From positions 1-22,115 of the IMG/VR virus record IMGVR_UViG_3300032323_001470: DNA of 22,115 nt. One strand, written 5' to 3'. This document shows, piece by piece, positions 1 to 22,115 of this stretch. The notes beneath the pieces are model-generated. The model ran no database searches. It was not told where the DNA came from and saw only the letters and a list, made by a program, of their open reading frames with translations. The translations under genes were made by a program, and so were the position numbers. The DNA is from a virus. Position 1 is the first letter of the stretch, and every line of letters starts with the position of its first letter.

Positions 1-5
1 ACCCA

Positions 6-330
6 GACTAGGGTTAAGAATGTAGCATTATGCGAGTTGCACAGTACACTTAGCGTTAAAGCATTACAGAGGCGGTTGGCCGATACCTCGAGCTTTGTCT
101 TAATTTCCAACGGTGGATTAATATACATACGCTAACACATATATTAACCTAAGGGTTTCTCTCCCTTCATTTTAGCCTATAGTCACTCTATTCAAATAAT
201 CAAACCGCAGGCGTTTTGCGATCGTGGTCCTGTAAAGGATGCTGATTAAGTACTGCTGCGGCGCAGAATTCCGTCCCTGAGACCCGAGGTCCAGTTGTTC
301 ATAGGCACTTGATGTAAGCCAGTGCAAGCC
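6..330 (+). ncRNA. Candidate large structured non-coding RNA
   Basis: No convincing gene lies here, but the stretch folds extensively. Helices found by eye: 6-10/180-184; 12-17/144-149 (GGTTAA/TTAACC); 21-24/45-48; 50-56/129-135 (TTAGCGT/ACGCTAA); 58-62/92-96 enclosing 69-72/86-89 and 73-75/80-82 with a TTGG loop; 100-104/117-121 extended by CCA/TGG; 151-155/163-167; 205-210/256-261 (CCGCAG/CTGCGG); 228-231/236-239 with a GTAA (GNRA) loop; 277-279/292-294 with 281-284/288-291; 305-309/321-325. The GNRA loop and G-U closings at 227/240 and 11/150 favour the + strand. G+C is about 45%, and about 57% in 241-300, against 25-32% in the sampled lines of the oxygenase gene. It may begin left of the window. 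Large phage RNAs such as GOLLD or ROOL are possible relatives, but I cannot assign a family. The helices are seen; the RNA gene is inferred. Confidence 0.5.
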
Positions 331-340
331 AAAAACCGCT

Positions 341-775
341 TTATTTTGCCTGAGATTGTTCTAAAAGACGTTGTCTAAGTATGTTTGAACCGCCAACTCT
401 GACGTTTATAATGCCATTATAATAGTCATCTGTTTCTAAAACTCTGCGTTCAAACTGTTCTCTTGCCTCTAAGTATGATAATTCTGCCTTGGATTTGCAA
501 AGATAAAGTATTTCTCTTGTGAAGTTTTCCGGACCTAATGCTTGGACGTCTGCGTTGAGCCTATCGGAAGAACCCCAGTATTCGCGCCAATCGCTTTCTA
601 CTGTGCTTCTTCTTTTAAGTTTTTTGCCTTTGAGTGGGGGTTTGGTGCGTTTGAATTGTGCTAATTTCTTGCCTATGTACTTCTGTCCGGATTGTAGATT
701 CGTGATGATGTAAACAAAGCCAATGTAGCCTTCTGGTATTTCTTCTACAGGTTGATTTTGATACGTCCATTGCAC
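341..775 (-). CDS. GIY-YIG-type endonuclease, small phage family
   Basis: The 144-aa product has a GIY-YIG nuclease core at its N-terminus. Residues 19-37 read GFVYIITN...KYIGKK, which supplies the two motif tyrosines and the glycine. A basic segment follows (residues 38-56), then W-R-E-Y-W at 63-67, a Glu-rich helix (YLEAREQFE, 101-109) that probably carries the metal-binding glutamate, and Asn120/Asn124 near the end. This family cuts DNA using one metal ion; phage members include homing and repair-like nucleases. No separate DNA-binding domain such as NUMOD or zinc finger is visible, so the target is unknown. The start is GTG at 775, directly after the TGA of the upstream gene. It is the last gene of the minus-strand operon and lies next to the structured-RNA region. 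Family assignment is firm; the biological role is open. Confidence 0.82.
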   Translation of the reverse strand: MQWTYQNQPVEEIPEGYIGFVYIITNLQSGQKYIGKKLAQFKRTKPPLKGKKLKRRSTVESDWREYWGSSDRLNADVQALGPENFTREILYLCKSKAELSYLEAREQFERRVLETDDYYNGIINVRVGGSNILRQRLLEQSQAK

Positions 776-1006
776 TCACTTAGTTACCTTGGGGGGTCTG
801 CCTAGCTTGCCTTTTCTGGCTGCTTTTCTTTCTTCTCGCTTTTCTTGTATTTCTACTCGCCTAGTTGATGCCTCGTTGCGTATTTCTGATAGCCAGTATC
901 GTGCCTTAATAGCTGCTTCGTCTGAGCCTTTGTATTCAAATCTTTCCTGCCACTTAAAATATTCTTGAAAAGCAGCAATCATTTTGTCATGACTAGATGT
1001 ACTCAT
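776..1006 (-). CDS. Small basic protein with AT-hook-like tail
   Basis: The 76-aa protein has a predicted alpha-helical N-terminal two-thirds (residues 5-58, rich in Lys, Arg and Glu). The strongly basic C-terminus contains K-L-G-R-P-P-K (residues 67-73), close to the Gly-Arg-Pro core of an AT-hook that sits in the DNA minor groove. Its ATG overlaps the TGA of the preceding oxygenase gene (ATGA), and its stop abuts the GTG of the GIY-YIG gene, so the three are probably translationally coupled. Small helical basic proteins of this kind are common and uncharacterised in T4-like marine phages. DNA binding is inferred from the tail and charge only; a role in nucleoid or replication chromatin is possible. 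It is a real gene by its packing in the operon, with no known function. Confidence 0.75.
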   Translation of the reverse strand: MSTSSHDKMIAAFQEYFKWQERFEYKGSDEAAIKARYWLSEIRNEASTRRVEIQEKREERKAARKGKLGRPPKVTK

Positions 1007-1584
1007 ATGATAATAAAATTAAAATTAATAACCATTCGGTAGTCGTGGATTCTAGGATGCATTCCTGCGTGTAGCGTGTTACCGTTAAACAATACTATTC
1101 TTCCTTTTTTTGGAGTTATTCTATGTTTAATTGTAAGACCGTCATTGTCAAATAAAAAGGTGTCACCATCGCTGTCATTTACATAATAAATCATTACCCA
1201 GTGATTTTGATCACTATCGACGTGTGGGGTTTGATGTGCATTAATATTTTTAATATTAACTTTTGGACACAAATTTGCTTTAATCCTAGTAACTTTCGAA
1301 TTAAAATTAAGTGATGTAGCAACTGTTTGAAAAATAGACATTGGGTAGTCTACAGAATTTGAATTTATTTTTTCATTGGATATAAACTCGTGTGTAAATT
1401 GTGTATATTCAAAAATATTTTTACTGACACCCTTGTAATAATAGTATGATTGAGGAGATGAAGTCATATTTTTATGCTCACATAAGAACCAGGGAAAAAA
1501 TGGATTCTCGAGTAACAGATAAATTTGATCCTGCAGATTAAGAGGAATTAAAGTGTCGTTAACTACAACATCCATATCAAACAT
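1003..1584 (-). CDS. 2OG-Fe(II) oxygenase
   Basis: The 193-aa protein carries the iron-binding triad of the 2-oxoglutarate/Fe(II) dioxygenase superfamily. His121-x-Asp123 lies in the segment H-Q-T-P-H-V-D, and the distal His172 lies in N-G-N-T-L-H-A-G. Arg183 is well placed to bind 2-oxoglutarate. The C-terminal half fits a double-stranded beta-helix. Such enzymes couple 2OG decarboxylation to hydroxylation or demethylation; T4-like marine phages often carry several with unknown substrates. The N-terminal half (residues 1-100) is unlike any family I recognise and may set specificity. The ATG directly follows the gp46 stop, and the end overlaps the next gene by 4 nt. Hand counts of three sequence lines gave 25-32% GC, which hints at separate acquisition. 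The substrate could be protein, nucleotide or DNA. Confidence 0.85.
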   Translation of the reverse strand: MFDMDVVVNDTLIPLNLQDQIYLLLENPFFPWFLCEHKNMTSSPQSYYYYKGVSKNIFEYTQFTHEFISNEKINSNSVDYPMSIFQTVATSLNFNSKVTRIKANLCPKVNIKNINAHQTPHVDSDQNHWVMIYYVNDSDGDTFLFDNDGLTIKHRITPKKGRIVLFNGNTLHAGMHPRIHDYRMVINFNFIII

Positions 1585-3366
1585 TTAGGCAACAATCTCC
1601 ACATCATTTGAATAACTAGTAAATCCATTTTCTTTAATAACCTTAAGCACGTGATTAACACGACTGGTTAAGTCATCTCTGTGCGAAATAAGGAATACAT
1701 TCTTATCACGCTCACGAGTCATACGTTTTAACACAGCAATACTTGACTCTACACCGCTAGCATCCATACCACTATCTACTAGTTCATCAATAAACAGTAA
1801 GTTAATACTGTGATATAGATTCTCCCATACATCGCGGAATGCCCATGACATAGATAGGATCAATCGATTGCGCTCGCCACGACTTAAATTGTCAAAGTCT
1901 AGGTCCTGTCCTAATTGTGTAATCAAAACGCTAAGGTCATTCTGAAACTCAACAATATGCGGCAATCCAATTTTATCGAGATAATAGGTTAATCGCTGGT
2001 TCAAAAATGCTAGATTTTGATCAATAATACGTTTGCGAACAAAACTATCTTTGTTAGTTAATAGTTTGTACAGAAATTCTTGATGCTCTTTAATTCTGAC
2101 CAACGAGTTAACCGACTCCCAATCAATTTCTTGTACAGCAGTCTTTTTAAGTTCTTCGATCTGTTCAAAATAGGGATTAGTTTCAGCACTCTTAATAGTT
2201 AATTCTTTTTCTAAACTAATAACCGTATTCTTATGATTAAGTGCTTCTTCTAACGTGTCGTATTGTACCTTAGGACAGTCGCCTAGCTCCCCTAGTTCTT
2301 TTAGTGCAAACTCAGTTTCTGCAATGACTGCGCCTAGGTCTTCAAATGCCACACTAGCATCGCTGAGATCTTTTCTAGCACTCGCAAGTACAGCTTCATG
2401 TTTGGCATCATGAAACTCTTGACCACAAGTATGGCATTGATGATTTTCTAAACTAGCAATTTCTTTTTCAATCTTATCGCATCGCTTACGTTCTCTATCT
2501 TGTTCAAGTTTAGAACGTTGCACGGCCGAAGTAAGATCGTTGATGTCTTTGCGTTTTTGGTTGTAAGCAACCAGTGCTCGATGATTTAATATCTCTTGTT
2601 CTGAGTCGATGTGGCTTAGAACATCAATACTTTTTAAAATATTTTCAAGATTTTTTTCTTGATTTTCATCCCACAAGCGTTGTTTACGCTCTAAGGCATC
2701 AATACTCTGCTGAATACGATCGTTACTAGCTTTAACAGTTTCGATACGAGTATTTTCTGTAGTAATAGCATCTTTACTAATACGGATTTGTTCTTTGAGG
2801 TTCTCTGCTTTCTCTGACAGTAGCGTAATGCCTAATAACTGTTCAATAATGTTGCGTTGATCGGCAGCCTTCATAGACAAGAACGGTTCTGTGTAAGTAT
2901 TCAGTGCCACAAGATGTTTGAACATGTCGTGACTCATGGACATCATTTCTTCAATGGCCTTTTGTGTTTCACGACTGTCGCCTTGACTTTCGTCTAGATC
3001 TTCTAGCTGTTGTTCTGCACCGTTAATACTAAATCTTAATAAGTTAGGTTTACGGCCACGCTCGATGTGATATTCAATCCCATCTTTTTCAAAAGTAACT
3101 GTACACAGCATGCCTTTGCCGTTAATCTTGTTAACTAGGTTATCTTTCTTAATATTAGTCAGTGCTTGTCCATAGATAGCATAGCTAAGACCATTGATAA
3201 TAGTAGTCTTGCCTGTGCCGTTTCGAGCACCGCTGTCGTCTCCACCGAGATCCATGTTTTCGCCAAGTACTAGTGTCAGCTGACCCTTGTCAAAGTCTAT
3301 AGCCTGAGTCTGGTTGCCCACACTCATAAAGTTACGCACTGTTAAATTCTTAATTTTTATTGTCAT
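1585..3366 (-). CDS. 46: gp46 recombination endonuclease subunit (SbcC/Rad50-like ATPase)
   Basis: This is the large ATPase subunit of the T4 gp46/gp47 complex, the phage equivalent of Rad50/SbcC. With gp47 it resects DNA ends for recombination-dependent replication and host DNA breakdown. The 593 aa show every expected element: Walker A at 46-54 (GARNGTGKT), coiled-coil arms around 185-310 and 315-420, a zinc-hook Cys-x-x-Cys at 311-314 (CHTC), the ABC signature LSRGERN at 494-500, Walker B at 521-528 (INLLFIDE) followed by a D-loop, and the H-loop His562 in LISHRDD. Length is near that of T4 gp46 (560 aa). Its ATG overlaps the gp47 stop (ATGA), which fits production of equal amounts of the two subunits. 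The family call is firm. Confidence 0.97.
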   Translation of the reverse strand: MTIKIKNLTVRNFMSVGNQTQAIDFDKGQLTLVLGENMDLGGDDSGARNGTGKTTIINGLSYAIYGQALTNIKKDNLVNKINGKGMLCTVTFEKDGIEYHIERGRKPNLLRFSINGAEQQLEDLDESQGDSRETQKAIEEMMSMSHDMFKHLVALNTYTEPFLSMKAADQRNIIEQLLGITLLSEKAENLKEQIRISKDAITTENTRIETVKASNDRIQQSIDALERKQRLWDENQEKNLENILKSIDVLSHIDSEQEILNHRALVAYNQKRKDINDLTSAVQRSKLEQDRERKRCDKIEKEIASLENHQCHTCGQEFHDAKHEAVLASARKDLSDASVAFEDLGAVIAETEFALKELGELGDCPKVQYDTLEEALNHKNTVISLEKELTIKSAETNPYFEQIEELKKTAVQEIDWESVNSLVRIKEHQEFLYKLLTNKDSFVRKRIIDQNLAFLNQRLTYYLDKIGLPHIVEFQNDLSVLITQLGQDLDFDNLSRGERNRLILSMSWAFRDVWENLYHSINLLFIDELVDSGMDASGVESSIAVLKRMTRERDKNVFLISHRDDLTSRVNHVLKVIKENGFTSYSNDVEIVA

Positions 3367-4373
3367 AGGTCTTGATAAATTTTTAATAACATTGACTTGT
3401 CGTAGCTATCGCTTTCGATAGCATTAATCTGATTCATAACAATTGTATCTACTGATTCAAAGTTGATATCAATAGGAACAGCATTAGATTCAACTTCTAC
3501 TTTTTCTGGAATCAACATTAACTCACGCAGATTGTACTGCGGCATAAACTGTTCTTTAATAAAGTTTGCTTCTTCAAAAGTGATAGGCAAGTCGATAGTA
3601 ACACGACAATGCATCTTATCACGTAACAATGCATCGGGTGTATCGATAATTTGACTAAGTTTATAAGTTCTATATATAGGTTGCCCCGGCCATGATTTAT
3701 ACTCTGGCTTGCCACCCCACTCTAAAATCATCATACCTCGATCGTCATCACCTGCATCGGCATAGTTGTGAGGAAAAGCATTGCCAATATAGGTCACATT
3801 GCCTTTGCTCTGACGTTTATGAAAGTGTCCGCTGAATACATATTCTTGATGACCAAAGTGCCCAGCCTGTAACTGACCATGATCGGGCATCTGTACCATA
3901 GCATTCATGTAGAACAGGGGCAGTTCTAAGTGACCAAACACGTAACGGCTTTTAAGTTTGGAAACTTCCTTCCATTCATCCCCTACTAGCCAAGGCATAA
4001 TTGTTACATCGCCTTGTGTAAGGGTTTCTCTAATAGGAACAATGTTAGGAAACAGTCTCATAAATTCGATACTGTTAATCTCACGTTTGTCTTTGTAGAA
4101 CAGATCGTGATTGCCTAGAATGAAATAAACTTTTTCAAAACTTTGACTTAGTTTCTCTAAGTTGCTAACAGTATAGTTCATAGTACTAACGTCTGTAGTA
4201 CTACGATTATGATGCCAGTCACCTAGGAAGATTGCAGTTTCGCAACCTTGTTCTTTGGCAGTATCACAAAACCAATTTACAAATTCTTCGCAATCTTGAT
4301 TATGAGTACGGCTACCGCTTTTAAGTCCAAAATGTATGTCTGTGAAACAAGCTACTTTTTTAAATAGATTCAT
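3363..4373 (-). CDS. 47: gp47 recombination endonuclease subunit (SbcD/Mre11-like nuclease)
   Basis: This is the calcineurin-like metallophosphoesterase subunit of the gp46/gp47 nuclease, homologous to Mre11/SbcD. Metal-binding motifs appear in order: D12-I-H14, GDWHHN (51-56), GNHD (87-90), GHLE (147-150) and GHFHK (182-186). The C-terminal portion (about 230-336) would hold the capping domain and the gp46-binding region. At 336 aa it matches T4 gp47 (339 aa). The gene lies between gp55 (31-nt gap) and gp46 (4-nt overlap). No good Shine-Dalgarno sits at normal spacing before the ATG. The AAGG upstream is about 16 nt away, and a strong promoter lies so close to the start that the transcript could be nearly leaderless. 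The family call is firm. Confidence 0.96.
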   Translation of the reverse strand: MNLFKKVACFTDIHFGLKSGSRTHNQDCEEFVNWFCDTAKEQGCETAIFLGDWHHNRSTTDVSTMNYTVSNLEKLSQSFEKVYFILGNHDLFYKDKREINSIEFMRLFPNIVPIRETLTQGDVTIMPWLVGDEWKEVSKLKSRYVFGHLELPLFYMNAMVQMPDHGQLQAGHFGHQEYVFSGHFHKRQSKGNVTYIGNAFPHNYADAGDDDRGMMILEWGGKPEYKSWPGQPIYRTYKLSQIIDTPDALLRDKMHCRVTIDLPITFEEANFIKEQFMPQYNLRELMLIPEKVEVESNAVPIDINFESVDTIVMNQINAIESDSYDKSMLLKIYQDL

Positions 4374-4379
4374 AGATAT

Positions 4380-4408
4380 ATTATACTACCTTAATTTAAA
4401 AAGATCAA
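4380..4408 (-). promoter_or_regulatory. Sigma-70-type promoter before gp47
   Basis: Read on the minus strand there is TTGATC at 4408-4403 (4/6 match to the -35 consensus), a spacer of exactly 17 nt, and a perfect TATAAT at 4385-4380. The -10 box is 6 nt from the gp47 ATG, so the predicted start of transcription falls at or next to the A of the ATG. The -35 box overlaps the end and stop codon of gp55. This would let host holoenzyme transcribe gp47-gp46 separately from gp55. Confidence 0.5.
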
Positions 4409-5262
4409 TCAGAGTCCGATCCACCGTCGACGGTTGCGCCCGCAGACGGTCCAGCAGCAACATTGACACTGCCGCCCGAATTTTGACGACTCCAGCTGGG
4501 ATTCATTCCGTTCATTTCTAATATGTCGTCTCGAATGTTTTGGTTACGTTTTTCAATGTTGATAATACGTACAAAACTATTGGTAACAGCAGCAGTGTAA
4601 TAAGCAAACGGATTATCTGATTTTGATTCGTCAAACTGTAGACCAATTTGCGTTAGCTGAAGAATAGCCTGCCCACGCATTTCATCATTATAGGTGTATC
4701 CACGAACGTTGCCTCTAGTAGCATACCGTTCACATAATTTTAAAAACATACGAGCTAGATTGTCGGTCATCTTACCATGTTCTTTGTTAAACTCGCCAGT
4801 AACTAAATCACCTTTCCAATGACTTTTCCCCACTAGTATTAGATTGTTGTTGGCATCAAATTTCCAATGCTGGAATGGAGGAAAGTTAACTTTTTCGTGA
4901 CTATCGGCAGTATTTTTTAGTGTCTTTTTACGACCGGGAGCGAGAGGAACATGAGTAAAAGTCATGACTCTAAAAACCACATCTTCTTTTTTGATAGTTT
5001 TATAATCAATCTCAAATTCTTTAGCAGGCAGTTTCTTACCCCCAGCAATAACTGCAGCCTCGTGTGCCTGTTTAGCTAATCGAGAAGCGCGACTGCGTTT
5101 GGCTTCTGCGATAGTTCGAATATTGATTTTTTCTACACTGGGCACAATAAGGTCGTAGTCCCCAAATGCTTTATCTGTGTATGAACAGTAGGTATTTTTA
5201 CTGCGGTGTATTTCTTTTAATAGATCTTTGTTAGTTAAGTACTTTATTTTTGGAACTGTCAT
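4405..5262 (-). CDS. 55: gp55-like late-promoter sigma factor with long N-terminal extension
   Basis: gp55 is the phage sigma factor that directs host RNA polymerase to late promoters. The region at about residues 165-255 carries the family signature: T-R-G-N-V-R-G-Y-T-Y-N-D-E-M-R-G, then DNPFAYYT (216-223), then a run ending R-I-I-N-I-E-K-R. These match T4 gp55 segments around SSYTYRDDM and NPFAYFT (recalled from the T4 protein). T4 gp55 is 185 aa; this protein is 285 aa. The extra length is mostly an N-terminal segment of about 150 residues, with a basic helix near 50-65 and KYLTNKDLLKEIHRSKNTYC at 7-26. The tail after residue 257 is Gly/Ser/Ala-rich and ends acidic (GGSDSD). I see no hydrophobic patch like the sliding-clamp-binding end of T4 gp55. 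It is the first gene of the minus operon, with an AGGAG ribosome site at 5278-5274. Confidence 0.88.
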   Translation of the reverse strand: MTVPKIKYLTNKDLLKEIHRSKNTYCSYTDKAFGDYDLIVPSVEKINIRTIAEAKRSRASRLAKQAHEAAVIAGGKKLPAKEFEIDYKTIKKEDVVFRVMTFTHVPLAPGRKKTLKNTADSHEKVNFPPFQHWKFDANNNLILVGKSHWKGDLVTGEFNKEHGKMTDNLARMFLKLCERYATRGNVRGYTYNDEMRGQAILQLTQIGLQFDESKSDNPFAYYTAAVTNSFVRIINIEKRNQNIRDDILEMNGMNPSWSRQNSGGSVNVAAGPSAGATVDGGSDSD

Positions 5263-5278
5263 GGATTATAATTCTCCT

Positions 5279-5307
5279 ATTAGTAATATAATAGCACATT
5301 TTGTCAA
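5279..5307 (-). promoter_or_regulatory. Possible sigma-70 promoter for the gp55-47-46 operon
   Basis: The minus strand has a perfect TTGACA at 5307-5302, a 17-nt spacer, and ACTAAT at 5284-5279 (4/6 match to TATAAT). One difficulty is that AGGAG (5278-5274) directly follows the -10 box, so a start of transcription at normal distance would drop most of the ribosome site. A different -10 box in this AT-rich stretch may be the real one. The -35 box is convincing; the exact -10 is not. Confidence 0.4.
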
Positions 5308-5308
5308 G

Positions 5309-5316
5309 AATAAATA
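5309..5316 (+). promoter_or_regulatory. T4-type late promoter for the baseplate operon
   Basis: AATAAATA differs at one position from the T4 late-promoter element TATAAATA, which gp55 recognises as a lone -10 box, and resembles late elements reported in marine T4-like phages. It lies 28 nt before the gp48 ATG, leaving room for a short leader with an AAGGA ribosome site at 5328-5332. It is the only such element I found ahead of the tightly packed genes from gp48 to the giant protein, so it may drive all of them. Confidence 0.6.
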
Positions 5317-5344
5317 GACTATATGACAAGGAAATTCACTCAAA

Positions 5345-6478
5345 ATGCCACTATCGATTAATCCTATTGCTCAACTTGTTGCTTCTGTTTCTTCTAGCAT
5401 ATCCCAATCTACAAACGAAGCATCCTCGTTTGCTTCAGGATCAAACATGCTGGAAAAAGCCAACTTAGATGCGAAGATAAACCAGCTGTCTGGCGGATTA
5501 ACTTCGGGACTTAATGGACTGTCGAGTAATGCTAAGGGTGCATTTGGGCAGCTGTCTGATAGAGCATCGGCGATTGGTGGCTCCTTACCGGGTGCAACTG
5601 CATTGGGCGGTATTGGTAATAGTATCACAAGCACAGTCTCCGGTGGTATTAACTCACTACAAAGTGTTGCTGGATCAACCAGTAACTTAACTGCTGACAT
5701 CGCAGGCGGTCTTAATAAGCTAGCAGGCGGCAGTCTTGGCGGCGGCCTTATGAGTCTCGCTGGATCAATTAGTAAAGCCGCCGGCATGTTGAACAATGTA
5801 CTTAGTTTAAAGAGAGGAATCAATCTGCCATCGGGAGCAGAAGCTTTTATTAAACAAGGCCAAGCAATTCAACTTAATGCCTCTGCAAAAAACGACTGGC
5901 GTGTGAGAATTACCTGCCAGTGGAATATTTTTAACAGCCCGCTATTTGCTCTGTTAGAAAATACAGGCGGAGTTGTATGGCCATACTTGCCAAACATCAC
6001 AGTATCAACTAAGGCAGATTATTCTGCTATCAATACCACACACAGCAACTACACAAACTACGCTTACAAAAGCAGCATGGTAGATGATATAACAATCACA
6101 GGGGAGTTCAGCTGTGAAACAGAAACAGATGCTGCCTACTGGATTGCTGCTACAACATTCTTTAAAACAGCAACCAAAATGTTTTTTGGACAAGGCGACC
6201 TCGCAGGCAATCCGCCATTAATCTGTAACCTAACAGGTTATGGCTCAAGTATATTTGACAAGGTACCGGTTATTGTAAAAAGTTTTTCAGTCGACCTCAA
6301 AGACGACGTTAACTATGTGAGATGCAATAGCTTTGGAACTAATACCTGGGTGCCAGTATTAAGTACAATTACAGTGGTTGTGTCGCCAGTATACAATAGA
6401 CAGAGAATGCGCCAGTTTAGTCTACAAGATTATGCTCGTGGTAAAACAGCTGACAGCAGCGGAGTAGGATACATCTAA
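5345..6478 (+). CDS. 48: gp48 baseplate tail-tube cap protein
   Basis: gp48 sits on the baseplate hub and starts the tail tube. The 377 aa are close to T4 gp48 (364 aa). The C-terminal half (about 178-377) is the conserved tube-like domain, with the D-W-R-V-R-I start, K-V-P-V-I-V-K-S-F-S-V-D-L-K-D-D-V-N-Y, W-V-P-V-L-S-T-I, and the family ending S-P-V-Y-N-R-Q-R..F-S-L-Q-D-Y-A-R-G. The N-terminal part (about 15-165) is low complexity, rich in Gly, Ser, Ala and Leu, with hydrophobic spacing suggestive of amphipathic helices that could contact the tape measure or tube lumen. It is the first gene after the late promoter, and its stop overlaps the gp53 start (TAATG). Confidence 0.93.
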   Translation: MPLSINPIAQLVASVSSSISQSTNEASSFASGSNMLEKANLDAKINQLSGGLTSGLNGLSSNAKGAFGQLSDRASAIGGSLPGATALGGIGNSITSTVSGGINSLQSVAGSTSNLTADIAGGLNKLAGGSLGGGLMSLAGSISKAAGMLNNVLSLKRGINLPSGAEAFIKQGQAIQLNASAKNDWRVRITCQWNIFNSPLFALLENTGGVVWPYLPNITVSTKADYSAINTTHSNYTNYAYKSSMVDDITITGEFSCETETDAAYWIAATTFFKTATKMFFGQGDLAGNPPLICNLTGYGSSIFDKVPVIVKSFSVDLKDDVNYVRCNSFGTNTWVPVLSTITVVVSPVYNRQRMRQFSLQDYARGKTADSSGVGYI

Positions 6479-6777
6479 TGGCAACTTACGGCAACGCTAG
6501 TCCTTGGGCTACAACTTCACAAAACTCTTTGTATCTAAACCTATTAGACATTAGGCCAGTTCCTGCAGAAAGCGATGACTATAGATACGTAATTGAAAAT
6601 CAATATACACATCGTCCTGATCTATTAGCCTATGATCTATATGGTGAAGTTAAGTTATGGTGGGTGTTTATGCAAAGAAACATGAATATCATAAAAGACC
6701 CTATCTATGATTTTGTTCCCGGCACTGTGATCTACCTTCCTAAAAAAGGCAACCTAGAAAAATTCCTAGGAGTATAA
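6478..6777 (+). CDS. 53: gp53 baseplate wedge protein (short form)
   Basis: In T4 gp53 joins neighbouring wedges around the hub. This copy has 99 aa, about half of T4 gp53 (196 aa). It keeps the N-terminal segment and a short LysM-like portion at about 53-89: Y-D-L-Y-G-E-V-K-L-W-W-V-F-M, then N-I-I-K-D-P and F-V-P-G-T-V-I-Y-L-P. The ATG shares an A with the gp48 stop; AGGA at 6464-6467 serves as ribosome site. The call rests on this motif and on the position between gp48 and the hub genes. Short gp53 forms are known in marine T4-like phages. Confidence 0.85.
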   Translation: MATYGNASPWATTSQNSLYLNLLDIRPVPAESDDYRYVIENQYTHRPDLLAYDLYGEVKLWWVFMQRNMNIIKDPIYDFVPGTVIYLPKKGNLEKFLGV

Positions 6778-6778
6778 C

Positions 6779-9238
6779 GTGGCCATTAATTATCTTGGAA
6801 AGATTTTAGATTTAAAAAAACCCGACGGTACACCAATATTACCGGTTAATTCACAGTCTATTCTTGGGCTAGGTACAGTTTCAAACATTACTAATCTTGG
6901 GGTATCTAGAGCTACCGATTTTTTAAAAAACGGTAATACTACAACAATTTCAGACCCTACTAAGTCTAGTTCCTCAGCCAAAAAGAATCTACCTAATCTA
7001 GTGTCTAACCCTATGGAGCAGTTTGCATCTTCTACCTGTCTATGGACGTTGGCCTGCCTAACACCTGATCAGTTTAACAATCCTGCATCTTATAGATCTA
7101 GTCCACAGGCACTAAGCAATATTGTATTTGCATCAGGGGGAAGATATAACGACCAGCGAGTAAAAACATTTTTTGGCAGTCCTGAATATTTTATTAATAA
7201 TTTTCAAATGAACTGTCTCATCGGCACCAATGAAAAAACTGGAAATTCAAACGCTATCAAATTTTCCTTTGATATTGTTGAGCCTCATTCTATGGGACTG
7301 TTATTACAGAGCATGCAGAATGCTGCAGTTAAGGCAGGGTATCTTAGCTACCTCGACAATGCACCGTATGTACTGCGCATGGACATTCAAGGCTATGATG
7401 AATTAGGCAGAGTAATAAAAACTATTAAACCTAAATTTTTTACACTAAAAATAGTGTCAATGAAATTTTCAGTTAATGAAGGCGGGTCGCTGTATAAGGT
7501 GGAAGCTATACCTTATAATCATCAAGGTTTTTCAGATACAGTAAATGTTACCTATACTGATATAAAAATTTCAGGAGATCTTAAAGGTACAGGCATTGTG
7601 TCAGAAGTGTTGTCCACTAGTAAAGATGGACTAGCTGCAGTTTTAAATCGCAACGAAGACAAATTAAAAGTTGAAGGTAGAATAGGAGAACCTGATCAAT
7701 ATGCTATTCAGTTTCCTACCTTAGCCGGCGAGTGGAAAAGTTCTGCAGGTACCCCACCAACTGCTAAAAATGCCACAGTGGACCCGTTAAAAATAGCCAC
7801 CGAAGCAGTGGTAAAAGTTACCGGAGGTGCTGCCAAACCTCAAGATACTACCAATCAACTGATAAATGAACTAGGTACAGCCAGTTTGGGATTTGATGCT
7901 TTACGTGGCGGCAATATATTATTCAAACGTGCAGACGATCAGATTGATGCTAAAACTGGAATTATTAAAAGAGACGGAATGACCATTGATCCTAAGGCAC
8001 GAGCTTTTCAGTTTGGTCAGGGACAGTCACTGACCTCTATGATCAATCAGGTGATTCTAAGTTCCGACTATGCTAAAAAAGCCATACTAGATAAAAATCA
8101 AGGAGGGTTTGGAACTACTGCAGAAGGATATATCAAATGGTTTAAACTTGATGTCCAGATAGAATTGTTAAAATATGATCCTATTACTGGAGACTATGCT
8201 AAAAAAATTACCTATCGTGTAGTGCCTTACTACATTCATCAAAGTATATTTTCCAACCCAAGTTCTGCACCTGTGGGATATTCTGAACTAATGAAAACAG
8301 TGGTTAAAGAATATCAATATATCTACACAGGACAAAATGTTGATGTGCTAAAATTTGATATCAATATCAATAATTTATTTTATGCTGGGGCAAATCCTAG
8401 TCCTGAAAATCAAGGATCAAAAACTGATAATCAAGATCAAAAACTGTCAGAGCAAAAAAACAAAACAGCTAGAACCGGCCAGGGCCAAGCCGCTGCGTCA
8501 CAAGCGGCTCAAATGGGCCGAGCTAGACCAGACCGAGATCCTAGACTACTCAAAGGTTACAAAGGTGGAAACCCCGATAAGACTACCGAACAGAATATTG
8601 CTGAAAGTTTTCAGCAGGCATTTATCAGCGGCAACAGTGCAGATTTAGTCACAGTAGATCTAGAGATTATGGGCGATCCTTATTGGATAGTAGACAGCGG
8701 CATTGGTAACTATTTTGCCTCGGCTCCGTCTCCTGTTTCGCAGATTACCAACGACGGTACTATGAACTATGAAAGCGGCAATGTCTATATCTATCTAACA
8801 TTTAGAACTCCTGCTGATATCAATGAAACTACAGGTCTTTATGATTTTTCCGTAGCAGGCAAAGACAGCCCGTTCAGCGGCATATACAGAGTTAATATGT
8901 GTGAAAATACATTTTCAGATGGACAATGGAAACAAAAACTCAAATGCCTACGTATGCCAGGCCCACAAGGCCCTGAAGCTGATAAGAAAACACAAGGCAA
9001 TCAAGCCACAGTAATATCAGCTAGCGGTAATAATGCTATAGAAGTGGGTGCAGAAGATCCTGCTAAAACGTCACCTACAGACGATCCTAATTTAAATACA
9101 GCGCCGTCTAACGGCGGGGCCAGCCCGCAGACTGCAGGAAATGGATCTTCGGCTGCTACTGCTAAAACAGTTAACACATCAACAGAGGGTACTAGACGTG
9201 TAGGATTTAGATACTACAGAGATCTAGGACAAAACTAA
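6779..9238 (+). CDS. Large virion structural protein, probable baseplate hub (gp27-like)
   Basis: The 819-aa protein starts at GTG (6779) behind AGGAG, one base after the gp53 stop. Residues about 75-260 form a beta-rich domain with hub/tube character: FSFDIVEPHSMGLLLQSM, then LRMDIQGYDELG, then FFTLKIVSMKFSVNEGG. A Gln/Lys-rich linker covers about 530-600 and holds a 12-bp direct repeat. A second compact domain follows at about 620-726 (DLVTVDLEIMGDPYWI and the end R-V-N-M-C-E-N-T-F). The tail, about 727-805, is Pro/Asn/Ala/Thr-rich and probably disordered. I cannot name it by sequence. Its place directly before gp5, and the lack of any other gp27 candidate here, suggest it provides the trimeric hub that holds the gp5 spike. 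The structural role is likely; gp27 equivalence is inference. Confidence 0.8.
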   Translation: MAINYLGKILDLKKPDGTPILPVNSQSILGLGTVSNITNLGVSRATDFLKNGNTTTISDPTKSSSSAKKNLPNLVSNPMEQFASSTCLWTLACLTPDQFNNPASYRSSPQALSNIVFASGGRYNDQRVKTFFGSPEYFINNFQMNCLIGTNEKTGNSNAIKFSFDIVEPHSMGLLLQSMQNAAVKAGYLSYLDNAPYVLRMDIQGYDELGRVIKTIKPKFFTLKIVSMKFSVNEGGSLYKVEAIPYNHQGFSDTVNVTYTDIKISGDLKGTGIVSEVLSTSKDGLAAVLNRNEDKLKVEGRIGEPDQYAIQFPTLAGEWKSSAGTPPTAKNATVDPLKIATEAVVKVTGGAAKPQDTTNQLINELGTASLGFDALRGGNILFKRADDQIDAKTGIIKRDGMTIDPKARAFQFGQGQSLTSMINQVILSSDYAKKAILDKNQGGFGTTAEGYIKWFKLDVQIELLKYDPITGDYAKKITYRVVPYYIHQSIFSNPSSAPVGYSELMKTVVKEYQYIYTGQNVDVLKFDININNLFYAGANPSPENQGSKTDNQDQKLSEQKNKTARTGQGQAAASQAAQMGRARPDRDPRLLKGYKGGNPDKTTEQNIAESFQQAFISGNSADLVTVDLEIMGDPYWIVDSGIGNYFASAPSPVSQITNDGTMNYESGNVYIYLTFRTPADINETTGLYDFSVAGKDSPFSGIYRVNMCENTFSDGQWKQKLKCLRMPGPQGPEADKKTQGNQATVISASGNNAIEVGAEDPAKTSPTDDPNLNTAPSNGGASPQTAGNGSSAATAKTVNTSTEGTRRVGFRYYRDLGQN
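8415..8446 (+). repeat. Short direct repeat in the hub-protein linker
   Basis: GATCAAAAACTG occurs at 8415-8426 and again at 8435-8446, 20 bp apart. It lies in the low-complexity linker of the 819-aa protein. The period is not a multiple of three, so the two copies are read in different frames. It is probably a slippage product with no function. Confidence 0.6.
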
Positions 9239-9247
9239 GGATATTAA

Positions 9248-10843
9248 ATGGCACAACACAGACGATCATCAGCAGCCAACGATGGAAGGACCGGTGGACT
9301 AACCGACGGCATATATATTGCCCGAGTAATCAGTCATCTTGATCCTACCTTCATGGGATCGCTAGAAGTTACACTGCTTAAAGATCAAGGCAACACCGCC
9401 GGTGACGACAGTCAAATTCATATTGTAAAATATGCCTCGCCGTTCTTTGGGTATACACCTTTTGAGTTCATGGGCAAGAATGACGGAACTACTTCAACCA
9501 TAGAAGGATTTAACGACACACAAAAATCATACGGTATGTGGATGGTACCGCCCGATGTTGGAGTCAACGTACTTGTATTGTTTGTAGATGGCGATCCTAG
9601 TCAAGGTTACTGGTTTGCCTGTGTGCCTGGTCGCAGTATCAATAACATGGTGCCAGCAATTGCTGCTTCAACAGAAAATACATTAGACCCCACAGACAAG
9701 CAAAGATACGGTAATACCAAACAGCCGTTACCTGTAGCTGAGATAAACAAACGCATTAACGGCGAAAAGCAAGAAATAGACCCTGAAAAAATTAAAAAGG
9801 TAGTGCATCCGATTGCTGATAGATTTTTAGAACAAGGCTTGTTAGATGATGATATACGAGGCACTACTACATCGTCTCCAAGAAGAGAAGTTCCCGGCAT
9901 GGTGTTCGGCATATCAACGCCAGGTCCTGTTGATCGAAGAACCAATGCTAAAAAAGCAGTGATAGGTAAGAATGACAGCAAGTCTGCTCCTATACCTGTG
10001 AGCAGACTAGGTGGCACACAACTAGTATTTGACGACGGCGACGATCGATATCACAGAGAAAAATCTGCAGCTGAAGGCCCAGTTAAGTATGTTGACTTAT
10101 TAGAAAGTAAAAACAGTAACGATCAGGGGCAGCCAACTATTCCGTACAGTGAATATTTTAGAGTGCGCACTAGAACTGGTCATCAACTGTTGATGCACAA
10201 CTCAGAAGATTTAATTTATATTGGTAATGCTAGAGGCACCACTTGGATAGAACTTACCAGCAACGGTAAGATTGATATCTATGCTCAAGACAGTATTAGT
10301 ATTCATACTCAAACAGATTTAAACATTAGAGCAGATCGTGACATTAATATGGAAGCGGGAAGAAATTTTAACCTTAGAACAGAGTCGGGTAAATTTCACG
10401 CAGAGATTGCCACGGATCAAGAGTGGTTGGTTAACAAAGATGCAAAGCTCACAGTAGGATCCAATCTAGATGTCTTGGTTGGAGCCGCACTAAAAATATC
10501 TGCAAATACTGATTTTGAATTAGCTACAAACACAGAACTTAAAGTATCGGCTGCAGGAGATATTAGTGTGGGTTCAGCTTCAGAGCTTAAAATGAACGGT
10601 AGCAAAATTAATTTTAATGGCCCTAATAATGCTGAAACAGCAGCCGTGGCAGATTTTGTACGTCCGTACGATTTGCGAGATAATCCAGCAACTAGTTTTA
10701 GCGCAGGGTGGGATGTAAAACGATATCAGTCAGGAATAGTCAAAAGTTTTATGAAACGTATTCCAATGCATGAACCATGGGCCTTGCATGAAAATCAAGC
10801 ACCGGCTCAACTAACACCAGACAATACAGATAGGGATGTGTAA
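9248..10843 (+). CDS. 5: gp5 baseplate hub/spike subunit without lysozyme domain
   Basis: gp5 forms the trimeric needle under the hub that pierces the host envelope. The 531 aa include an N-terminal OB-fold (about 20-128: DGIYIARVISHLDPTFMGSL and WMVPPDVGVNVLVLFVDGDP). A middle segment (130-300) has no recognisable lysozyme catalytic region. The C-terminal beta-helix (about 305-465) is built of short alternating repeats (IDIYAQDSISIHTQ, LNIRADRDINMEAG, LKVSAAGDISVGS), as in the T4 gp5 C-terminal prism and VgrG. The tail after 475 contains M-H-E-P-W-A-L-H-E-N near 506-515. TAAGGA lies about 7 nt before the ATG. gp25 follows after 2 nt. No PAAR tip gene is seen here. Confidence 0.93.
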   Translation: MAQHRRSSAANDGRTGGLTDGIYIARVISHLDPTFMGSLEVTLLKDQGNTAGDDSQIHIVKYASPFFGYTPFEFMGKNDGTTSTIEGFNDTQKSYGMWMVPPDVGVNVLVLFVDGDPSQGYWFACVPGRSINNMVPAIAASTENTLDPTDKQRYGNTKQPLPVAEINKRINGEKQEIDPEKIKKVVHPIADRFLEQGLLDDDIRGTTTSSPRREVPGMVFGISTPGPVDRRTNAKKAVIGKNDSKSAPIPVSRLGGTQLVFDDGDDRYHREKSAAEGPVKYVDLLESKNSNDQGQPTIPYSEYFRVRTRTGHQLLMHNSEDLIYIGNARGTTWIELTSNGKIDIYAQDSISIHTQTDLNIRADRDINMEAGRNFNLRTESGKFHAEIATDQEWLVNKDAKLTVGSNLDVLVGAALKISANTDFELATNTELKVSAAGDISVGSASELKMNGSKINFNGPNNAETAAVADFVRPYDLRDNPATSFSAGWDVKRYQSGIVKSFMKRIPMHEPWALHENQAPAQLTPDNTDRDV

Positions 10844-10845
10844 TT

Positions 10846-11280
10846 ATGGGAAAACTTTATAATCAAAAATCAGTAGCAACAGCTAAAGCGGTAGTTTCTG
10901 AAAATCAAGGCACATTTACCTACAAAGGTTTTAGCTCTAAAGAAACGGCCAAGAACTATAAGCTCTATGATATTGATTTAGTAAAACAAGATCTGTTAAA
11001 TCATTTCTATATTCGCAAAGGTGAAAAGCTGGAAAACCCAGCATTTGGCACAGTGATCTGGGACATGCTTTTTGAACAGTTTACTGAAGATGTAAAAAAT
11101 ATTATTGCCAAGGATGTAGAAGATATCATTAACTATGATCCTCGTATCGCAGTAAATGAAGTACAGATAGATAGCACAGATCAAGGTATAAGGATACAAG
11201 CAGATATTGTTTATATTCCGTTTAACGTCAACGAGCGCATGACATTTAACTTTGATAAGACTAATTCTACGATAATCTGA
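10846..11280 (+). CDS. 25: gp25 baseplate wedge protein
   Basis: gp25 is a wedge-core protein that helps begin sheath polymerisation; the family is shared with phage P2 gpW and type VI secretion TssE. The 144 aa (T4: 132) carry the core segment G-E-K-L-E-N-P-A-F-G-T-V-I-W-D-M-L-F (about 57-74), the following helix F-T-E-D..N-I-I-A-K-D-V-E-D-I-I, and D-P-R-I with beta-strands to the end. It sits 2 nt after gp5 and 30 nt before gp6. Confidence 0.93.
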   Translation: MGKLYNQKSVATAKAVVSENQGTFTYKGFSSKETAKNYKLYDIDLVKQDLLNHFYIRKGEKLENPAFGTVIWDMLFEQFTEDVKNIIAKDVEDIINYDPRIAVNEVQIDSTDQGIRIQADIVYIPFNVNERMTFNFDKTNSTII

Positions 11281-11310
11281 GCAGTTTATTTTCCAAGGTA
11301 AATATGGTAT

Positions 11311-14300
11311 ATGACAACAACTAGCAGACAAAATAATCTCATTTTAAATCAAGACTGGACTAGAATATACCAGACCTTTAAAAATGCAGACTTTAAATCC
11401 TACGACTTTGAAAATCTACGTAGGGTTATTATTACCTATCTACGTGAAAATTATCCTGAAGATTTCAACGATTATATTGAAAGTTCAGAGTATCTAGCAC
11501 TGATTGATGCAGTGGCATTTCTAGGTCAAAGCCTAGCATTCCGTATAGATCTAGCCAGCCGTGAAAACTTTATCGAGCTAGCAGAAACCAAAGAAAGCGT
11601 TCTGCGTATTGCTCGCATGCTCAGCTACAATGCTAAACGTAACATTGCTGCTAGCGGACTGTTAAAATTTACTTCAGTTACTACCACAGAAGATCTAGTA
11701 GACAGCAACGGTCGTAATTTGTCGCAACAGATTATTTCATGGAATGATCCTACAAATACTAACTGGCTAGAACAGTTTATTACAGTGTTAAATTCTGCAA
11801 TGGCAGACAACACAGAGTTTGGCCGAAGCCAAGGGTCTGCAGTTATACAGGGAATACCCACAGAACAATATCGTTTTAGAACTGCTGGCACAGACGTACC
11901 GTTGTTTTCGTTTAGTAAAACAGTGGCAGCTCGAGGCATGAGTTTTGAGATAGTTTCTACTGCATTTAAGAACAGTGAAAATATCTACGAAGAACCGCCA
12001 GTTCCGGGGAATCAGTTAGGATTTGTTTATAAAAATGATGCTACGGGTCCTGGATCGGCAAACACCGGTTTCTTTTTAATGTTTAAACAGGGCACCTTAG
12101 AACTGGCAGATTTTTCAATAGACATTCCTACCACTAATGAAAAAATTGCTGTCGATGCAGTTAATATCAATAATAATGACATTTGGTTATACAGTTTAAA
12201 TTCTGCAGGAGTTCAGCTTGAAGAGTGGTCTAAAGTTTCTAGTCTAGCTGGCAACAGTATTGCTTACAACAGTATAAGTCAAGATATTCGAAACATCTAT
12301 GCAATCAATACCAAAGAAAATGATACAGTTGATCTGGTGTTTGCAGATGGTGTCTACGGTAACTTACCCCAAGGAGCTTTTAGAGTTTATTATAGAACCA
12401 GCAATGGACTTTCGTACACTGTTTATCCTAACGAGCTTAGAGGAATCAATATTGGCGTCAGCTATGTTAACAAAGCCGGAGTTGATCATACCCTGACTAT
12501 TGGACTAGCCTTACAGTCAACAGTGGCCAACTCTGCCGCATCGGAAGACATCGACACTATCAGAACCAATGCTCCAGCAGTATACTACACACAGAATCGA
12601 ATGATTACTGCGGAAGATTATAATCTAGCACCGTTATCAGCTTCGCAGAATATTGTAAAAATTAAATCAGTAAACAGAACTTCTAGCGGAATCTCAAGAA
12701 ACTATGATTTGTTAGACGCTTCTGGAAAATACAGCAGTATAAATGTATTCTGTGATGACGGATATATCTATAAAGAAGAATCAGAAAATGTGTTAAGTTT
12801 TAAATTTGATAATAGAGTTGATGTTATTAATTTTATTAGACGCTCTATTGAGCCTGCATTTCTAGATTCTGAAGTTTATAATTTTTATTTTACAAAGTTT
12901 GATAGAATATTATTTACAGACACTAACACTGTTTGGCAGTCAGTGACTACAGCCACTTCTACAGGATATTTTAAAAACGTAATCGATAACTCGCTGTTAA
13001 AAGTTGCTTCATATTCAACCAGTAATTTAAAATATTTTACAGTTGAGTCTTTAATTAAATTTGTTCCACCTACAGGTAAAGCGTTCCGCCGAGGATTGCT
13101 AGTTGACATTGATCTTACTGATCCAGAACAAACTGACAGACTATGGACCAAAGCAGTTCGCATCTCAGGTGACGGCACAAATGCCGGTCGCGGAGTACTA
13201 ACTAACGGTCTCGGTCCAATAACACTAAGTGATAATATTCCTTCGGGAGCAATTGCTTCTAGGATTGTTCCTAGATTTGTATCTGACCTTAGTAATGCTC
13301 TAGAAGTTGAAATTGTAAATCAATCAGTGCAGAATCTAAATTTTGGACTACGCTACGATGTAACGACTACTGATTGGAAAGTTATCACGGGTTCAAATAT
13401 TAATTTGATTAATAACTTTAGTTTAGGTAAAGCTGGCGATGTAACTAACACCAACGTTGACGCATCTTGGGTAATTGCATTTGTTAAAGAACTAGATCGT
13501 TACACTGTGAGAATTAGAAAACTCAGCTATGTGTTTGGCAGTTTAGCGCAGAATCGTTTTTACTTTGACAGCAATGAAAAACGCTACAATGATCAAATAG
13601 GTAATGTGGTAAAAGACCAGATCAAGGTTCTTAGCATTAATACTGGACAGGATTTATTAACAGAGCTTAGACAAGACGTTCCTTTTGAAATAGCAGATAC
13701 AATTAAATTTGATGACGGGTTTGAAAGTACTACAGAACTAAAACTATCATTTTATGACAGTGACAACGATGGAGTAATCGATAATCCTGAATCGTTTGAA
13801 AAAATTGTAGGGACAGATCAAGAATTAAACTATCTATTTTTTCAAGAAACAGTAGATCAATTCGGTACCACACAGTATGTTCTGATTGACAACTCCGCCG
13901 ACTTTGTATTAGTTAGAGAAAAAGAATCAGTGGTTGATTTTACAGATACAGCAACATACCCTGATGGACAGCTGATTTATTTCTATGACATTGACCAAGA
14001 CGTAATTAAAAGAGTCAATAGAAATACCAACACTTTTGATCTTGAAAGAACTTATAAGTCGGTGATTGGAAGAAGAAATCTTAAATTTCAATATGTGCAT
14101 AATGCCAGCGTAGATCGTAGAATAGATCCTAGTTCTAGCAATATTATGGATATCTTTTTGTTGACAAGATCCTATGACGAAGCTTATAGAATATGGCTAT
14201 CTGGAGGAACCAGTGTAGAACCAGAAGCTCCAACAACAGATAGTTTGCGAACATCATTCGGTACAAACCTATCTCAGATTAAATCTATCAGCGATGAAAT

Positions 14301-14715
14301 CATTTACCATCCTGTAAAATACAAAGTATTATTTGGTGATAAAGCAGATCCTAAACTACAAGCAATATTTAAAGTGGTAAAAAATCCAAATCAATCTATC
14401 AACGACAACGATCTTAAAGTTAGAATTATTACAGCAATAAATGAATTTTTTGATATTAACAACTGGGACTTCGGTGACAGATTTTATATGAGCGAGTTAA
14501 CAACCTATATCCTAAATTCACTAGCCCCAGATCTTAGCAATATTGTAATCATGCCCAAACAGGCAGATCAAGTGTTTGGCAGCCTGTTTGAAATTCAAAG
14601 TAAGTCAGACGAAATTTTAATCAGCGGCGCCACTGTTGACAATATCAACATAGTTAAATCTATTACAGCCGCAGAAATTGGCACTAGCATCACTAATATA
14701 ACTACAGCAACTTAA
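11311..14715 (+). CDS. 6: gp6 baseplate wedge protein, enlarged
   Basis: gp6 forms the inner ring of the baseplate and belongs to the baseplate J family. Residues about 30-115 carry the hallmark: dense helices with E-S-S-E-Y-L-A-L-I-D-A-V-A-F-L-G and R-E-N-F-I-E-L-A-E-T-K-E-S-V-L-R-I-A-R-M-L-S-Y. The middle has Y-G-N-L-P-Q-G-A-F-R-V-Y-Y-R-T near 350-364, and the C-terminus (about 1005-1090) ends in the usual wedge-linking domain. At 1134 aa it is far longer than T4 gp6 (660 aa). The extra mass is mainly in residues about 530-960. Residues 816-824 (DSDNDGVID) form a calcium-loop motif. The start is ATG 11311 with AAGG about 12 nt upstream; an ATG at 11303 is out of frame. Confidence 0.93.
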   Translation: MTTTSRQNNLILNQDWTRIYQTFKNADFKSYDFENLRRVIITYLRENYPEDFNDYIESSEYLALIDAVAFLGQSLAFRIDLASRENFIELAETKESVLRIARMLSYNAKRNIAASGLLKFTSVTTTEDLVDSNGRNLSQQIISWNDPTNTNWLEQFITVLNSAMADNTEFGRSQGSAVIQGIPTEQYRFRTAGTDVPLFSFSKTVAARGMSFEIVSTAFKNSENIYEEPPVPGNQLGFVYKNDATGPGSANTGFFLMFKQGTLELADFSIDIPTTNEKIAVDAVNINNNDIWLYSLNSAGVQLEEWSKVSSLAGNSIAYNSISQDIRNIYAINTKENDTVDLVFADGVYGNLPQGAFRVYYRTSNGLSYTVYPNELRGINIGVSYVNKAGVDHTLTIGLALQSTVANSAASEDIDTIRTNAPAVYYTQNRMITAEDYNLAPLSASQNIVKIKSVNRTSSGISRNYDLLDASGKYSSINVFCDDGYIYKEESENVLSFKFDNRVDVINFIRRSIEPAFLDSEVYNFYFTKFDRILFTDTNTVWQSVTTATSTGYFKNVIDNSLLKVASYSTSNLKYFTVESLIKFVPPTGKAFRRGLLVDIDLTDPEQTDRLWTKAVRISGDGTNAGRGVLTNGLGPITLSDNIPSGAIASRIVPRFVSDLSNALEVEIVNQSVQNLNFGLRYDVTTTDWKVITGSNINLINNFSLGKAGDVTNTNVDASWVIAFVKELDRYTVRIRKLSYVFGSLAQNRFYFDSNEKRYNDQIGNVVKDQIKVLSINTGQDLLTELRQDVPFEIADTIKFDDGFESTTELKLSFYDSDNDGVIDNPESFEKIVGTDQELNYLFFQETVDQFGTTQYVLIDNSADFVLVREKESVVDFTDTATYPDGQLIYFYDIDQDVIKRVNRNTNTFDLERTYKSVIGRRNLKFQYVHNASVDRRIDPSSSNIMDIFLLTRSYDEAYRIWLSGGTSVEPEAPTTDSLRTSFGTNLSQIKSISDEIIYHPVKYKVLFGDKADPKLQAIFKVVKNPNQSINDNDLKVRIITAINEFFDINNWDFGDRFYMSELTTYILNSLAPDLSNIVIMPKQADQVFGSLFEIQSKSDEILISGATVDNINIVKSITAAEIGTSITNITTAT

Positions 14716-14719
14716 TAAT

Positions 14720-17700
14720 ATGGCAAACAAAAAATTTCCTAAAAGCGGTTTACCAATCAGAAGATCTGTAGAGCTACTACCAGTAGTTTTTCAAACAGAG
14801 GCTAACGATAAATTTTTATCCGGAGTATTAGATCCTCTAGTTCAGCCCGGTGTATTAGACAAAGTAGTGGGCTATGTTGGTCGCAGATATGGTAAAACCT
14901 ATAACGGTTCTGATGTTTACGTAGATACAGACAACACACTAAGAAGTCGTTATCAACTCGAGCCTGGAATAATTTATAGAAACGGCGACAAAATAGAAAA
15001 CTTCTATGACTACATAGATTTTAAAAATCAACTGAAATTTTTTGGTAATACTGATAACAGAGATGACAAGATTGTCAATCAAGAACATTATTCTTGGAAT
15101 CCTCCTATTGATTGGGACAAGTTTATTAATTACCGAGAATATTTTTGGACTCCTAACGGCCCTCCCGATATTCCAGTATTTGGTCAAAATGCAGGAGTAG
15201 CCAGTACCTATAAGGTTATTTTAGGCGCAACAAAAAATTCTTTTGTTTTTACGCCTGACTCTTACACAAACAATCCTACAATCACTCTTTACCGAGGCCA
15301 AACTTATTACTTTAAGATCAATGCGCCTGGCGAAGGTTTTGCTATTAAAACAAATTTTGACACCGGTTCTTTATTGTTTAGACCTTATGATCAATATTTT
15401 GCCGGAGACCTAACAGTCTACGATGGAAAACTATTTAGAGCCAAACAAAATATTCCTATTGCTGACGGCAGTTCTGTAGACCTAGACAGTCAAGATTGGG
15501 AATACCTAGAGCCAGCATCTGCAGGTACTGCGTTGGACTATAATAAAGGTGTAACTAATAATGGAACAGAAAACGGTACGCTGACATTTGAAGTTCCCTA
15601 TGATGCTCCTAGTACACTGTATTATCAAGGCCTTATTACTCCGGATTGTTTTGGTAGATTTATAATTGCAGATATCGAAGAAAATACCAAAATTGATGTA
15701 GAAAAAGAAATTATAGGAAAGTCTTCTTATACATCTGCCAACGGTATAGAATTTACTAATGGGCTGGTAGTTGAGTTTAGAGGAATGGTTACTCCTGAAA
15801 AATACAGTACTAACACATGGTTGGTAGAAGGGGTAGGTCGTGCAATCACTCTAACTAAATTTGCTGACTTAATTGTGCCAGTATTATCGGGCGCAGAAGT
15901 TCCTGAAATATTGTTTGACAATGATGGCTTTGACACACAGCCGTTTGATGATGCAGCGTCTTTTCCAACATACAAAGATTATATCACTATAGCCAGAGAC
16001 AGCCTAGATGCTAACCCTTGGAGCCGCTATAATAGATGGTTTCATAGAAGTGTTTTAGAAAAAGCCTACAAGCTGAGAGGAGATGATTTTCCAGCTCCAG
16101 AGTCCGCCAGAGCCAAACGTCCTATTATTGAGTTTTCAGCTAACCTTCAATTATTCAACCACGGAGCAGTAGCCAAACAAACAGTAGACTTTATTGATAC
16201 ATCAACTGCAGATATATTTTCTACAGTAGAAGGAAGCATAGGCTACAACGTTGATGGAGAAAATTTATTTGAAGGTGCAAGATTATTGGTTATTGCAGAC
16301 ACAGATACGCTGACCAATAATAAGATATATGAAGTTAAATTTATACGGCATATTAATAATACTCAGATACATCTACAAGAAACAGATGATACTATTTCTA
16401 ACTTCAACGAAGGAATACTAGTACGTCGCGGTATACAAAATGGCGGAAAAATGTTCTATTTTAACGGAACTAGTTGGCTGCCAAGTCAAGCTAAACTCAC
16501 AGCTAACCAACCTCCGATGTTTGATGCGTTTGATAAAAACGGCGTAAGTTTTTCAGACCCACTCACATATCCAACTAGCACATTCTTTGGTACAAAACTA
16601 TTAAGTTATAAAATAGGAAACGCCCGAGTTGATTCTGAATTAGGATTCAGCCTAAGTTATCTTAATATAGATAATGTGGGAGATATAGAATTTAACTGGG
16701 ACTGGGACACAGATGTAGTAAATTATACCATAGCTCGTCAGCCACAGTCTACAAAAATATCCACCGGATTTTACAAATTTTATCTTAACACCGTCTATGA
16801 CAATGCTTGGTTACTGATGAATAATCAATTCTTACAACCAATTGTAGACAGCCAGATAGTAGTTAACAATACTAACACTGTGACATTTAATACCATTGAT
16901 TGGATTGCATTAACCACAGAGCCAACTATTAACGTATATGTCAACGGCGTACGGTATGTAAAATCTTATACAAGGAATCAAGGAACTTTTACATTCTCTA
17001 CGCAACTACTTGCCAAGGATGTAGTAGTATTAAAAATTATTACAGATCTCGAACCAGATCAAGGCTACTACGAAATACCCGTAGGACTAGAAAAAAATCC
17101 GTTTAATGCTCCTTTGCAGTCTTTCACACTAGGACAATCAGTTGACCACATTACTACGGCTCTAGAATTTGATACCGCAGTCGTTGGCAGCACTCCAGGA
17201 AACAGTAATCTTAGAGATATCTCAGGTTATCAGGTAAATGCCAAGCGTTTTGTAAAGCATTCGGGATTAGCTCCATTAGCTATTATGACGCTGTGTGATA
17301 AAACTTATAATATAGTTAAATCTATCCAGTATGCCAAAAAGGCCTATACAGATTTTAAAAATAATTTTATTAATCGAGCTTTAGAAATAGACTACAATGA
17401 CAATGTTGCAGATTTTGTAGACGACATTATTAATAGTCTAACTAAAACCAAAACAGACGCCAGTCCGTTCTATGACACTGACATGATTGGTGCAGGGGCA
17501 TACAACAAAATATCTTACGTTGTTGAAGACACTGGGATCAAAACCTTTTCATTGTCTGAAAAATTTGATCTACAAATATTAAGCAAGAGAGCGGTATATG
17601 TATATGTCAACGATCAGCAGTTATTAAACACCAAGCAGTATATATTTGATTCTACATTTGGCTTTATAACATTGCTGGTAGATTTTGCAGAGGGTGACAC

Positions 17701-20700
17701 GGTTGAAATTAGAGAATATTTGTCAACATCTACTAGTCATATTCCACCAACTCCTTCATCGATGGGACTGTACAAAAAGTACACCCCAATGAAATTTATA
17801 GATGACACTTATGTTGAGTCTAGAGAAATAGTTCAAGGACACGACGGTAGTATTACTGCTGCCTATGGAGATTATCGAGATGATTTATTATTAGAATTAG
17901 AATATAGAATCTATAATAATATCAAGCAACAATATGATGAAACTGTTTTTGACATTGATCAAACTGTTGGAGGTTATTACGGAGTAGGATTATATAAAAA
18001 ATCTCAACTAGACAACATTGTTAATCAAGAATTTTTAAAGTGGATTCAAAACACCAATATTAACTATACTCTAAACGAGTATTTTGATACTGAAAATTCA
18101 TTTACCTATACCTACTCTGCAATGACAGATCCTACCAAGTCTGTAAACTTGCCAGGCTATTGGAGAGGGGTATACAAATGGTTCTACGACACAGATCGAC
18201 CACATCGTTGCCCTTGGGAGATGTTGGGGTTCTCAGAACAACCGTCATGGTGGGAAGAGATTTATGGACCAGCACCTTATACTAAGAACAACTTAATTCT
18301 TTGGGAAGATTTACGCGACGGATTAATTCGGCAAGGACCTAGGGCCGGTCGTATAGATAGATATAAACGTCCATCGTTATTAGATCATATTCCGGTAGAT
18401 GCCGACGGTAAGTTATTGAGCCCATTAGATTCTGCACTAGCACAAGATTTTTCTTTAATAAACAATAAAGGACCTTTTGTTCTAGGAGACATTGCCCCAG
18501 CTGAATATGCATGGAGAGCTAGCTCAGAGTGGCCATTTGCGGTGACTATGGCCATGTGCCTAATGAAACCTTTCGAGTTTATTACCGATAGTTTTGACAG
18601 GTCTAAAGCTGTTTTAAATTTATTAGACCAGTCAATTGATGCAGACAGCAATCTATTTACAACTAAAAGTGATCTTACCGATAGACCATTATCAGATCCG
18701 CATGTGGGTCTATTAAAATATCTTGTTGGGTATATAAAATCTAGAGGCATTGCTGCTGATACAATTTTAGATAAGATTAGTAATTTAGATGTTGCGCTGT
18801 CTCATAGAATGAGCGGATTTGTTGACCAACAACAACAAAAGTTTTTATTGGATTCGAAGAGCCCGTCTGCTTCTGCAGCCAGCATTTTTATTCCGCCTGA
18901 AAACTACGATATTATTTTTAACGTTAGCGCCCCTATTGCTAGCGTGAGTTATAGCGGAGTTATCTTAGAAAAAACAGAAGGCGGGTGGATAGTCACAGGC
19001 TACGATGATATTGAGCCGTATTTTAACTATCATCAGGCAATGCCTAATCAACGAGATCCACTAATATCAGTTGGCGGAGTTAGCGAATCATTTTTAGATT
19101 GGACTCCGGACAAAAGTTACAACAACGGAACCTTGATTAGATACACTACTAATTTTTATAGAGCTTTAAGAACACACAGAAGCGGTGCAGATTTTGAAGA
19201 GGCTCTCTGGCAGAAATTAGGTAATATTCCTAAGGTAGGAGCCGTAGAGGCACTGAGAAGACGATCATTTAATACCTTAGCAGTAAAACGTTTGAGCTAT
19301 GGTACAAAACTGATTAGCATACAACAGGTAGTTGATTTTTTATTAGGCTATGAAAGCTATCTAAAATCTCAAGGGTTTAAATTTGACAGATACGATCCAG
19401 AAAATCAAACCAGTCAAGATTGGTTTACTTCGGTAAAAGAATTCATGTTTTGGACCAAACACAATTGGGAAATAGGTAGTTTGATTGCACTGAGCCCTGC
19501 TGCAGAAAAAGTAGATGTTACTATAGCTGTTGGTGTAGCAGATAATGTGCTTGATGGATTTTACGATTATCAAATACTCAAAGGTGACGGAAAACCGTTA
19601 CAGCCAAGATTTATCAATATCAATCGACAGTTTCAGAATGTCACAGTAGAAACCACAAATACCACAGATGGAATATTTTATCTGAAGCTTTACTACGTCC
19701 TCAAAGAACATGTCACAGTATTTGACGACAGAACAGTGTTTAATGATATTATCTATGATAAGACTACAGGATATCGTCAAAGTCGTATTAAAGTTCAAGG
19801 ATTCCGCACAGTTGATTGGGACGGTGATTATACCAGCCCCGGTTTCTTATTTGATAATGTTAACATCCAATCGTGGCAGCCTTTTACTGACTATCGACTA
19901 GGAGATATTGTTGCTTACAAGTCTTATAATTGGACTAGTTCAAAAAATCAATTAGGTACAGAATCTTTTGATGAGTCCTTTTGGAGTATCTTAGATACTA
20001 CCCCACAAAAAGAACTTATTTCAAACTTTGATTATAAAGTTAATCAGTTTTCAGATTACTTTGAAGTAACATCTCAGGGCGCCGGTCAAAGTCAACGAGA
20101 TCTTGCACGGCATACTTTGGGTTATCAACAAAGAGATTACCTACAAAACCTTTCAGAAGATCCTGTAACACAGTTTCAGATATATCAAGGATTTATTAGA
20201 GAAAAGGGTTCGGCTAATGCAATCACTAAGATTTTCAACAAGCTCAGTCGTTCGGGATCTGACAGTGTAATTTTAAATGAAGAATGGGCATTTTTGATTG
20301 GTCGCATGGGCGGCACCGATCAGTTAACAGAAATTGAAATACAAATAGAAAAAAATAAATTTGAACTTAACCCGCAGATATTTTTAATTGAGCCAGGCAA
20401 ATCTACGCAGGACATTGATCAAAATTATAGATTATCAATATCAGATTTTACTATTTCTCCAATCCCGTACACCACTGATATTACACCATTAACGGTTGAT
20501 ATATCACCAACTGCTACTGCCGGTTATGTTACATTAGAACAGTTTGATCAGTCCGTAATAACTAGAGAAAATTTAACTGACTTAGACATTACTACGGTCA
20601 ATGAGAATGATCATATTTGGGTAACCTTTGATAAAGATTCTTGGAATGTTCTACGAGTAAATGAAATTCTATTGTTATATGTTACAGAAGTAACTCGGAT

Positions 20701-22115
20701 AGACGATACAGTAGTTAGAGTAATTTTTAATAGACCACATTCATTTGAAGCTGAGCAGTATGTTGGATTTAGAGAAATTATTAATCTAACAGGTTTCTAT
20801 AAGATAACAGCAGTAACTAATGATTCTGTTGATCTTGAAGTCTCGGCAGACATACAAAACCCAGAACTGGATACTAGTACAGTAATCAATCCGCAAGGAC
20901 TAACAGAATGTAGATTTGCCAGCTATGAAAGTTTAATTGAAGGAGTAGCCGCACTTTATAAAAATGGTTCTAAAATATTCATAGACAACAATGGCAATAC
21001 TTTATGGGAAGTTATTGAAAAAACTAAACAATATTCAGAAAAATTAATCACTGACTATGGAACATCTACTCCTTTAAAAACAGGCGAGAAGGTTATCTAT
21101 GACAACAACAATAGACACACTATTGTTAGTATTCCGGGATCAGGCATAGTTGTTGTTTATGCAGAAGCCGCTGATGGATTAAGATTAAAACAGATTATTT
21201 CGCCTCCTACAGGATTTTTCAACAGTGCGTTGGGATCGTTTGGTAAAAAAATGGCTATCAGCCCCGACGGAAGATACTTAGTTATTGGAGCTCCAGAAGC
21301 CAGCGGTGTAACATCAAACTATCTAGGAGAATGGGATGTTGGCGTGTTTTACCAGCAAGACGATATAGTACTATACGCTGGAAGATTGTGGAAAGCTAAA
21401 AATCGAAATTCAGTATTACCTGATAATAGTACCGAGTTGGCCATAAACACAGACGACTGGGAGTTAGTTACAAATATTCCTGCACTGACCTCGGGTCGAA
21501 GTGCAGGCTTATTTGAACAGGGAATGATAGCCATATACAGGTATGCAAATGGCAGATACACCATTGACAGCGCCTATGTAAGCCCTCGGCCAGCCGACAA
21601 TGAAAAATTTGGTTCAGAAATAGCAATAGGTGTTAGCGGAACAAATTATTATCTTACCGTATCCGCAGTTGGCTCGTATAATAATACGGGTAGAGTCTAC
21701 CTTTACAAGTTTAATGGTACATCGTGGAATCATCTTGAAAATAATAGATATAAAGGCATATACGACCCCGGCACATCATATTACTTAGGAGATATTGTCT
21801 GGCAAGCATCTCAAGATCCTATAACCGAGGGAGTTCGAGGAAATCTTTGGACGTCGTTGGAAGATTCAACTTCAGATGGTAGCACACTTACAATAGAATC
21901 TAATAGTTGGCTAAAGATTAGTGCTATTTCAACACACTGCTCGTTGCCAACAAATATAGCGGTAGAGGATGATGGCTCAACATTAGAGTTTGCATATACA
22001 GGATTATTGTCAGATACACAAATGGCAGAGCTTGTAAAATCAGGCGATCAGTTTGGATTCAGTATGGCCATGAATGTTGACGGTAGTATTTTAATCATAG
22101 GCGCTCCGGATGCAG
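14720..22115 (+). CDS. Giant baseplate/tail structural protein in gp7 (VrlC-like) position, partial
   Basis: The frame is open from ATG 14720, 4 nt after the gp6 stop, to the window end: at least 2465 codons (T4 gp7 is 1032 aa). There is no clear ribosome site, so translational coupling is likely. By position it replaces T4 gp7, a wedge protein; such giants are called VrlC or virion structural protein in cyanophage annotations. Visible parts: a cupredoxin-like domain (about 164-320) with a carbohydrate-binding-like module inserted (227-265); a core with P-W-E-M-L-G-F (1165-1171) and L-W-E-D-L-R-D-G-L-I-R; further chitin-binding-like modules at 1461-1502, 1719-1762, 2205-2251 and 2346-2384, each with an aromatic-rich pattern like Y..G..V.Y....Y.A and an ending W; and FG-GAP beta-propeller blades from 2174 to the edge. 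A wedge-plus-peripheral-adhesin role is inferred. Confidence 0.93.
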   Translation, partial: MANKKFPKSGLPIRRSVELLPVVFQTEANDKFLSGVLDPLVQPGVLDKVVGYVGRRYGKTYNGSDVYVDTDNTLRSRYQLEPGIIYRNGDKIENFYDYIDFKNQLKFFGNTDNRDDKIVNQEHYSWNPPIDWDKFINYREYFWTPNGPPDIPVFGQNAGVASTYKVILGATKNSFVFTPDSYTNNPTITLYRGQTYYFKINAPGEGFAIKTNFDTGSLLFRPYDQYFAGDLTVYDGKLFRAKQNIPIADGSSVDLDSQDWEYLEPASAGTALDYNKGVTNNGTENGTLTFEVPYDAPSTLYYQGLITPDCFGRFIIADIEENTKIDVEKEIIGKSSYTSANGIEFTNGLVVEFRGMVTPEKYSTNTWLVEGVGRAITLTKFADLIVPVLSGAEVPEILFDNDGFDTQPFDDAASFPTYKDYITIARDSLDANPWSRYNRWFHRSVLEKAYKLRGDDFPAPESARAKRPIIEFSANLQLFNHGAVAKQTVDFIDTSTADIFSTVEGSIGYNVDGENLFEGARLLVIADTDTLTNNKIYEVKFIRHINNTQIHLQETDDTISNFNEGILVRRGIQNGGKMFYFNGTSWLPSQAKLTANQPPMFDAFDKNGVSFSDPLTYPTSTFFGTKLLSYKIGNARVDSELGFSLSYLNIDNVGDIEFNWDWDTDVVNYTIARQPQSTKISTGFYKFYLNTVYDNAWLLMNNQFLQPIVDSQIVVNNTNTVTFNTIDWIALTTEPTINVYVNGVRYVKSYTRNQGTFTFSTQLLAKDVVVLKIITDLEPDQGYYEIPVGLEKNPFNAPLQSFTLGQSVDHITTALEFDTAVVGSTPGNSNLRDISGYQVNAKRFVKHSGLAPLAIMTLCDKTYNIVKSIQYAKKAYTDFKNNFINRALEIDYNDNVADFVDDIINSLTKTKTDASPFYDTDMIGAGAYNKISYVVEDTGIKTFSLSEKFDLQILSKRAVYVYVNDQQLLNTKQYIFDSTFGFITLLVDFAEGDTVEIREYLSTSTSHIPPTPSSMGLYKKYTPMKFIDDTYVESREIVQGHDGSITAAYGDYRDDLLLELEYRIYNNIKQQYDETVFDIDQTVGGYYGVGLYKKSQLDNIVNQEFLKWIQNTNINYTLNEYFDTENSFTYTYSAMTDPTKSVNLPGYWRGVYKWFYDTDRPHRCPWEMLGFSEQPSWWEEIYGPAPYTKNNLILWEDLRDGLIRQGPRAGRIDRYKRPSLLDHIPVDADGKLLSPLDSALAQDFSLINNKGPFVLGDIAPAEYAWRASSEWPFAVTMAMCLMKPFEFITDSFDRSKAVLNLLDQSIDADSNLFTTKSDLTDRPLSDPHVGLLKYLVGYIKSRGIAADTILDKISNLDVALSHRMSGFVDQQQQKFLLDSKSPSASAASIFIPPENYDIIFNVSAPIASVSYSGVILEKTEGGWIVTGYDDIEPYFNYHQAMPNQRDPLISVGGVSESFLDWTPDKSYNNGTLIRYTTNFYRALRTHRSGADFEEALWQKLGNIPKVGAVEALRRRSFNTLAVKRLSYGTKLISIQQVVDFLLGYESYLKSQGFKFDRYDPENQTSQDWFTSVKEFMFWTKHNWEIGSLIALSPAAEKVDVTIAVGVADNVLDGFYDYQILKGDGKPLQPRFININRQFQNVTVETTNTTDGIFYLKLYYVLKEHVTVFDDRTVFNDIIYDKTTGYRQSRIKVQGFRTVDWDGDYTSPGFLFDNVNIQSWQPFTDYRLGDIVAYKSYNWTSSKNQLGTESFDESFWSILDTTPQKELISNFDYKVNQFSDYFEVTSQGAGQSQRDLARHTLGYQQRDYLQNLSEDPVTQFQIYQGFIREKGSANAITKIFNKLSRSGSDSVILNEEWAFLIGRMGGTDQLTEIEIQIEKNKFELNPQIFLIEPGKSTQDIDQNYRLSISDFTISPIPYTTDITPLTVDISPTATAGYVTLEQFDQSVITRENLTDLDITTVNENDHIWVTFDKDSWNVLRVNEILLLYVTEVTRIDDTVVRVIFNRPHSFEAEQYVGFREIINLTGFYKITAVTNDSVDLEVSADIQNPELDTSTVINPQGLTECRFASYESLIEGVAALYKNGSKIFIDNNGNTLWEVIEKTKQYSEKLITDYGTSTPLKTGEKVIYDNNNRHTIVSIPGSGIVVVYAEAADGLRLKQIISPPTGFFNSALGSFGKKMAISPDGRYLVIGAPEASGVTSNYLGEWDVGVFYQQDDIVLYAGRLWKAKNRNSVLPDNSTELAINTDDWELVTNIPALTSGRSAGLFEQGMIAIYRYANGRYTIDSAYVSPRPADNEKFGSEIAIGVSGTNYYLTVSAVGSYNNTGRVYLYKFNGTSWNHLENNRYKGIYDPGTSYYLGDIVWQASQDPITEGVRGNLWTSLEDSTSDGSTLTIESNSWLKISAISTHCSLPTNIAVEDDGSTLEFAYTGLLSDTQMAELVKSGDQFGFSMAMNVDGSILIIGAPDA
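21239..22115 (+). repeat. FG-GAP propeller blades interleaved with carbohydrate-binding-like modules (protein repeat)
   Basis: Three FG-GAP-like blades can be read inside the giant protein. The first starts F-G-K-K-M-A-I-S-P-D-G (from residue 2174) and reaches V-I-G-A-P (2188-2192). The second starts F-G-S-E-I-A-I (from 2297) and reaches G-R-V-Y-L-Y (2324-2329). The third starts F-G-F-S-M-A-M-N-V-D-G and ends I-I-G-A-P-D-A at the window edge. Chitin-binding-like modules at 2205-2251 and 2346-2384 lie between them. The propeller must continue beyond the window. Confidence 0.65.

Follow-up and report, generated by a model that had tools for sequence, protein, structure and literature searches.

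What is an integrin-like propeller, interrupted by small chitin-binding-like modules, doing in a protein that seems to belong to a phage baseplate? The question is raised by the end of a phage contig fragment of 22,115 bases (the window: the entire stretch of DNA analysed here), the virus record of which holds no further contigs. The last open reading frame of the window encodes 2465 amino acids and is still open where the contig stops. A first-pass annotation, made from the letters alone, had read FG-GAP blades with carbohydrate-binding-like modules from position 21239 onward and had proposed a multivalent adhesin. A search of viral contigs for relatives yielded 42 loci. The full gene, of about 4,616 amino acids, is present in a relative with 90% identity (L013, a contig of 198 kb); on this evidence the giant protein continues for some 2,150 residues past the end of the window, and the window covers a little over half of the protein and around half of its propeller. 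In loci L035 and L036 the matched stretch of the giant-gene frame is broken by 8 and 22 stop codons, respectively; these are perhaps assembly frameshifts.

The assignment to the baseplate is borne out by the neighbourhood: synteny with genes for gp53-, gp5-, gp25- and gp6-like proteins (Table 1) places the giant protein in the baseplate. Both profile homology and position after gp25 and gp6 identify it as a member of phrog_10938, the giant virion structural protein of RaK2/PA5oct/Atu_ph07-type jumbo phages, which includes PA5oct gp355, Atu_ph07 gp180, Munch 262 and SCTP-2 140. In PA5oct, Atu_ph07 and Munch, as in the window, the giant gene follows gp25 and gp6; in PA5oct and Munch the baseplate genes ahead of it are also arranged as in the window, and are preceded by genes for a recombination endonuclease and a late sigma factor. 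The record of PA5oct gp355 notes that mass spectrometry (MS) found it in the virion, and the block that follows the propeller finds matches in 56 isolated phage records. Position alone suggests that the giant protein is the equivalent of T4 gp7. A profile of the scaffold (A6) matched only chitin-binding domains (1ed7) among solved structures and showed no homology to T4 gp7 by sequence; no PDB match to the scaffold extends beyond the chitin-binding-type module.

Table 1. Coordinates of annotated features in the window, with strand and basis of assignment.
Feature	Position	Strand	Basis
gp53-like baseplate wedge protein	6478..6777	+	PF11246 E 5.9e-6
gp5/VgrG-like hub and spike protein	9248..10843	+	PF04717 E 2.1e-4 (under curated cut-off); phrog_13211 E 8.8e-48
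gp25-like baseplate wedge protein	10846..11280	+	PF04965 E 3.9e-8
gp6-like baseplate wedge subunit	11311..14715	+	phrog_10646 E 2.5e-289; phrog_219 E 3e-22
Giant baseplate-region structural protein	14720..22115	+	phrog_10938 virion structural protein E 1.7e-236; PA5oct gp355 synteny
CBM5/12-like module of the N-terminal scaffold, outside the propeller	15380..15514	+	propeller/module profile, sequence
Core CBM5/12-like scaffold module, common to isolated jumbo phages	19097..19222	+	Pfam in relatives; profile A6
Third CBM5/12-like scaffold module	19871..19996	+	motif match, sequence
Conserved 'AGYV...HIW...SW' domain, just ahead of the propeller	20516..20665	+	
Blade W1 (TGEKVIYDNNN..KQIIS)	21080..21202	+	strand pattern, model mabb411251ddf residues 204-239
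Blade W2, strands 1-2, FG-GAP motif FGKKMAISPDGRYLVIGAP	21239..21304	+	Pfam FG-GAP_2, model
Module I1, CBM5/12 fold, strand 2-3 loop of blade W2	21317..21475	+	Pfam CBM_5_12; model ma5aef06d3a31
Blade W2, strands 3-4 (QGMIAIYRYANGRYTIDSAYV)	21518..21580	+	model
Blade W3 (FGSEIAIGVSG..YYLTVSAVGS..GRVYLYKFNGTSWNHLEN)	21608..21742	+	model, alignment
Module I2, CBM5/12-like, between blades W3 and W4	21743..21928	+	homology to I1 in alignment A4
Blade W4, strands 1-2, FG-GAP motif, cut by contig end	22052..22114	+	Pfam, L013 sequence, model

The propeller is recognisable in the letters themselves. Position 21239 is exactly the F with which FGKKMAISPDGRYLVIGAPEAS (FGKKMAIS...VIGAP) begins; the same blade resumes after the first module with QGMIAIYRYANGRY (QGMIAIYRY), GRVYLYKFNGTSWNHLEN (GRVYLY...WNHLEN) lies at 21689..21742, and the next FG-GAP motif, FGFSMAMNVDGSILIIGAPDA, is interrupted by the contig end. 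The remainder, comprising a third module (I3) and blades W5-W7, lies past the window and is seen in L013. Pfam places both families above their cut-offs in the last 338 amino acids: FG-GAP_2 with E 1.9e-5 (25.2 bits, cut-off 23) and CBM_5_12 with E 4.4e-6 (27.1 bits, cut-off 26.2). In full-length L013 the E-values are 5.6e-15 for FG-GAP_2 (PF14312) and 1.9e-12 for CBM_5_12. Ahead of the propeller, a match to the AGYV profile is present in environmental loci that have both flanks.

A model of the propeller was obtained with AlphaFold2 from an alignment of 39 non-redundant relatives (mean pLDDT 79.9, pTM 0.76). The order of its strands is consistent with seven blades of four strands each (model residues about 204-239, 256-366, 376-417, 527-639, 665-710, 718-788 and 802-855), that is, a predicted closed seven-bladed propeller. 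The integrin-alpha comparison made in the first-pass annotation also holds: Foldseek against the PDB put integrin alpha heads at the top (TM-score to target up to 0.63), and VIA-align gave integrin alphaL (5e6u_A) a Z of 29.0 with an rmsd of 3.1 over 360 aligned residues. WD40 proteins, which are other seven-bladed propellers, follow close behind at Z about 28. Because these scores are nearly equal, the likeness to integrins rests on the FG-GAP motifs and the general seven-bladed fold. Common to both are the seven blades, motifs of FG-GAP type and the insertion of a domain into a loop (alphaL has an alpha-I domain). In contrast to integrin alpha, with which identity is ∼17%, the phage propeller is of FG-GAP_2 rather than calcium-loop type, has no beta subunit, and carries several small inserts in place of one I domain, in other loops. 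DxDxDG calcium loops are absent from all six FG-GAP hairpins read in the full-length protein P0003: five have the loops SPDGR, VSGNN, NVDGS, DAAGN and SPNGE, and the sixth is without a loop motif.

FG-GAP proteins that match the propeller are numerous among viral structure models, from both giant viruses and phages, and include a separate protein of Atu_ph07; FG-GAP propellers in viruses are thus already known. A tblastn search with the propeller against 50,697 phage records returned none at E 0.01 and three marginal matches at E 1. In the literature nothing was found that joins an FG-GAP propeller to a phage baseplate, and a search on FG-GAP in bacteriophage tails returned giant-virus and unrelated papers only. 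In Atu_ph07, FG-GAP_2 repeats occur away from the giant gene, in an ORF of 409 aa (W01:C1:243045-243311), which is probably the protein called hemagglutinin in the viral structure library.

Of particular interest is the placement of the modules. I1 (NYLGEWDVGVFYQQDDIVLYAGRLWKAKN...DDWELVTN) sits within a blade, in the strand 2-3 loop of W2, with VIGAP before it and QGMIAIYRY after; I2 (NRYKGIYDPGTSYYLGDIVW...SWLKISAI) directly follows the GRVYLY and WNHLE stretch; and I3, placed by alignment and model, occupies the 2-3 loop of W4. For the first two this is just where the first-pass annotation had put them. The alternation of blades and modules that it described needs refinement: modules interrupt the first half of the propeller only, with none in blades 5-7, and the protein runs well beyond the window.

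The three modules are mutually homologous (alignment A4, 41 sequences), and 25 of the 41 modules match PF02839 at E≤0.01. Compared with the PDB, the A4 profile found as its top match residues 38-69 of Cis13, from the contractile injection system of Anabaena (E 1.2e-7), followed by the chitinase domain 2rts (1.1e-6), the Milano tail spike 8fqc (3e-5) and 1ed7 (0.0057). Cis13 is also the module's top match in Foldseek. Modelled alone (pLDDT 80), I1 is predicted to adopt the small three-stranded fold of ChiA1/ChiB type, and it resembles phage domains (A-1(L) fibre, Z 6.4; Milano gp124 tail spike, Z 6.2) and chitin-binding domains (chitin deacetylase, Z 6.0; ChiB, Z 5.6). Z values of 4-6 are modest for a domain of 53 residues, but nearly all the matches belong to one family and they agree with the sequence profile. 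For I2 and I3 confidence in the propeller model is moderate, roughly 55-75. Chance similarity of the modules was considered and is ruled out by the E-values, the fold matches and conservation. Modules of CBM fold on the loops of a propeller are thereby upheld, and the two outcomes that would have spoken against them, a fold other than a propeller and modules without the CBM-type fold, were both looked for in the predicted models and neither was found.

The fold is not confined to the propeller. Three further CBM5/12-like modules lie in the scaffold (Table 1): the N-terminal one is matched by profile at residues about 222-283 in most loci covering the region, and the core module has Pfam matches at the equivalent place in Atu_ph07, PA5oct and SCTP-2, three of the four isolates (Munch being the fourth) with which the window's protein shares the conserved blocks considered below.

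Does the fold signify sugar binding? Chitin-binding members of CBM family 5/12 stack sugars on an aromatic pair or on a tryptophan further on; examples in the profile alignment are AKYWT in 2rts and QQDW in the Vibrio deacetylase (DA1). We scored these residues in 185 modules from 66 non-redundant slots. Both aromatics of the AKYW pair were present in none, a single one was kept in 8, and 7 had a tryptophan between the position of the pair and the last tryptophan. With the pair lost, the usual sugar-binding platform is absent from the scored modules, although it is possible that some non-classical mode of sugar binding would be compatible with this loss. The phage modules are therefore like the chitin binders of the family (ChiA1 1ed7, ChiB, Vibrio deacetylase, 2rts) in sequence profile and fold, but unlike them in having no sugar-stacking aromatics.

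A second set of relatives carries the same fold in the service of virion assembly: Cis13/All3316 (7b5h), domain D2 of CBA120 TSP1, Milano gp124 (8fqc), the A-1(L) fibre (8kec) and the insertion domain of the T4 capsid. For the head-binding subdomain D2 of TSP1, a crystallised example, polysaccharide binding is unreported (PMC3966878), and the chitin-binding-like insertion domain of the T4 capsid bridges adjacent molecules (PMC3185693). Cis13 is a tail-fibre-like trimer whose N-terminal domain binds the baseplate and which has an intermediary domain (PMC8894136); the residues matched by our profile would correspond to that intermediary domain. In these proteins the module is found N-terminally in a fibre or spike, or else in a capsid protein, whereas in the window's protein it is inserted into propeller blades. 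'Chitin-binding' labels in phage tails may thus denote a fold reused for assembly rather than sugar binding. One such label is carried by the homologue in Pseudomonas phage vB_Pa-PAC2.

These observations bear directly on the adhesin originally proposed, in which the propeller would show three carbohydrate-binding modules to host glycans or polysaccharide particles. The CBM5/12 fold and profile, the correspondence of the module-bearing loops to the ligand face of integrins, and a module number that differs between phages, as host-driven selection would predict, are all in keeping with it. We nonetheless regard it as unlikely: the aromatic pair of the chitin binders is missing as a pair from 185 of 185 scored modules, the fold is a common non-sugar building block of phage tail and baseplate proteins, and the conserved scaffold also has a module of this kind, at a place where a variable role in host binding is improbable. 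Adhesion to glycans or to particles is possible, but the sequence gives no indication of it, and it is not the reading that we favour.

Comparison with relatives shows what the propeller replaces. When a profile built from 41 relatives, full-length or partial, was compared with the proteins of Atu_ph07, PA5oct, SCTP-2 and Munch, it aligned on either side of the propeller but not across it, so that, as in the window's protein, conserved blocks flank a slot; in these four isolates (the ones in which the slot was tested, other isolates being matched by the flanking block only) no propeller was found there by profile. Instead the slot, some 200-1500 residues long, is filled with 209 to 1533 other residues. 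That of SCTP-2 (L127, protein residues about 2014-2373) has no match in Pfam; a reading by eye as a LamG/ConA-type domain found no Pfam support and was set aside. When the Atu_ph07 block was used to search viral contigs, only Atu_ph07 itself was returned.

The number of modules in environmental relatives ranges from 0 to 3, and their sites are fixed. Of 78 non-redundant rows, 42 show a propeller with three modules, 9 with two and 1 with one, 18 have a propeller without a detected module (detection was by profile, which may miss diverged modules) and 8 have no propeller. In a tree of the flanking block from the same rows (a quick method, with the isolates on long branches) all propeller rows fall on one side of a branch with SH-aLRT 99, and at least two changes are required to account for which rows have modules. 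I2 is absent in 5 of 66 non-redundant relatives; within the three-module clade of the tree it is missing from L157, L159 and the L163/L165/L171 group. Together these form a natural series, from a slot without propeller, through a bare propeller, to propellers with one, two and three modules: a conserved jumbo-phage baseplate protein exchanging a whole display domain.

The series also offers some ground for thinking that the propeller itself is the receptor-binding part, contacting protein or glycan at its top face, the modules serving only to orient or shield it. The sister group of 15 rows that includes L222 has a bare propeller (FG-GAP_2 E 5.8e-21 in L222), so a propeller has a use even without modules. 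The top face is where propellers of integrin type bind ligands, and by analogy this one might do likewise; FG-GAP propellers, however, also act as plain scaffolds, and we consider a receptor-binding propeller possible but doubtful.

Variation of this kind could also be read as neutral accretion, the slot accepting any compact domain and neither propeller nor modules having a selected binding role. The range of slot lengths among relatives would accord with this, as would the further domains that some relatives carry in other propeller loops and even inside modules. Yet I1 and I3 occur in every one of the 66 non-redundant slots in the group to which the window belongs, their core residues are conserved, and the blades are kept intact; neutral accretion is accordingly the reading to which we give least credence.

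On balance we think it somewhat probable that the propeller is an exchangeable interaction platform, set in the variable slot of a jumbo-myophage baseplate protein, with modules that dock or space rather than bind sugar. Support is good for the anatomy, whereas the function is inferred. In this account the first half of a seven-bladed FG-GAP propeller fills the window's part of the variable slot of a baseplate protein of ∼4,600 residues. Of the three modules of CBM5/12 fold, I1 and I3 are plugged into the 2-3 loops of W2 and W4, and I2 into the 4-1 loop that joins W3 to W4. The equivalent loops of integrins are found on the upper face, where the ligand binds. Since the insertion points are 2-3 and 4-1 loops of three adjacent blades, the modules should be crowded together in a single sector of one face. 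From this topology they would be displayed on a single face of a propeller presumably located at the baseplate edge, where they may serve, in a structural role, to dock or space adjacent baseplate proteins or tail fibres.

The close relative L013 encodes two other giant ORFs, of 1871 aa and 2628 aa (L214:5369-10984 and L214:2-5335, both on the reverse strand; G001:C1 about 122-129 kb), which start with around seven tandem CBM5/12-like modules and continue into long fibre-like regions; the pattern recurs in G002-G004. Such N-terminal arrays of the same type suggest that docking of fibres could be module-mediated. A more specific proposal, that the propeller modules are sockets for tail fibres and pair with the N-terminal CBM5/12 arrays of fibres from the same genome, strikes us as decidedly improbable; were it true, the CBM5/12 fold would serve phages for docking and not for binding sugar. 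In jumbo phage phiKp24, N-terminal fibre parts have been modelled as docking sites for further fibres, by way of T4 gp10-like domains (PMC9700779).

Other slots are more elaborate still. Those of L194, L202, L203, L037 and L166 have an extra small module (GTTDF..GxxxxxxGTxFxATGxGTGTG), nested within I2 or I3 or placed in other propeller loops. In the divergent group of L233, L258 and L264, 400-600 residues are added within or after I1, giving slots of 1200-1350 aa.
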